A DNA stretch of 45,752 nt, from NCBI GenBank assembly GCA_017429685.1, contig JAFROL010000003.1, positions 1 to 45,752 of the forward strand. Direction: 5' to 3'. Origin of the DNA: Bacteroidales bacterium. Its GTDB lineage: Bacteria; Bacteroidota; Bacteroidia; Bacteroidales; P3. The stretch's first letter is position 1, and every line of letters begins with the position of its first letter. This document shows, in pieces, positions 1 through 45,752 of the stretch. The translations under genes were made by a program, and so were the position numbers. Under the pieces are notes generated by a model that was given only the letters and a program-made list of their open reading frames with translations, was not told the origin of the DNA and did no database searches.

Positions 1-160
1 ATTATTTTAGTTTAACAGCAATTACCAGCAATTGAACAGCAATTATCAGCAATATTTTTTATAAACTGCAACATAATAATTATCAGCAATTCGCTCGCGA
101 TGCGAGCGGAAAATCTACAAGATTTACAAGATTTCGCTCGCGACGCGAGCAGGAGAACAA
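1..160. repeat. Repeat-rich intergenic DNA with two small hairpins
   Basis: No gene is seen. The first 90 bases repeat the motif CAGCAATTA(C/T) with variations. Two small hairpins follow, CGCTCGC-GAT-GCGAGCG at 92-108 and CGCTCGC-GAC-GCGAGC at 135-150. They are separated by a run containing two copies of acaagattt. The function is unknown. It adjoins the larger hairpin at 164-245. Confidence 0.6.
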
Positions 161-163
161 AAC

Positions 164-245
164 GAGCGGAAAGCGGAAAGCGGAAAACGGAGAACTATGC
201 TGACGCGGCAGCCGCTTTCCGCTTTCCGCTTTCCGTTTTCCGCTC
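164..245. repeat. Large hairpin repeat, copy 1 (GGAAAGC-type arms)
   Basis: Two arms of about 32 bases built from iterated (G)CGGAAAG units are nearly perfect reverse complements; only the position of an AAAAC variant unit differs. Between them lies the sequence TGC-TGACGCG-GCA (198-210), also found at 5328-5340 (as TAC/GTA) and 45711-45723. A further arm-like run (CTCTCCGCTTTCCGC) follows to about 265. It is non-coding and belongs to the same family as the copies at 5258-5375 and 45630-45752. Confidence 0.75.
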
Positions 246-264
246 CCTTCTCTCCGCTTTCCGC

Positions 265-345
265 TTCCTTCGCCTTTTGGCATAGTTTTCGGAGGCAGTT
301 CTTATATCGTTCTTATATCGCGGATATAAGAACGATATAAGAACT
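265..345. repeat. Palindrome module of composite repeat, left copy
   Basis: A short segment with TTCGCCTTTTGGCATA (inner palindrome GCC-TTTT-GGC) is followed by a perfect inverted repeat at 297-345. Its arms are 22 bases each with a 5-base centre CGCGG. Each arm contains a direct duplication of TTCTTATAT. The same module occurs in inverted order at 45562-45640, so the two window ends carry copies of one composite element. Confidence 0.8.
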
Positions 346-371
346 GAATAAAAAAGGTGTGCAAAATGGCG

Positions 372-402
372 GCCGTGGTCGCACAGGGATGCCGACCACG
401 GC
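372..402 (-). terminator. Probable transcription terminator of sodB
   Basis: A perfect 10-base-pair stem, GCCGTGGTCG with CGACCACGGC, has an 11-base loop. It begins 42 bases after the sodB stop on the minus strand. The downstream sequence is only moderately U-rich (CATTTT, then a T run after 15 bases), so termination efficiency is uncertain. A GC palindrome (407-418) lies between the stop codon and this stem. Confidence 0.55.
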
Positions 403-444
403 GCCGCCCGCCGGCGGGGGACGGGAAGAGGTTTTGGCTGTGTC

Positions 445-1035
445 CTATAGACGGCTTTCGACCACCTGCCAGTCGACCTTGGGCCACAGGGCAGCGATAT
501 AGTCGGCACGGCGGTTCTGGTAGTCAAGATAGTAGGCGTGCTCCCAAACGTCGAAGGTCAGCAGGGGCGTAAGGCCATCGGTGACAGGGTTTTCGGCGTT
601 GCGCTGCTGTGTGATGACCAGGCGGCCCTCCTTGTCGGCGCTAAGCCACACCCATCCGCTGCCAAACAGGGTGGCACCTCGCTGGCTGAACTCCTTGCGG
701 AAGTCCTCGACCGAGCCGAAGCTGCTGACAATCATCGCCTCGAGGCGCGAGCTCATCGGATGCGGCTCGTTGGAGAACTGCTCGAAATACATCGTGTGGT
801 TCAGCACCTGTCCGGCGTTGTTGAAAAGTCCGCCCTGGCTGCGGCGCACCACCTCCTGCAGCGACAGGCCTTCGAGGCCGCTGCCGGGCAGCAGGTTGTT
901 GAGGTTGTCGACGTAAGCCTTGAGGTGCTTGCCGTGGTGGAAAGAAAGGGTCTCGCTGCTGACAGCATTGTCCAGGGCCCCGTAGGGCAGCGTCATCATC
1001 GCAAATTGGCCGTCCGTTGGCATAATGTCCTTCAT
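445..1035 (-). CDS. sodB: Superoxide dismutase (Fe/Mn family)
   Basis: The protein converts superoxide to hydrogen peroxide and oxygen in the cytoplasm. It is 196 residues, the usual length of the family. The four metal ligands are visible: His33 in FHHGKH, His80 in the LNHTMYF motif, and Asp162 and His166 in FDVWEHAYY. Family members in Bacteroidales often work with either iron or manganese, and the metal cannot be decided from sequence here. An alternative start lies at Met5 (1023); the longer form is kept because it is open with no competing signal. The gene is monocistronic and divergent from the S46 peptidase gene. It has a long leader (about 290 bases) holding three tandem 72-base repeats, and a promoter at 1330-1360. 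Confidence 0.95.
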   Translation of the reverse strand: MKDIMPTDGQFAMMTLPYGALDNAVSSETLSFHHGKHLKAYVDNLNNLLPGSGLEGLSLQEVVRRSQGGLFNNAGQVLNHTMYFEQFSNEPHPMSSRLEAMIVSSFGSVEDFRKEFSQRGATLFGSGWVWLSADKEGRLVITQQRNAENPVTDGLTPLLTFDVWEHAYYLDYQNRRADYIAALWPKVDWQVVESRL

Positions 1036-1075
1036 AATTGTAAGTATTTTATTGTTAAGTAATTGGTCAAATTTA

Positions 1076-1290
1076 TTTTACATATAATTATCATCTAATT
1101 AACCATTAATTTATGGATAATTCGTGGCAATTCGTGTTATAAAATATTTTTACATATAATTATCATCTAATTAACCATTAATTTATGGATAATTCGTGGC
1201 AATTCGTGTTATAAAATAATTTTACATATAATTATCATCTAATTAACCATAAATTTATGGATAATTCGTGGCAATTCGTGTTATAAAATA
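1076..1290. repeat. Three tandem 72-base repeats in the sodB leader
   Basis: Units begin at 1081, 1153 and 1225, exactly 72 bases apart, and differ by only a few bases (for example ATTAATTTATGG versus ATAAATTTATGG). Each unit ends with ATTCGTGGCAATTCGTGTTAT. The block lies between the proposed sodB promoter and its start codon, so it would be transcribed as 5' untranslated RNA. Related ATTCGTG motifs recur near 7340-7430. Confidence 0.9.
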
Positions 1291-1329
1291 TGTACATTAA
1301 TTCTGATTTGTAACTTAATATTTCGTTTG

Positions 1330-1360
1330 CAAAGATAGCAACATTTTCGCGAGTGGCAAA
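1330..1360 (-). promoter_or_regulatory. Promoter of sodB (Bacteroidota type)
   Basis: Read on the minus strand, TTTG (1357-1360) is followed by a 19-base spacer and TATCTTTG (1330-1337). This matches the Bacteroidota primary sigma consensus TTTG-N19-TAnnTTTG. Transcription would start near 1323, giving a leader of about 290 bases. It overlaps and diverges from the peptidase promoter region. Confidence 0.7.
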
Positions 1361-1366
1361 ATTTAT

Positions 1367-1397
1367 TTTGCCGTTTTTGCGGAATTGTGTACTTTTG
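1367..1397 (+). promoter_or_regulatory. Promoter of the S46 peptidase gene
   Basis: TTTG at 1367-1370, a 19-base spacer and TACTTTTG at 1390-1397 match the Bacteroidota promoter consensus exactly. The start codon at 1420 is 22 bases further on, so the leader is short. Confidence 0.75.
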
Positions 1398-1419
1398 CAA
1401 AAAAAATAAGGATAATAAT

Positions 1420-3618
1420 ATGAAGAAAATATTTATGTTTCTGTCGTTGGCAGCACTGACATTCAGTGCTTTGGCCGACGAGGGTATGTGGATTCCTATG
1501 CTCTTGGGCCGCAACGAGGCCGATATGCAGAAGGCCGGAATGCGCATCACCGCCAAGGATATCTACGACATCAACAAAGCCTGCCTGAAGGACGCCATAC
1601 TGCTCTTCAACCAGGGCTGCACGGGCGAATACGTCAGCGGCGAGGGCCTGTTCCTCACCAACCACCACTGCGGCTACAGCTACATCACGATGCACAGCAC
1701 CGTCGAGCACGACTATCTGACCAACGGTTTCTGGGCTATGAGCCGCGACCAGGAGATCCCCTGCCCCGGCCTGACGGCCACGCGCCTGGTGCGGATGGAG
1801 GACGTCACGGCGCAGGTGCTTGACGGCGTGGGCCCCGAAACGTCGGAGGGCGAACGCGCCACCATCGTCGAACGCAACATCAAGCGCATCACCGAACGCG
1901 CCGTCGAGGGCACGCACTACAAAGCCATCATCAAGCCTTTCTACTATGGCAACCAATATTTTATGTACATCAACGAGGTCTTTACCGATGTGCGCCTGGT
2001 GGGTGCCCCGCCGTCGAACATCGGCAAGTTCGGTGGCGACACCGACAACTGGATGTGGCCGCGCCACACGGGCGACTTCTCGATGTTCCGCGTCTATGCC
2101 GGCGCCGACAACAAGCCCGCCAGCTATTCGAAGGACAACCGCCCCTACAAGCCGCTGAAATTCCTCGAGATTTCGCTCGACGGCGTCAATGAGGGCGACT
2201 TCACCTTTGTTTTCGGATACCCCGGCACCACGCAGCGCTACGTCACCAGCGACGCCGTAGAACTGGCCGCCAATATCGAAAACCCCATCCGCATCGACCT
2301 GCGCACCATACGCCTGAAACACTACAACCACGCTATGAACCAGAGCCCCGCCCAGCGCCTGAAATATGCCTCGAAGGTGGCCTCGATTGCCAACGGATGG
2401 AAAAAATGGCAGGGCGAAACGCAGGGAATCAATCGCCTGAAGGGCGTCGAGCAGAAGCGCGAGTTCGAAAGCCGCTACCAGGAGTGGGCCAAGGATAAGC
2501 CGCAGTACTACAATGTTTTGCCGCAGATGCACGAGGCCTACGACCGTCTGCGTCCCATCGAGGTGGAGCTGACCTACTATAGCGAGGCCGTCCGCGCCAG
2601 CGACCTGATGCAGCGCGCCCAGGCCTACCGCCAGCTGGCACAGGAGGACGACGAAGTCAGCGCCGTGGGTGCTGTCAATAAGCTCAAGGAGGCCAACGAC
2701 AAGTATTTCAAGGATTTTGAGCAGCATACCGTCGTCGACCGCGCCATCTTTGTCGAGACGATGCTCTATATGTGGCAGGCCGGCTACGCCCCCTACCTCA
2801 ACACCAAGACCGGCGACCGCGCCTCGGTTCAGAAGCAGCTGGAAAAAATCTACGACGAGTCGCTGCTCAACAACGAGAAGAAGCTGCGCAGCTTCCTCGA
2901 CAGCTACACCGTCAAGAGCGGCAAGAAGCTGATGAAAGACCCCGCCGTGGCCCTTTTCGACCAGGCCTACACGCTGGCCTACGACCCGCAGAAGCTGGCC
3001 ACCTATCGCCGCGCATACGCCGACATACAGCGGCTGATGCGTACCTACGTCAAGGGTATGATGGAGATGCAGCCCGACGTCAACTTCTTCCCCGATGCCA
3101 ACCTGACGCTGCGCGTGGCATACGGCCACGTCGAGGGTTTCCGTCCGCGCGACGGCGTCTACTACAAGCCCTACAGCACCCTCGAAGGCATTATGCAGAA
3201 GGAGAACCCCGACATCTATGACTACGTCGTCGAGCCCAAGCTCAAGGAGCTCTATGCGCTGCGCGACTATGGCCGCTACGGCATAACCACGACCACCGTC
3301 GACTCGACCGTGATCGAAAACGGCAACGAAACCATCACCAACTACACGACCCACACCTCGAAGACGATGCCCGTGGGCTTCATCGCCACCAACCACACCA
3401 CCGGCGGCAACAGCGGCAGCCCCGTGCTCAACGCAGACGGCCGCCTGATTGGCCTGAATTTCGACCGCGTTTGGGAAGGCACGATGAGCGACCTGCTCTT
3501 CGACCCCGACTATTGCCGCAACATCACGCTCGACATTCGCTACTGCCTTTTCATCATCGACAAGTTTGCCGGTGCCGGCCACCTGGTCGACGAGATGACG
3601 CTGGTGTCGTCGAAGTAA
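1420..3618 (+). CDS. S46 family dipeptidyl-peptidase, DPP11-like
   Basis: This is an exported serine exopeptidase that releases dipeptides from the N-terminus of peptides in the periplasm. The protein is 732 residues, typical for S46. A signal peptide (MKKIFMFLSLAALTFSALA) covers residues 1-19. The likely catalytic triad is His83 (NHHCGY), Asp219 (RHTGDF) and Ser665 (GGNSGSP). Arg683 in NFDRVWEG lies 18 residues after the serine. In characterised family members, Arg here marks DPP11 (Asp/Glu at P1) and Gly marks DPP7, so an acidic-residue preference is inferred. The start at 1420 is chosen because it begins the signal peptide and follows AAGGA. Such enzymes supply dipeptides to amino-acid-fermenting Bacteroidales. 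Confidence 0.93.
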   Translation: MKKIFMFLSLAALTFSALADEGMWIPMLLGRNEADMQKAGMRITAKDIYDINKACLKDAILLFNQGCTGEYVSGEGLFLTNHHCGYSYITMHSTVEHDYLTNGFWAMSRDQEIPCPGLTATRLVRMEDVTAQVLDGVGPETSEGERATIVERNIKRITERAVEGTHYKAIIKPFYYGNQYFMYINEVFTDVRLVGAPPSNIGKFGGDTDNWMWPRHTGDFSMFRVYAGADNKPASYSKDNRPYKPLKFLEISLDGVNEGDFTFVFGYPGTTQRYVTSDAVELAANIENPIRIDLRTIRLKHYNHAMNQSPAQRLKYASKVASIANGWKKWQGETQGINRLKGVEQKREFESRYQEWAKDKPQYYNVLPQMHEAYDRLRPIEVELTYYSEAVRASDLMQRAQAYRQLAQEDDEVSAVGAVNKLKEANDKYFKDFEQHTVVDRAIFVETMLYMWQAGYAPYLNTKTGDRASVQKQLEKIYDESLLNNEKKLRSFLDSYTVKSGKKLMKDPAVALFDQAYTLAYDPQKLATYRRAYADIQRLMRTYVKGMMEMQPDVNFFPDANLTLRVAYGHVEGFRPRDGVYYKPYSTLEGIMQKENPDIYDYVVEPKLKELYALRDYGRYGITTTTVDSTVIENGNETITNYTTHTSKTMPVGFIATNHTTGGNSGSPVLNADGRLIGLNFDRVWEGTMSDLLFDPDYCRNITLDIRYCLFIIDKFAGAGHLVDEMTLVSSK

Positions 3619-3628
3619 ATTGTTGGCA

Positions 3629-4609
3629 ATGAACCTCTACATTGCTGCCTATAGGCTGCTGATGCCGCGCCGCTACCGCAACTATCTGCGTCGTGCCGAT
3701 GGCAACGTGGATATGGTGCGCGAGACGTTGCTGCACGGGACGTTCTATGAGGAATACGCCCTGTATGGCTTCGCCTCGAAAAGCGACGCCGAGCGTCGCC
3801 AGTACCTGACCGATGCTGTGCGCAACCACATCTGCCGCCGCATCAACAGCCGCCAAGGTCAGCGCGAGGTGGAGGACAAGTGGCTGTGCTACAACCGTTG
3901 CGGTGAATTTTACAAGAGGAAGGCTTTCCTTTTGCAGAGCCCTGCCGATGCCGAACGGATTGCTTCGCTTTATGGCCCTTCGGCTTCCAGCCAGCTTGTT
4001 GCCAAGCCTGCCGACGGCTGCGGTGGGCGTGGGGTGAGGCTGCTTGGGGCTGTCGATGCCTCTGGGCTCAGGCGTCAGCTGGAGAGTCTTTTGGCCGAAA
4101 ACAGGCGATGGATTGTCGAAGAACGGATTGTCCAAGGCGACGAGATGGCCCAATGGAATGCCGATGCAGTCAATACGGTCAGAATGAATACGATAACGCG
4201 TAGCGGCAAGGTGCTGCACTATACGCCGTTCATCCTTGTGGGGCGCAAGGGCAGCTTTGTCAACAACGGAGCGCAGGGAGGATTGTTCGCCTCGATCGAT
4301 GTCCGCAGCGGCACCATTATTACCGATGGTTTCGACGAGTCGGGGAACCGCTTTGCGGCGCATCCCGACAGCGGAATGACCTTCTGCGGCTGGCAAGTGC
4401 CCCGTTGGGACGAGGTGCTGTCGCTTACGGAGCGGATGGCGTTGCGATTTCCGGATGTCACCTACATAGGCTGGGATATGGCCTTGACCTCCGAGGGGTG
4501 GGTGTGCGTTGAAGCCAACAAGGGCGAGTTTGTGGCTCAGCAGACCACGCTGGGCCGCGGATTGCGAAGCGAATTCGAGACGCTTGTGGGCGTTGCAGAA
4601 AACAAATAA
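3629..4609 (+). CDS. ATP-grasp family protein, sugar-transfer associated type
   Basis: The 326-residue protein resembles the ATP-grasp proteins often found in polysaccharide biosynthesis loci (ATPgrasp_ST type). Visible signs are the glycine-rich loop GCGGRGVRLL, the strand motif WIVEERIVQGDEM, VNTVRMNTITR, the NNGAQGGLFASID segment, and the C-terminal metal-binding-like stretch WVCVEANKGEF. The family is thought to make an amide or ester bond using ATP; the substrate here is unknown. The ATG at 3629 is preferred over a TTG at 3620. It starts 10 bases after the peptidase stop, so the two may be cotranscribed. No glycosyltransferases adjoin it. Confidence 0.75.
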   Translation: MNLYIAAYRLLMPRRYRNYLRRADGNVDMVRETLLHGTFYEEYALYGFASKSDAERRQYLTDAVRNHICRRINSRQGQREVEDKWLCYNRCGEFYKRKAFLLQSPADAERIASLYGPSASSQLVAKPADGCGGRGVRLLGAVDASGLRRQLESLLAENRRWIVEERIVQGDEMAQWNADAVNTVRMNTITRSGKVLHYTPFILVGRKGSFVNNGAQGGLFASIDVRSGTIITDGFDESGNRFAAHPDSGMTFCGWQVPRWDEVLSLTERMALRFPDVTYIGWDMALTSEGWVCVEANKGEFVAQQTTLGRGLRSEFETLVGVAENK

Positions 4610-4681
4610 ACACAATCATAAATGGGAATATTCGATTTTCTGTTTCACAGAAAGAAAGAACAACAAGAGGAAGATACGACA

Positions 4682-5257
4682 ATGAAATATTTGATAGTGG
4701 GACTGGGCAACATCGGCGACGAATATGAGGGTACGCGCCACAACAGCGGCTTTATGGTGCTGGACCGCCTACTGAAGGCCTGCACGCGCGAGGGCGGCGA
4801 ACGGCCCACCTATGTGCTGGACCGCCACGCCTACCGCGCCGAGGTCAAAATGAAGGGCCGTACGCTGGTGCTGATACGTCCGACGACCTATATGAACCTG
4901 AGCGGCAAGGCAGTGCAGTACTGGATGCAGAAGGAGAAAGTGCCGCTGGAGAACCTGCTGGTCGTCGTCGATGACATAGCCCTGCCCGTGGGCAAGATAA
5001 GGATGAAAAAGCAGGGCTCGAACGGCGGCCACAACGGCCTGGCCAACATCGAGCAGCTGCTGCACACCGCCAACTACTGCCGCCTGCGCATCGGTGTGGG
5101 CAACAATTTCGGCCAGGGGCACCAGATCGACTACGTCCTGGGACGTTTCACCGACGAGGAGCTGACGCTGCTCGACCCCGCCCTCGACCGCGCTGTCCAG
5201 GCAGTCCAGGCTTTCGTCACCCTCGGCCCCGACCGCGCAATGAATATGTACAACTAG
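4682..5257 (+). CDS. pth: Peptidyl-tRNA hydrolase
   Basis: The enzyme cleaves peptidyl-tRNA that drops off ribosomes, recycling tRNA. From the start at 4682 it has 191 residues and aligns with the family: Asn10 in GLGNIGDEYEGTRHN, His20 (general base), Asp97 in VVVDDIALPVG, and GSNGGHNGL. This start is chosen by family alignment and an AAGAGGAAG ribosome-site-like run just before it. The frame stays open to an ATG at 4622, which would add a 20-residue charged leader (MGIFDFLFHRKK and on); that longer form cannot be excluded. A hairpin repeat begins immediately after the stop. Confidence 0.93.
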   Translation: MKYLIVGLGNIGDEYEGTRHNSGFMVLDRLLKACTREGGERPTYVLDRHAYRAEVKMKGRTLVLIRPTTYMNLSGKAVQYWMQKEKVPLENLLVVVDDIALPVGKIRMKKQGSNGGHNGLANIEQLLHTANYCRLRIGVGNNFGQGHQIDYVLGRFTDEELTLLDPALDRAVQAVQAFVTLGPDRAMNMYN

Positions 5258-5375
5258 AAAGCCGAAAGCGGAGATGTGAGAACGGAAAGCGGAGATGTGA
5301 GAACGGAGATGTGAGAACGGAGAACTATACTGACGCGGTAGCCAGTTCTCACTTCTCCGTTCTCACTTCTCCGTA
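5258..5375. repeat. Large hairpin repeat, copy 2 (GAACGGAGA-type arms)
   Basis: It lies directly after the pth stop. The left arm iterates GAACGGAGATGTGA-like units; the right arm (5343-5375) is complementary, with GAGAAGTGA-type units. The centre is TAC-TGACGCG-GTA (5328-5340). Compared with copies 1 and 3 (TGC...GCA), both partners of one pair have changed, G-C to A-T. The arms also contain two GGAAAGCGG units of the copy 1 type. It could act as a terminator for pth but has no T tract. Confidence 0.75.
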
Positions 5376-5424
5376 TAAAAAACAGGGCGGCACAATTTTT
5401 TACTTCTTTAGGCGTTTTGTTGAT

Positions 5425-6177
5425 ATGAGCAGTCTTTCTAAAAACCAACTCAAAGCCCTTGCAGCCTACCGCATACAAAAACGATGCGACGAAGAGGGCG
5501 TTTTTGTCGTAGAAGGCGAAAAGATGTGCCACGAAGCACTTGCATCGGAACATAAGATTTTAGTCATCTGCGCAACAGCCGACTATCTGGCTACCGCACC
5601 CAACGCCACCGTTGCTGGCGAAGTGTACGAAGTGTCGTCCGAGCAGCTGGAGCGCCTCAGCAGCCTGCGCACCCCTAACAAGGTGTGGATGCTGGTGGAA
5701 CGGAGAGCGGAAAGCGGAAAGCGGAAAACGGAAAGCGAGGGGCGGCTGACGCTGGCGCTGGATGGGCTGCAGGACCCCGGCAATATGGGGACCATTATGC
5801 GCACGGCCGACTGGTACGGCATACGCCACATCGTCTGCAGCCGCGACACTGTGTCGGTCTATAACCCCAAGGTGGTTCAGGCTACTATGGGTGCCATATT
5901 CAGGACTCGCGTCGAATATGTGGACCTTGCGGAATGGATTGACGAGGCGAACAAAAAAGGCATTGCCACCTACGGAGCTATGCTCGACGGGACGGACTAC
6001 CGCTCGGCCACGCTGCAAGGCCCGGCAGTACTGGTTGTCGGCAACGAGGGGCGTGGCATTTCGGCTCCCGTGGCTGCCCGTCTGCGCCAACGGCTGACAA
6101 TACCAAACGTTGGCGGCACCTGCGAGTCGCTCAACGCCGCCGTAGCGACGGCAATACTTGTCAGCAGATTTTTTTGA
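5425..6177 (+). CDS. TrmH/SpoU family RNA 2'-O-methyltransferase
   Basis: The 250-residue enzyme would methylate a ribose 2'-OH in rRNA or tRNA using S-adenosylmethionine. An N-terminal substrate-binding domain (about 1-90) precedes a SPOUT catalytic domain. Motif 1 is LDGLQDPGNMGTIMRTADW (112-130), then ATMGAIFR (153-160), motif 2 VVGNEGRGIS (204-213) and motif 3 IPNVGGTCESLNAAVA (226-241). The target is unknown; RlmB-like enzymes are closest in layout. Residues about 92-105 (ERRAESGKRKTESE) are encoded by GGAAAGC repeat DNA of the intergenic hairpin family, apparently inserted in frame in the interdomain linker. The start at 5425 excludes upstream residues encoded by the hairpin. Confidence 0.9.
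   Translation: MSSLSKNQLKALAAYRIQKRCDEEGVFVVEGEKMCHEALASEHKILVICATADYLATAPNATVAGEVYEVSSEQLERLSSLRTPNKVWMLVERRAESGKRKTESEGRLTLALDGLQDPGNMGTIMRTADWYGIRHIVCSRDTVSVYNPKVVQATMGAIFRTRVEYVDLAEWIDEANKKGIATYGAMLDGTDYRSATLQGPAVLVVGNEGRGISAPVAARLRQRLTIPNVGGTCESLNAAVATAILVSRFF
5698..5741 (+). repeat. Hairpin-family repeat arm inside the methyltransferase gene
   Basis: Iterated CGGAAAG units (GAGCGGAAAGCGGAAAGC and on) match the left arm of the hairpin at 164-195 almost base for base. Here only one arm is present, without the TGACGCG loop or the second arm. It keeps the reading frame and codes for a hydrophilic linker. Confidence 0.75.
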
Positions 6178-6190
6178 AAGGTGAGGATGT

Positions 6191-6240
6191 TTTAAGGGGA
6201 GTTAAGGGGAGATAAGGGAAGTTAAGGGAAGTTAAGGGAC
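6191..6240. repeat. Five tandem 10-base repeats
   Basis: Five consecutive 10-base units of the form GTTAAGGGGA or GTTAAGGGAA fill the gap between the convergent ends of the methyltransferase gene and hldD. No terminator hairpin is seen in this gap. Confidence 0.8.
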
Positions 6241-6255
6241 AATACATTTGGCTAA

Positions 6256-7239
6256 TCACAAATAGATGTCGTTGGTGGCGAGGAAGTTTTTTACATATAG
6301 TTCCACACCTTCGGGCACCGAAAGGAAAGGCGCATCGTAGCCCACGCCGCGCAGCTTCGTCAGATCCGCCTCGGTGAAATACTGGTACTGGTGGCGCACC
6401 GAGTCGGGCATTTCTATGTATTCTATAACAGGCTCTATGCCCATAGCACGCGCTATGCTTTGCGCCACAACATTATACGATGTGGCGTGGCCAGTGCCGA
6501 CGTTGAAAAGTCCTCGCACTTCGGGATGGTCGAGCATCCAGAGCATCACGCTGACGCAGTCGCCTACCCACACGAAATCGCGCCGCTGCTCGCCGTCGGC
6601 ACAGTCTTCGCGATAGGATTTGAAGAGGCGCACGCGCCCCGCGGTGCGGAACTGCTCGTAGAAATGGCGCATCACACTCATCTGTTGGCCTTTGTGATAC
6701 TCGTTAGGGCCATAGACATTGAAGAACTTCAGTCCCACGACCTGAGAGCCGTCTTCGGTGTAGCCTCCCGTGGAGGCTATATATTTGTCCACGGCGTTCT
6801 TGCTCCATCCGTAAGGGTTCAGGGGCCTGAGCGACGAGATGAAGTCTAACGCGTCGTTGTCGACAAAACCATTCGTGCCGTCGCCATAGGTGGCTGCCGA
6901 CGAGGCATATACCAGTGGAATGCTATTCTGGCGGCAGAACTCGTAAAGCCTAACCGTCAGCTGGAAATTGTTCTCGACAATGCGGTCCACATCGGTCTCG
7001 GTAGTCGACGAGATGGCGCCAAGATGAAGGACAGCCTTAATCTCCGAGCGGTGTTCTGCGACGAAGGCATCCATCTCGGCAGGAAAAACGAAGCGCAAAG
7101 CTCCGCGCTTGGCCACGTTGCGCCATTTGGCACCGTCGCCAAACGTGTCGACGGCAACGATGTCGCTAAAGCCTCTTTTCTCCATCTCGGCCAGCAGGCA
7201 AGAGCCTATGAATCCTGTGGCACCAGTTACGAGGTACAT
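6256..7239 (-). CDS. hldD: ADP-L-glycero-D-manno-heptose 6-epimerase
   Basis: The enzyme makes ADP-L-glycero-D-manno-heptose, the precursor of the heptose in lipopolysaccharide inner core. It is an extended short-chain dehydrogenase of 327 residues. The NAD(P)-binding motif TGATGFIG is at residues 5-12 and the catalytic YxxxK at Tyr143-Lys147 (YGWSK). Family-typical stretches include FFNVYGPNEYHKGQQMSV and QRRDFVWVGD. It stands alone between the convergent methyltransferase gene and a repeat-filled leader. No other heptose genes are in the window. Confidence 0.92.
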   Translation of the reverse strand: MYLVTGATGFIGSCLLAEMEKRGFSDIVAVDTFGDGAKWRNVAKRGALRFVFPAEMDAFVAEHRSEIKAVLHLGAISSTTETDVDRIVENNFQLTVRLYEFCRQNSIPLVYASSAATYGDGTNGFVDNDALDFISSLRPLNPYGWSKNAVDKYIASTGGYTEDGSQVVGLKFFNVYGPNEYHKGQQMSVMRHFYEQFRTAGRVRLFKSYREDCADGEQRRDFVWVGDCVSVMLWMLDHPEVRGLFNVGTGHATSYNVVAQSIARAMGIEPVIEYIEMPDSVRHQYQYFTEADLTKLRGVGYDAPFLSVPEGVELYVKNFLATNDIYL

Positions 7240-7245
7240 TCTTTT

Positions 7246-7293
7246 TTAGTGCGTTATTGCGTTAGTGTGTTATTGCGTTAGTGTGTTATTGCG
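7246..7293. repeat. Three tandem 16-base repeats upstream of hldD
   Basis: Three exact or near-exact units of TTAGTG(C/T)GTTATTGCG occur at 7246-7261, 7262-7277 and 7278-7293. They lie immediately upstream of the hldD start codon and cover its ribosome binding region. Confidence 0.85.
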
Positions 7294-7328
7294 GCAGGTA
7301 CTAACAAATTTACAAATCAACGAGTTAA

Positions 7329-7450
7329 GGCAACCTCTATAAATTCGTTTAATTCGCGTTTTGCTTGCAAAACAAAATTCTGAATTACATCAAATTAATT
7401 CGTTAAATTCGTGTAATTCGCGGTCGAAAAAGAGATTATTAGAGGTTACC
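7329..7450. repeat. Small inverted-repeat element (MITE-like)
   Basis: A 122-base AT-rich segment is bounded by imperfect terminal inverted repeats: GGCAACCTCTATAA at the left end, and GGTAACCTCTAATAA read inward from the right. Inside are ATTCGTTTAATTCGCG-like units and a short palindrome GTTTTGCTTGCAAAAC. It has no coding capacity. It resembles intergenic repeats common in Bacteroidales. No clear target-site duplication was seen. Confidence 0.5.
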
Positions 7451-7460
7451 GCATAATCGT

Positions 7461-8108
7461 TTATATCTTCGTTGCTGTCATTTCGGCGGTGCCGTTGATG
7501 CCCACTCCCGAAAACGATGCCGAGAGAGTCGAGGTCCACGATGTGGTGCCATTCACCGGCGCGCTGATGGTGGGGAACGTCACCGTTACGGCAACGGTCG
7601 AAGTCAAGATGGTCTGGTTTACAACAATCGGCTCGACGTGGAGTCCTGTGCTGTTGGCGTAGCCGGGACGCGTCTGGCCAGCCATTGTCACCTCCACCTC
7701 ATTGCCGCTACCTGTCTTTACGATGGTGGCCGTCATCGTCGGGAAATCCATCGAATAGGTACCCACAATGGGGATGTTGTTGAATGTGGCATTGGTCGTT
7801 ACTGAATATTCACCGACGAACTGGTCGGCATAGTACGAATCCGAGACGAAGTTGGCCATATACGTGGCGTCGCCAGTCACCTCGACCGAACGGGGATTGT
7901 CGCTGTTGCCGTCCTGCCAGCCTTGGAATATGCATCCCTGAGCGGGTATGGCTCCAATGGTGGCCGTCGTGCCCTTCTTGTACTCGCCACCACCGGTGAC
8001 GGAGCCCAGAGCCTCATTGTTGGATTTCACTGTGATGGTGTACTCTTTCTTGCACGATGCCAACGCAAGGGTGGCAAGGGCTACAATAAAGATTAATAAA
8101 CGTTTCAT
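7461..8108 (-). CDS. Lipoprotein with an InlB-type B-repeat domain
   Basis: The 215-residue protein starts with a lipoprotein signal (MKRLLIFIVALATLALASC, lipidated Cys19). Residues about 23-88 form a divergent InlB B-repeat-like domain: TITVKSNNEALGSVTGGG, then GTTATIGAIPAQGCIFQGW and ATYMANF. The remainder (about 95-215) is rich in Thr, Val and Ser and probably beta-stranded; I do not recognise it. Such proteins sit on the outer or inner membrane and may bind surface ligands. The specific role is unknown. Downstream is the MITE-like repeat; upstream a 77-base gap separates it from the hydrolase gene on the same strand. Confidence 0.75.
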   Translation of the reverse strand: MKRLLIFIVALATLALASCKKEYTITVKSNNEALGSVTGGGEYKKGTTATIGAIPAQGCIFQGWQDGNSDNPRSVEVTGDATYMANFVSDSYYADQFVGEYSVTTNATFNNIPIVGTYSMDFPTMTATIVKTGSGNEVEVTMAGQTRPGYANSTGLHVEPIVVNQTILTSTVAVTVTFPTISAPVNGTTSWTSTLSASFSGVGINGTAEMTATKI

Positions 8109-8185
8109 AGGAATATGTGTTTCTGTTTTTACGGATGCAAAATTACGAATAATTTACAGAACCGAAGTCCGTTTTGCGTATATTT

Positions 8186-9565
8186 CTATTTGTTTTTATT
8201 TATAAAACTGACAATCAGCGCCATCACCTCAGGAGCAATCGTCTCATCGATGAGCAGATATTCGCTGGTGGCGCCGGTCTGGCAGTGCTGCATCAGGTGG
8301 TTGAGGCCTGGCATCAGGGCCGTCTGCGCACGGTGGCCGGTGGCTTCGGCAATGGCGTCGAGGTTGACGGGCAGCACCTGGCAGTCGCGGTCGCCATTGA
8401 CGGCAAGAAGCGGACAGCGCAAGCGACGAAGGTAGACGCTGTTGTCCAGACCTATGAAGGTGCGCATCCAGGGCAAACGCATCTGGGCGGCAAGGCCTAT
8501 GGCGTCGCCGCGGCGCAGCCCTATGCTCTTCCGCTCGTCGGCAGTGAGGCCCTTGGTGCGCTCTTCGCACAGACGCGTAGTGAAGGATTCGTAGTTGTCG
8601 GCCGCCATCGTGTCCATCGCGGCATAGAGGGTGCGCAGCACATCGAGGCGGCAGTCGATCAGACGTTGGGGAAGGCTGTCGAGCTGCAGGATGCGCTCGT
8701 TCTGCTGCAGCAGTATGTCGGCGCCCGTCGTTCCTGGGCCCGCCAGCAGCACTACGAAGGCCACCTTGCGGTTGCACGACGCCACTATGGGGGCTATCAT
8801 TCCGCCCTCGCTGTGGCCGATGATGCCCACGCGCTTGGGGTCGATTTTTTTCTGTTTGCGCAGGAAGTCGAACGCGGCCTCGGCATCGTCGGCAAAATCG
8901 AGCGTCGTGGCATTCTGCACTTCGCCCTTCGAGCCGCCGGTGCCGCGGTCGTCGCAGCGCAGCACGGCAATGCCGTTGCGTGCCAAGTGGTCGGCCAAAA
9001 CCAAGAAAGGCTTGTGGCCCAGCAGCTCCTCGTCGCGGTTCTGCTGGCCGCTGCCACTGACAAGAAGCACTGCCGGGAAGGGGCCCGCCCCGTCGGGAAC
9101 GGTCAGCGTGCCGGCAAGGGTGACACCTGCTTTCTTGCGCTCTATCACCACCTCCTTTTCGGTATAGGGGAACGGCGGCTTGGGCGTCTGCGGACGCACG
9201 ACGCTGAAGATGGTGTCGGCAGGGAGGAAATGTATCTGTGTGCGCATCGCGCCCTGGCGGAAAGTGCCGCGAAAACTGCTGTCGGCAGCATTCCAGACAA
9301 GCACAAGGCGCATACCCGCCGGCTTGTGGTTGATGCGCAGCGTGTCGCCGACAAAACTCCATTCCGATGCCGGAATGGGATCGGACGTCTGCATAGGGCT
9401 GTACAAAACCGGCTTCGCATCGCTGAAGGTGAAATTGATGGGCAGTGAGGCCTCCTTGAGTACACCCAGCCACCAACGGCCTTCGAACTGCGACACCGCG
9501 TCGGTCTGGGCCGTTGCCACGGCGAACTGCGCAAGCAGGGCAAGAGTAAGGGCTATCTTCTTCAT
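8186..9565 (-). CDS. Exported alpha/beta hydrolase
   Basis: The 459-residue protein has a signal peptide (residues 1-19, cut after ATA), an N-terminal beta-rich domain (about 25-125) and an alpha/beta hydrolase domain from about 140. The nucleophile elbow is GHSEGG with Ser252. The acid is probably Asp394 (NGDRDCQV) and the base His423 (GLNHLMQH). An oxyanion region is suggested by LLVSGSGQQNRDE. The substrate is unknown; an acyl ester or peptide are options. The start at 9565 is chosen because a strong GGAGGT ribosome site precedes it. That site overlaps the last codons of gldD, 2 bases upstream, so the two genes are translationally coupled. Confidence 0.88.
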   Translation of the reverse strand: MKKIALTLALLAQFAVATAQTDAVSQFEGRWWLGVLKEASLPINFTFSDAKPVLYSPMQTSDPIPASEWSFVGDTLRINHKPAGMRLVLVWNAADSSFRGTFRQGAMRTQIHFLPADTIFSVVRPQTPKPPFPYTEKEVVIERKKAGVTLAGTLTVPDGAGPFPAVLLVSGSGQQNRDEELLGHKPFLVLADHLARNGIAVLRCDDRGTGGSKGEVQNATTLDFADDAEAAFDFLRKQKKIDPKRVGIIGHSEGGMIAPIVASCNRKVAFVVLLAGPGTTGADILLQQNERILQLDSLPQRLIDCRLDVLRTLYAAMDTMAADNYESFTTRLCEERTKGLTADERKSIGLRRGDAIGLAAQMRLPWMRTFIGLDNSVYLRRLRCPLLAVNGDRDCQVLPVNLDAIAEATGHRAQTALMPGLNHLMQHCQTGATSEYLLIDETIAPEVMALIVSFINKNK

Positions 9566-9567
9566 TG

Positions 9568-10233
9568 TTACCTCCATTTCATTGTTTCGACCAGATGAAT
9601 CAAATCCTGCTGCAGATACTCAAGCACCGGAGCCAGCGAGTCGTTGTTGGGCACACAGTCGATGTAGAGCGAGCCGCGCAGGAAATGGCGGACGCTGTCG
9701 GTGGCCCAGAACTGGAACGTCGACGCCACATTCTGGCCACTGAGGCGATAGGTGGTGGCGTAGACGCGGTCGGCCTCGTTGACAAACTGGCGCTCGTCGA
9801 CACCCGACGAGAAATCGAAATGCTTGGACAGCAGCTGATACGACGTGTCGACCTCGGCAGCCAAATCGGACGGGCGGCGCAGCGGTTTGTAAGTGAGGAA
9901 GATGATGCCGTTCCACTGCGGATAGGTGATGTCGATCCACGTCACGCCCTTGGGGGCATCCTTCTCCCCCACTTCGGCGCACTGGTTGGCCTCGAAGACG
10001 ATGGGGAAAGTGTGGAAAGGCTTGTCGTGCGAAATGGCAACCATAGTGTCGCCCTCCCATATCAGCGTGTCGGAAATGGGCAAGGTGTCGACAAGCCAGT
10101 ATTTGTGCTCCGGCATATCGATGCGCATATAGCCTTTGGGCTTGGGCGTATAGCTGTCGCCTCCGCCGCAGGCGGCAAAAAGCGTCGCCAAAAGCAGCAG
10201 CAATGCGAAATGTATTATGTGGCGTTTTTCCAT
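9568..10233 (-). CDS. gldD: Gliding motility-type lipoprotein GldD
   Basis: The 221-residue protein has a lipoprotein signal ending in LFAAC (Cys22). It then carries the GldD hallmark TPKPKGYMRIDMPEHKY near the mature N-terminus. In Flavobacterium GldD is needed for gliding. In non-gliding Bacteroidales, homologues persist and are thought to act in the cell envelope, so motility should not be inferred. It is the first gene of a pair with the alpha/beta hydrolase. It diverges from the small methyltransferase-like gene 46 bases away. Confidence 0.88.
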   Translation of the reverse strand: MEKRHIIHFALLLLLATLFAACGGGDSYTPKPKGYMRIDMPEHKYWLVDTLPISDTLIWEGDTMVAISHDKPFHTFPIVFEANQCAEVGEKDAPKGVTWIDITYPQWNGIIFLTYKPLRRPSDLAAEVDTSYQLLSKHFDFSSGVDERQFVNEADRVYATTYRLSGQNVASTFQFWATDSVRHFLRGSLYIDCVPNNDSLAPVLEYLQQDLIHLVETMKWR

Positions 10234-10251
10234 TATCTGTAACTTTTTTCT

Positions 10252-10259
10252 TATTTTTG
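10252..10259 (+). promoter_or_regulatory. Possible -7 promoter element
   Basis: TATTTTTG fits the Bacteroidota TAnnTTTG element, 20 bases before the ATG at 10280. No TTTG box stands at the expected distance upstream, so this is weak support. Confidence 0.35.
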
Positions 10260-10279
10260 CAAATCTGTAGTTGCTTTAT

Positions 10280-10696
10280 ATGAACAGGCTCGAATACATA
10301 GTATGCGCTAAAACTCAGTACAATATCCAGTCGCCGTTTGTCTACGACCTCTACGAGAATGTGCTTTTGCCAAAACTGGACCGCGCTGCGCTGACGAGGT
10401 TGGGACTGAGCCGGCGCGACAAGTTCGGCCAGCTATGCTACAAGATTGCCGACCACTATGGCGCAACCGCTGCAGAAAACAGCATCGCGCTGCGCGGAGC
10501 CGACGCCGTCCTGACCACCGGCGAGGGGCTGATTGGCCTTGTGTGCCGTCCGCATCGCGACAAAGGGAGCGAACAGGAGTGGCAAAAACTTTTCAAAGAA
10601 CCCGATGTGACACTGTCGGTCGACCTGTTCGACGCGGGACTGGTTTTCACTTCAAAGCATTTGTCGCGGCAACACTTTGTTTTCCGCATCTTTTGA
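10280..10696 (+). CDS. Shortened SAM-methyltransferase-like protein lacking the Rossmann core
   Basis: The 138-residue protein matches both ends of a Bacteroidota class I methyltransferase family of roughly 250 residues. The N-terminal part has AKTQYNIQSPFVYDLYENV and KFGQLCYKIADHYGA. The C-terminal part has EQEWQKLFKEPDVTLSVDLF and AGLVFTSKHLSRQHFVFRIF. The central SAM-binding motifs (DLGTSLG-like, and the acidic loops) are missing; about 35 unrelated-looking residues join the halves. The frame is intact. It is therefore either a degenerate remnant or a repurposed non-catalytic paralogue. The start at 10280 (ATG) is preferred to a TTG at 10271. It converges on pcm with an 11-base gap. Confidence 0.65.
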   Translation: MNRLEYIVCAKTQYNIQSPFVYDLYENVLLPKLDRAALTRLGLSRRDKFGQLCYKIADHYGATAAENSIALRGADAVLTTGEGLIGLVCRPHRDKGSEQEWQKLFKEPDVTLSVDLFDAGLVFTSKHLSRQHFVFRIF

Positions 10697-10707
10697 CGGC
10701 ACGATGC

Positions 10708-11367
10708 CTATTTGCCGCCGTAGTCCAGCTTTTCGAGCATAGGCACGAAATTGCAGTCGCCATAGCGCTGACGCAGCGTGTCGGCAGGACCGTCGCCGGT
10801 CTTGACGATGCGCAGCATCTCCTGGTGCTCGCCGCCAACAGGCACTACCATCACGCCGCCCACCTTGAGCTGGGCCAGCAGCTCTTCTGGCACCGCAGGT
10901 GCGCCGCAGGTGATGATGATGCGGTCGAACGGACCGTACTCGGGCAGGCCCCTGTAGCCGTCGCCAAGGAAGCATTTGGGGCGATAGTGCAGCCGCTCCA
11001 GCCGCGGTTTGGTGATGTCGTAGAGCTCCTTCTGGCGCTCGATGGTGAAGACGCGCAATCCCATAGCACACAGCACCGCCGTCTGGTAGCCGCTGCCGGT
11101 GCCCACCTCGAGCACCTTCATCTCGGGCTCGGCGTCGAGCAGCTCGCTCTGGAACGCCACCGTAGACGGCTGCGAGATGGTCTGGCCGCACTTGATGGGC
11201 AGCGCACGGTCCTCGTAGGCCATATAGTCGAGCATCGTCTCCAAAAACAGATGACGCGGCACCTCGGCCATTGCGTCGAGAACGCGACGGTCGCTGATGC
11301 CTTTTTCGCTCAGATGGCGCACCATCTCCATACGCCACCCTTTGTGTTTGAAACTGTCTTCCAACAT
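10708..11367 (-). CDS. pcm: Protein-L-isoaspartate O-methyltransferase
   Basis: The enzyme repairs aged proteins by methylating L-isoaspartyl residues with S-adenosylmethionine. It is 219 residues from the chosen start, the normal size. The family signature GQTISQP is at residues 61-67, SAM motif I LEVGTGSGYQTAVL at 86-99, and GPFDRIIITCGAP follows. The start at 11367 avoids a long overlap with thiL; an upstream in-frame ATG at 11412 would overlap it by 26 bases. It follows thiL by 19 bases and is probably in the same transcript. Confidence 0.94.
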   Translation of the reverse strand: MLEDSFKHKGWRMEMVRHLSEKGISDRRVLDAMAEVPRHLFLETMLDYMAYEDRALPIKCGQTISQPSTVAFQSELLDAEPEMKVLEVGTGSGYQTAVLCAMGLRVFTIERQKELYDITKPRLERLHYRPKCFLGDGYRGLPEYGPFDRIIITCGAPAVPEELLAQLKVGGVMVVPVGGEHQEMLRIVKTGDGPADTLRQRYGDCNFVPMLEKLDYGGK

Positions 11368-11386
11368 TATAGAATAGCCTCTCCTT

Positions 11387-12427
11387 TCATTCTCTAAAAC
11401 CTTGGGCCACAAGGGTGATAGTGCTGTTCTGCGGCGTAACCATCACGGCACCAAGGCCATCTTCGGTAATGTGGCCTATGATGTGCACGCCCTCCATATC
11501 CTTGACGCGCTCGTAGTCCTTCTGCGCGACGGTGAAAAGCAGCTCGTAGTCGCCGCCACCGTTGAGGGCGTTCGACACGGGCAGCATATTCTGGCTCATC
11601 TCGCTGCAGACGCGCGTGGTCTGGTAGTCGATGGGCAGGCGCTCCTCGTAGACCTCGCAGCCGCACTGCGACGCCTTGCAGAGGTGCAGCAGTTCCGACG
11701 CCAGCCCGTCGCTGACGTCGATCATCGACGTCGGCACAACGCCAGCCTTGGCAAGCGACTGCACGATGTCGAGACGCGGTTCGGGCTTGAGGAAACGCTC
11801 CAGCACGTAGTCGTACGAGTCCAGGTCGGGCTGGAAATTGGGGTTGGCCTGATAGGTCACCTTCTCGCGCTCCAGGATAAGCAGGCCCGAATAGGCGCTG
11901 CCAAGGTCGCCGCTGACGCAAATAAGGTCGTGCATCTGCGCACCCCTGCGGTAGGTCAGCTTGTCCTCGTCGGCCTCGCCGATAGCCGTCACCGTCAGCA
12001 CCATACCCGACCGGCTGCTGTTGGTGTCGCCGCCGACAAGGTCCACATCGTAGCGCTCGCAGCACAGGCGGATACCGGCATAGAGCTCTTCGAGCGCTTC
12101 GACCGAATAGCGGTTAGACACGGCAACGCTGACCGTCACCTGGCGCGGTGTGCCGTTCATCGCCGCAATATTGCTTAATGCCACGGCCACAGCCTTGTAG
12201 CCCAGATGTTTGAGCGGCGTATACATCATATCGAAATGTATGCCCTCGGCAAGGGTCTGCGTCGTGACGAGCATCTTGCGCTTGCCCTCGCCGATGACGG
12301 CGCAGTCGTCGCCAACACCCTTGACGGTCGAAGCATTGCGCGGCTCAAACTCGTCGGTAAGGCGGTCGATCAGCGCAAACTCGCCAAAAGCGTCAAGCTC
12401 GGTGCGGCCTTCCTGGTATTCTAACAT
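11387..12427 (-). CDS. thiL: Thiamine-monophosphate kinase
   Basis: The enzyme phosphorylates thiamine monophosphate to thiamine diphosphate with ATP. It has 346 residues from the start at 12427. Recognisable motifs are GVGDDCAVI (37-45), VGGDTNSSRSGMVLTVTAIGE, MIDVSDGLASEL and NGGGDYELLF. The frame extends to 12478, but that stretch contains the eno terminator and encodes unrelated residues, so the internal ATG is chosen. No other thiamine genes are nearby. It lies between eno and pcm. Confidence 0.93.
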   Translation of the reverse strand: MLEYQEGRTELDAFGEFALIDRLTDEFEPRNASTVKGVGDDCAVIGEGKRKMLVTTQTLAEGIHFDMMYTPLKHLGYKAVAVALSNIAAMNGTPRQVTVSVAVSNRYSVEALEELYAGIRLCCERYDVDLVGGDTNSSRSGMVLTVTAIGEADEDKLTYRRGAQMHDLICVSGDLGSAYSGLLILEREKVTYQANPNFQPDLDSYDYVLERFLKPEPRLDIVQSLAKAGVVPTSMIDVSDGLASELLHLCKASQCGCEVYEERLPIDYQTTRVCSEMSQNMLPVSNALNGGGDYELLFTVAQKDYERVKDMEGVHIIGHITEDGLGAVMVTPQNSTITLVAQGFRE

Positions 12428-12443
12428 CGATTGGTTTTGGTTT

Positions 12444-12490
12444 AAAAAAAGAAGGCGAGGAAATGAAAAAAATTTCATCTCCTCCCCTTC
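12444..12490 (-). terminator. Rho-independent terminator of eno
   Basis: On the minus strand a stem of GAAGGGGAGGAGATGAAA paired with TTTCATTTCCTCGCCTTC (12451-12490, a few mismatches) is followed directly by seven T residues (12444-12450). It begins 13 bases after the eno stop and ends 16 bases before thiL, so thiL depends on read-through or a promoter within the hairpin region. Confidence 0.85.
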
Positions 12491-12503
12491 TCAATGATAC
12501 TAT

Positions 12504-13805
<1,302 letters not shown>

Positions 13806-13905
13806 TTAAATATTTGAATTAATAATAACGTCTGAATTCTATTATTATTGTGTATTATTTGTATTTTTTTTGCATAAACGGAATGTAAACATAACTGCGT
13901 TTGTT

Positions 13906-15201
13906 TCAGTCGTTTACAACAAGAAATATAGCACCGCCGAGTTGACCGACAAGAATACATATAGAGATTATGATGGCGGCGACACAGCGCTGATGGTAGC
14001 GTATCTTGTCCTTTGGAGGTTTGATGGCATAGGCAGCGACAATCAATACTACCGCCAGAACAGCGACAGCCCCAAGCTGGGTTTCAAACGACAGAGCGTC
14101 GCCAAAAGCTCTTCCCACCTGCGCAGCCAAAGCACCCCACAGGAAGGGGAGCAAACAACCCACTATTATCATCGAATAGCGGAATTCCGCGCTAAAAATA
14201 TGCTCGTGCGGCCAACGACCGTGGCCTGTGTATTTTGGGGTGTCAGTGTCGGCTGGTCCAACCTTTTCCGCCGAGGCAGACTGTTTTGTTGGCGATGATT
14301 GTATTGTTGGCGAAATGTGGCTTTGTGAATCATCGACGTGACTGTGCATCATCTTAGTCCTTCGATTGAGTTCTTCGAGTGCGCCGTCATTCTGCTCGTC
14401 GGTCATACGGGTATTGAACAGGCCTGCACGGTTTTTCTTGTCCGATTGTTCGACTGGTGTGCCGTAGTACCAATCAAGTCTGTTCAACGCATACATCGCG
14501 TATTTCTTGAGTTGCGAGACATAACGTTCCTTTATCTGCTCGAATTCAGAAGCCGCAATACCATAGTCTTTCAGCCAGGCCCATAGCGACGAGTTGTCGT
14601 AAAGGCCGGCGTTGTGAAGGATGTGCAGTTCGTTGGCATCGTCGTCAAGCATTCTACGGACAGCCTGAAGCCGTTCGTACCACAGTATTTCGGTGAGGTC
14701 TTTCTTTTTCAGAAAGTTGAGGAGCTTGTCAAGAGCTTCCGAAAAAGCATCACCGTTGTACAAGATGTCCGGAAACCGGCTTGGCTCGTCGGTTTTGACG
14801 TGTTCCAACGTAAGATTTCCTGATTTGTCCGAGAAGTAGAAGTACTCCATTGGCACATCTTCGGTAATTGTATCAATCAGTTCACCGTCATCGTCGAATT
14901 CGGGAATCAGAGGTGCATAAGGGATTTCAATAGGCAAATACGGCTTCAGAACAATTGCCTCTTTTTCAAGTGCTTCTGGATTGTAACTAACTGTCGGTTC
15001 CTCTATCGGGAAAACCAAGAAGTAACAACCGGTATCGTCTTTGGTGGCATCGTCGTCAAGGCTTTGGAAGCTTATGCCACTGGTTTCGTCGGAAAAGGTC
15101 AGGTCCAGATGATACCTGGCCTTCAGGAAATGAGCGACCAACTGGTAAAGAATGATGTCGACATCAGCCTTTTTGATTGGGTACAGAGTATAGTCGGACA
15201 T
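13906..15201 (-). CDS. Uncharacterised protein with C-terminal membrane helices
   Basis: I do not recognise this 431-residue protein. A soluble N-terminal part (about 1-250) is rich in acidic and aromatic residues and resembles no motif I know. A polar, Ser/Thr-rich linker (about 285-330) follows, with SHISPTIQSSPTKQSAS. Three likely membrane helices lie at about 343-361, 376-393 and 406-428. The linker could be a target of the neighbouring Ser/Thr kinases, which is only inference. It starts 3 bases after the stop of the upstream unknown gene. It ends the eight-gene phospho-signalling block. Confidence 0.7.
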   Translation of the reverse strand: MSDYTLYPIKKADVDIILYQLVAHFLKARYHLDLTFSDETSGISFQSLDDDATKDDTGCYFLVFPIEEPTVSYNPEALEKEAIVLKPYLPIEIPYAPLIPEFDDDGELIDTITEDVPMEYFYFSDKSGNLTLEHVKTDEPSRFPDILYNGDAFSEALDKLLNFLKKKDLTEILWYERLQAVRRMLDDDANELHILHNAGLYDNSSLWAWLKDYGIAASEFEQIKERYVSQLKKYAMYALNRLDWYYGTPVEQSDKKNRAGLFNTRMTDEQNDGALEELNRRTKMMHSHVDDSQSHISPTIQSSPTKQSASAEKVGPADTDTPKYTGHGRWPHEHIFSAEFRYSMIIVGCLLPFLWGALAAQVGRAFGDALSFETQLGAVAVLAVVLIVAAYAIKPPKDKIRYHQRCVAAIIISICILVGQLGGAIFLVVND

Positions 15202-15204
15202 AGG

Positions 15205-16014
15205 TCAGCAATTGTTAATGGCGTACATCAAAGCCTTGTTGCGCTCGGCGGTGAAGAGGTCGGTTATTCTTTTGTGGTCTTCGGTTCCCGTCATCGGCAG
15301 GTCGTACCACGACCCCATACCATACCCCAACTTGGTGAGTTGCGCAGCAAGAAGGTACTTGAAATATGGCTCCTGGATGCGGAAAGTGTCGGGCTGACCG
15401 CTATATTCCACGCTTTCGCAATTCATAATGTCAAGGCCAGCCTTGAAATGGTTTATCCAATAGTCGAAAGGCGCGTAGGCGGCAATGGCTTCCAATGCTT
15501 TCTTGAACGTCACAGCATTATCAGGGAATTCGGGTCGATGGTAGTCCTGCTGCGACAAGGCAATCGGTTTGATAACCGGTTTGGTCGTTCCGTCTTTGAC
15601 TTCCTCGCCAGGAATAAAAGCTTTTACGTCGCCATCAGCATACCAGCATACCAGACAGCAGTAATGATTGCGTTTTGTGACAGCCTCGACTTCCGTTCCA
15701 CAAAGATAGACGATGTCCCAGATGCCTTTACATTTCTGCTCTTCATACCACGAGTTGCATATAACCTTGTAAACATCGTCTGGCCACTGGAACGGGATTT
15801 CGTTCCGGAAATCCTTTCTGGCCCTGACAGTCAATTCCATAAAGACAAGGTCGGCGGACCTGTATGCTTCACGTGATGAAGTGTAGGACTGTGACTTCGG
15901 TTTCGACTGCGAGACATAGACGTATGCTGCCGACCGCAGGCGACGGCAAATGTCGGTGCTGTCGACAGTGGCATCAGGTTGGTACCACGGGATGAAATGC
16001 TCTTGTTCTTTCAT
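15205..16014 (-). CDS. Uncharacterised soluble protein in the phospho-signalling block
   Basis: This 269-residue protein is unknown to me. There is no signal peptide or membrane helix, and it is rich in Tyr and Trp (FIPWYQPDATVDSTDICRR, WPDDVYKVICNSWYEEQK). It has several Cys residues, including CCLVCWY. The start at 16014 is preferred to 16113, because the longer form would run into the hairpin region after the kinase gene. The next gene follows after 3 bases, suggesting coupled translation and a shared function with the three-helix protein. Confidence 0.65.
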   Translation of the reverse strand: MKEQEHFIPWYQPDATVDSTDICRRLRSAAYVYVSQSKPKSQSYTSSREAYRSADLVFMELTVRARKDFRNEIPFQWPDDVYKVICNSWYEEQKCKGIWDIVYLCGTEVEAVTKRNHYCCLVCWYADGDVKAFIPGEEVKDGTTKPVIKPIALSQQDYHRPEFPDNAVTFKKALEAIAAYAPFDYWINHFKAGLDIMNCESVEYSGQPDTFRIQEPYFKYLLAAQLTKLGYGMGSWYDLPMTGTEDHKRITDLFTAERNKALMYAINNC

Positions 16015-16108
16015 CTGTTGCGTTATCCTGTTAAATTTTGGTGTGTTATATTTAATACAGAATAGAAGAAAACTCCTACGGAGTTGTTTATGGAGGTCCC
16101 CACAATAA

Positions 16109-16138
16109 AGCACCAGGGGAGACGGTCCACCTGGTGCT
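16109..16138 (-). terminator. Hairpin after the large kinase gene
   Basis: The stem AGCACCAGG with CCTGGTGCT encloses a 12-base loop and begins 19 bases after the kinase stop. On the minus strand it is followed by TTTATTGTGG, a weak T tract. It may attenuate rather than end transcription, since two more same-strand genes follow. Confidence 0.55.
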
Positions 16139-16157
16139 GATTTCTGTTATTTGGATT

Positions 16158-19100
16158 TTAAACTCTTACAGTACATATGACCTTGCCATCCTTATCAAGC
16201 AGCTTAGTGACCATATTGGGCTTATTGTCAAGAATAGCGCGGACATTTTTTGTCATTGTCACCAACTCGGTCTTCATTGCGGCGACGGTAGCGTCGTCAA
16301 GTTCGCTTACCGACACTATCGGAAAAACGAAAACCAACGTGCATTCATTGTCGCCAGTCGCGGTGGCCGACTTCATATACAGATGTCCCATCTCCTCGCC
16401 GTAGTCGTAGGGACACATCTTGTTAAGCTCTGCAACAGCATTACGCCAGCCACCACCGCTAGAGCCGGCGGCGGACTTGGATGAACCGTCAGCGGCCGGA
16501 CTTGCTTCTACAGTCGTCTTAGCATCATCGGTATCGCGTTGTGTCTTCCACTGGCTGCCATTCCATACTTGAGTCAGTAACAGCGTGCCGTCGACATCAT
16601 AGTAGCGTCGTTTAACCTGCAGCGACCTGTCGGTGTTGTATCCGATAACGACCTTGTGGAATCCATAATCACTCTTTACAGGCTTGCCTGTTGTTCCAAA
16701 ATAGGCCATTTCGCTAACCTTGTCTGAATTGTCAAGATACTTGTTAACGGATTTGTGATAGCCTTCGATTGACATCGGGTTGCCGTTGGTGCCAAAAAAG
16801 GCCGAGGTCACAAGGCGGTTGTTATCGTCATAATCCTGTGTAAGTTTATGGTATCCGTCGGGACAGAGAACGGGCTTGTCCTCTGACGAGAAATAACTTT
16901 CGGAAGTCAAATTGTTGTGACTGTCGTACTCATAGCGGCATATTGACCACTTACGGCCGGGAGCGTTGATGTAGTTGCCAAGGCCATCCTGAGCGGCAAT
17001 AAGAATCTGGTTTCCGCGATTATCGTACTGTGATATGTTGACAGGAGCCACAACATTGGGGTCGGTGGGTTTACCATCGGTGCCGTAGTAGCATTGTTTT
17101 ACAGGATTGCCAAAAGCATCATACTCGCACTTGACCTGCGACCAACCGTTCTTGACCTTTATAGGTTTACCGTCGGTTCCGAAATAGGAATAGGACGACA
17201 TATTACCACGTGCATCGTAATCCATTCGTTTTACTGCCCAGCCCTCGTCGTTGAGGGTAGGTTTGCCATTGGTACCAAAACAACTCTCTTCGGTCATTTG
17301 ATTACGGCTGTTGTATTTGTATTCGTAGCGATGTACCTTGTGCTGATTTGTCGTAGGCTTGTTGTTGCCGTCGAATACCGACAGTTCGGTCTTGTTGTTG
17401 CTGTTGTCATATTTATAACGGCTAATCAGATAGTTGCGCATTAGTTTGCCATCGGTGCCTATAAAGCATATCTCCTCAGCATTACCACGGTTGTCGCATC
17501 GCGAGATGTAGCCAGCAATTCCTTGGTCATTAATGACCAGACGGTCGTTGAGGTCGAAGGTTTTGAAAGAAGACACATAGCCATTTTCGTCATAGGTCCA
17601 GCGATAGTGGGCAGTGTGGCTTTTTTTATCGATAGTGGGTTTCCCGTCGACATCATACACATTAACATCCGTCAAGTTGCCTTTTTCATCATAAACCCAC
17701 TCTGTGCTTGCCACACCATATCTATTAGCCTTGGGGGTGACAAGGTCAGACGCGTAGTTGTTCTGCCTGATCATATTTCCACGGTTGTCGTAGATAATCT
17801 CAATCGAGGAAACCCCTGCATCGTTGACCGACACATTGCCGTCAGCGTCTATATACGTCTCCCTCACCAAGAGGTCGCGGTCGTCGTAAGCCATACGCTT
17901 TCCGCAATTAGGGCTGGAAACAACACTGGGGACTGGTTTGCGGTCGACACCATAACTCATTATTTCTATCTGACGGCCCAAGCTGTCATACTCGCACTTG
18001 AAGCCTGCCGAAGAATAGCCTTTCTGAGCAACCAACTCATCGTTTGACGTATAGTTCCAGGCTTCAATCCAGTTGCCATTCTCGTCGTTGAGATATGTTT
18101 GATGAGCCATACCTTCACCATTGTCTACCAGTTTACCCTCGGTGTCGTAGCTTGACATCTTGCTTACATATCCATTATCGTCGTATTCGTATTTAAGTGT
18201 TGCATAACCATTATTGCTTACAAACATTATGTTTCCATCAGCGTCCAGATAGTCGGTCTGCACAAGGAAGCCCTTGTCGTCGTATGAGTTTTTAACCCCG
18301 GCGACACCAGTAACAGCAGGATACATCGACGAACCGTCGGGATACTGGTACATTTCTTTCACCGGATTGCCATAAGCGTCGTATTCGCGTATCGTCACGT
18401 ATGCGCCGCCGACAAATTCAGGAGCCGGCTGTTCGTCGAAAGTTTGATACTCGTCGCGAACGAGATCGTCATCGTCATTGTAGGTGAAAATTTTTATTGC
18501 CATTCCCCAAACTGTCGACTTTGGTTCACCATCGGCGTTGATATAACGCACCTTTACGGGAAGGCCCTTCTCGTTACGCTCATAGACGCAGCCGTAGATG
18601 CCGTTGGCATCGGGCTGTACGCTGTTGTCGATTCCTGCATATCTGACCCTTACGAGATAGCCTTTCTCGTCGTATTCCAACCAATGGCGAGTTATGCGGC
18701 CCTTGCCATCTTTTCTGAAGTCCATCTCAATATCAACACTTGTCGTTGATTGCATTGACAGAGTGCGCTCAGTTCCGTGCTCGTCATTAAATTGGTAGGC
18801 CATTGTGTTCAGTTTGTCGTTATAACTCTTCACATAAAGGACTCTGCCCGAACGGTTTTTGACATAAACACGGCTGATTTTGCCATTATCGGAATAAGAG
18901 AACTCTTGCCATACAGGTATTTCATTCTTTTCCGACTGAACCTGGTCTATAACCTTCCCATAGGAATTGACAAACTTGACAGACTGCAATTTGTGCCGTT
19001 TGCTTTGGAAGACATACGAATTGTGGCGATGCGAGAACTCGGACTTGGAGAGTTTGTGTACACCCTGTGGGACTCCCCACACCTCGACATAGTCTTTGAA

Positions 19101-20033
19101 ATATGTCGTCTTGGTGCGGTTGAAGTCCCATATCCACAAGCCAGCACCAACGACAAGCAAGCCAGCAGCCACAGCGGCTATCTTCATCCACGTTTTCGGT
19201 TTCCAGGGGTAGACGACATTGTGCAGGGCTCGCTTGAATTCCTCACACGTTTGGAAACGGTCGTCAGGATTCTTGGCAGTAGCTTTGTCGACCACCTTTT
19301 GCATTCCCTCAGACACAAACTTGTAGTAAGTGCGCATTCGAGGCAGCGGCTCGCTGACCACCAATTTATTGATGTCGTGTTCAGTGAGAGTTGTGGTGTC
19401 GTATGGTGCATTGCCCGTCAGCATTTGGTGCAGTAGTACTCCGAGCGAGTAGATATCCGAACGGGCATCGAGTTTGTCGCCCCTCACTTGTTCTGGACTC
19501 ATATACGACGGTGTTCCCATAATGAGGTTGTCGTGCTGTTCGCCTTCGGTCTCATTCATAATCTTGGCGATACCGAAATCGAGTATCTTTGGAGTGCCAT
19601 CCGCAGTGACGACGATATTGGAGGGTTTGATGTCGCGATGAAGAATACCCTTATTGTGAGCATAGCCCACACCGTCGAGGATAGGCTCAAAAAGAGGACA
19701 TATTCGGTCCTCGACAATAAGGCCGTTAACATTATTGATGAAGGATTCGAGACTTTGTCCGTCTGCATATTCCATTATCAGAAAAATGGTTCCATCTTCA
19801 TCAATATGATAATCGTGGAAAGTGACAATATTTTGATGATGAAGACCTGCCAGATGCTCCGCTTCATCCTTCAACATCTTTCGGGTGAAATCGTTGACCA
19901 TATTGGCATTAATGACCTTAATGGCAACTTTTTGGTTCTCAATAAGCTTGTGTTCGGCGAGATATACTGCTCCCATACCGCCCTTACCCAACAGCGATAT
20001 TATCTTATAGTTCAATACTTCTTTACCTATCAT
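16158..20033 (-). CDS. Membrane Ser/Thr kinase with a giant YD-like repeat domain
   Basis: This 1291-residue protein has an N-terminal protein kinase domain (about 9-272): GKGGMGAVY loop (16-24), Lys39 (VAIKV), HRDIKPSN with Asp134, DFG Asp152, and GTPSYMSPEQ. A single membrane helix (283-302) follows. Residues about 330-1150 hold well over a dozen repeats of about 40-50 residues, with the pattern YDxxGN...YFGTDGKP, reminiscent of RHS/YD repeats. A linker rich in Ala and Ser (1165-1190) precedes a C-terminal domain of about 100 residues that I do not recognise. With the kinase inside, the repeat domain would face the periplasm, as in sensor kinases. It probably binds a ligand or envelope component; none is known. 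All catalytic residues are present. Confidence 0.88.
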   Translation of the reverse strand: MIGKEVLNYKIISLLGKGGMGAVYLAEHKLIENQKVAIKVINANMVNDFTRKMLKDEAEHLAGLHHQNIVTFHDYHIDEDGTIFLIMEYADGQSLESFINNVNGLIVEDRICPLFEPILDGVGYAHNKGILHRDIKPSNIVVTADGTPKILDFGIAKIMNETEGEQHDNLIMGTPSYMSPEQVRGDKLDARSDIYSLGVLLHQMLTGNAPYDTTTLTEHDINKLVVSEPLPRMRTYYKFVSEGMQKVVDKATAKNPDDRFQTCEEFKRALHNVVYPWKPKTWMKIAAVAAGLLVVGAGLWIWDFNRTKTTYFKDYVEVWGVPQGVHKLSKSEFSHRHNSYVFQSKRHKLQSVKFVNSYGKVIDQVQSEKNEIPVWQEFSYSDNGKISRVYVKNRSGRVLYVKSYNDKLNTMAYQFNDEHGTERTLSMQSTTSVDIEMDFRKDGKGRITRHWLEYDEKGYLVRVRYAGIDNSVQPDANGIYGCVYERNEKGLPVKVRYINADGEPKSTVWGMAIKIFTYNDDDDLVRDEYQTFDEQPAPEFVGGAYVTIREYDAYGNPVKEMYQYPDGSSMYPAVTGVAGVKNSYDDKGFLVQTDYLDADGNIMFVSNNGYATLKYEYDDNGYVSKMSSYDTEGKLVDNGEGMAHQTYLNDENGNWIEAWNYTSNDELVAQKGYSSAGFKCEYDSLGRQIEIMSYGVDRKPVPSVVSSPNCGKRMAYDDRDLLVRETYIDADGNVSVNDAGVSSIEIIYDNRGNMIRQNNYASDLVTPKANRYGVASTEWVYDEKGNLTDVNVYDVDGKPTIDKKSHTAHYRWTYDENGYVSSFKTFDLNDRLVINDQGIAGYISRCDNRGNAEEICFIGTDGKLMRNYLISRYKYDNSNNKTELSVFDGNNKPTTNQHKVHRYEYKYNSRNQMTEESCFGTNGKPTLNDEGWAVKRMDYDARGNMSSYSYFGTDGKPIKVKNGWSQVKCEYDAFGNPVKQCYYGTDGKPTDPNVVAPVNISQYDNRGNQILIAAQDGLGNYINAPGRKWSICRYEYDSHNNLTSESYFSSEDKPVLCPDGYHKLTQDYDDNNRLVTSAFFGTNGNPMSIEGYHKSVNKYLDNSDKVSEMAYFGTTGKPVKSDYGFHKVVIGYNTDRSLQVKRRYYDVDGTLLLTQVWNGSQWKTQRDTDDAKTTVEASPAADGSSKSAAGSSGGGWRNAVAELNKMCPYDYGEEMGHLYMKSATATGDNECTLVFVFPIVSVSELDDATVAAMKTELVTMTKNVRAILDNKPNMVTKLLDKDGKVICTVRV

Positions 20034-20074
20034 AACTAATGTGGATTTAATTGTTGAATTATTAAAATTAATGA

Positions 20075-20596
20075 CTATGACAAACTAATTATCAATACCG
20101 TTATCGACCAAACCGCATTGATCGCAACCGACATCCAGGCAAGCAGATTAGCTTGAGCCGCTTTCTTGGGATATTGTTTCCTCCATTTGAAAAACATTAT
20201 CCATCCAGCTATCGGTACAAGGAAGGCTAAAATTCCACTCGTGATATCGATAGGACTCTGGTCGCCCATAGGCTGATAGGCTGACGACGGAGGCATAGAG
20301 GATCTAACCTGAGTGCCGCCGTCGTAGGGGCGCGAGTGCTGAAGTGGGAGCATACTGTAGACTTGAGCCCACGGCAGGGGTATGCGACCGGCAATAAGTA
20401 TCTCTGTGCCGGGGCTTATGGTGATACGCTCGCCACGGATGATGCGACCACCTATCACGGAGCCGTTCCTACTGACATCCTCGTATACGTAGTTGCCTCC
20501 TACTATTGAAATACGCGCGTGTTCACGACTGACGTTTTCGTCGGGCACTATGATGTCGCAACTACTACTGCGCCCTATGGTCAACATTGATTTCAT
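20075..20596 (-). CDS. FHA-domain protein with two membrane helices
   Basis: The 173-residue protein starts with an FHA phosphothreonine-binding domain (about 4-75): GRS (8-10), SREH (23-26) and the conserved Asn44 in SRNGS. Likely membrane helices lie at about 120-137 and 151-171 with a short Lys-rich turn between (KWRKQYPKKA). Just after the FHA core is RIPLPWAQV, also seen after the FHA domain of the neighbouring kinase (KLPWDRV). It probably recruits phosphorylated partners to the inner membrane. It lies between the two kinase genes, 41 bases from the large one. Confidence 0.85.
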   Translation of the reverse strand: MKSMLTIGRSSSCDIIVPDENVSREHARISIVGGNYVYEDVSRNGSVIGGRIIRGERITISPGTEILIAGRIPLPWAQVYSMLPLQHSRPYDGGTQVRSSMPPSSAYQPMGDQSPIDITSGILAFLVPIAGWIMFFKWRKQYPKKAAQANLLAWMSVAINAVWSITVLIISLS

Positions 20597-20735
20597 AATA
20601 TCTGAAAATTAAATTGATATGTAATATGACATATTTATTTGACATTTATGGTGATTCGATTTAAAAGAAAATGATAGTTTTTGACTGTTTAATTAGTTTC
20701 ATTTTTTTCGACGCTGTAATACGTGCCTTTATCCA

Positions 20736-22244
20736 TCAGATGTCGCGTCCATTTGTCCAATAGCCTTGAGTGCTATCGGTCGGTTCCACATAGTAATAAT
20801 CCGACCCAAGGACTGGCTCATCCATTGGTTCAGCATAAGGGTAGTCCTCACTGGCGGCCTCTTCTGACACCAAATCATATCCCCAATTGTTTTCGTTTCG
20901 GTTGTTAAGCTTCGATATCACGACAATAATTCCTACAATAAAGGCAAAAACAAGCACGAACAATATGATGAGTAATGTTTTTGTCAAACCATTGCCTGTC
21001 TCTTTTTCCGGCACATTACCTGAAACAGACTGCGTTGTTGCTGAGTTTGCAATAGTAGCGTCTTCGCTGACTGTTGCTGACTGTTGCTGACTATAGTCGG
21101 GTTGAGGAGCAGAGAGTGCGTCTGGAGGATTCCAGCCGCGTGAGCGAAGCAAGGTGACTACCCTATCCCACGGCAGTTTGCACTCAATGCGCGCGGCCAG
21201 CAACACCAGGGGCAACATATCTGACGACTCGTACGGGACATTCATAGTGCCTTTGAGTGGACGACCGTCAACACCGGTTCCATTGGTACCATTATTAGTT
21301 ATTTCCAAATAATAGCGTACACCCGAAGGAATTTCTTCTTCGCATCCGCGAATGACAAGATGACGGCGGCTTACGTACTGATTATTAATCTGTATATCGT
21401 TGTCAGCATCACGGCCAACGGTAACAGTAGGAACTGTGTTTGCGTCGACAGCAAGCAGAGCTTCGCGAAATGCGGCAGCACTCTGATAGCGCTTGCGCAT
21501 ATCCTTATCGACAGCCTTGAAGAACACCTGGTCAACAGCCAGAGGAATAGAAGGGTTTATCTGGGACGGAATAGGAACCTTGCCGTGAATGATGGCATCA
21601 ATGGTGTCAAAATCACTGGAGCCTTTCTGAATCATATTCTGGCCAGTGACGATGAAGAAGAATACACATCCCAGCGAGTAGATGTCGGTACGAAGGTCGA
21701 TGTTGAGGCCATAAGCTTGTTCGGGGCTCATATAGCCATCGGTGCCGATGATGCGTCCGACGGTATGTCCGGTGCCGCCAATTTTGGCATCCTTGGCTAT
21801 TCCGAAATCGATGATACAAACTGTACCGTCAGGACGGAGCATAATGTTGGATGGCTTGATGTCGCGATGGATGCGGCGTTGGTCGTGCACATATTGCATA
21901 GCATCCAGAATCTTGCACATCAGCTCAATGGCATACTGGTAAGGGAAGGGACCTTGTTGACGCACAATCTGTTCGAGGGTCTGTCCTTCGACAAACTCCA
22001 TAGGGAGGTAATAGTTTCCGGAGCTGTCCGAATAGGGTTCGCCAAGAATATGCACCACCGAAGGGTGATCCATCTGTCGCAGGGTGTCGACCTCGGCTTG
22101 GAAGAGCTCGCGGTATTCGGGATAGCACGTCACCTTGTTGCTCAGCATCTTAAGAGCCACAGTACGGCCATTGGCGTCCTCGGCTTTATAGACGCAACCC
22201 ATTCCTCCGTGTCCGATTTCTTTTATGATTCTATAGTCTGACAT
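20736..22244 (-). CDS. Ser/Thr kinase fused to an FHA domain, membrane-anchored
   Basis: The protein is 502 residues. The kinase domain (about 4-265) has GHGGMGCVY (11-19), Lys32, HRDIKPSN with Asp128, DFG Asp146 and GTDGYMSPEQ. An FHA domain (about 273-350) follows: GRD (277-279), SRRH (292-295) and TNNGTNGTG. After a Ser/Gln/Thr-rich linker there is one membrane helix (423-444) and an acidic, Tyr-rich tail, probably periplasmic. The FHA domain on the kinase itself suggests binding of its own or partners' phosphothreonines. It starts 12 bases after the phosphatase stop. Confidence 0.93.
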   Translation of the reverse strand: MSDYRIIKEIGHGGMGCVYKAEDANGRTVALKMLSNKVTCYPEYRELFQAEVDTLRQMDHPSVVHILGEPYSDSSGNYYLPMEFVEGQTLEQIVRQQGPFPYQYAIELMCKILDAMQYVHDQRRIHRDIKPSNIMLRPDGTVCIIDFGIAKDAKIGGTGHTVGRIIGTDGYMSPEQAYGLNIDLRTDIYSLGCVFFFIVTGQNMIQKGSSDFDTIDAIIHGKVPIPSQINPSIPLAVDQVFFKAVDKDMRKRYQSAAAFREALLAVDANTVPTVTVGRDADNDIQINNQYVSRRHLVIRGCEEEIPSGVRYYLEITNNGTNGTGVDGRPLKGTMNVPYESSDMLPLVLLAARIECKLPWDRVVTLLRSRGWNPPDALSAPQPDYSQQQSATVSEDATIANSATTQSVSGNVPEKETGNGLTKTLLIILFVLVFAFIVGIIVVISKLNNRNENNWGYDLVSEEAASEDYPYAEPMDEPVLGSDYYYVEPTDSTQGYWTNGRDI

Positions 22245-22256
22245 AAGAAAAGGGAT

Positions 22257-23531
22257 TTATGAGTTGCTCTCGCCGTCGTTCGTGCTGTTTGCCTTGGGCG
22301 CAGGCTGGTTCTGGCTTTCGTGCTGCTTGCTGTCGTCAGGACCGGACCCTGCGTCGGAACTGCCTTTGGTCGGATTGTCCTGTTTGGTTTCCTTTTGTTG
22401 CGAATCGGTCTTTTGTTCCTTGTTTGCAGCAGTGTTTTTCTTCGAATCGGTCACCGTCGATGCAGGATCACTCTTCCTATCGGCATTACCCCTGCCCTTT
22501 GTGACGGCTTTCGGCTGATTGCCAGTAGCGGCATTGTTGTCCGATGTTGCATCATCGTCGTTCACCAGTGCTTCGGGTTGAGCGTCAGTCTGTCCAGCCG
22601 AGTCTGTCAGCACTGTCTGTTCCGTCTGCTCGCTTTCAGCAGTTTCTGCTTTGTTATTCCTTACGTATTTAAATAAAAGGAAGAGGCATAATGCTAAAAC
22701 TATTATTGCTGCCGGGATTCCACAGGTGAGCCATTTTTTGCGTTTTGCTGCCTGTAAGCTCAGTTCTTGAGGGCTGACCGCAAACTCGACGATGATGCTT
22801 GTGATATTGTCCAAACCTCCTTTTTCGCGTGCGCGGCGGATGAGTTCATTGACCCTCTCGCGCTGAGTCATACCCGTCTGATTGCTGACCACCTTAAGAA
22901 TATCGTGGTCGCTAACCATACCGCTGAGGCCGTCAGAACAGAGCAGGAAGCAGTCGCCCGCTTCGGGAATGATGGCATCGGGCAGCACTGTGGCCGGCCG
23001 CATACCCTCCAACCCGAGAGCGTTGGTTATTTCGTTCTTGCGCGGATGATGCTCGGCCTGTTCCTTAGTCAGTTCGCCCGAATCGACCAACATTTGCACG
23101 AAACTCTGGTCTTTGGTAAGTTGAGTGATTGTCTTGCTGCGTATCAAGTAGATGCGGCTATCGCCCACCGAACCCAGATAGACTTTTCCGTCACGGACAA
23201 CAAGCATCACCAAAGTGGCACCCATACCTTTCAGTTCGGGCTGCTCGGAAGTGCGTTTCAATATTGCCGCATTTGCCGCATTTGCCGCATCGACAATAGC
23301 CCTGCGCGGGTCGTCATAGTAGTGGCTTTTCAGCAGTTGCTCAATGGTCTCGACAGCCAGGTGCGAAGCCACCGCACCACCCACGTGGCCGCCCATTCCA
23401 TCGCATACCACACTGACAAGGCCGTTCTCGCTTTCGAAATAGGTGAGCCAGTCTTCGTTGGCCTTACGCTTGCAGCCCACGTTGGTGTCGCCTACCACGT
23501 TGCAGTAGCTGTATGGATTTTTATCTTTCAT
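22257..23531 (-). CDS. PP2C-family Ser/Thr phosphatase with membrane anchor
   Basis: This 424-residue metal-dependent phosphatase would reverse the phosphorylation made by the two kinases nearby. PP2C motifs are present: CDGMGGHVGG (Asp44), VGDSRIYLI, CSDGLSGMVSD (Asp200) and GGLDNITSIIVEF (Asp241, Asn242). A membrane helix (267-289) follows the catalytic domain (1 to about 252). The last 135 residues are low-complexity, rich in Thr, Ser, Asp, Gln and Lys, and probably periplasmic. An in-frame 9-base tandem repeat encodes the Asn-Ala-Ala run at about residues 82-89. It starts 9 bases after the zinc ribbon-FHA gene. Confidence 0.95.
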   Translation of the reverse strand: MKDKNPYSYCNVVGDTNVGCKRKANEDWLTYFESENGLVSVVCDGMGGHVGGAVASHLAVETIEQLLKSHYYDDPRRAIVDAANAANAAILKRTSEQPELKGMGATLVMLVVRDGKVYLGSVGDSRIYLIRSKTITQLTKDQSFVQMLVDSGELTKEQAEHHPRKNEITNALGLEGMRPATVLPDAIIPEAGDCFLLCSDGLSGMVSDHDILKVVSNQTGMTQRERVNELIRRAREKGGLDNITSIIVEFAVSPQELSLQAAKRKKWLTCGIPAAIIVLALCLFLLFKYVRNNKAETAESEQTEQTVLTDSAGQTDAQPEALVNDDDATSDNNAATGNQPKAVTKGRGNADRKSDPASTVTDSKKNTAANKEQKTDSQQKETKQDNPTKGSSDAGSGPDDSKQHESQNQPAPKANSTNDGESNS

Positions 23532-23540
23532 AGCAGAAAA

Positions 23541-24116
23541 TTAAAATGCCGGGATTCCGAGGAAGAGTAGTTTTGTATTGCCGGCAGTGATAACATCGTT
23601 GGTGTGAAGTTCCACAAGACCACGGGCGAACTTGCCGTTGATGTAGGTTCCGTTCGACGACTTCTGGTCTTCGGCCCACACAATACCCTCCGCCTCCACA
23701 TAAAGAATCAAGAGGTGTTGACCAGACATCTTATCGTCGCGAACGAAAGGGATGTCGGCCGTATTGGAACGTCCAATAATGTTGCGGCCTTCATATATCT
23801 TGTATACCTCGCCCGCCGGATTGTCGTTAAAGGATACCAGCAATCCAACCAGTTTGCGACCTCCATCAGGATTGGACTCGTTTCCGCCAGCGGTACGGAT
23901 TACGGTGTGTCCACCGGCAAAATCATCTTGGAATGCAGCAGTTGCCATCGTGGCCGCAGGCGAGCCCCAGCCCTCGCCCACCGCGCGGGTCTCGCCGCTA
24001 AAATCGTTAGAATCGTCGTTCACTCTTGTGTGTCCGCTTTCAGGACAGAAGGGACAGTTGTCACCATAGATGTTGGAATCGTACTGGTGACCATTGGGAC
24101 ATTTTTTTGTTGCCAT
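23541..24116 (-). CDS. Zinc ribbon-FHA adaptor protein
   Basis: The 191-residue protein begins with CPNGHQYDSNIYGDNCPFC, a probable small zinc ribbon (Cys6, His10, Cys21, Cys24). A flexible Thr-rich stretch (30-75) contains HTRVNDD, ETRAVGE and HTVIRTAG, plausible phosphothreonine sites for the FHA partners, by analogy with other short adaptors. The FHA domain is at about 108-187: GRS (115-117), SGQH (131-134) and SSNGTYING. No membrane helix is present, so it is probably a soluble adaptor of the system. Confidence 0.88.
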   Translation of the reverse strand: MATKKCPNGHQYDSNIYGDNCPFCPESGHTRVNDDSNDFSGETRAVGEGWGSPAATMATAAFQDDFAGGHTVIRTAGGNESNPDGGRKLVGLLVSFNDNPAGEVYKIYEGRNIIGRSNTADIPFVRDDKMSGQHLLILYVEAEGIVWAEDQKSSNGTYINGKFARGLVELHTNDVITAGNTKLLFLGIPAF

Positions 24117-24154
24117 AATATTATTGATATTTAACGTTTTGCTTGCTTGACTTT

Positions 24155-25462
24155 TCAGAACGTTTGTTTTATGAAATCGGATGCAGCTCTGGGCTTGATG
24201 GCCTGATTGTGCTGGGCAGGAATGCGCTGTATAGCGCCATCGGGACCGACACTGCGGTATTCCATACCTGAGACAATGATACCTGCGAACTTGCCTTTCG
24301 AGTCGAATATCGGCGAGCCGCTTGCGCCGTGAGTCGTGTTTATGTTGTGACCATAGACATAGTCGTTAACTGTCTGGTTGACAGAACCGCTCTCATTGGT
24401 AGCCTGCACCCCTTGCTGTGTAAGAGCCCAATCCAATCCATTGGGGAATCCAATCGTGTATAGGCTCTTGCCCATAGCCAAATCTTTATCGGACGATATG
24501 TCCGACACGTCGACAATCTTGGTCACATTCGAGGGCGTCTGTTTGGAATTGATCTGTATCACCGCCACATCAAGTTGAGCGTTGTCGCTTACCCTAAGAA
24601 GCGTACAAGGAGTCAGGTCGCGGGCATCGCTTAGGTGCGCATCGTTCATCGCGACCGACAACGAACTGACATAGTTTACCGTAAGGTTATTCACATAATT
24701 CACTACCCGGTAGTCGTAATTGTAGCTTTCCAGCAATACATTCGATACAACTTTCTTGATATACTGGGCTATGGCTTCCTCCTGCCCCATAAGGGTTACC
24801 ACGTGACGGTTGGTGGCTATTTTTCCATCGTTTGAGACGAAAAAACCAGTACCCATAACTCCTGTTGTGCCAGCCACAACCTCGTCTTTCTCGTTGAGGT
24901 GAACATTGTCCGGCATACCAGAGATTACCTTGCTTAGGTCGTAATCCCCAACCTTAAGGCGGAAGGCATATTCGTTGTATATCAGCACAACACTTTTCTT
25001 GTATTGTGCGTATATTTCCTCAGGCTTCATTTTTCCGCCCAAGACAAAATGCAAAATACTCCACACTCCAATTGAAACAATCGCCACTGCGGCAACAATA
25101 ATAATCCATTTGTTGCTCTTTTTGGTAGCAGAGGGGGCCACTGGAGTACTGGGTGTCGGTGCGGACGCACTGAAGTCCCTGTATGATGGCGAGGGTTGAG
25201 GCTGGGATATTTTGCTTTGTACTATAATACCTTTCAACGACGTTACTTCTGTGCCAAAACGGATGGTATCGGATATCGACACTCGTGTCGGACCGCTGAT
25301 TCGACGGTTATTGACAAAGGTGCCGTTTGTTGACCCTAAATCTTTGATTACGCCGGTGGTTCCTGTATCGTCAAGCGAAATCACGGCGTGGGAAGAAGAT
25401 ACTGTGTCGTTCGTAAACACACATTCGTTTGTGCGGGATCGGCCAATCGTAATAGTTCTCAT
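24155..25462 (-). CDS. FHA domain fused to a membrane-tethered trypsin-like protease
   Basis: The 435-residue protein has an FHA domain (1 to about 75: GRS, SSSH 22-25, GSTNGTFVNN 43-52) and a Pro/Ser-rich linker. One membrane helix (119-141) comes next, and then a trypsin-like protease domain. The triad is His220 (GKIATNRHVV), Asp298 (LDVAVIQI) and Ser381 (HGASGSP), all intact; DegP-like PDZ domains are absent. The protease would lie in the periplasm and the FHA domain in the cytoplasm. This suggests control of periplasmic proteolysis by cytoplasmic phosphorylation, or a clustering anchor. It is the first gene of the block. Confidence 0.9.
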   Translation of the reverse strand: MRTITIGRSRTNECVFTNDTVSSSHAVISLDDTGTTGVIKDLGSTNGTFVNNRRISGPTRVSISDTIRFGTEVTSLKGIIVQSKISQPQPSPSYRDFSASAPTPSTPVAPSATKKSNKWIIIVAAVAIVSIGVWSILHFVLGGKMKPEEIYAQYKKSVVLIYNEYAFRLKVGDYDLSKVISGMPDNVHLNEKDEVVAGTTGVMGTGFFVSNDGKIATNRHVVTLMGQEEAIAQYIKKVVSNVLLESYNYDYRVVNYVNNLTVNYVSSLSVAMNDAHLSDARDLTPCTLLRVSDNAQLDVAVIQINSKQTPSNVTKIVDVSDISSDKDLAMGKSLYTIGFPNGLDWALTQQGVQATNESGSVNQTVNDYVYGHNINTTHGASGSPIFDSKGKFAGIIVSGMEYRSVGPDGAIQRIPAQHNQAIKPRAASDFIKQTF

Positions 25463-25881
25463 ATCGACAATTATTATGCTGACTAAAGCTATAGCAGCAG
25501 TTTATTGGCTGATACCAGTGCCAAACAAAATGATTCTAAAAAAAGAGATAAAAAAAGCGCGGGTATCTCAGCACATCGCTAATCCCGTCGTCAAGGCTCT
25601 CGCATTGCCTACCATCCGGAACAAGCAATGCCTTTGCCCACGCATAAGACACATATCCAACAAGGGCTGGTATATGTCCAAGCATAGGACGTGGGGCATC
25701 TGCTTTAACTGACGGGATGGTTTCGAATTTGCGAGATTCTGACGACCGCAGATAAAACGTTGCACTCAACGTCATTATTTTATCCTGTCAAAGAATCAAT
25801 CCAGTTAGTATTAACAGGAATTTGATAATCAGTTTTATACAAGCAGTCGCTTTAGTATCTGTATTAACACTTTGACATTGC
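25463..25881. other. Leader or intergenic region of the phospho-signalling block
   Basis: There is no gene I can support here. On the minus strand, 25536-25775 is open and would encode 79 residues ending in GISDVLRYPRFFYLFF, but it has no ribosome site and other frames are also open. The stretch lies between the proposed promoter (25882-25913) and the first gene, so it would be a leader of about 410 bases. It may be an interspersed repeat or structured RNA; this cannot be settled by eye. Confidence 0.4.
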
Positions 25882-25913
25882 AAAAATACACTTTTTTTTG
25901 AAATGGCACAAAA
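25882..25913 (-). promoter_or_regulatory. Candidate promoter of the phospho-signalling block
   Basis: On the minus strand TTTG (25910-25913) is followed by a 20-base spacer and TATTTTTG (25882-25889), one base longer than the usual Bacteroidota spacing. No other good match lies between it and the FHA-protease gene. Confidence 0.5.
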
Positions 25914-26065
25914 TATTTGAAAAAAATACAGCGGATTGACTGTCGCCCTACACCTACCAATCTGCTACAATGAACCAAACCGACACACAAACAGAGCCCT
26001 ACATCATCTAACACACAATAAACAATACTAAACCACGTTATGACTTTATCTATCTCAATAAAATT

Positions 26066-26473
26066 ATGGAAACGAACATTATTCACAATAATCTATTGGG
26101 TCTGATATTGACCCTTTTAATAATCATCCCCTCCTGTAAGGCAACGGCACAGGATGACTATTACACAAGACAGGCAAAGTCTTATATGAATGATGCCGAC
26201 TACTACAACAAGAAGGCGGAGAGTTATGAGCGGGAAGCTGCATACTACAACAAAAAAGCACAAGACTATTTACGCGAGGCCGACTACTACACAAGGCACA
26301 ACAACCCCGACAAGGCAAAAATGTATACTCGCTGGGCAGAAGATGCGCTGGATAAAGCCCGAATGCAAAACAAATGGGCATCGGATGCAAGAGACAAAGC
26401 CCGAATGAGGATGAAATGGGCTGACGAAGCAATGCAGAAAGCGGCCGCCGAAAGCAGAAAGCGACTCAGATAA
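26066..26473 (+). CDS. Small exported protein of 14-residue helical repeats
   Basis: The 135-residue protein has a hydrophobic N-terminal export signal (residues 9-22) with IIIPSC, a possible lipobox (Cys24), or cleavage after KATA. The rest is about seven repeats of 14 residues: YYTRQAKSYMNDAD, YYNKKAESYEREAA, YYNKKAQDYLREAD, then degenerate copies with Trp. Tyr or Met pairs, Lys-Ala and a final Ala recur at fixed positions. This predicts a long amphipathic helix or coiled coil of very high charge. The function is unknown. It diverges from the phospho-signalling block, with about 150 bases to that promoter. Confidence 0.7.
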   Translation: METNIIHNNLLGLILTLLIIIPSCKATAQDDYYTRQAKSYMNDADYYNKKAESYEREAAYYNKKAQDYLREADYYTRHNNPDKAKMYTRWAEDALDKARMQNKWASDARDKARMRMKWADEAMQKAAAESRKRLR

Positions 26474-26711
26474 TGGCTCAAAACCAATAGACCTTATGTA
26501 TCTGCGGATTGCCCTACCGCCACTACCACGATGTTCTCGCGAAAGTTCTGTTCTTCTATTGTTGACGACCTCTAAAAAATCGTTCCTTCCGAATTGCTTA
26601 TAAAGCATTCTGTTTTGACGTCAACGTTTTCGATAAGCCGAACACAGACGAGCTTGCTCGTATATTAAGGCGAGAATAAAGCCTAATGAATTAGAGCAAA
26701 CCAATTCGTTC
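26474..26711. other. Gap with no recognised gene
   Basis: The 238-base stretch contains stops in most frames and a short perfect palindrome ACGAGC-TT-GCTCGT (26648-26661). That could be a weak terminator for the repeat-protein gene but has no T tract. Nothing else is recognised. Confidence 0.4.
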
Positions 26712-26751
26712 AAAAAAAAGTGCAGGACTTCCAACGAAATCCTGCACTTTT
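26712..26751 (-). terminator. Terminator of the ribosomal superoperon
   Basis: On the minus strand AGTGCAGGA and TCCTGCACT form a strong stem (26720-26748) with an 11-base loop, followed by eight T residues. It starts about 45 bases after the rplQ stop and closes the str-S10-spc-alpha transcript. Confidence 0.92.
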
Positions 26752-26793
26752 GCAGTTTTGGCAGCTGTCGGGAACGACAGCAGCTGATTGTCC

Positions 26794-27306
26794 TTATTCG
26801 GCCTTGGGTTCTTCAGCGGCAGGAGCTTCTGCCACAGGAGCCTCCGTTGCCGGAGTGTCGACAGCAGCAGTCTCTTCAGCTTTTTTACCACCGCGACCGC
26901 GGCGGGTGCTCTTGGCCTTCTTGGCCTTGGGCTCTTTCAGCATATTCTCATTATAATCAACCAGCTCGATGATAGCCATTTCCGAGTTGTCACCCTTACG
27001 GATACCGGTCTTGAGGATGCGGGTGTAGCCACCGGGACGGTTGGCGACCTTCTGCGAAACCTCGCGGAAAAGCTCGTTGACGGCTTCCTTGCTATGCAGA
27101 TAGCTGAAGACGATACGACGGTTATGCGTCGAATCCTCTTTTGAGCGATTGATAATCGGTTCTACATATACTCTTAACGCTTTGGCTTTAGCCAAAGTGG
27201 TTTCCACTCTCTTATGCATTATTAAAGACGTGGCCATATTGGACATCATCGCAATTCTGTGCGAATGAGTTCTTGACAAATGATTTACTTTGCAACCGTG
27301 TCTCAT
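26794..27306 (-). CDS. rplQ: 50S ribosomal protein L17
   Basis: L17 is a large-subunit protein near the peptide exit tunnel. The core ([17 protein letters not shown] and on) spans about 120 residues. A C-terminal extension of about 45 residues, Lys-rich then Ala/Pro/Glu-rich ([17 protein letters not shown]), makes the total 170. Such tails occur in Bacteroidota L17. It is the last gene of the superoperon, 5 bases after rpoA and before a strong terminator. Confidence 0.98.
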
Positions 27307-27311
27307 AGTTA

Positions 27312-28304
27312 CTATTCTTTATCTAATTTATACTTTGAAATGTTCATACCGAAATCCAGGTTCTTCGAAGCCACGAGGTTTTCAAGCTCGATGAGCGACT
27401 TCTTGCCGAAGTTTCTGAATTTCAGCAAATCAGCTTTATTGAAAGAAACCAGATCGCCCAAGGTTTCAACTTCGGCAGCTTTCAGGCAGTTGAGAGCACG
27501 CACCGAAAGGTCGAGGTCGATAAGCTTGGTCTTGAGCAACTGACGGATGTGGAGGGTGTTCTCGTCGAACTCCTCAACAATCTGCTTGGGTTCAAGTTCA
27601 AGGGAGATGCGCTCGTCGCTGAAGAGCATAAAATGCTGTATCAGGATGGTAGCAGCGTCCTTGAGAGCCTCTTTGGGATTTATAGAACCATCGGTCTGGA
27701 TATCGAAGGTGAGTTTCTCATAGTCGGTCTTCTGTTCAACGCGATAGTCGCTGACCTCATACTTCACGTTCTTGATAGGCGTGTGGATAGAGTCGATAGC
27801 GATGACGCCGATGGGATCGCCGGGTTTCTTGTTCTCATCCGAGGGAACATAACCGCGCCCCTTTTCAATGGTAAGTTCAATCTTGAGAACCGTCGAAGCC
27901 TCCATATGGCATATCTCCAAATCCGGATTGAGGACTTGGAAACCCTGCAGGTGCTCGTTAAGATCGCCGGCCTTGAGGACGGTCTGATCCTTGACTTCAA
28001 GACTGATTTTCTCTGCATCGGTGTCTTCCACCTGACGGCGGAAACGGACTTGTTTGAGGTTGAGGATAATGTCGGTCATATCCTCGACAACTCCCGGCAA
28101 TGAGGAGAACTCGTGGTCGACACCATCGATGCGTACCGAAGTGATGGCGAAACCCTCCAAAGAGGAGAGCAGAACACGACGGAGCGCATTGCCGATAGTG
28201 ATACCATAGCCAGGCTCAAGAGGACGGAATTCGAAAGTCCCCCTGAAGTCGTCAGACTCAAGCATAACGACTTTGTCTGGTTGCTGAAAAGCTAATATTG
28301 ACAT
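27312..28304 (-). CDS. rpoA: RNA polymerase alpha subunit
   Basis: The 330-residue alpha subunit dimerises through its N-terminal domain (1 to about 235, [19 protein letters not shown]) to assemble the polymerase. The C-terminal domain (about 250-318) keeps the DNA-contact residues corresponding to E. coli Arg265, Asn268, Lys298 and Ser299 (Arg269 and Asn272 in SVRALNC; Lys302 and Ser303 in GKKSL). UP-element and activator contacts are therefore plausible. It sits between rpsD and rplQ as in the alpha operon. Confidence 0.99.
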
Positions 28305-28361
28305 TTACTGTTTCCTTTCTGTTTTCTACGAAATTTAAATTGAGTTACTCCTTACAATCTA

Positions 28362-28967
28362 TTACTTGGAGTAGAGTTCGACGATCAACTGCTCGTTGAT
28401 GGTCTCGGGGATGTCAGCACGCTGGGGGTAGTTGAGGAACTTGCCGGCCATAGCTGCTCCGTCCCATTCCAACCAAGAATAGTTGTTGGCACGCGATGCA
28501 AGCGAATCGTTGATGATTTCGAGCGATTTGGAGCGTTCACGAACCGAGACGATATCACCCTCTTTCAAAGAATAGGAAGGAATGTTGACGACATTGCCGT
28601 TAACGGCGATGTGACGATGAGATACGAGCTGACGAGCCTGTGCGCGAGTGCGGGCGATGCCGAGGCGATAGACCACATTGTCAAGACGCGACTCGATGAG
28701 TTGCAGAAGCACCTCGCCGGTGATGCCACCACGACGGGAGGCTTCCTCGTATATTTTCACAAACTGGCGTTCAAGAATGCCGTAGGTGTATTTCGCTTTC
28801 TGTTTTTCCTGCAGCTGGATACCATACTCGGAGGTCTTGCCGCGGCGCTTGTTCTGACCGTGCATTCCAGGTGCATAAGGTTTTCTTTCGTAGTTCTTGT
28901 CGGGACCGTAGATCGGTTCGTGGAACTTTCTTGCGATTTTGGTTTTGGGACCTGTATATCTTGCCAT
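28362..28967 (-). CDS. rpsD: 30S ribosomal protein S4
   Basis: S4 is a primary 16S rRNA binder that starts small-subunit assembly. It has 201 residues, with an S4 RNA-binding domain at about 93-155 ([17 protein letters not shown] and [14 protein letters not shown]). The N-terminal zinc-binding cysteines of some S4 proteins are absent, so this is the zinc-free type. In many bacteria S4 represses the alpha operon; here that is not shown by the sequence. Confidence 0.98.
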
Positions 28968-29010
28968 AATTTATCTTAATTGTATTGGTTAATGAATAAA
29001 CGACACTCCC

Positions 29011-29400
29011 TTAGACGCGACGGCGTTTCGGGGGACGGCAACCATTGTGAGGTAGCGGGGTAATGTCGACGATCTCTGTCACCTCTATACCACAGCCGTT
29101 GATTGCACGGATTGCAGATTCACGTCCCGAACCAGGTCCTTTAACGAAGACCTTGACTTTTCTTAGGCCCAAATCATAAGCAACTTTACCGCAATCTTCC
29201 GCTGCCATCTGTGCGGCATACGGAGTGTTTTTCTTCGATCCGCGGAAGCCCATTTTTCCTGCTGACGACCAAGAAATCACTTGTCCGGCATTATTGGTCA
29301 ACGATACAATAACGTTGTTGAAGGATGCAAAGATGCACGCCCTTCCTTGAGGTTCAACTTTTACGACTCTTTTCTTTGTCGGTTTAGAAGTTTTTGCCAT
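29011..29400 (-). CDS. rpsK: 30S ribosomal protein S11
   Basis: S11 lies on the small-subunit platform near the mRNA exit. It has 129 residues, with the signature [20 protein letters not shown] and the basic C-terminus [11 protein letters not shown]. It follows rpsM after a 68-base gap that contains a perfect inverted repeat (29435-29453). Confidence 0.98.
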
Positions 29401-29434
29401 AATTTTTTTTACTTGCTTGATTTTACATTTTTCA

Positions 29435-29453
29435 ACGGTTGACTGTCAACCGT
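29435..29453. repeat. Perfect inverted repeat between rpsM and rpsK
   Basis: ACGGTTGAC and GTCAACCGT flank a single T. As RNA it would form a short hairpin inside the alpha operon. No T tract follows on the coding strand, so it is not a terminator. It may be an RNA-processing or stabilising site, or an interspersed repeat. Confidence 0.6.
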
Positions 29454-29468
29454 CAGCCACAATTAACT

Positions 29469-29846
29469 TTACTTGGTGGCTTTCTTCTTGTTAGCGATAG
29501 TTTTCTTCTTACCCTTACGTGTACGAGCGTTGTTCTTGGTGCTCTGACCACGCAGCGGAAGTCCCAAACGGTGACGGACACCACGGTAGCAACCGATGTC
29601 CATAAGACGCTTGATGTTCATCTGAACCTCGGAACGGAGAGCGCCTTCCACCTTGTACTCATCATTGATGATGGTACGGAGAGCGTTCTGCTCGTCGTCT
29701 GTCCAGTCCTGAACTTTCTTGTTCTCATCGATGCCGGCCTTGGCCAGGATCTCAGAGGCAAGGCTTCTTCCGATGCCGTAGATATAGGTCAGTCCTATAA
29801 CACCTCTTTTGTTTTTGGGTAAGTCAATACCTGCAATTCTTGCCAT
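29469..29846 (-). CDS. rpsM: 30S ribosomal protein S13
   Basis: S13 is in the small-subunit head and contacts P-site tRNA and the large subunit. It has 125 residues: [19 protein letters not shown] at the start, the helix-hairpin-helix [34 protein letters not shown], and a Lys-rich tail. It is flanked by rpmJ and rpsK in the usual order. Confidence 0.98.
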
Positions 29847-29871
29847 AAATTGATAATGCTTTTTTTGTTAA

Positions 29872-29988
29872 TTAACCCTGTCTTTGTTTGAATTTCGGGT
29901 TTTTCTTGTTGATTACATAAACGACCCCTTTACGACGAACGACTTTGCATTCGGGAGATCTTTTCTTTACAGAAACTCTTACTTTCAT
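29872..29988 (-). CDS. rpmJ: 50S ribosomal protein L36 (zinc-free type)
   Basis: This 38-residue protein reads [20 protein letters not shown], then [18 protein letters not shown]. It is between infA and rpsM, the standard place. Of the four zinc ligands of the classic form (Cys11, Cys14, Cys27, His33), only the Cys at 14 remains; the others are Ser, Asn and Phe. This is the C-minus form, which needs no zinc. Confidence 0.96.
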
Positions 29989-30029
29989 TGTATTGATAAT
30001 TAATCTGTTTTCTTTTTTGCTATGTGGGT

Positions 30030-30248
30030 TTACTTGTGGCGGTAGGTTATTCTTCCCTTGGTAAGGTCATACGGCGACATCTCGATTTGGACTTTGTCGC
30101 CAGGCAGAATCTTGATATAATGCATACGCATCTTGCCCGAAATGTGTGCTATGATCACGTGGCCGTTTTCCAGCTCCACACGGAACATCGCATTGCCGAG
30201 CGACTCTACCACAGTGCCATCCAATTGTATTGATGCTTGTTTTGCCAT
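30030..30248 (-). CDS. infA: Translation initiation factor IF-1
   Basis: IF-1 binds the ribosomal A site during initiation. At 72 residues it is the normal size and consists of one S1/OB-fold domain ([34 protein letters not shown]). It lies between map and rpmJ in the conserved spc-alpha junction. Confidence 0.98.
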
Positions 30249-30262
30249 AAAACTTATCTCTT

Positions 30263-31036
30263 TTATTTGCTATTGTTTTCTATGAAATCAAAACTTGAAA
30301 GAATTTCCGGACCGTCAGCACCCACAGCGATGGTATGCTCGAAATGAGCAGCGGGTTTGCCGTCCTTGGTACGGCAAGTCCATCCGTCGACCTGCGAGAA
30401 CTTCACGTTCTTCGACCCCATCGTGATCATCGGCTCGATAGCAATGACAAGACCTTCCTTGATAAGGGCACCCGTCCCCTTGACACCATAGTTAGGCACA
30501 TTGGGGGACTCGTGCATCTTGAATCCGACACCGTGACCACAAAGTTCACGGACCACACCATAACCGTTTTTCTCGGCGTGCATCTGTACGGCGTGTCCTA
30601 TATCACCGATGCGGTTACCAGGTTTAGCCTTCTCAATACCCAGATAGAGGCACTCTTTCGTCACTTTGAGCAGACGCTGCATCTCGGGGCTGATTTCGCC
30701 AACGGGGAAAGTATAGGCTGAATCGCCCACATAACCGTCGAGCTCAACAACACAGTCGACCGAGACATTGTCGCCATCATTAAGAAACAAGTTGCCCGGA
30801 ATACCGTGGACAACAACATCATTGACCGAAATGCACAGAGCTGCAGGGAAACCTTCAAACCCTTTGCACAAAGGAATGCCGCCGTTGTCGCGGATAAACT
30901 GTTCTCCGATCTGGTCCAGAAACTGAGTCGTAATGCCCGGACGGATATGGCGGCCCACCTCAGCCAGCGTTTTGCCGACGAGGAGGGCTGCCTTACGGAT
31001 AAGCTCAATTTCTTCTTTTGTCTTGAGAACTATCAT
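30263..31036 (-). CDS. map: Methionine aminopeptidase, type I
   Basis: The enzyme removes the initiator methionine from new proteins. It has 257 residues and lacks the N-terminal zinc-finger extension. All five metal ligands are present: Asp94, Asp105, His168 (CGHGVG), Glu201 (IEPM) and Glu233 (FEHTIAV). It lies 22 bases after secY and 14 bases before infA, cotranscribed with both. Confidence 0.97.
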
Positions 31037-31058
31037 TTTCCGATCTTATTCTACTTTT

Positions 31059-32414
31059 TTATGCTTGAATGGCCATCGAAGTACGACCTTTGATGCGTCC
31101 AGTCTTGGTGAGACCGTCGTAGTGACGCATCAGAAGATGGCTCTCGATCTGCTGCAAGGTGTCAAGAATAACACCCACCATAATGAGCAGCGATGTGCCG
31201 CCATAGAACTGGGCGAACTGAGTGTTGACACCGAACAGGCGGATGATAGCCGGCAGGACAGCAACGATAGCGAGGAAGAACGAACCCGGAAGGGTAACCT
31301 TGGAAAGGATATCCTCAAGGTATTCAGCAGTTTTTTTGCCAGGCTTGACACCGGGAATGAAACCGCCATTCTTCTTCATATCGTCGGCCATCTGGTTGGG
31401 GTTGATAGCAATAGCAGTGTAGAAATAGGTGAAGAGAATCACCAGAATAGCAAACACCAAATTGTACCAGAACCCATTATAGTCGGCGAAAGCCATTGCA
31501 AACTTGGACGGAGTGTTGTTGTTGAAACCCATAAACGTGATGGGGATGAACATTATAGCCTGTGCGAAGATGATAGGCATAACGCCAGCAGCATTAACCT
31601 TGATGGGGATATACTGGCGGACGCCACCATACTGCTTGTTGCCGACAATGCGCTTTGCATACTGCACAGGGATACGACGAGTACCCTGGACCAGCAGGAT
31701 GACAAGTAGAATGACAGCGAGAAGCACCACGATCTCGAACAGGAACATAACCAGTCCGCCACTCTCGGTCAGACGAGCCATAAACTCGGCAGCCAGAGCG
31801 AAAGGCAGACGGGCAATGATACCCACCATAATCAGCAGAGATATACCGTTGCCGACACCTTTGTCGGTAATACGTTCACCCATCCACATAACAAACAAAG
31901 TGCCACAGATGAGGATGATGATGCTGGAAATCCAGAAGAATGTCGAGGGACCAGTACCATCAAACGGATGAAGTGCCGTCGTAGAACCCTGCAGCTGATA
32001 CATCATATTCGTGATATAGGCAGGAGCTTGGAAACCAGTAATAGCCACAGTAAGGATTCGGGTAATCTGGTTCATTTTTCTACGGCCACTCTCCCCGTCG
32101 CGCTGCATTTTCTGGAAAGCAGGTATAACCATAACAAACAGCTGAATCACGATGGATGCTGTAATATAGGGCATAATACCCAGTGCGAAAATCGACGCGT
32201 TGGAGAAAGCTCCACCCGAGAACATATTCAACAATCCCAACAGACCCTCAGAACCCTGCTTCTGCAGAGCACCGAGTTGTGAGGGGTCGACACCTGGGAG
32301 GACGACATAGGAGCCAATGCGGTAAACGAGTACTAAACCTAATGTGTAGAGTATTCTTTTACGCAGGTCCTCTATCGACCAAATATTCTTGAGTGTCTGG
32401 ATAAATCTCTTCAT
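31059..32414 (-). CDS. secY: Protein translocase subunit SecY
   Basis: SecY is the channel of the Sec translocase in the inner membrane. It has 451 residues with ten membrane helices. It opens with LKNIWSIEDLRKRILYTLGL and has the plug/helix 2 region (GLLNMFSGGAFSNASIFALGI), QRDGESGRR in the first cytoplasmic loop, and the conserved RGT-like loop QGTRRIPVQYAKR. It sits after rplO, the classic spc operon end. Confidence 0.98.
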   Translation of the reverse strand: MKRFIQTLKNIWSIEDLRKRILYTLGLVLVYRIGSYVVLPGVDPSQLGALQKQGSEGLLGLLNMFSGGAFSNASIFALGIMPYITASIVIQLFVMVIPAFQKMQRDGESGRRKMNQITRILTVAITGFQAPAYITNMMYQLQGSTTALHPFDGTGPSTFFWISSIIILICGTLFVMWMGERITDKGVGNGISLLIMVGIIARLPFALAAEFMARLTESGGLVMFLFEIVVLLAVILLVILLVQGTRRIPVQYAKRIVGNKQYGGVRQYIPIKVNAAGVMPIIFAQAIMFIPITFMGFNNNTPSKFAMAFADYNGFWYNLVFAILVILFTYFYTAIAINPNQMADDMKKNGGFIPGVKPGKKTAEYLEDILSKVTLPGSFFLAIVAVLPAIIRLFGVNTQFAQFYGGTSLLIMVGVILDTLQQIESHLLMRHYDGLTKTGRIKGRTSMAIQA

Positions 32415-32429
32415 TGTTTAAGTGTTAAT

Positions 32430-32882
32430 TTATTTTTCGATAATAGTGGCGACACCACCTTTTTCCTCGATGGCCTTCTTGGCGGTAGCCGAGAAAGCGT
32501 GGGCAGTGACATTGACACTCTTGGCGAGTTCGCCACGGCCGAGGATTTTGATTCTGTCTTTGCCCGAGATAAGACCGTTCTGCTTGAAGACCTCGATGTT
32601 GAAGTCAGTGATATTCTTGGTCTCAGCAAGGTCGTTCAAAGTGTCGATGTTGATGCCCACATATTCGACGCGGTTGATGTTCTTGAAACCGAACTTGGGA
32701 ACGCGACGATAAAGAGGCATCTGACCACCTTCGTAACCGATCTTGGCGTGGTAGCCCGAACGAGCCTTTGCACCCTTGTTACCACGGGTAGCAGTACCAC
32801 CTTTGCCGGAACCGGCGCCACGACCGATACGTTTGGAGCGCTTAACAGCACCTTCTGCAGGTTTAAGATTGCTTAAGTTCAT
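32430..32882 (-). CDS. rplO: 50S ribosomal protein L15
   Basis: L15 is a large-subunit assembly protein. It has 150 residues: MNLSNLKPAEGAVKRSKRIG, then a Gly-rich basic stretch with GRGAGSGKGGTATRGNKG, and the C-terminal signature VTAHAFSATAKKAIEEKGG. It lies 15 bases ahead of secY and 27 bases after rpmD. Confidence 0.98.
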   Translation of the reverse strand: MNLSNLKPAEGAVKRSKRIGRGAGSGKGGTATRGNKGAKARSGYHAKIGYEGGQMPLYRRVPKFGFKNINRVEYVGINIDTLNDLAETKNITDFNIEVFKQNGLISGKDRIKILGRGELAKSVNVTAHAFSATAKKAIEEKGGVATIIEK

Positions 32883-32909
32883 TATCTTTTTTCCTTTCTA
32901 ATTTACAGA

Positions 32910-33095
32910 TTAAATTTCTTCAACGGCAATTAAATGCTTTACCTTGTTAATCATACCGAGAATCTGGGGAGTAGCGACAACCTCACGGGTATGATTAATC
33001 TTTCTCAAGCCAAGGGCTTCGAGAGTTCTCTTCTGGTCTGCGGGACGACCGATTTTACTTCTGACCTGTTTGATTCTCAATTTCTTTTCTGCCAT
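32910..33095 (-). CDS. rpmD: 50S ribosomal protein L30
   Basis: This 61-residue protein ([35 protein letters not shown]) is a small large-subunit component of typical length. It lies between rpsE and rplO as in other spc operons. Confidence 0.97.
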
Positions 33096-33113
33096 AATTT
33101 CAGTCTCCTATTA

Positions 33114-33632
33114 TTAGCCGTTAAACACTTTGTCGAGGGACACACCTCTTAACTGGGCAACCATATAAGGATCCTTCATCTGGAGAAGGGCATTGATAGT
33201 TGCTTTAACCACGCTGTGGGGGTTCGAGGAGCCCTTGCACTTGGCAAGCACGTCCTTGACACCGACGCTCTCGAGAACGGCACGCATAGCACCACCGGCG
33301 ATAACACCAGTACCGGGAGCTGCAGGTTTCAGGAATACGCGAGCGCCACTGTATTTGCCAGTCTGCTCGTGGGGTATAGTACCCTTAAGAACGGGAACCT
33401 TGATAAGGTTTTTCTTGGCGTCGTCAACACCTTTCTGGATGGCGGCCTGGACTTCCTTGGCTTTGCCAAGTCCGTAGCCAACAACGCCGTTCTCGTTTCC
33501 AATAACGACAATAGCAGAGAAACTGAAAGTTCTACCGCCCTTGGTAACCTTGGTTACACGATTAATTGCGACAAGACGATCCTTGAATTCGATCTCGCTC
33601 GATTTTACTCTTTTAACGTTTACTTCTGCCAT
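33114..33632 (-). CDS. rpsE: 30S ribosomal protein S5
   Basis: S5 helps mRNA unwinding and decoding fidelity. It has 172 residues with the double-stranded RNA-binding part ([39 protein letters not shown]) and the S5 C-terminal domain ([19 protein letters not shown]). The spectinomycin loop (VTKGGR) is of wild-type form. It starts 6 bases after rplR. Confidence 0.98.
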
Positions 33633-33638
33633 AACCTA

Positions 33639-33992
33639 TTAGAATTTTAAGCCGCCTTCACGGGCTGCGTCAGCTAACGATTTAACACGACCGTGGTAGA
33701 GATAACCATTACGGTCAAAAACCACAGTATTAATACCGGCGGCAAGGGCACGCTCAGCGATGAGCTTGCCGACCTTGGCTGCCATTTCACTCTTCGTACC
33801 ACTCTTTTCGACAGTCTTCTCAAGGGTTGAGGCTGCGGTCAGTGTTACGCCTTTAACATCGTCAATCACCTGTGCGTAGATTTCCTTGTTGCTTCTGAAT
33901 ACAGACAGGCGCGGCATCTCGGCGGTGCCAGAGACACGGTGACGAATTCTATATTTGATTTTTGTTCTTCTTATGTCTTTTTTTGTTGCCAT
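33639..33992 (-). CDS. rplR: 50S ribosomal protein L18
   Basis: L18 binds 5S rRNA in the central protuberance. It has 117 residues: a basic N-terminus ([20 protein letters not shown]), [16 protein letters not shown], and the end [20 protein letters not shown]. It is cotranscribed between rplF and rpsE. Confidence 0.98.
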
Positions 33993-34032
33993 AACTTTTT
34001 CTGTTTAAGGTCAGTTTTAAACCTTTCTACTA

Positions 34033-34587
34033 TTATTTAGCAGCAGCTTTACCAGCTTTCTTGCGGATGACCTCACCCTGGAAGCGGATACCTTTACCTT
34101 TGTAAGGCTCAGGTTTACGCAGCGAGCGGATCTTTGCAGCTGCCTGGCCTAAAATTTGCTTGTCGATGGAGGTCATTGTGATGATAGGGTTCTTACCCTT
34201 CTCAGTGACGGTCTCGACTTTGATTTCGGGAGCCAGCTCCAAGTAAATCTTGTGCGAGTATCCAAGGTCCATCTCCAGAACCTGGCCATTGGCCTGGACT
34301 TTATATCCGACGCCGATGACTTCCTGGACCACCTTGAAGCCTTCCGAAACACCCTTCACCATATTAGCGGCGAGGGCACGATAGAGGCCGTGCAGAGCTT
34401 TGTGCTCTTTCGAGTCAGAGGGGCGAGAGAAATGAAGTTCACCATCCTCGACATTCATCGTAATGACAGGATTAACCTGCTGGGTAAGCTGTCCGAGAGG
34501 TCCTTTTACTGTCAGCACATTGTCGTCCGACATAGAGACTTCCACGCCTTTAGGCAGTTTGATAGGTAATTTACCAATTCTTGACAT
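34033..34587 (-). CDS. rplF: 50S ribosomal protein L6
   Basis: L6 lies near the factor-binding centre of the large subunit. It has 184 residues made of two related domains. It begins MSRIGKLPIKLPKGVEVS and carries the C-terminal signature PEPYKGKGIRFQGEVIRKKA. It is between rpsH and rplR. Confidence 0.98.
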   Translation of the reverse strand: MSRIGKLPIKLPKGVEVSMSDDNVLTVKGPLGQLTQQVNPVITMNVEDGELHFSRPSDSKEHKALHGLYRALAANMVKGVSEGFKVVQEVIGVGYKVQANGQVLEMDLGYSHKIYLELAPEIKVETVTEKGKNPIITMTSIDKQILGQAAAKIRSLRKPEPYKGKGIRFQGEVIRKKAGKAAAK

Positions 34588-34608
34588 TTCTTTATTCTCC
34601 TCTCTTTA

Positions 34609-35010
34609 TTAGCTGATATAACACAAAACTTCACCACCCACATTGAGGTTGCGGGCCTCCTTGTCGGTCATAAGACCCTTGGAGGTCGAGACGATGGCAA
34701 TACCCAGACCGTTAAGGACGCGGGGCATCTCATCGACCGAGACATACTTTCTCAAACCAGGGCTCGAAACACGTTTCAGTTCAGAGATGGCAGACATCTT
34801 GGTTACCGGATGGTATTTGAGAGCCACCTTGATGGACTGGTTGGGCTGACCTTCGTTTTCAAACTTGTAGTTCAGGATATAACCTTTCTCGAACAATATT
34901 TTGGTGATTTCTTTTTTCAAATTCGATGCAGGGATTTCAACAACTCTATGTTTGGCCATAATGGCATTCCTCATTCGAGTCAAATAATCTGCAATAGGAT
35001 CTGTTACCAT
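34609..35010 (-). CDS. rpsH: 30S ribosomal protein S8
   Basis: S8 binds the central domain of 16S rRNA; in E. coli it also represses the spc operon. It has 133 residues from [16 protein letters not shown], with the C-terminal signature [17 protein letters not shown]. The start at 35010 is chosen by family alignment; the frame is open to 35055, adding 15 basic residues. Confidence 0.96.
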
Positions 35011-35079
35011 TTTATTTTCTGTTTTTTTCAGTCTTGTAGTTTTGGCATTAGCCAACTTGCGAGGCTGTTGTTAAAAATA

Positions 35080-35379
35080 TTACCAACTTGCTTTCTTAAC
35101 GCCAGGGATGAGACCATTGACAGCCATCTCGCGGAAGTTAATACGCGAAATACCAAACTGACGCATATAACCTTTGGGACGACCCGTGAGTTTGCAACGG
35201 TTGTGCAAACGGATAGGGCACGAATTCTTCGGGAGTTTCTGAAGAGCGATAACAGCCTTCTCGACCTCCTCGGGATCACCCTTGCGGACGATTTCCTTCA
35301 AGGCAGCACGTTTGGCAGCGTACTGGGCCACCATTTTTTCTCTTTTGCGTTCTCTTGCTTTGATTGATTCTTTAGCCAT
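35080..35379 (-). CDS. rpsN: 30S ribosomal protein S14 (zinc-free type)
   Basis: S14 is needed for the small-subunit head. At 99 residues it is the longer type without the CxxC zinc motifs of the short form. Signature: [20 protein letters not shown] and [10 protein letters not shown]. It lies 7 bases after rplE. Confidence 0.98.
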
Positions 35380-35386
35380 TTATCTC

Positions 35387-35947
35387 TTATTTTTGTTGAT
35401 TTTTAAATGGTAAACCGAACTGCTTGAGCAGCGACATAGCCTCCTTGTCGGTCCTGGCCGAAGTGACGAAGGTGATGTCCATACCCTGAATACGGTCAAT
35501 CTTGTCGATGTCGATTTCGGGGAAGATAATCTGCTCGGCGATGCCAAAGGTATAGTTGCCCTTGCCGTCAAAACCCTTGTCGTTGATGCCACGGAAATCG
35601 CGGATACGAGGGATGGAAGCAGTAACAAGACGCTCCAGGAACTCGTACATACGCTCGCCGCGAAGGGTTACGCGGACACCGATAGGCATACCGCGACGCA
35701 GCTTGAAGTTAGAAATATCCTTCTTCGACTTGGTGGCAACAGCCTTCTGGCCAGCGATAAGAGTCATCTCTTCGATACCCTTGTCAATGACCTTCTTGTC
35801 AGCGATGGCAGCCTTGCCAAGACCCTGGTTCAAGGTAATCTTAAGCAAACGAGGGCACTGCATAACGGTCTTGTACTGGTACTCGCTCATCAATGCAGGT
35901 TTGATTTCCTCATTATATTTTGTCTTTAAATTCGGAATGTATGTCAT
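35387..35947 (-). CDS. rplE: 50S ribosomal protein L5
   Basis: L5 binds 5S rRNA and contacts P-site tRNA. It has 186 residues, with [40 protein letters not shown] and the C-terminal [20 protein letters not shown]. Its ATG shares one base with the rplX stop (TAATG), so translation of the two is coupled. Confidence 0.98.
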
Positions 35948-36261
35948 TACTTGATAACCTCCCCTGATTTTTTGGAATAACGGACTAATTTACCTGTCTT
36001 CTCGTCGATTTTGCGTCCAATTCTGGTAGGAGTCTTACCCTCGACAACCATAAGGTTGGAGATGTGAATGGGAGCTTCAACATCAACGATACCGCCCTGC
36101 GTGTTCTTGGCATTGGGTTTGGTATGCTTCTTGTTCACGTTGATACCCTCGACGATGGCGCGATTCTTTTCGGGATACACCTTCAGGACCTTGGCGACTT
36201 TACCTTTGTCGTCACCGGCGATCACCTGGACCATATCCCCTTTTTTTACGTGCAATTTCAT
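35947..36261 (-). CDS. rplX: 50S ribosomal protein L24
   Basis: L24 is an assembly initiator of the large subunit. It has 104 residues with a KOW motif ([20 protein letters not shown]) and [20 protein letters not shown]. It overlaps rplE by one base. Confidence 0.98.
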
Positions 36262-36300
36262 TTCTTTTTTCTTTTATTTTTGTGAGAGACACAAAATGTT

Positions 36301-36669
36301 TTACAATACTTCAGGAGCTAATGAGACAATCTTCATAAATTGTTTTTCACGCAGTTCACGTGCAACAGGTCCGAAGATACGGGTGCCGCGAAGCTCGTCT
36401 GATGCTGTCAGAAGCACACAGGCATTGTCATCAAAACGGATGTAAGAACCATCCTGGCGACGAATCTCCTTCTTTGTACGAACCACTACTGCCTTGGAGA
36501 CAGCTCCTTTCTTAATATTGCCGGAAGGAAGCGCATCCTTGATAGCAACAACGATAGTGTCACCAATGGTGGCATAACGTTTCTTGGTACCTCCCAGGAC
36601 ACGGATACACAGGGCGCTCTTTGCACCACTGTTGTCGGCAACGGTCATTCTGGTTTCTTGCTGTATCAT
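36301..36669 (-). CDS. rplN: 50S ribosomal protein L14
   Basis: L14 lies at the subunit interface. It has 122 residues, the usual length, with [20 protein letters not shown] at the start and the signature [17 protein letters not shown]. It starts 2 bases after rpsQ. Confidence 0.98.
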
Positions 36670-36671
36670 AA

Positions 36672-36926
36672 TTACTTAGCTCTTTCTATTATTTCAACTA
36701 ATCTCCAACATTTGTTTTTACTCAAAGGACGAGTTTCCATAATCCTTACGGTATCACCAATGTTGCATTCATTTTTCTCATCGTGAGCCATAAATTTGGT
36801 AGACTTCTTGACGAATTTACCATATTTAGGGTGTTTCACCTTACGCTCGACAAGCACAACGATGGATTTCTCCATCTTATTGCTCACGACAACGCCGATT
36901 CTTTCTTTTCTTAAATTTCTTTCCAT
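36672..36926 (-). CDS. rpsQ: 30S ribosomal protein S17
   Basis: S17 is a primary binder of 16S rRNA 5' domain. It has 84 residues: [20 protein letters not shown], then [19 protein letters not shown]. It is between rpmC and rplN. Confidence 0.98.
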
Positions 36927-36950
36927 CTTCAGATTTGGATTAATTGCCCA

Positions 36951-37154
36951 TTAGTTTTGGCCTTCCAGTTCACGTCTACGGAGTTCGGTCAGGCAGCGGG
37001 CAATGTTTTTTCTACTTTCTTTAATTTTGTTAGGATTCTCGATGGGTGAAACAGCGTGGCTCAGCAGCATCTTCTGATACATAGCTCTTTCGTTGTCCAA
37101 ACGTTCCTTGATTTCAGCAGTTGAAAGCTCTTTTAATACTAACTGGTTTTTCAT
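36951..37154 (-). CDS. rpmC: 50S ribosomal protein L29
   Basis: L29 is a small helical hairpin protein at the tunnel exit. It has 67 residues: KELSTAEIKERLDNERAMY and IKESRKNIARCLTELRRREL. It lies 15 bases after rplP. Confidence 0.97.
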   Translation of the reverse strand: MKNQLVLKELSTAEIKERLDNERAMYQKMLLSHAVSPIENPNKIKESRKNIARCLTELRRRELEGQN

Positions 37155-37169
37155 TTCTTCTTATTTGTG

Positions 37170-37595
37170 TTAAGCTTCTTCGATATAATCTCTTCTCACG
37201 ACAAACTTGGTCGTGATAGGGAGTTTCTGAGCGGCGAGACGGAGAGCTTCCTTAGCCACGTCCATAGGCACACCTTCGCATTCGAAGAGCATTGTGCCGG
37301 GCATAACGCGAGCCACGAAATATTCAGGAGCACCTTTACCCTTACCCATACGCACCTCGTTAGGCTTCTTGGTGATAGGCTTATCGGGGAAGATGCGAAT
37401 CCAAATTTGACCCTCACGTTTCATATGACGGGTCACCGCTTGACGTGCAGCCTCTATTTGACGTCCTGTAATGAAACAGGTTTCGAGGGACTTGATGCCG
37501 AAAGTACCGAAAGCCAGTTCGTGGCCACGGAAAGCATTACCCTTGATTTTTCCTTTTTGCTGCTTTCTGTATCTTGTTTTCTTCGGTTGTAACAT
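37170..37595 (-). CDS. rplP: 50S ribosomal protein L16
   Basis: L16 positions A-site tRNA in the large subunit. It has 141 residues: [20 protein letters not shown] at the start, [20 protein letters not shown], and the signature [17 protein letters not shown] 78-base gap with a potential hairpin separates it from rpsC. Confidence 0.98.
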
Positions 37596-37625
37596 TGTTA
37601 CTTCTTTTTTTATCGATTCAACTTT

Positions 37626-37661
37626 CCGGAGGGGTGAGTCCTTGGTAAGATGGACATCCGG
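37626..37661 (-). other. Potential structured RNA between rpsC and rplP
   Basis: On the minus strand CCGGA pairs with TCCGG, and inside these GTCC pairs with GGAC around a 10-base loop, with an uneven internal loop. It lies in one of the widest gaps of the superoperon. It could be a regulatory or processing site; this is inference from pairing alone. Confidence 0.4.
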
Positions 37662-37673
37662 TCTGTCTTAATC

Positions 37674-38426
37674 TTACTTGTTGAAATTATTTCTATTGTT
37701 ATTTCTCTTGCGGGGGCCTGCAGCCGGACGGCTCATTCCCACAGGGCGCTTGTTCTCTCTGGTAGCCTGACCGCCGACGGTGGAGGGCACCAATTCGCGC
37801 TTGCCATAGACAACACCACGGCAGATCCACACCTTGACACCCATACGGCCATATGCGGTGTGAGCTTCAGCCAGTGCATAGTCGATGTCGGCACGCAGAG
37901 TGTGGAGAGGAGTGCGGCCTTCTTTGTAATGCTCGGTACGCGACATCTCGGCTCCGCCGATACGGCCGGAGATGGACACCTTGATACCTTCAGCACCGAT
38001 TCTCATCGTCGAGACAATAGCGGACTTGATGGCGCGACGATACTGGACACGGCCTTCAATCTGCTTGGCGATGTTCTGGGCCACGAGCACAGCGTCCAGT
38101 TCGGGGCGCTTCACCTCGGTGATGTTAATCTGGACATCCTTGCCAGTGAGCTTTTTCAATTCCTCTTTCAGTTTGTCAACTTCAGAGCCTGCCTTACCGA
38201 TAATCAGACCCGGACGAGCGGTGTTGATGGTGACAGTGAGAAGTTTCAGGGTTCTCTCGATATATATTTTCGAGATACCTGCTTTGGCAAGACGAGCATT
38301 GAGGTACTTACGAATCTTATTATCCTCAACAAGTTTCTGCTCGAATTTTCTTCCGCCATACCAGTTAGAGTCCCATCCGCGGATGATACCTAATCTGTTT
38401 CCAATTGGGTTAGTTTTTTGTCCCAT
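37674..38426 (-). CDS. rpsC: 30S ribosomal protein S3
   Basis: S3 lines the mRNA entry channel with helicase activity. It has 250 residues: [20 protein letters not shown], a KH domain with [20 protein letters not shown], the signature [20 protein letters not shown], and a basic Asn-rich tail. It is between rplV and rplP. Confidence 0.98.
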
Positions 38427-38455
38427 TCTTGAAATTCTTCTTATTGATTACTGAT

Positions 38456-38896
38456 TTATTGTTCTTCTGTTTGATCCTTGACCGGAGCAACAGCAGCGTC
38501 GTCGAGACGGCTGCCTACGACCAAAGTGATATGGTTGCTGCGTTTGCGGATTCTGTAGCCACGGCCCTGCGGAGCGGTACGCATACGTTTCATCGTACGA
38601 CCCTCGTCAACCATAATGCTCTTCACATAGAGCTGGCTGTCCTCCATACGCTTGCCCTCGTTCTTGGCCTGCCAGTTGGCGACAGCCGAAAGGAGGAGCT
38701 TGCGCATTTTGGGAGCGGACTCTCTGGGGTTGAACTGCAGGATTGCAAGAGCCTTGTCGACATCGACGCCACGAATGAGGTCAGCAACAAGGCGAGTCTT
38801 ACGCGGAGAAGTCGGATTGTTCATCAACTTGGCCACATAGTAAGTCTTGTTGGCTTCTTTGCGTGCTTCAGCACTATTATGTTTTCTACGTCCCAT
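38456..38896 (-). CDS. rplV: 50S ribosomal protein L22
   Basis: L22 lines the peptide exit tunnel and contributes to macrolide sites. It has 146 residues: a core with [20 protein letters not shown], the beta-hairpin tip [20 protein letters not shown] of wild-type form, and an acidic tail of about 20 residues ending DQTEEQ. Confidence 0.98.
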
Positions 38897-38936
38897 TATT
38901 CTTTTTACGTTTTACGATATCGGGGTGGATATCCAA

Positions 38937-39215
38937 TTATTTTTTACCTTTGTCTTTTGATCCGGCGTGGCCACGGAAGATGCGCGTGGGGGCGAACTCT
39001 CCGAGTTTGTGTCCAACCATATTCTCGGTAACATATACGGGGATGAACTTGTTGCCGTTATGCACTGCGATGGTCTGGCCAACGAAATCGGGCGAAATCA
39101 TAGATGCTCTCGACCAAGTCTTGATGGTGACCTTCTTGTTGGACTGCTGTGCCTCGATAACTCTTTTTTCCAGTTTGTGGAAAATGTACGGACCTTTCTT
39201 TAATGAACGACTCAT
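38937..39215 (-). CDS. rpsS: 30S ribosomal protein S19
   Basis: S19 is in the small-subunit head, forming a complex with S13. It has 92 residues: [19 protein letters not shown] at the start and the signature [18 protein letters not shown]. It lies 24 bases after rplB. Confidence 0.98.
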
Positions 39216-39239
39216 CTTTTACTGTAACTTTAATCGTTA

Positions 39240-40064
39240 TTACTTCTTTCTTCTTTCGACAATGAACTTGCTCGACTGCTTCTTCGGTGCACGAGTCTTG
39301 TAACCCTTTGCAGGGATACCCTTGCGCGAACGAGGATGTCCGCCGCTCTGACGGCCCTCGCCACCGCCCATCGGGTGGTCGACAGGGTTCATAACGACAC
39401 CGCGGTTGCGCGGACGACGGCCCAGGTGACGGTTGCGGCCGGCCTTGCCACCAACTTCGAGGTTGTGCTCCGGATTGGAGACAACGCCCACCGTAGCGCG
39501 GCAAGCCTGGAGGATCATACGCATTTCGCCCGAAGGCATCTTGATGATGGCATACTTGCCGTCACGCGACATCAGCTGAGCGTAGGAGCCAGCCGAACGG
39601 ACCATCTTGGCACCCTGGCCAGGATTGAGCTCGATGTTGTGGATCAGTGTACCGAAAGGAATTTCGGCCAAAGTCAGAGTGTTGCCGATTTCGGGGGCAG
39701 CGCCGCTGCCCGACATAACGGTCTGGCCAACTTTAAGACCCTGGGGAGCGATGATATAGCTCTTCTCGCCGTGCGAGTACTGGATGAGGGCAATACGCGA
39801 GCTGCGGTTGGGATCGTACTCGATTGTCTTGACGACAGCGGGATCGCCATCCTTGGTACGCTTGAAGTCGACGAAGCGGTACAGTTTCTTGTGACCGCCG
39901 CCGATATAGCGCATCGTCATCTTACCCTGGTTGTTGCGGCCGCCGCTTTTACGCTTGCCGTACACGAGGCTTTTTTCCGGTGCTTTAGCGGTGATGTCGT
40001 CGTTGGTGACGACGATTTTATGGCGCTGACCCGGAGTTGTCGGTTTGATTTTCTTTAAAGCCAT
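39240..40064 (-). CDS. rplB: 50S ribosomal protein L2
   Basis: L2 is needed for subunit joining and peptidyl transfer. It has 274 residues. Key stretches are [20 protein letters not shown] and the C-terminal signature [17 protein letters not shown], including the functionally important His in DHPMGGGEG. It lies between rplW and rpsS. Confidence 0.99.
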
Positions 40065-40121
40065 TTCTCTTCTTTTAATGTTCTCTTATCAGTGGAACTT
40101 ACTATTATTGTTTATACTTAA

Positions 40122-40472
40122 TTAAATACTGCTGTAGAAATCGATGACATTGTCAGGAGCCAGTGTGACGATAGCCTTCTTGTAGGCGTTCGTGCGGCCC
40201 TGGATGAAACCGGCCTTGGTGTAGCGGTTCTTCGACTTGCCAGAGTAGTTCATCGTGTTAACGTCGATGACCTTGACGTCGTAGAATTTTTCGACAGCGT
40301 TCTTTATCTCTATCTTGTTGGCGCGCTTGTCAACGATGAAGCCATAGCGGTTGTTGGCCGGCTTGAGTTGAATGCCTTTGTTACGCTGGATGCGGTTGAG
40401 CTTGGGTTCAGCAGCAGCCTCGGTAAGGCGGGTCATTTTTTCGCTGATGAGCGGTTTTACTATAATATTCAT
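40122..40472 (-). CDS. rplW: 50S ribosomal protein L23
   Basis: L23 is the tunnel-exit docking site for trigger factor and SRP. At 116 residues it is longer than the common 95-100, with an insert after the start (MNIIVKPLISEKMTRLTEAA, then PKLNRIQRNKGIQLKPA). The core NRYGFIVDKRANKIEIKNAV is typical. It follows rplD by 35 bases. Confidence 0.97.
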   Translation of the reverse strand: MNIIVKPLISEKMTRLTEAAAEPKLNRIQRNKGIQLKPANNRYGFIVDKRANKIEIKNAVEKFYDVKVIDVNTMNYSGKSKNRYTKAGFIQGRTNAYKKAIVTLAPDNVIDFYSSI

Positions 40473-40507
40473 TTGTTAAAAATTCTTAAACGGTCTAAAA
40501 AATCTCT

Positions 40508-41140
40508 TTATTTCGTAGCAAGAACGCGGGTAATTTCAGGAATTGAACCCTCTGAAACAACAATATTCGTGGCATTAACGATATCGTAAGTATTTAATTG
40601 CGACACGCTTACCACTTTCACGTTCTTGAGGTTACGAGCAGACAAAGATACGAAATTATTTTGATTCTCAACAACAAAAAGTGATTTTTTGTCATTAACG
40701 TTGAGTTTGTTCAGCACCTCGACCATCTTCTTTGTCTTGGGAGCATCGAATGCGAAGTTCTCGACAACCGTCATAGCGTTGTCAGCAGCCTTGTAGCTGA
40801 GAGCCGAGCGGCGTGCCAGACGTTTCACCTTGATGTTCAGTTTGAAACGATAGTCGCGGGGTTTGGGTCCGAAAATACGGCCGCCACCGACAAACACGGG
40901 GCTCTTCAAATCGCCCGAACGTGCACCGCCGGTGCCTTTCTGGCGTTTCAGCTTGCGTGTGCTGTGTGCGTTCTCGCTGCGCTCTTTAGCTTTGCTGGTG
41001 CCCTGACGCTGGTCGGCAAGATACTGCTTGCAGTCCAGATAGATAGCGTGGTCGTTGGGCTCTATTGCGAAGATAGAATCGTCGAGGCTGATGGTTCTAC
41101 CGGTTTCGCTTCCGTTGATATTATAAACTTTTAACTCCAT
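40508..41140 (-). CDS. rplD: 50S ribosomal protein L4
   Basis: L4 lines the exit tunnel and represses the S10 operon in E. coli. It has 210 residues: [20 protein letters not shown]-type basic loop, [20 protein letters not shown], and [17 protein letters not shown]. Its start overlaps the end of rplC by 10 bases, which implies coupled translation. Confidence 0.98.
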
Positions 41141-41760
41141 CTTTCCATTTTTAAAATTGAACCTTTGGGTCCCGGTACAGAACCTTTAACAATCATTAAA
41201 TTCTTCTCAGGGATGATTTTCACGACCTGGAGGTTTTGAATCTTGACGCGATGGTTACCGGTCTGGCCAGCCATACGCATTCCCTTGAAGATACGCGAGG
41301 GGTAGGACGATGCGCCGATCGAACCAGGAGCGCGGAGACGGTCGTGCTGACCGTGAGTGAGATCTCCAACACCGCCGAAACCGTGTCTCTTGACTACGCC
41401 CTGGAAACCTTTACCTTTCGAGGTTCCTACAACGTCAACAAATTCGCCTTCCTGGAAGACATCCACTGTAAGGACTTCACCGTATTTCTTCTTGTGGCCC
41501 TCCTCGAAGCGGGAGAACTCGGCAAGATAGCGTTTCGGTGTGGTACCTGCTTTTGCAAAATGGCCTTTCATAGGCTTGGTGGTATGCGATTCCTTTTTCT
41601 CACCAAAAGCCAGCTGAATGGCTTCATAACCATCCTTCTCGATGGTTCTCACTTGTGTCACGACACAAGGACCAGCTTCAATAACTGTGCACGGTATTTG
41701 CTTACCGTCGGCATCAAAAAGACTGGTCATTCCGATTTTTTTTCCTAATAATCCTGACAT
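41131..41760 (-). CDS. rplC: 50S ribosomal protein L3
   Basis: L3 initiates large-subunit assembly and reaches the peptidyl transferase centre. It has 209 residues: [20 protein letters not shown] at the start, [20 protein letters not shown], and [20 protein letters not shown] (the loop with the Gln that is methylated in E. coli). It overlaps rplD by 10 bases. Confidence 0.98.
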
Positions 41761-41846
41761 TTCTTTTTTTTCTGGATTAAATTGTTGTTTTAGTTTTCAG
41801 CTTGCGCACAACCCTGACGGGTGCATCAACATTGGCTGAGTTAATT

Positions 41847-42155
41847 TCACACTTTGATTTCAACTTCGACACCACTGGGCAGTTCGAGCTTCATAAGAGC
41901 GTCGATGGTCTTGGTACGGTCGTTGATTTCGATGTCCATAAGACGTCTGTACGAGCTCAATTCGAACTGTTCACGCGACTTCTTGTTGACGAAAGTCGAG
42001 CGGTTCACAGTGAAAATCTTCTTGTTCGTGGGCAGCGGGATAGGACCGTTGACCACTGCTCCCGTCATCTTGACGGTCTTGACGATCTTCTCGGCCGACT
42101 TGTCGACGAGGTTGTGATCGTACGATTTGAGTTTGATTCTGATTCTTTGACTCAC
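41847..42155 (-). CDS. rpsJ: 30S ribosomal protein S10
   Basis: S10 is in the small-subunit head and also acts with NusB in antitermination. It has 102 residues: [20 protein letters not shown] and the signature [20 protein letters not shown]. It begins the S10 part of the superoperon, 27 bases after fusA. The 86-base gap after it contains a small hairpin (41806-41824). Confidence 0.98.
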
Positions 42156-42182
42156 GGTTTTTAAGTTTAGAGATCTAATATA

Positions 42183-44273
42183 TTAATAATTGTATTTGCT
42201 TTTCAGTATTGCATCCTGCTGGTCTTTGCTGACGACGGCATAGTGCGAGAACTCCATTGTCGAGTTGGCGCGGCCCGAAGTGATGGTACGCAGCGAGGTG
42301 ACGTAGCCGAACATCTGCTCCAGGGGCACCTTGGCGTGGATGGCCTGCACACCGACCTTGGCCGAAACGTTTTCGAGCATTCCGCGACGGCGGTTCAGGT
42401 CGCCAGTGACATCGCCCACATATGCATCGGGAGTCAACACCTCGAGTTTCATAATCGGCTCAAGCAGCACAGGCGCAGCCTTGCGGCAGGCGTTCTTGAA
42501 TCCTATTTTGGCGCAGACCTCGAACGAGAGCTGGTCGGAATCGACCGGATGGAACGAGCCGTCGATGACGCGAACCTTGAGGCTGTCGAGCGGATAGCCC
42601 GCCAGGACACCGTTGAGCATAGCCTCCTTGAAGCCCTTCTCGATACTGGGAATGAACTCCTTGGGAATATTGCCACCCTTGACCTCGTTGATGAACTGCA
42701 ACCCTTTGACGCCTTCGTCGGCAGGGCCCAGTTCGAAGAGGATGTCGGCAAACTTGCCGCGGCCACCGGTCTGTTTCTTGTATATCTCGTGATGCTGGAC
42801 AGTCTGGGTGATAGCCTCCTTGTAGGCCACTTCGGGGCGGCCCTGGTTGACCTCGACACCGAACTCGCGGCGCAGACGGTCAAGGATAATGTCCAGATGC
42901 AGCTCGCCCATACCGCTGATGATGGTCTGTCCCGACACCTCGTCGCTCTTCACGCGGAACGTGGGGTCTTCCTCGGCCAGCTTCATCAGGGCATTGGTCA
43001 ACTTGTCCATATCGCCCTGTGTCAGAGGTTCTACAGCGATGCTGATGACCGGTTCGGGGAACTTCATCGACTCAAGGATAATCGGGTGCTGCTCGTCGCA
43101 GAGCGTCTGTCCCGTCTTGATTTCCTTGAAACCCACGGCAGCTCCGATGTCGCCAGCCTCGATGCGGTCCAGGGGGTTCTGCTTGTTCGAGTGCATCTGC
43201 ATTATGCGCGAGATGCGCTCTTTCTTGCCCGTATTGGCATTGTAGACATACGAGCCCGAATCGAGCGAACCGGAATAGACGCGGAAGAAGCACAGACGGC
43301 CCACATACGGGTCGGTGGCAATCTTGAATGCCAGCGCCGAGAAAGGAGCCTTGACGTCGATCTTGCGCGTCTCGGGCTTGTCGGTCTTCGGGTTGATACC
43401 CTCCACATCGTTGATATCCAGTGGCGAAGGCAGGAAAGCAGCCACTGCGTCGAGCAGCGACTGGATGCCCTTGTTCTTGAAGGCCGAGCCGCACATCACG
43501 GGCGTGATCTTCATTGCAAGCGTAGCCTTGCGGATTTCGCCGATAATGTCGTCCTCGGTAATCGAGTCCGGGTCGTCGAAGAACTTCATCATAAGTTCCT
43601 CGTTCTCTTCAGCCACACCCTCGACGAGTTTCTGGCGGTATTCAGCCACGGTATCCTTCAGGTCCTCAGGCATCGGCACCTCGTAGAATTTCGTGCCGTT
43701 CGACTCCTCGTCCCAAATCAGGGCCTTGTTGGTGATAAGGTTCACAACGCCCTTGTACAGGTCTTCCTGTCCGATGGGTATTTCGATGGGTATCGGGTTG
43801 GCACCCAGGCGTTCCTTGATCTGGTTCACCACCGAGAAGAAGTCGGCGCCGGCGCGGTCCATCTTGTTGACGAAAGCGATGCGCGGCACCTTGTACTTGT
43901 CGGCCTGGCGCCAGACGGTTTCCGACTGGGGCTCGACACCGCCCACAGCGCAGAAGATGGCAATAGCGCCGTCCAGCACGCGCAGCGAGCGTTCCACCTC
44001 GACAGTGAAATCGACGTGGCCAGGAGTGTCTATAATATTGTATTTGTAGCGATTATCCTTCCAATTCCAGTATACGGTAGTGGCAGCCGACGTGATGGTG
44101 ATACCACGTTCCTGCTCCTGCACCATCCAGTCCATAGTGGCCGAGCCCTCGTGGGTCTCGCCCAGCTTGTAGTTCTTGCCCGTATAGTACAAGATACGCT
44201 CCGTCGTTGTCGTTTTGCCGGCATCGATATGAGCCATTATACCAATATTTCTTGTCAAGTGAAGGTCGGACAT
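42183..44273 (-). CDS. fusA: Elongation factor G
   Basis: EF-G is the GTPase that drives translocation on the ribosome. It has 696 residues and all five domains. G1 is AHIDAGKT (14-21), G3 DTPGH (82-86) and G4 NKMD (136-139); the switch I sequence [11 protein letters not shown] is present. It is the canonical copy by position in the str operon (rpsL-rpsG-fusA). tuf does not follow it, so the gene order passes directly to rpsJ, as in other Bacteroidota. Confidence 0.99.
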
Positions 44274-44327
44274 TGTTCTGGACTGTTTATGGAATTAATG
44301 AATAAAGAATATATACTATAAATACTT

Positions 44328-44795
44328 TTAGAATCTGAAATGCGAGAAAGCCTTGTTGGCCTCAGCCATACGGTGGATATCCTCTTTGCGCTTGAAGGCA
44401 GCACCTTCTTCCTTGTAAGCAGCCTGAATCTCAGCGGCCAGCTTCAGGGCCATAGTCTTCTCACTGCGCTTGCGCGAGAAGCTGATGAGGTTCTTCATAC
44501 CGATCGACTGCTTGCGCTCGGGGCGGATTTCGGTAGGCACCTGGAAGGTGGCGCCACCGATGCGGCGGCTCTTCACCTCGACCGAGGGGGTGATGTTGGC
44601 CAAAGCCTTTTTCCACACCTCAAGGCCGTCCTCTTTCGTACGGTCGGCGACGACATCGATAGCCTCGTAGAAAATCTTGTAGGCGATGGTCTTCTTGCCG
44701 CCCATCATCAGGTTGTTGACGAACTTGGTGACGAGGACATCATTGTATTTGGGATCCGGAAGGATTATTCTCTTTTTTGGTTTTGCTTTTCTCAT
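44328..44795 (-). CDS. rpsG: 30S ribosomal protein S7
   Basis: S7 nucleates head assembly and lies at the mRNA exit. It has 155 residues: [20 protein letters not shown]-like N-terminus and [20 protein letters not shown], the beta-hairpin region. It follows rpsL by 38 bases and precedes fusA. Confidence 0.98.
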
Positions 44796-44833
44796 TTTAC
44801 TTTATCAAGCTAAAAATCATTCTACGAAAAAAT

Positions 44834-45217
44834 TTACTTTGCTGCCTGTTTCGGACGTTTGGCACCATATTTCGAGCGGCGCTGACGGCGGCCGTCGACT
44901 CCCGAGGTGTCGAGTGCACCGCGGATGATATGATAACGAACGCCGGGGAGGTCCTTGACACGACCGCCGCGGATCATAACGATGGAGTGCTCCTGCAGGT
45001 TGTGGCCTTCGCCGGGGATGTATGCGTTGACTTCCTTCTGGTTGGTGAGGCGCACACGGGCCACCTTACGCATAGCCGAGTTAGGTTTCTTAGGGGTTGT
45101 GGTGTACACACGGGTGCAGACGCCACGGCGCTGCGGGCACGAGTCCAAAGCGGGAGACTTGCTCTTGTACTCCATTTGCTGACGTCCTTTGCGAACTAAT
45201 TGCTGAATTGTTGGCAT
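44834..45217 (-). CDS. rpsL: 30S ribosomal protein S12
   Basis: S12 controls decoding accuracy. It has 127 residues. [19 protein letters not shown] includes Lys43, the classic streptomycin-resistance position, in wild-type state; [12 protein letters not shown] holds the Asp that is methylthiolated in many bacteria. It is the first gene of the superoperon, about 75 bases after the promoter. Confidence 0.99.
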
Positions 45218-45270
45218 TTTCGATTTTTAATATTATTATTTCTAAATTAATGTTTTCCGTTTGGTTTTGT

Positions 45271-45285
45271 GGGCATAGTCTGCCC
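45271..45285 (-). promoter_or_regulatory. Hairpin at the 5' end of the rpsL mRNA
   Basis: GGGCA and TGCCC form a 5-base-pair stem with a 5-base loop. Given the promoter at 45299-45329, this lies about 8 bases from the expected transcript start. It may stabilise the mRNA or serve regulation; pairing is the only evidence. Confidence 0.4.
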
Positions 45286-45298
45286 ATAAATTGGAGTG

Positions 45299-45329
45299 CA
45301 AAAGTACGACCATTTTCGATACTGGCAAA
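45299..45329 (-). promoter_or_regulatory. Promoter of the ribosomal superoperon
   Basis: On the minus strand TTTG (45326-45329), a 19-base spacer and TACTTTTG (45299-45306) match the Bacteroidota consensus exactly. Transcription should start near 45293, leaving a leader of about 75 bases before rpsL. Confidence 0.85.
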
Positions 45330-45561
45330 ATGTTACGACAGACATAATTCTTAAAAAAAGTTAAAATCTTTCGGCGCAACTGTTTTACAGTATTTTACAA
45401 CTTCACATTTTTACATTTCAGACATCATTTTCCGTCGGTTTTTCAACATTTTTTCACACGCTTTTTTTGTCAGGAAATCACTTTTTCGGGAAAATTTATC
45501 AACAGTTGTTGAAAAGTTTTCCCTCCCGCACTTCGCCCGCATTTTCGCCCATCGTTCGAAT
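45330..45561. other. AT-rich intergenic region upstream of the rpsL promoter
   Basis: No gene is supported. It contains several T runs and a palindrome TCAACAGTTGTTGA (45499-45512) within TTATCAACAGTTGTTGAAAA, the left part of which resembles a DnaA box (TTATCNACA). One such site is not evidence of an origin. Confidence 0.4.
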
Positions 45562-45640
45562 GCAGTTCTTATATCGTTCTTATATTCGCGATATAAGAAC
45601 GATATAAGAACTGCCTCAAAAAAATATGCCAAAAGGCGAA
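45562..45640. repeat. Palindrome module of composite repeat, right copy
   Basis: A perfect inverted repeat with 24-base arms and centre TCGCG (45562-45614) is followed by TATGCCAAAAGGCGAA. The whole is the reverse complement of the module at 265-345, apart from a few bases. It directly joins the hairpin repeat at 45630-45752. Confidence 0.85.
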
Positions 45641-45752
45641 GGAACTGAGAACGGAGAAGTGAGAACGGAGAACGGAGAAGTGAAAACGGAGAAGTGAGAA
45701 CTGAGAACTATGCTGACGCGGCAGCCAGTTCTCCGTTCTCACTTCTCAGTTC
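45630..45752. repeat. Large hairpin repeat, copy 3 (cut by window end)
   Basis: The left arm iterates GAACGGAGAAGTGA-like units up to the centre TGC-TGACGCG-GCA (45711-45723). The right arm (AGTTCTCCGTTCTCACTTC and on) is complementary and continues past the window. The arm units match copy 2 rather than copy 1, while the centre matches copy 1. Confidence 0.8.

What the first reader, a model, noticed from the sequence alone, without database searches (positions are those of the whole stretch)
13906..25462. Eight-gene membrane phospho-signalling module with two kinases, PP2C, four FHA proteins and a tethered protease
Seen: consecutive minus-strand genes with small gaps encode Ser/Thr kinases (two, all catalytic residues present), one PP2C, four FHA-containing proteins and two unknown proteins. 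All but the zinc ribbon-FHA protein and one unknown have membrane segments. Known: kinase-PP2C-FHA sets control type VI secretion and other machines, but no secretion, Ter or phage-defence genes are in this window. Inference: a self-contained sensor system whose outputs are the FHA-protease and the two unknown proteins.
Basis: partly seen in the sequence, partly recalled or inferred. Interest (0 to 1): 0.78.

Follow-up and report, generated by a model that had tools for sequence, protein, structure and literature searches.

The report
Membrane kinase receptor with Rhs-like ectodomain
A gut bacterium carries a recurring set of six genes that looks like an envelope-spanning alarm receptor, and the outer half of that receptor also turns up fused to immune-type signalling domains in other bacteria.

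Summary
In detail: eight minus-strand genes with two intact Ser/Thr kinases, one PP2C, four FHA proteins (all FHA matches of this genome) and an FHA-TM-trypsin protease. The module is real but has six genes. FHA-protease, zinc-ribbon FHA, PP2C, FHA-kinase and giant kinase keep one order in 11 of 11 complete type A loci (two are near-copies); the small FHA-TM protein is in 7 of 11. The two unknown genes are in none of 24 related stretches, form their own two-gene cassette in genomes without FHA matches, and lie behind a possible terminator. They are probably not outputs. The giant kinase looks like a receptor: kinase, one TM, then about 990 residues with 22 repeats of mostly 32-33 residues, whose confident AlphaFold model locally resembles Rhs/teneurin beta-repeats. 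The same TM-plus-ectodomain follows TIR domains (Brachyspira, Bacteroidales) and nSTAND1 NTPases with TIR or SIR2-TIR neighbours. Best reading: an accessory envelope receptor system in which a ligand activates the kinase, a zinc-ribbon FHA hub with four invariant Thr and an FHA-guided periplasmic protease respond, and PP2C resets. Threat sensing is inferred, not shown. Ten literature searches of the held library found no account of this ectodomain.

The parts
24155..25462 (-). FHA-TM-trypsin-like protease (435 aa): FHA 4-70, TM about 119-137, protease 204-395 with H220, D298, S381; predicted periplasmic protease steered from the cytoplasm
   Evidence: Pfam FHA 5e-17, Trypsin_2 3.7e-18; TM; H220, D298, S381 invariant in 12 of 12
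23541..24116 (-). Zinc-ribbon FHA protein (191 aa), soluble, with four invariant Thr in an otherwise variable linker; predicted phosphorylated hub
   Evidence: Pfam FHA 1.1e-12; alignment of 12 homologues; zinc ribbon named by eye from conserved Cys/His
22257..23531 (-). PP2C phosphatase (424 aa), Stp1/IreP type, one TM and C-terminal tail
   Evidence: NCBIfam NF033484 239.8 bits, cut-off 230; TM 268-286
20736..22244 (-). Ser/Thr kinase with FHA domain and one TM (502 aa)
   Evidence: Pfam Pkinase 1.6e-45, FHA 5.8e-12; catalytic motifs; TM 425-443
20075..20596 (-). Small FHA protein with two TM segments (173 aa)
   Evidence: Pfam FHA 1.1e-14; TM
16158..20033 (-). Receptor kinase (1291 aa): kinase 9-264, TM 283-301, Rhs-like ectodomain about 303-1291
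   Evidence: Pfam Pkinase 5.6e-52; TM; model mean pLDDT 87.1; Foldseek to Rhs proteins, best E 1.8e-31
16161..19127 (-). Ectodomain of the receptor kinase: anchor motif RTKxxYFKDYVEVWGVPQGV, then 22 repeats of mostly 32-33 aa (aa 454-1164, marked by eye), then a small C-terminal domain
16109..16138 (-). Hairpin after the receptor kinase stop codon, followed by UUUAUU; possible terminator between module and unknown genes
   Evidence: z-score -3.42 against 200 shuffles for the 76-nt stretch, which holds two hairpins; the pattern scan did not list it
15205..16014 (-). Unknown gene A (269 aa), not part of the conserved module
   Evidence: pairs with unknown gene B in G115 and G098; 0 of 24 ectodomain stretches
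13906..15201 (-). Unknown gene B (431 aa, three C-terminal TM), not part of the conserved module
   Evidence: remnant of its 3' end beside eno in G082

Best explanation
This is an accessory, envelope-spanning Ser/Thr phospho-signalling system of six genes. The receptor is the 1291-aa kinase: cytoplasmic Hanks kinase, one TM, and a long Rhs/teneurin-like beta-repeat ectodomain in the periplasm (architecture shown from sequence and a predicted model; orientation inferred). Ligand binding would cluster the receptor and start phosphorylation of itself, of the FHA-kinase and of the zinc-ribbon FHA protein, whose linker keeps four invariant Thr (sites inferred). FHA domains then read the phospho-Thr. 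The cytoplasmic FHA of the TM-protease would be recruited so that its intact trypsin-like domain cuts a periplasmic target (inferred). PP2C resets the system (inferred from family). Most relatives also encode a secreted protein with a fold like type III secretion chaperones near the receptor gene, a candidate ligand-presenting partner; the window's contig lacks it. Because the same TM-anchored ectodomain is fused to TIR domains and to nSTAND1 NTPases encoded beside TIR or SIR2-TIR genes, the signal sensed is most likely a threat to the envelope (phage, competitor or damage). That last step is the least certain, about 0.4 on its own.
For: Fixed gene order in 11 of 11 complete type A loci from named genome records for five of the six genes, and 7 of 11 for the small FHA protein (coordinates; L144 and L145 are 97-98% identical). 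A parallel type B cluster has matches to PP2C, the small FHA protein and the receptor kinase in 7 of 7 loci, with FHA-trypsin proteins confirmed in the three scanned. Kinase motifs intact; protease H, D and S in 12 of 12. FHA motifs GR, SxxH and NG are present in all four FHA domains. Zinc-ribbon FHA: four invariant Thr in a gapped linker across 12 rows. Ectodomain model pLDDT 87.1, best matches Rhs effectors, then teneurins. Secreted partner in 14 of 19 kinase-type loci by tblastn and in L151 by blastp; model pLDDT 86.7, top PDB matches mostly type III secretion chaperones. Ectodomain on TIR proteins and on nSTAND1 proteins with TIR or SIR2-TIR neighbours, with one TM just before the anchor motif. 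Ectodomain repeats diverge faster than the kinase domain: 38% against 68% mean pairwise identity in 12 homologues.
Against: No function, ligand, substrate or phosphorylation was measured. The gene-order count is conditioned on loci fetched by the ectodomain, and all 19 kinase-type loci come from MAGs (titles). Flanking genes are not a defence island: among 104 flank proteins no Pfam family is in more than 5, and PADLOC matches are few. No match on plasmids, no relative in viral contigs, and one weak phage match. The charge rule does not settle the TM orientation in eight kinase rows (2-4 K/R before, 3-4 after), though the TIR rows lean to a cytoplasmic N-terminus. TM-scores to Rhs, teneurin and Tc shells, normalised by the model, are only 0.13-0.27, so a closed shell is not shown. 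The partner's best PDB match has E 1.4e-3, none below 1e-3, and its Pfam matches are below cut-off. The nSTAND rows match the anchor weakly and lie on long branches. FHA-trypsin proteins also occur away from this receptor: G440 beside another kinase and a 22% match in G094. The window's contig lacks the secreted partner.
Confidence: 0.6

Rival explanations
1. The eight genes form one self-contained sensor module whose outputs are the protease and the two unknown proteins.
For: All eight genes are on one strand with small gaps.
Against: Unknown genes absent from 24 of 24 ectodomain stretches; they form their own pair in G115 and G098, genomes with no FHA match; possible terminator between them and the module; G130 has the module without the pair next to it.
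Confidence: 0.07
2. It is an antiphage or abortive-infection system of the kinase-kinase-phosphatase (KKP) kind.
For: PP2C directly followed by an FHA-kinase, with a second kinase further on; PADLOC PD-T4-6 kinase models match both kinases; the receptor ectodomain is shared with TIR and nSTAND1 proteins.
Against: No cold-shock domain on a kinase in Pfam; PADLOC gives no cut-off and Hanks kinases in general may match; the receptor gene is 3.9 kb and membrane anchored; the flanking genes scanned are chromosomal housekeeping genes such as enolase, ribosomal protein L17 and RpoA; few PADLOC matches in relatives' flanks.
Confidence: 0.15
3. It is a housekeeping-like envelope stress or cell-wall sensor of the PknB/PrkC kind, without a role in conflict.
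For: Stp1-type PP2C over cut-off; weak HtrA/Do-like similarity of the protease, far below model cut-off; varied, largely housekeeping-like families in relatives' flanks among the 25 of 122 listed.
Against: Sporadic distribution: ectodomain in 3 of 392 other order genomes, FHA-protease orthologue in 2 of 119 other genomes of the genus, one of them a contig-edge piece; no PASTA kinase (254.9 and 257.6 bits against cut-off 450); same ectodomain on TIR and nSTAND1 proteins.
Confidence: 0.25
4. It regulates a type VI secretion system, as PpkA/PppA/Fha do.
For: FHA, PP2C and kinase combination; weak TagH match of the small FHA protein.
Against: TagH score 47.7 against cut-off 120.25; none of the window proteins scanned is a T6SS part (the rest of the contig and the genome were not scanned); no T6SS family among the 25 of 122 flank families listed for relatives.
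Confidence: 0.04

Closest known systems
KKP kinase-kinase-phosphatase module (Pf prophages; PMC11341870, passages seen)
   Same: PP2C and two Ser/Thr kinases, one with an FHA domain
   Different: No cold-shock domain, a membrane receptor kinase with an Rhs-like ectodomain, extra FHA proteins, an FHA-protease, and not the direct triplet order
PknB/PrkC-type receptor kinases with Stp PP2C (PASTA kinases; general description recalled)
   Same: Hanks kinase, one TM, extracytoplasmic sensor, PP2C and FHA partners
   Different: No PASTA model match over cut-off; ectodomain of 22 beta-repeats
Rhs effectors and teneurins (YD-repeat shells)
   Same: Beta-repeat ectodomain; teneurins are also transmembrane proteins (PMC5898268, start of abstract in the listing)
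   Different: 32-33-aa repeat unit, kinase inside, low global TM-score, no toxin domain identified
Common extracellular sensory domains shared by different receptors (Zhulin 2003, seen only as a reference-list entry)
   Same: One ectodomain attached to different cytoplasmic outputs
   Different: Outputs here are Ser/Thr kinase, TIR and STAND NTPase
Other zinc-ribbon-FHA/PP2C/kinase clusters of the same genus
   Same: Zinc-ribbon FHA, PP2C, kinases and FHA proteins clustered
   Different: No match to the ectodomain part in the stretches compared; FHA-protease-like protein in only one of them (G094, 22% identity)

Membership tests
Hanks kinase / PP2C / FHA signalling module | Catalytic motifs of kinase intact | tested here: met
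   both kinases
Hanks kinase / PP2C / FHA signalling module | Stp1-type PP2C | tested here: met
   239.8 bits, cut-off 230
Hanks kinase / PP2C / FHA signalling module | Phospho-Thr binding motifs in FHA domains | tested here: met
   GR, SxxH, NG in four of four, read from the sequences; motifs as named in PMC1262709
PASTA kinase (PknB, Stk1) | PASTA kinase model, cut-off 450 bits | tested here: not met
   254.9 and 257.6 bits, kinase part only
KKP | PP2C directly followed by two kinases of under 1300 b (filter in PMC11341870) | tested here: not met
   small FHA gene between the kinases; kinase genes of 1509 and 3876 b
KKP | Cold-shock domain on one kinase | tested here: not met
   no such Pfam match up to E 0.1
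KKP | Location in a prophage | tested here: inconclusive
   lies between ribosomal protein L17 and enolase genes; phage genes were not searched for in the whole contig
T6SS threonine phosphorylation pathway | TagH/Fha protein over cut-off | tested here: not met
   47.7 against 120.25 bits
T6SS threonine phosphorylation pathway | T6SS genes in the genome | not tested
Rhs/YD-repeat proteins | Beta-repeat fold | tested here: met
   Foldseek best E 1.8e-31 to Rhs cores; global TM-score low; Pfam RHS_repeat 3e-06, 27.9 bits, cut-off 22
Rhs polymorphic toxins | C-terminal toxin domain with immunity gene | tested here: inconclusive
   no Pfam match in the C-terminal part; it is the least conserved part, 27% mean identity
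Ectodomain shared by different TM receptors | Same ectodomain after one TM on at least two output types | tested here: met
   kinase, TIR, nSTAND1

The most novel reading that the evidence does not exclude
Bacteria have a family of pattern-recognition-like receptors: one TM-anchored Rhs/teneurin-like ectodomain that is exchanged between Ser/Thr kinase, TIR and STAND NTPase signalling domains, a Toll-like layout in which the window's six-gene module is the phospho-signalling branch with a periplasmic protease as effector.
Probability: 0.35. Interest if true: 0.9.

Novelty: new variant of a known kind. Interest (0 to 1): 0.72.

Why it matters
Kinase/PP2C/FHA modules are known, but here one has a defined receptor, a candidate secreted partner and a candidate proteolytic output, all testable. 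A single ectodomain family that plugs into kinase, TIR and STAND outputs would suggest that bacteria recombine receptors and immune-type effectors as animals and plants do, and it gives a short motif for finding more. I found no paper on a bacterial kinase or TIR protein with such an ectodomain in ten searches of the held library; most subscription papers are not in that library.

Tried and rejected
Considered and rejected: the two unknown genes as outputs. A second genomic copy of the unknown genes: it is a redundant contig. Clostridial host for L141: its genome's RpoA is 67% identical to the window's, like the Bacteroidales records in the same call, so the record title is probably misleading. 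L142's genome gives 40%, so it is either a true transfer or a contaminating contig, and this was not resolved. Defence island: not supported by flanks (single flank proteins did match PADLOC TIR, CARF-regulator and LeoA models). Plasmid, phage and viral-contig carriers: none convincing (unknown B has no plasmid match). First genome-contig scan with the FHA-protease: no relative. PDB by sequence: nothing for the ectodomain at E 0.01, nothing convincing for the unknowns at E 1. Rfam: no match at gathering cut-offs. Spirochaete hits to repeats only (G965, G1085, G1170) were not counted as the ectodomain; G1085's protein has a caspase domain and repeats without the anchor motif. G1061's match starts at profile position 26 and its protein has no Pfam match; it was not counted either.

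Rows dropped: 104 of the 127 flank ORFs listed were given. I left out short or antisense-looking ORFs and genes inside type B clusters. The tree used only rows that matched the anchor (32). In the phylum search G705 and G633 matched only the repeat part of the profile and were not counted. In one search the tool scored at most two candidates per genome, so weaker ectodomain proteins could be missed there; one search was run for that reason.
Full report
Observation. The eight minus-strand genes are present at the stated coordinates. Pfam and NCBIfam give, from 5' to 3': FHA-trypsin, zinc-ribbon FHA (ribbon by eye), PP2C, kinase-FHA, FHA-TM, giant kinase with an RHS_repeat match, and two unknowns. 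Both kinases keep their catalytic motifs. All four FHA matches of the assembly lie here. The window is one whole contig (C1) of a 52-contig, 2.65-Mb genome. Its congener G130 corresponds to the record titled 'Bacteroidales bacterium isolate RGIG4882 Roe_deer_Rumen-1'.

Six genes, not eight. In G130 the same six genes stand in the same order, with a secreted-looking 154-aa protein before the giant kinase and no unknown genes after it. A search of named genome contigs with an alignment of the ectodomain anchor gave 22 loci. Twelve are of one kind (type A), one of them cut by a contig end; one of the complete ones is G130. In the 11 complete ones the FHA-protease, zinc-ribbon FHA protein, PP2C, FHA-kinase and giant kinase are all present in that order; the small FHA protein is in 7 of 11 and the secreted protein in 8 of 11. 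L144 and L145 are 97-98% identical there, so ten are distinct. Seven loci are of a second kind (type B), with matches to PP2C, the small FHA protein and the giant kinase in all seven. FHA-trypsin proteins were confirmed by Pfam in the three scanned and read in the sequence of a fourth (L083, the same locus as L152). The last three loci are TIR proteins (below).

The unknown pair. Unknown A had no match in 60 relatives. Unknown B matched in 3 of 118 other genomes of the genus, one of them only a 36-residue piece. In G115 and G098 the two genes lie together beside genes such as ATP synthase, an MFS transporter or a release factor, at 49/41% and 46/35% identity, in genomes with no FHA match (76% and 87% complete). 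In the window a 76-nt stretch with hairpins, z-score -3.4, follows the giant kinase; the pattern scan did not list it. The pair is therefore most likely a separate cassette.

Site. The flanking genes are ribosomal protein L17 (rplQ) with RpoA on one side and enolase (eno) on the other (Pfam). In 14 of 29 congener eno loci examined, rplQ lies within 580 b of eno on the same strand. The window has 13 kb between them, so the island is most simply an insertion. In the other 15, rplQ was not within the 1.5 kb held. Four of those were looked at further, and in two (G001, G004) an ORF of 687 or 659 aa stands before eno. In G082, the relative with 96% identical enolase, the stretch between the end of rplQ and eno holds a decayed match to the last 36 residues of unknown B, as expected if a similar island was lost there.

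Receptor. The giant kinase has one TM (283-301) and then a conserved anchor motif and 22 repeats of mostly 32-33 residues, marked by eye. AlphaFold on an alignment of 17 ectodomains gave mean pLDDT 87.1, two strands per repeat. Foldseek matched Rhs cores (best E 1.8e-31), teneurins and Tc-toxin shells, with model-normalised TM-scores of 0.13-0.27. So the repeat is Rhs-like locally, but the overall shape may differ. In 12 type A proteins mean pairwise identity is 68% in the kinase, 46% in the TM-anchor part, 38-39% in the repeats and 27% in the C-terminal domain. The window's kinase domain is about equally close to its congener G130/L146 (81%) and to L136 (79%), but its anchor is closer to L136 (60%) than to L146 (40%). 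The tree puts the window with L136-L138 (95/90) and not with L146, whose own place is unresolved. This fits exchange or fast change of the ectodomain.

Shared ectodomain. The same TM plus anchor follows a TIR domain in Brachyspira innocens (three proteins), in two MAG records titled Prevotellaceae and Bacteroidales, and in G501 of the window's order. In the genus of B. innocens 4 of 26 genomes have it, with eight matches; the five outside B. innocens were checked with a local TIR profile and all had TIR (Pfam on one of them). In the phylum search 7 of 395 genomes matched, the window's included; four, all of one genus, have an N-terminal nSTAND1-type NTPase, one TM and the anchor (Pfam run on three of the four). 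Beside these lie SIR2-TIR or TIR-DUF4062 genes in the three whose neighbour was scanned. G361 has only TM helices before the anchor. The nSTAND rows group together (94/99 support, just below the tool's joint star); the TIR rows need at least two changes by starred branches.

Other parts. The FHA-protease keeps H220, D298 and S381 in 12 of 12 sequences. The zinc-ribbon FHA protein has four invariant Thr in a linker of variable length in 12 sequences; the gaps there make the alignment less certain. The secreted partner models with pLDDT 86.7 as alpha-beta3-alpha-beta2-alpha; its top PDB matches are mostly type III secretion chaperones and DR_1245, best E 1.4e-3. One member has a sub-threshold Pfam match to a YbjN/type III chaperone family, TY-Chap1. 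That DR_1245 is YbjN-like is recalled.

Mechanism. Shown: gene content, order, domain make-up, intact active-site residues, shared ectodomain. Inferred: periplasmic side of the ectodomain, phosphorylation of the linker Thr, recruitment of the protease by phospho-Thr, reset by PP2C, and threat sensing. For threat sensing the argument is the company of the ectodomain (TIR, SIR2, STAND), its sporadic spread and its fast divergence. Against it stand flanks without defence islands and the absence of any assay.

Comparison. It works like a PknB-type receptor system but fails the PASTA criterion. It resembles KKP in having PP2C and an FHA kinase, but lacks the cold-shock domain and the direct triplet (PMC11341870, passages). 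Papers: passages of PMC7159879, PMC8195603, PMC11341870, PMC1262709 and PMC3482391 were seen; others only as search listings. None of the passages seen describes this ectodomain on a kinase, TIR or STAND protein.

Verdict. A real, recurring six-gene receptor module with an ectodomain, apparently unreported, shared by three output types; function untested.

Noticed in passing
window 13906-16014; L125 8072-10468; L126 8174-10546: Unknown genes A and B form a conserved two-gene cassette in other chromosomal contexts in genomes without FHA matches; no Pfam family for the window copies; function unknown.
   Followed up: partly
L127 8684-9215 (G082): Decayed 3' remnant of unknown gene B between the end of rplQ and eno in a close relative, as if an island was lost.
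   Followed up: partly
window 26066-26473: Plus-strand ORF of 135 aa with a signal-like start and Tyr/Ala-rich repeats between rplQ and the module; no match in the other fetched loci.
   Followed up: partly
G000 contig C42 (L033): 5418-b contig repeats window 10792-16209 at 99.98%: assembly redundancy or strain variant.
   Followed up: yes
L034-L035 (G114), L036 (G067): Congeners carry other FHA/kinase/PP2C clusters, with 12 FHA matches per genome in G067 and G114.
   Followed up: partly
L170 8668-11796; L169 6107-7465: nSTAND1-ectodomain proteins encoded beside TIR-DUF4062 and SIR2-TIR proteins, and one protein with sub-threshold SLATT matches: candidate defence operons.
   Followed up: partly
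L155 (Brachyspira innocens): Three TIR-TM-ectodomain paralogues in one neighbourhood, plus ORFs that match repeats only.
   Followed up: partly
L188 7019-9631 (G1085): Caspase-domain protein with C-terminal repeats of the same kind but without the anchor motif.
   Followed up: partly
L089 7588-10640 (G440): Kinase gene next to an FHA-FHA-TM-trypsin protein without the ectodomain kinase: FHA-proteases also pair with other kinases.
   Followed up: no
L149 13552-15288: Protein with BspA-type leucine-rich repeats joined to the secreted-partner domain, close to the receptor kinase.
   Followed up: no
L083 9570-9572 (G258): In-frame stop in the receptor kinase of this MAG; real decay or sequencing error not decided.
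   Followed up: no
L144 13436-14311; L139 13872-15062: M48 metallopeptidase and papain-like peptidase genes close to two type A clusters.
   Followed up: no
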